Program-made: the position numbers and the translations under genes
Part shown: positions 1 to 8,435 of the stretch, in pieces
Position numbering within the stretch: the stretch's first letter is position 1
How the letters are laid out: each line of letters opens with the position of its first letter
Notes under the pieces: model-generated
The model's input: only the letters and a program-made list of their open reading frames with translations
What the model was told of the DNA's origin: nothing
The model's database searches: none
Assembly: GCA_031264425.1 (NCBI GenBank)
Contig: JAISDY010000049.1
Span: forward strand, 1 to 8,435
Source: Endomicrobium sp.
Lineage (GTDB): Bacteria; Elusimicrobiota; Endomicrobiia; Endomicrobiales; Endomicrobiaceae
DNA: 8,435 bases
Reading direction: 5' to 3'

Positions 1-998
1 GAATGTTTCCCTAAAACCAAAGAGCTTTCAGGCATGCCGACATCTGCAGGACGCATAATTTCATAGGTTTCTCTTGCTTTAAGCATTCCGTCCTGATGTA
101 TGCCTGACTCGTGAGCAAATGCATTTGCTCCAACTATAGCCTTATTTACTTGCACTACTATACCGGTTAAACGAGACACTAACTTACTCGCATTATACAA
201 TTCTTTTGTTTTAATTGAATGTGTAACGTTATAATAATGCGGTCTTACTTTTAAAGCCATCGCAAGTTCTTCAAGCGAAGCGTTACCAGCTCTTTCGCCA
301 ATTCCGTTAACAGTACATTCAACTTGCCTTGCACCGTTTTCTATTGCAGACAAAGAATTTGCCACAGCAAGACCTAAATCATTATGACAGTGTACACTTA
401 TTATTGCTTTGTTAATATTAGGGACTCTTTTTTTGATCTCCGATATTTTAGCTCCAAACTCTACGGGAGTCGTATATCCTACGGTGTCAGGAATATTAAC
501 TGTAGAAGCCCCTACGTCTATAACAGCTTCTACAACTTTACACAAATACTCTATGTCAGACCTTCCTGCGTCTTCAGCTGAAAATTCAACGTCTTTACAC
601 AAACCTTTTGCGTATTTAACGGCTTTTACAGCCATATCCAAAACTTCAGATCTTGTTTTTTGAAGTTTTTTTTCAATGTGAAGGTCAGAAGTGGCTAGAA
701 AAGTGTGTATCCTTGGCTTTTTTGCATATTTTACTGCGTCCCAACATATTTTTATGTCTTTTTCCGTTGAACGGCACAATCCTGCTATAGACGAGGTTTT
801 TATTTGCTGCGATATTGCTTTTACAGCTTCAAAATCCCCCGCGCTTGACGCTGGAAAACCTGCTTCTATAACGTCCACACCTAAAACCGCAAGTTGATTT
901 GCGATAAGAAGTTTCTCTTTTAAATTTAAACTTGCTCCCGGCGACTGCTCGCCGTCCCTCAATGTTGTATCAAAAAATATTACTTTATCTTTCTTCAT
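1..998 (-). CDS. leuA: 2-isopropylmalate synthase, N-terminal 332 residues (3' end outside window)
   Basis: LeuA condenses acetyl-CoA with 2-oxoisovalerate to give 2-isopropylmalate, the first committed step of leucine synthesis, in the cytoplasm. The open frame starts at ATG 998-996 and runs off the left edge with no stop. Residues 10-21 read [12 protein letters not shown], the family signature, with metal ligand D15. HCHND at 203-207 gives the other ligands H203 and H205, and NGIGERAGN ends at N239, matching the E. coli ligand set D14/H202/H204 plus the conserved Asn. The visible part ends in LGKHS, so most of the TIM barrel is here and the C-terminal leucine-sensing domain is outside. The start is supported by GGAG eight bases upstream. 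The gene has its own promoter (1143-1172) and leader, separate from the upstream glycan operon. Homocitrate or citramalate synthase are less likely, given the strong LeuA-type match around [12 protein letters not shown] and [14 protein letters not shown]. Confidence 0.95.
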
Positions 999-1006
999 GA
1001 AAATAA

Positions 1007-1044
1007 CTCCAATAAATAATTTTAAATTAAAAAATTATTTATTG
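1007..1044 (-). promoter_or_regulatory. Perfect hairpin abutting the leuA Shine-Dalgarno
   Basis: In the minus-strand transcript the 5' arm (1044-1031) and 3' arm (1023-1010) are exact inverted repeats of 14 bp around a 7-base loop (1030-1024). All pairs are A-U except the outer C-G. The last base of the 3' arm is the first G of the GGAG Shine-Dalgarno (1010-1007), which lies 8 bases before the leuA ATG. No U run follows, so it is not an intrinsic terminator. A hairpin here could restrict ribosome access to leuA. The stop codon of the upstream leader ORF (1041-1039) lies inside the 5' arm, so a ribosome there would prevent folding. The hairpin is seen directly; the regulatory role is inferred. 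Confidence 0.6.
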
Positions 1045-1098
1045 ACTAAGTCGCCAGTGTCCTAATATGCCAATTGATAATATTTCTTCAATCATCAT
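1039..1098 (-). CDS. Putative leuA leader peptide, 19 aa
   Basis: A short frame between the leuA promoter and leuA encodes MMIEEILSIGILGHWRLSQ. It has four Ile and three Leu (codons TTA, TTA, CTT) among 19 residues, so it could report branched-chain aminoacyl-tRNA supply, although it lacks the run of consecutive Leu codons seen in enterobacterial leu leaders. Its stop lies in the 5' arm of the hairpin at the leuA ribosome binding site. Its own ATG has no good Shine-Dalgarno. An AGGAAG at 1123-1118 is well placed for a four-codon frame (MVNL, ATG at 1109-1107) whose TGA overlaps this ORF's first ATG, so re-initiation is possible. I do not recognise the peptide. It is too short to prove from one sequence. 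Confidence 0.35.
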   Translation of the reverse strand: MMIEEILSIGILGHWRLSQ

Positions 1099-1142
1099 AG
1101 ATTTACCATTTTCAAATCTTCCTAATAGAGCCTATTATCGGC

Positions 1143-1172
1143 ATTGTACCAGAAATAAGCCTTTAGTGTCAA
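1143..1172 (-). promoter_or_regulatory. Strong sigma-70-type promoter of leuA
   Basis: On the minus strand the -35 is TTGACA (1172-1167, consensus) and the -10 is TACAAT (1148-1143), 18 bp apart. A TG one base before the -10 makes it an extended -10. Transcription should start near 1136, giving a leader of about 137 nt before the leuA ATG. The early transcript can pair with itself: GATAATA just after the start is complementary to TATTATC inside the leader ORF, which may add to the leader's folding choices. Confidence 0.8.
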
Positions 1173-1322
1173 AAAAGTTTAGTTATTAGCGACACCTCAA
1201 GAGCGTAAAACCTTATCTTTTTAAACAGTTTTAAAACAAACAATGATTGAAATTTTGAAATAGTTCTGTTAAAGTTTTTTATAAAAGTAAAGAGTTGTAA
1301 CGTAATTTTTATTAAAGCATGG

Positions 1323-1353
1323 AACTACAATTGATTATCAATTTAGTTTTTTT
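1323..1353 (+). terminator. Terminator-like hairpin with T run, plus-strand orientation
   Basis: The arms AACTACAATTGA (1323-1334) and TCAATTTAGTT (1338-1348) pair over 11 bp with one bulged base (C1328) around a TTA loop, and seven Ts (1347-1353) follow on the plus strand. Read on the minus strand, the direction of the genes, the hairpin is followed by no U run, so it would be a poor terminator for the glycan operon that ends at 1359. As placed it would stop plus-strand transcripts before they run antisense into that operon. The stem is AT-rich, so strength is uncertain. Confidence 0.45.
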
Positions 1354-1358
1354 AAAAG

Positions 1359-4238
1359 TTAAGTTTTACACAGTATCGTTAATCCTTTTTCAAGATTAAA
1401 GAAATTTGGTATAAGTTTGTATTTTTCAGCCCATGCATGCGCAATTTCAGCTTCGTCTTTTCTATTGGTGTCATCCAGCCAAACTTGTACTTTATTACTT
1501 AAATTTTTATAAAGTATTGGTAAAGCAGGATACCTTGCATAAGGATTTGTATTTCCGGGAGGACCGTCAATAATTAACAAATCAATCTCTTTTAAGTCTA
1601 AAGTGTCAACTATTTTTTCGTCATACCAAAATACAGGTTTTTCGTTGCATAAATGCTCACCAGTCCAAATCTTAAGCTGTGCTAAACGTAAATCAAGAAA
1701 TAATGATAAATTTTCATTTTTAATAACTTCCATTGTTTCTTCCATGAATTTTTCTAGGTGTTCTATAGATATAAGACGTCCTGAATTGTTTTGGCTTAAA
1801 GCATCGCATATAACAATAGTTGAAACGCCACTTCCAAACTCTAAAACAGTTTTAGGTTTTGCATTTGTTATATATTCATGGAGCTTTAGCAATACATCTG
1901 GAGACATTGCCCAGTTTCTCATTGGAGGCAAACTATTTTTAATTTTTAATCTTTTGCTGAGCCAAAATAAACTTTCAAGCTGAGTGTAATTTAAATGTTC
2001 ATTATTTTTGCAAATATTTATCAATTCTTTTTTAAAGTCTTGGGTTTGAGAAAGAACAATGTTCTTGATCTCGTCTTTATGTGTTAGGAGTGTATCAGAA
2101 AATTGTTTCTTAACAGAATCAGTTTTATTTATCAATTCTTTTTTAAAGTCTTGAGTTTGAGAAAGAACAATGTTCTTGATCTCATCTTTTAAATTTTTAA
2201 TACTCTTCTCTTGTTCTTTAAGTTTTACCAAAAGTTCTTTATGTTTTCTTTTGATTTTTATCTTTATCCTAAAAATTCCAATTACTTTGTATATTCCATC
2301 GTTCTTTATACAAAGTATATTTTCTAAGAACATTGTAATATTCTTTCTAAATTTTAGAAGTCTTTCTTTGCGCAACTTAATCTTCAATCCAAATATGTTA
2401 ATAACTTTATGAGTATTTTCATTATATACATATACACAAAAGAAGTACTTTAAAATTCGCTCATAACGAGGGTTAACAATCAAAATAGGATAATCAATTT
2501 TCAACTTTTTAGAAAGACTTTTTACTTTTCTGTTAGCTTCTTTGTACAATCTTTGGTCATACTCAAGTCTTTTAAAAAGACTCTTTACAACAATATAAAA
2601 ATATTTTTTATATTGTTGTTCATATTTATCATATATGTGTTTGAGAATATACAATATATCTAATATACCTACATAATTTTTATTCCTCATGTACATAATA
2701 GAACTCTTTCGTATAAGTCTGTGATAAAATGATTTGTCATGATAGTAAATTGTCTTTATCACTGAGAAATAATACCAATGCCAAGCCTCATCCTCATTTA
2801 TAAGGTTAACTGGAAACCTTAATTTATACGCATTGATTATACTCATTTTATATAGCTTTCCGCATGAAGCTACGCGATAATCAAAAAAATTTCCTTCAAA
2901 TTTATATAATCCACTTGGTTTCTTAAATTTATTATAATACTCTTTAAACTTGTCAGACATATTCATCATGCTAGTATCTTCTGGAATGACTACAAAATCA
3001 CACAAAACAATATCAATATTTCCTTTTAACATTGTATCGTAAAAATTTTTAATAGTATCAATCTCTATCCAGTCATCTGAATCTAAAAAGAAAACATACG
3101 GCGAACGTACGATATCTAAACCTCTGTTTCTTGCAGCTGATAATCCACTGTTTTTTTGATTTACTACAATTACCCTTTTATCTTTATTTGTATATTCATT
3201 TAAAATTTTGAGAGAGTTATCCGTAGAACCGTCATTTATGCAAATAATCTCAATATCTTTAAGAGTTTGATTAACGACACTGTCAAGGCAGTGACATAAA
3301 TATTTCTCTGTATTATAAACAGGAATTATTACTGATACTTTTGGATACTTTGTATAAGCTATCCAAAAGTCATTGAAAAAGAATTTCGTGTCTTGTTTTA
3401 GAGATGACAATGTATCTTTTAAAACATATTCAATATCAGAATTTTCTTGAACCTTGTTTTTAAATAGTGTTGTATGGCTGTTATTATTTATTCTTTCTAC
3501 AATTTTAGCGTGCAAAGTCTCATAAGCATATTTTTTAGTTAACTCAAGCGACAATTTTAATCCTTTTGCAAGCGCTACTGCTTGTATAAAATTAAACTCA
3601 GATATATAAGGTTTATGTCCAGTTCTATAACAATAAACAATATCTTTAATTGCATAAAATTTTTCTGCATAAGCCATATACTTAATAAACCAAGGAGGAT
3701 CTTGATATCTAATAAAATCAGGAAAATATAAATTATTATTTTTCAGTAAACTAAAATTATAAATAAATCTCTGATAGTAATAGTCATATTGATAATCTAT
3801 AAAATTCATTAATTGATTTTTTATAAAGTAACTCTCTTGAAAATTATTTTTAATATAATTGCCTTTAGCATCGCATAAAGAGAGTGAACCTCCACAAACA
3901 AGGGTACCTTCATTCTCAGACGTATTATATAGACTCTGTAATACTTCATTAGTCGGGTAAAAATCATCGGCATCCATAAATGCAAAATACTTCCCTCGTA
4001 CAGTTCTTAAAGCACTGTTTCTTGCAATAGCTACCCCAGCATTCTTCTGCTGTAAAATTACAAATCTACTATCTCTATTCGCGTATTCATTTAAAATTTG
4101 AAGCGAATTATCCGTAGAACCGTCATTTATGCAAATAATTTCAATATCTTTCAGTGTTTGATTAACAACGCTGTCAAGGCATTGGCGTAGATATTTTTCT
4201 GTATTGTAAACAGGAATTATTACCGATACTTTTGGCAC
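1359..4238 (-). CDS. Multidomain protein: two GT2 glycosyltransferase domains, coiled coil, methyltransferase-like domain
   Basis: This is a 959-residue cytoplasmic or membrane-peripheral protein with no signal peptide or clear transmembrane helix. Domain 1 (about 1-290) is a GT-A family 2 transferase with NDGS at 38-41 and DADD at 89-92 as the metal/nucleotide-sugar site. Domain 2 (about 299-580) repeats this with NDGS at 335-338, DSDDW at 386-390 and a NEDE acidic motif at 481-484, so both look catalytically complete. Residues 611-665 hold two copies of a KVIxIFxxKIKxxRK motif. Residues about 660-745 are charged and coiled-coil-like with a 37-residue tandem duplication. Residues about 755-959 form a SAM-methyltransferase-like Rossmann domain: LEFGSGVST (motif I, 799-807), SIEH (824-827), LLIIDGPPG (887-895) and WLDDT (920-924). 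The start is GTG with AAGGAG five bases upstream; that site overlaps the TAA of the preceding gene, suggesting translational coupling. Sugar specificity cannot be read. It is the last gene of the operon. The domain order recalls chain-terminating O-antigen proteins such as WbdD, but that is analogy only. Confidence 0.85.
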   Translation of the reverse strand: MPKVSVIIPVYNTEKYLRQCLDSVVNQTLKDIEIICINDGSTDNSLQILNEYANRDSRFVILQQKNAGVAIARNSALRTVRGKYFAFMDADDFYPTNEVLQSLYNTSENEGTLVCGGSLSLCDAKGNYIKNNFQESYFIKNQLMNFIDYQYDYYYQRFIYNFSLLKNNNLYFPDFIRYQDPPWFIKYMAYAEKFYAIKDIVYCYRTGHKPYISEFNFIQAVALAKGLKLSLELTKKYAYETLHAKIVERINNNSHTTLFKNKVQENSDIEYVLKDTLSSLKQDTKFFFNDFWIAYTKYPKVSVIIPVYNTEKYLCHCLDSVVNQTLKDIEIICINDGSTDNSLKILNEYTNKDKRVIVVNQKNSGLSAARNRGLDIVRSPYVFFLDSDDWIEIDTIKNFYDTMLKGNIDIVLCDFVVIPEDTSMMNMSDKFKEYYNKFKKPSGLYKFEGNFFDYRVASCGKLYKMSIINAYKLRFPVNLINEDEAWHWYYFSVIKTIYYHDKSFYHRLIRKSSIMYMRNKNYVGILDILYILKHIYDKYEQQYKKYFYIVVKSLFKRLEYDQRLYKEANRKVKSLSKKLKIDYPILIVNPRYERILKYFFCVYVYNENTHKVINIFGLKIKLRKERLLKFRKNITMFLENILCIKNDGIYKVIGIFRIKIKIKRKHKELLVKLKEQEKSIKNLKDEIKNIVLSQTQDFKKELINKTDSVKKQFSDTLLTHKDEIKNIVLSQTQDFKKELINICKNNEHLNYTQLESLFWLSKRLKIKNSLPPMRNWAMSPDVLLKLHEYITNAKPKTVLEFGSGVSTIVICDALSQNNSGRLISIEHLEKFMEETMEVIKNENLSLFLDLRLAQLKIWTGEHLCNEKPVFWYDEKIVDTLDLKEIDLLIIDGPPGNTNPYARYPALPILYKNLSNKVQVWLDDTNRKDEAEIAHAWAEKYKLIPNFFNLEKGLTILCKT
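2015..2078 (-). repeat. Coiled-coil tandem repeat, C-terminal copy
   Basis: This 64-bp segment matches 2126-2189 with two mismatches and encodes the second KDEIKNIVLSQTQDFKKEL copy (protein residues 721-739, with flanking residues also repeated). The two copies are offset by exactly 111 bp, or 37 codons, so the duplication keeps the frame. Confidence 0.9.
2126..2189 (-). repeat. Coiled-coil tandem repeat, N-terminal copy
   Basis: This is the first copy of the 37-codon unit, encoding KDEIKNIVLSQTQDFKKEL at protein residues 684-702. It differs from the copy at 2015-2078 at two of 64 bases, so the duplication is recent or kept uniform by recombination. The 47 bp between the copies are not repeated. 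Confidence 0.9.
3195..3344 (-). repeat. GT2 N-terminal module, copy 4 (second GT domain of the fusion)
   Basis: This is one of four 150-bp direct repeats encoding PKVSVIIPVYNTEKYL through ILNE of a GT2 domain. It is the most divergent copy (11-16 mismatches to the others) and lies inside a gene, joining domain 1 to domain 2 of the fusion protein. It has the K form of LK/LQ-ILNE, like copy 1, but carries copy 2-type bases at its gene-proximal end. Confidence 0.9.
4086..4235 (-). repeat. GT2 N-terminal module, copy 3 (start of the fusion gene)
   Basis: This 150-bp direct repeat starts at codon 2 of the 1359-4238 gene. By hand count it has 7 mismatches to copy 1 (7543-7692), 8 to copy 2 (5076-5225) and 16 to copy 4. 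Similarity ends abruptly after ILNE, and the rest of the domain is unlike the other copies. Confidence 0.9.
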
Positions 4239-4247
4239 AAGGACTCC

Positions 4248-5237
4248 TTATTTTTGAAATCCTAAATAATGTCTTAGGAAAACAGGCAATAATTTGAATC
4301 TTTTTACTCTTTTAACAAAATCATAGTAAACATCTTTGTAAAAATACTCTTTTGGCAGATTGAATGCTTCATATTTTGTCAATAAAATATATAGATTTGT
4401 AAGCACATTAATACAAGCAAGCTTATGACTCTTCAGAGTCTTTAGGTTGTACATAGATATTTCACAAAATTTATTAATAAAACTTTCCTTGTGTTGTTGA
4501 TAAATGCCTTTCATCAGTAAAAAATTTCTTAGAGAGTCCAGCGCTTTAATAAAATCTAGGCATGAATTATGATTATTATTCTGGAGACTCGCCATATTAT
4601 TTATTCTATATGTAATAAGATATTTTTCAAGTATGACTGTTTTGGTAGATATTGCAATAGCGGAGTAAACAAAAAATAAGTCATTTGTTCTCGTAATTTT
4701 TTGAAATTTCAAGTTATTTTCAATAATAAAGTTTCTTTTAAAGAACTTACTCCATACATTTGGGGTAAAAATTCTAATTAGTCTCGGCGAGTCTTCTTTA
4801 TAAAAAATTTTTTTGTCAGGAAAACTACCAAGCTTTATAAGATTAATATTTCCTGTAATATCACAATATTTTTTATAAAAAGATAAAACTATATCACATT
4901 GATTTTCCTCAGCTGTGTCATAAAATTCCTCTAATGCATCAAGCTCAAAAAAATCATCACTATCCCAAAACATAAGATATTTCCCATTACTTATCACAAG
5001 TCCTTTATTCCTTGACGCTTCAGCTCCTTCATTCGTACTATTTATTACTACAATTCTGTTATCTTTATTTGCATACTCATTTAAAATTTGAAGCGAATTA
5101 TCCGTAGAACCGTCATTTATGCAGATAATCTCAATATCTTTAAGAGTTTGATTAACAACGCTGTCAAGGCACTGACGTAGATATTTTTCTGTATTGTAAA
5201 CAGGAATTATTACTGATACTTTTGGTGCTGATGTCAT
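4248..5237 (-). CDS. Family 2 glycosyltransferase, 329 aa
   Basis: This is a GT-A fold transferase that would move a sugar from a nucleotide donor to a growing surface glycan at the cytoplasmic face. The N-terminal strand motif PKVSVIIPVYN is at 5-15, NDGS at 41-44, and DSDDF at 92-96 is the metal-binding DxD site. RTNDLFF at about 181-187 occupies the place of the catalytic-base motif. The tail (KRVKRFKLLPVFLRHYLGF) is basic and hydrophobic and may touch the membrane. The ATG at 5237-5235 is supported by AAGGA a few bases upstream. It lies 33 bp after ugd and 9 bp before the next gene, so it is co-transcribed. Residues about 5-54 are shared almost exactly with three other GT2 domains here, while the rest is unique. 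The donor and acceptor cannot be told from sequence. Confidence 0.88.
   Translation of the reverse strand: MTSAPKVSVIIPVYNTEKYLRQCLDSVVNQTLKDIEIICINDGSTDNSLQILNEYANKDNRIVVINSTNEGAEASRNKGLVISNGKYLMFWDSDDFFELDALEEFYDTAEENQCDIVLSFYKKYCDITGNINLIKLGSFPDKKIFYKEDSPRLIRIFTPNVWSKFFKRNFIIENNLKFQKITRTNDLFFVYSAIAISTKTVILEKYLITYRINNMASLQNNNHNSCLDFIKALDSLRNFLLMKGIYQQHKESFINKFCEISMYNLKTLKSHKLACINVLTNLYILLTKYEAFNLPKEYFYKDVYYDFVKRVKRFKLLPVFLRHYLGFQK
5076..5225 (-). repeat. GT2 N-terminal module, copy 2
   Basis: This 150-bp direct repeat at the 5' end of the 329-residue GT2 gene encodes residues 5-54. By hand count it has 8 mismatches to copy 3 and 13 each to copies 1 and 4. It shares the LQILNE block with copy 3, but other sites with copy 4. 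Confidence 0.9.
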
Positions 5238-5270
5238 TTAAAATCCTTATAGTTGCCCTATTAATTTATC

Positions 5271-6570
5271 TTATATATTAGAATTACCTATAATATGACA
5301 TACAAATCTATTTTTTCTGGCTTCTTGTGAGTTTATGATATTTCTTAAGTCAAATATAATTTTATTACGAACAAGTGTTCTTATTTTAGCCCAATCCAGA
5401 AATTTGAAATGTTCACATTCTGTACCAAACGCAATTAAATCGGCATCTTTTACTGCATTATACACATCTACAGCATAAGTTACCCTAGACTTAAATATTT
5501 TTTTAGAGTTATCAATAGCCATAGGATCATATACGCAAACATCAATATTTTTATCTAGCAATTCCATTATTATGTCAGTTGATGGAGATGATCTGCAGTC
5601 ATCTACTCCTGCTTTAAAAGCTAATCCTAAAAAGGCTATTTTAGGATTTTTATACTCTTCAACAAGATGTAAAATTTTTGCAGCTAGCTCTTTTTTTCTA
5701 GATTCATTTGCCACAATTGTGGACTCTACAAGCCTAAGACGTGAACCAGCAGATTTCCCAAAATTTGCTAGAGCTAAAGTATCTTTAGGAAAACAGTTAC
5801 CGCCAAATCCCGGACCGGGATTTAAAAATTTTTCTCCGATGCGTGTATCAAGACCCATAGCATACGCTACATCATATACATTACATCCGCTTTTCTCACA
5901 TAAATTGGAAAGTTCATTTATAAAAGTAATTTTCATTGCAAGAAATGAATTTGACGCATACTTTATCATTTCAGCTGAAGTACGAGATGTGAAGAAAATC
6001 TTGGTTTTATCTTTGAAAGGACTATAAAGTTTTTCTAGGACATTTTTTGCTCTTTGTGATTCTACTCCAATAACTATACGGTCAGGTTCAAAAATATCAT
6101 GTATTGCCATTCCTTCTCGTAAAAACTCAGGAATTGATACAAGATCAAAGGATGCTTTCGGATTAAGTTGCTTTATTAAGTTCTCTATTTCTTTGCAAGT
6201 GCCGGGCAGAACTGTTGACTTGATTACAATAGTTGTGTATCTATCTAGGTAATTTGCAATATCATGTGCTACTATGTATATACATGACAAATCTACCCCC
6301 CCCCCGAAGAGTGGGTGTATCCACTGCTATTGTTATAACATCTGCTTTTCCTATGCTTTCTAATGACGTGGAAAAACTCAATCTTTTGGCAGTAACGTTT
6401 TTTATGAGTAAATGTTTAAGTTTAGCCTCAGCTATTGTTGGCTCACATTTCTGCAAAAGATCTATTTTTTCTTTATCCTTATCAATCCCCACAACTACAT
6501 TTCCTAGCTCTGAAAAAGCGATAGCAATAGGAAGACCTACATAACCAAGTCCTATGACATGCATATTCAT
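5271..6570 (-). CDS. ugd: UDP-glucose 6-dehydrogenase, interrupted by a one-base frameshift in a G10 run
   Basis: Ugd oxidises UDP-glucose to UDP-glucuronate with two NAD+, supplying an acidic sugar for capsule or exopolysaccharide. The N-terminal frame (6570-6262, 102 aa) has the NAD site GLGYVGLP at 7-14 and AVDTPTL ending at residue 88, then enters a ten-G run, leaves frame and stops. The continuation, from about 6292 to the TAA at 5273-5271, is intact: STVLPGT, EFLREG, KYASNSFLAMK and FGGNCFPKD. Joined as if the run were nine Gs, the protein is 432 residues, a normal length. That numbering puts catalytic Cys at 259, Asp at 263 and Lys at 203, close to the well-studied streptococcal enzyme. 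The FGGxCFPKD form points to Ugd rather than a UDP-ManNAc dehydrogenase. As written the gene makes no enzyme; the downstream part alone lacks the NAD domain. The break may be phase variation or a homopolymer sequencing error. The start is ATG 6570, with only a weak GGG-containing site upstream. Confidence 0.88.
6296..6305 (-). repeat. Poly-G tract (G10 on the coding strand) inside ugd
   Basis: Ten consecutive Cs on the plus strand (Gs in the coding strand) lie just after the TPTL codons of ugd. Nine or twelve Gs would keep the frame (LRGG-VDLS or LRGGG-VDLS), while the ten seen shift it and cause a stop 12 codons later. I saw no other comparable C or G run in this AT-rich window. Such tracts are classic slipped-strand contingency sites, and also classic sequencing-error sites. 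Confidence 0.95.
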
Positions 6571-6591
6571 AATACTATTTACCCTATACCT

Positions 6592-7701
6592 TTAACTTAA
6601 AATTTTTTTAACTTTTTTGAGACATAATACAACTACGCCAAGAAAACCATGAATACAAAAAAAATTCCTAACAAATACGCGTTTGCCTCTATTAAACATA
6701 AAAGCAGATACTAAAATTCCAAGCATTTTATTAATATTACCATGCACTACAAACTTTGCATATTCTTTGTATGTATGCGATATACTAATGGCTTGGTAAA
6801 CAAAGGAGTTATTTTTGTCAAAATAAGGATTTGTCTCAAAAGATAAAATACTAAAATAAGCTTTAAATTTCAAGAAATATTCATTTTTATACTCTTTTTT
6901 AATCTTATGTGTCCATTTCTCCAAGTTAGTGAAAGCAAAAAATTTGGCTAACTTGAGATATTTCTCTTTATCAGTGTCATTAAGCGCATTTGTTGCTTTT
7001 ATAACCTCGTAAATTTTATTATGACAATCAAACAAAATGAAGGGCGAGCGATCTAAGCCTGCAGTATCTGAGCAAGAAGAAATCCTTTCATTTCTATAGA
7101 AATATTGACCCTTTTGAGATATAGTAATATTCTTTGCAAGCATTGATGATATAAAAGTAAAAGAAACATCTGAGAAAATTTTAACTTCTTGGAAAAATAT
7201 ACCATTATCTATTAAAAAGTCTCTTCTATATATTTTAAACCAAGAATAACTAATAAAAAACAAACGTCTTTCTTTTTCATCTTCGCTGCCTTTGTTCCAA
7301 TTCCATGAACTTTTTTTGTTTTGTTTAACGTTTACTATTGTGCTAGCAGCAACTATATCGCTATTCTCTTTTTCCGCAGTCAAATATAAGTTTTCATAAA
7401 AATTTAAATCAATCCAGTCATCGCTATCAACAAAACCTATATACCTTCCTTTTGATACGCGTATGCCAAAATTTCTTGCAAAAGATACGCCTTTGTTATC
7501 AATTAGGTTAAGCAATTTAATTCTATTATCGCTTGAAGCATATTCATTTAAAATTTTGAGAGAGTTATCCTTAGAACCGTCATTTATGCAAATAATTTCA
7601 ATATCTTTCAGTGTTTGATTAACAACGCTGTCAAGGCATTGACGTAGATATTTCTCTGTATTGTAAACAGGAATTATTACCGATACTTTTGGACTATTCA
7701 T
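6592..7701 (-). CDS. Family 2 glycosyltransferase, 369 aa
   Basis: This is a GT-A family 2 transferase, expected at the cytoplasmic face of the membrane in surface glycan assembly. Numbered from the ATG at 7701, PKVSVIIPVYN is at 4-14, NDGS at 40-43 and DSDDW at 92-96 (DxD metal/nucleotide site). FSDVSF further on fits the catalytic-base position. The tail (FFCIHGFLGVVVLCLKKVKKIL) is hydrophobic then basic and may anchor the protein to the membrane. A TTG at 7707 is in frame, but the ATG at 7701 is preferred because AAGGAAG sits nine bases before it. It is the first gene of the glycan operon, 75 bp after the dus gene and 21 bp before ugd. Its first 50 or so residues are shared with the other GT2 domains here, except for SKDN in place of STDN. 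Sugar specificity is unknown. Confidence 0.88.
   Translation of the reverse strand: MNSPKVSVIIPVYNTEKYLRQCLDSVVNQTLKDIEIICINDGSKDNSLKILNEYASSDNRIKLLNLIDNKGVSFARNFGIRVSKGRYIGFVDSDDWIDLNFYENLYLTAEKENSDIVAASTIVNVKQNKKSSWNWNKGSEDEKERRLFFISYSWFKIYRRDFLIDNGIFFQEVKIFSDVSFTFISSMLAKNITISQKGQYFYRNERISSCSDTAGLDRSPFILFDCHNKIYEVIKATNALNDTDKEKYLKLAKFFAFTNLEKWTHKIKKEYKNEYFLKFKAYFSILSFETNPYFDKNNSFVYQAISISHTYKEYAKFVVHGNINKMLGILVSAFMFNRGKRVFVRNFFCIHGFLGVVVLCLKKVKKILS
7543..7692 (-). repeat. GT2 N-terminal module, copy 1
   Basis: This 150-bp direct repeat at the 5' end of the 369-residue GT2 gene encodes PKVSVIIPVYNTEKYL through ILNE. By hand count it differs from copy 3 at 7 bases, copy 4 at 11 and copy 2 at 13. 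It shares the LKILNE block with copy 4, but the middle and gene-proximal variants with copy 3. Confidence 0.9.
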
Positions 7702-7737
7702 TACCAAAAACTTCCTTGATTAAAAACTCAATTTTAT

Positions 7738-7746
7738 ATTCTAACA
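7738..7746 (-). promoter_or_regulatory. Candidate extended -10 promoter of the glycan operon
   Basis: In the 75-bp gap after the dus gene the minus strand has TGTTAGAAT, an extended -10 with TAGAAT at 7743-7738. No good -35 is seen 16-18 bp upstream. Transcription would start near 7731, about 30 bases before the GT2 ATG. The gap is very AT-rich, so chance -10 matches are likely, and read-through from dus is an alternative. Confidence 0.3.
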
Positions 7747-7776
7747 CAATATAAAGATAATTATAAAGTTAGGTAA

Positions 7777-8435
7777 TTATAAAATATTTAATAAATTGTT
7801 GAAATCTTCTAAAGTTGTCATACTATTAATCTCGCCGCGAATTTTTGCGGCGTTTGGCATATCTTTAACATAATAATGCACCACTTTACGCATCAATACC
7901 AGTCCTTTTTTTTCGCCGTAGAACTCGGTAGAATATATCACGTGCTGTTTTAGCCATTTAATTTTTTCTTTTTGTGTCGGTAAAGAAAGTTTTTTGCCTG
8001 TTTTAAAGAATTCTTCAATCCTTCTAAATATTGAATAATTGCCGATGGCGCCACGCCCTATCATTATTCCTGCACAATTTGGAACTTTTAAGAATTCTAA
8101 AGCAGTTTCTTCGTCAATTATGCCGCCGTTGCCAATAATTGGAATTTTTGCGCACGCGCAAGACTGGGCAAATGCATTTAAGTCCGGCGTGCCTGAATGC
8201 CCTTGAGACGCCGGTCTCGCATGTACGGCAACCATCTTAATTCCACAATCTTGGGCTATTTTTATAATTTCAGGCGCTACGTTTTGTCTCGGTAGAAGAC
8301 CTATGCGTATTTTAATTGTCACTGGAATTTTAACGCTTTTTACTACGGATTCTAAAATTCTTGAAACCAGCTTCTCGTTTGCAAGAAGTTTTGCTCCCGC
8401 GCCTGCTTTTGCAATTTTTCTAACGGGACAGCCAA
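7777..8435 (-). CDS. dusB: tRNA-dihydrouridine synthase, DusB-like (N-terminus outside window)
   Basis: This FMN enzyme reduces uridine to dihydrouridine in the D-loop of tRNAs, using NADPH. The frame enters from the right edge at GCPVRKIAKAGAG, where the Cys (codon 8430-8428) is the catalytic acid of the family, and runs 219 residues to TAA at 7779-7777. VTIKIRIG, the AVHARP substrate/FMN loop, IGNGGI and MIGRGAIGN (phosphate-binding) follow in the usual order, then the helical tRNA-binding domain with FYGEKKGLVLMRKVVHYY. The loop usually reads HGRTRxQ-x-GxADW. Here it is HARPASQGHSGTPDL, keeping His, Arg, Gln, Gly and Asp but losing the second Arg and the Trp. The in-frame Met at 8322 is internal, not the start. 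Its GC content is well above that of the neighbouring glycosyltransferases, as expected for a conserved flank of a variable locus. DusA or DusC are less likely, given the C-terminal match to DusB. Confidence 0.9.
   Translation of the reverse strand, partial: GCPVRKIAKAGAGAKLLANEKLVSRILESVVKSVKIPVTIKIRIGLLPRQNVAPEIIKIAQDCGIKMVAVHARPASQGHSGTPDLNAFAQSCACAKIPIIGNGGIIDEETALEFLKVPNCAGIMIGRGAIGNYSIFRRIEEFFKTGKKLSLPTQKEKIKWLKQHVIYSTEFYGEKKGLVLMRKVVHYYVKDMPNAAKIRGEINSMTTLEDFNNLLNIL

Follow-up and report, generated by a model that had tools for sequence, protein, structure and literature searches.

A near-identical 150-bp start shared by four GT2 glycosyltransferase domains in an Endomicrobium contig, and its probable role as a point of recombination

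Four GT2 glycosyltransferase domains encoded side by side on one Endomicrobium sp. contig open with the same 150-bp block, nearly unchanged at the DNA level, and continue into downstream parts that share 25-32% protein identity. The reading that we favour, with a probability of about 0.75, is that the block is a conserved 5' start of the four domains that was spread by gene conversion and serves as a crossover point for their ends. Its likeness exceeds what the encoded proteins and codon usage predict, its history conflicts with that of the downstream parts, and in a close relative one downstream part has been replaced, with the best-fit joint lying inside the block.

The locus and its four block copies

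The window, i.e., the whole stretch of DNA that was analysed, is one entire contig of 8,435 bp (C28) from an Endomicrobium sp. MAG of 0.91 Mb in 145 contigs, 69% complete. All genes named here lie on its minus strand. In the reading direction, a dihydrouridine synthase fragment at the upstream end is followed by GT2 gene A, a UDP-glucose-dehydrogenase-like (UGDH-like) gene in two frames, GT2 gene B, gene C, and a leuA-like gene. Gene C is laid out as GT2 domains C1 and C2, a tail, and a methyltransferase-like domain. Since C1 and C2 belong to one 959-aa protein, there are four modules in three genes, and all four domains pass the curated cut-off of PF00535, which places them among the GT2 glycosyltransferases.

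6592..7707, minus strand: gene A, GT2 glycosyltransferase; open reading frame of 371 aa from TTG (369 aa from an ATG two codons further in); PF00535 E 4.6e-38; homologues P0141-P0145
4248..5237, minus strand: gene B, GT2 glycosyltransferase; open reading frame of 329 aa; PF00535 E 2.6e-38; structure predicted
1359..4238, minus strand: gene C, open reading frame of 959 aa; PF00535 in two stretches, plus PF13578
1473..1844, minus strand: methyltransferase-like domain of gene C (PF13578 profile)
7543..7692, minus strand: block copy A, the initial 50 codons of gene A's GT2 domain
5076..5225, minus strand: block copy B, in gene B
4086..4235, minus strand: block copy C1, in the first GT2 domain of gene C
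3195..3344, minus strand: block copy C2, in the second, internal GT2 domain of gene C

An earlier note on this DNA had reported these four copies with 7-16 mismatches per pair, and both their positions and these counts were confirmed: all are in phase with one another on the minus strand, each forming the first 50 codons of its GT2 domain. Over the 150 nt the six pairs show 7, 8, 11, 13, 13 and 16 mismatches (89.3-95.3% identity), most of them at third codon positions, the copies share exact runs of up to 70 bp, and the block proteins of B and C1 are identical. The near-identity of the block thus stands, with an end less sharp than had been ascribed to it: the likeness fades at about nt 150-165, depending on the pair, where the strong protein conservation of GT2 domains fades as well, no other protein segment of the family being as conserved as the block. 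A structure predicted for gene B (mean pLDDT 92) has the block, at residues 5-54, spanning beta1-alpha1-beta2 and most of alpha2, in agreement with its earlier description as the first part of the fold. A DSDD motif (DxD-type, residues 92-95) lies downstream of it, and sugar-nucleotide transfer is the putative activity. As the block precedes this motif, a crossover within it would leave a functional start in place and attach a different remainder, and in enzymes of this kind it is generally the downstream remainder that sets specificity.

Queried with the 150-bp block, the window's own genome is matched at four places, all in this window, and no fifth copy was found at E <= 0.001 in this 69% complete MAG. 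PF00535 has seven places in the genome, three of them outside the window, and 0/3 of these were matched by the block. Over 59 genomes, nine (the window's own included) have a match at E <= 1e-5. The many further copies in the genome that the earlier note named as support were therefore not seen, and its proposal of a dedicated cassette system for reshuffling glycosyltransferases was not borne out: only four copies were found, on one 8.4-kb contig and all inside long open frames, with no silent, partial donor copy found in the incomplete genome. Nor is the arrangement that of a shufflon, as the four copies share one orientation and the seven ORFs scanned include no recombinase. No finding calls for dedicated machinery.

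Replacement of a downstream part in relatives

G024 is an Endomicrobium sp. relative with about 90% DNA identity to the window (UGDH-like gene 90.6%, C1 89.9%, tail stretch 92.4%, methyltransferase stretch 92.7%), and its gene C carries a different sequence between the second block and the tail.

3216..3224, minus strand: best-fit position of the joint in gene C, window compared with G024 (block nt 121-129; two-rate fit)
2429..3215, minus strand: downstream part of C2, replaced by a different one in G024
2126..2428, minus strand: tail of gene C with FGLKIK-type repeats; 92.4% DNA identity with G024; possible right-hand anchor

In a two-rate fit over nt -300 to +330 (2-lnL interval), the joint falls at nt 121-129 (dlnL 52). 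Identity is 89% on the left side of it and 51% on the right side, and its position maps to the loop after beta2 in the predicted fold. Window and G024 thus have the same flanks, a different end, and a joint within the shared segment, which is one clear case of a modular exchange of ends; a swap between close relatives with its breakpoint inside the block, set beforehand as a check, is what was observed. The second domain of G024 differs from gene B at 15/30 sites over nt 121-150 and at 10/75 over nt 151-225, and this uneven likeness implies that it is itself mosaic. P0005, a protein from another record that represents a further allele, combines a C1-like first domain with a second domain of the G024 type, the latter being at the protein level a mosaic with patches of low identity.

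Among close relatives, only the C2 position is seen to differ. C1 is retained in G024 and P0005, and at the protein level start and end are unchanged in the close homologues found of A (P0141-P0145, 84-95% identical) and of B (P0122, 82% identical). The same arrangement in all relatives, which would have spoken against reshuffling, is accordingly seen for A and B in these homologues and not for C2, which differs in G024. Exchange is seen between species-level genomes, and within-strain switching was not found. As separate observations, P0145, a partial homologue of gene A (85% identical), comes from a record assigned to a Clostridiales Family XIII MAG, which is possibly a mis-binned contig, and G024 carries upstream of its UGDH-like gene only a 44-residue remnant (L022:6043-6174) that is 64% identical to the C-terminus of gene A.

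Comparable combinations are found elsewhere. In G016, a gene whose downstream part resembles the second domain of G024 has a start that matches a G029 gene at 88% and a G019 gene at 85% identity, the likeness to the latter beginning about 30 nt ahead of the block. In G091, which belongs to another genus of the same family, two adjoining giant proteins of 1,323 and 1,632 aa (L071:1914-5885 and 6094-10992) have a common N-terminal part and GT2 start, diverge at nt 218-227 into different middle parts, and both carry a GLKIK-type tail. These cases are few, and they suggest that the process may extend beyond one species. Stretches of G029, G016 and G019 contain the tail of gene C again, at 75-77% DNA identity, and it could therefore be a right-hand anchor.

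Together these comparisons are consistent with a block that homologous recombination (gene conversion) has likely copied from one neighbouring gene to another, and at which crossovers likely exchange the downstream parts that bear specificity. The partner would be either a neighbouring same-strand copy or DNA taken up by competence, the machinery is likely ordinary RecA-type recombination, the shared tail of gene C would anchor the exchange on the right, and the expected outcome would be a diversified, putative surface glycan. ComEC is present in 23/40 and RecA in 32/40 genomes of the genus (the window's own counted in both), and RecA was not found in G024, which is 86% complete. PMC8809381 reports competence and recombination genes as conserved and expressed in Endomicrobium.

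The same recombination step could have had a different role. Gene conversion might homogenise the one stretch that is long and alike enough for RecA, as a neutral by-product with no part in the exchange of ends, the G024 difference being an independent replacement with a joint that lies there by chance. The converted tract does coincide with the most conserved GT2 segment, and the ends of A and B are stable; the best-fit replacement joint of G024, however, lies inside the block (nt 121-129), and the mismatch of start and end appears again in G016 and G091, so that we regard such a by-product as possible though rather unlikely. A stronger version of the exchange model would see in the first two beta-alpha units a recombination socket, kept near-identical through gene conversion to let new downstream halves, drawn from neighbours or from gut-acquired DNA, plug in between socket and tail, allowing a reduced-genome symbiont to renew its surface sugars modularly; this version is doubtful. 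It is very improbable that the pattern is an artefact of assembly or binning, in which similar genes from several strains were joined at a repeat. The window is indeed one whole 8,435-bp contig of a 145-contig MAG with exact shared runs of up to 70 bp, but other records join the same start to the ends of A (P0141-P0145), of B (P0122) and of C1 (G024, P0005); start and C2 end are seen together on this contig only.

Codon-level selection and conflicting histories

Purifying selection alone, which would keep the nucleotide-binding start alike in ordinary GT2 paralogues without recombination, fits a block that is the most conserved protein segment of the family, that is identical in protein between B and C1, and whose differences are mostly synonymous. 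It fails at the codon level. Under a null in which the proteins are fixed and codons are sampled from the remaining coding sequence of the window (2,304 codons), 32-34 block mismatches are expected (sd about 4.3), and the observed identity is reached in 0/20,000 draws for each of the six pairs. A within-genome yardstick points the same way. From 99 GT2 domains of 34 genomes or records, collected by profile search with exclusion of domains with E above 1e-20 or under 150 residues, pairs were kept that share at least 25/50 identical block residues and have a downstream identity <36%, which left 88 within-genome pairs, with a median block identity of 0.69, and 2,919 between-genome pairs, with a median of 0.65. 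The six window pairs occupy ranks 1-6 of the 88, followed by a G091 pair (0.867) and the G024 pair (0.847). Between genomes, 5/2,919 pairs reach 0.85, three of them linking the window to G024 and two linking the G016 gene to the G029 and G019 genes.

The Campylobacteraceae provide a control, as a MAG of this family (L053) has the downstream parts of C1 and C2 in the same order. The starts of this pair (CampA) differ at 40/150 sites, versus 16 in the window, and lie near the codon null, slightly more alike than expected (181/4,000 draws at or below the observed value). The simplest reading of these sequences is that the starts were overwritten in the Endomicrobium lineage and the downstream parts left in order. 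Purifying selection alone is refuted at the codon level by these comparisons, unless an RNA or DNA constraint fixes synonymous sites, and its overall probability is minimal. Separately, two Campylobacteraceae MAGs (L053, L054) encode proteins that match the tandem GT2 stretch of gene C at 43-51% identity, a likeness that suggests transfer between distant gut bacteria.

The downstream parts have histories of their own. In a protein tree of 22 domains, C1 groups with C1 of G024 and one domain from the Campylobacteraceae (100/100), C2 with one domain of G029, one of Elusimicrobiota and two of Campylobacteraceae (99/97), and the second domain of G024 with the G016 gene (100/99). A constraint that unites A, B, C1 and C2 carries a penalty of 361 lnL units (p-AU 7e-89). 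A recent whole-gene duplication followed by very fast downstream divergence, as adjoining genes of the same orientation with like starts might suggest, is hardly credible: it is rejected by this clade test, and the tree refutes it for C1 and C2, whose downstream parts each have their own relatives elsewhere, and more weakly for A and B, which sit on long branches. The downstream parts of A and B have no close relative in 119 genomes (best outside identities 43% and 37%), and close homologues of both are present in the protein collection.

A comparison of whole topologies over 16 domains gave rejection in both directions: of the downstream topology by the block DNA (dlnL 87.5, p-AU 5e-18), and of the block topology by the downstream parts (dlnL 920, p-AU 4e-39). 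This whole-topology test, which dropped 7/23 block rows (s24x, s29c, s25, s22b, s04a, s16b, s19b), was added because single-clade AU tests on the 150-bp block are mostly non-rejecting. In the latter, C1 with its downstream relatives is the sole rejection of five (p 0.036), the values being p 0.25 for C2 with its downstream relatives, p 0.45 for C2 with the G029 domain, and p 0.10 for the second domain of G024 with the G016 gene. In the free block tree, the six blocks of the window and G024 do not form one clade, and a one-clade constraint is not rejected (p 0.26). The reciprocal rejection of trees and the codon null (0/20,000) together uphold the earlier statement that ordinary paralogue divergence is insufficient, and the block shows what is expected of concerted evolution, i.e., likeness beyond selection and ancestry combined with conflict with the tree of the rest of the gene.

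The time of conversion is less clear. Third-position differences number 5/50 in the A-C1 block versus 31/247 in the downstream part of the C1 orthologues (Fisher p 0.81; p 0.28 with nt 1-120 alone), and a conversion of the block later than the split from G024 is not shown by these data. Runs tests for mosaic structure give p 0.023 for the four window copies and p 0.0004 when the two G024 copies are added, and p 0.35 when block nt 1-120 are taken alone.

Known systems and other features of the locus

The GT2 family (PF00535) includes the tandem two-domain chondroitin synthase (PDB 2z86, 2z87), with which the domains studied here share membership of the profile family, and gene B is related in sequence to this enzyme and to other GT2 structures. 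A locus in which near-identical DNA starts precede unlike ends is not in itself a trait of the family (median within-genome pair 0.69). Intragenic recombination between paralogues is known from genes for surface glycan transferases, namely Neisseria lgt and Helicobacter fut, and the present case is alike in that paralogous genes of this type recombine. The lgt and fut paralogues, however, are alike over much of their length, whereas here the ends are 25-32% identical. In Neisseria pilE/pilS, homologous recombination transfers sequence non-reciprocally between adjoining homologous copies, a likeness to the process proposed here, which differs in that no silent truncated donors were found and no within-strain switching was seen. 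This pilin gene conversion is mentioned in PMC3848433 and PMC6959607.

The 3' domain exchange of meningococcal tpsA/tpsC, described in PMC3848433, is alike in having a common segment followed by exchangeable, unlike 3' parts, and in exchange between relatives at low frequency. According to PMC3848433, the tpsC cassettes are without the 5' part of the gene and serve as donors accompanied by immunity ORFs, in contrast to the four long-frame starts seen here, for which no donors were found; moreover, TpsA proteins are secreted competition proteins, those encoded here putative surface-glycan enzymes. No report of the present phenomenon was found in the literature on glycosyltransferase recombination, a search largely outside subscription journals. 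The kind of modular gene evolution is already known, and this form is a new variant of it.

Should the block be a swap point, mutation and the transfer of whole genes would not be the only routes to a changed glycosyltransferase specificity; the exchange of enzyme halves would be another, and a reduced-genome Endomicrobium, reported to express competence genes, would remodel a glycan locus in this way. The natural joints (the loop after beta2, nt 121-129, and nt 218-227 in G091) would suggest fusion points for chimeric GT2 enzymes.

Two further features of the locus concern repeats. The UGDH-like gene is split into ORFs at 6262-6570 and 5271-6290, with a ten-C run at 6296-6305 where the frame splits, i.e., ten G on the strand of the gene, which may be a phase-variable tract or decay. 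The UGDH-like gene of G024 is also split and has a ten-G run (L022:6457-6466), and the homologue in G029 (L024:7964-9259) has an open frame and no ten-G run. More long G runs, of 13, 9 and 9, occur in the G024 locus (L022:7654-7666, 12342-12350, 15840-15848), and runs of nine or more G are found in 33/40 genus genomes searched, with overlapping positions counted. Finally, a 64-nt direct repeat of gene C (2015-2078 and 2126-2189; 97% identical, spacing 111) sits between the tail and the methyltransferase-like domain.
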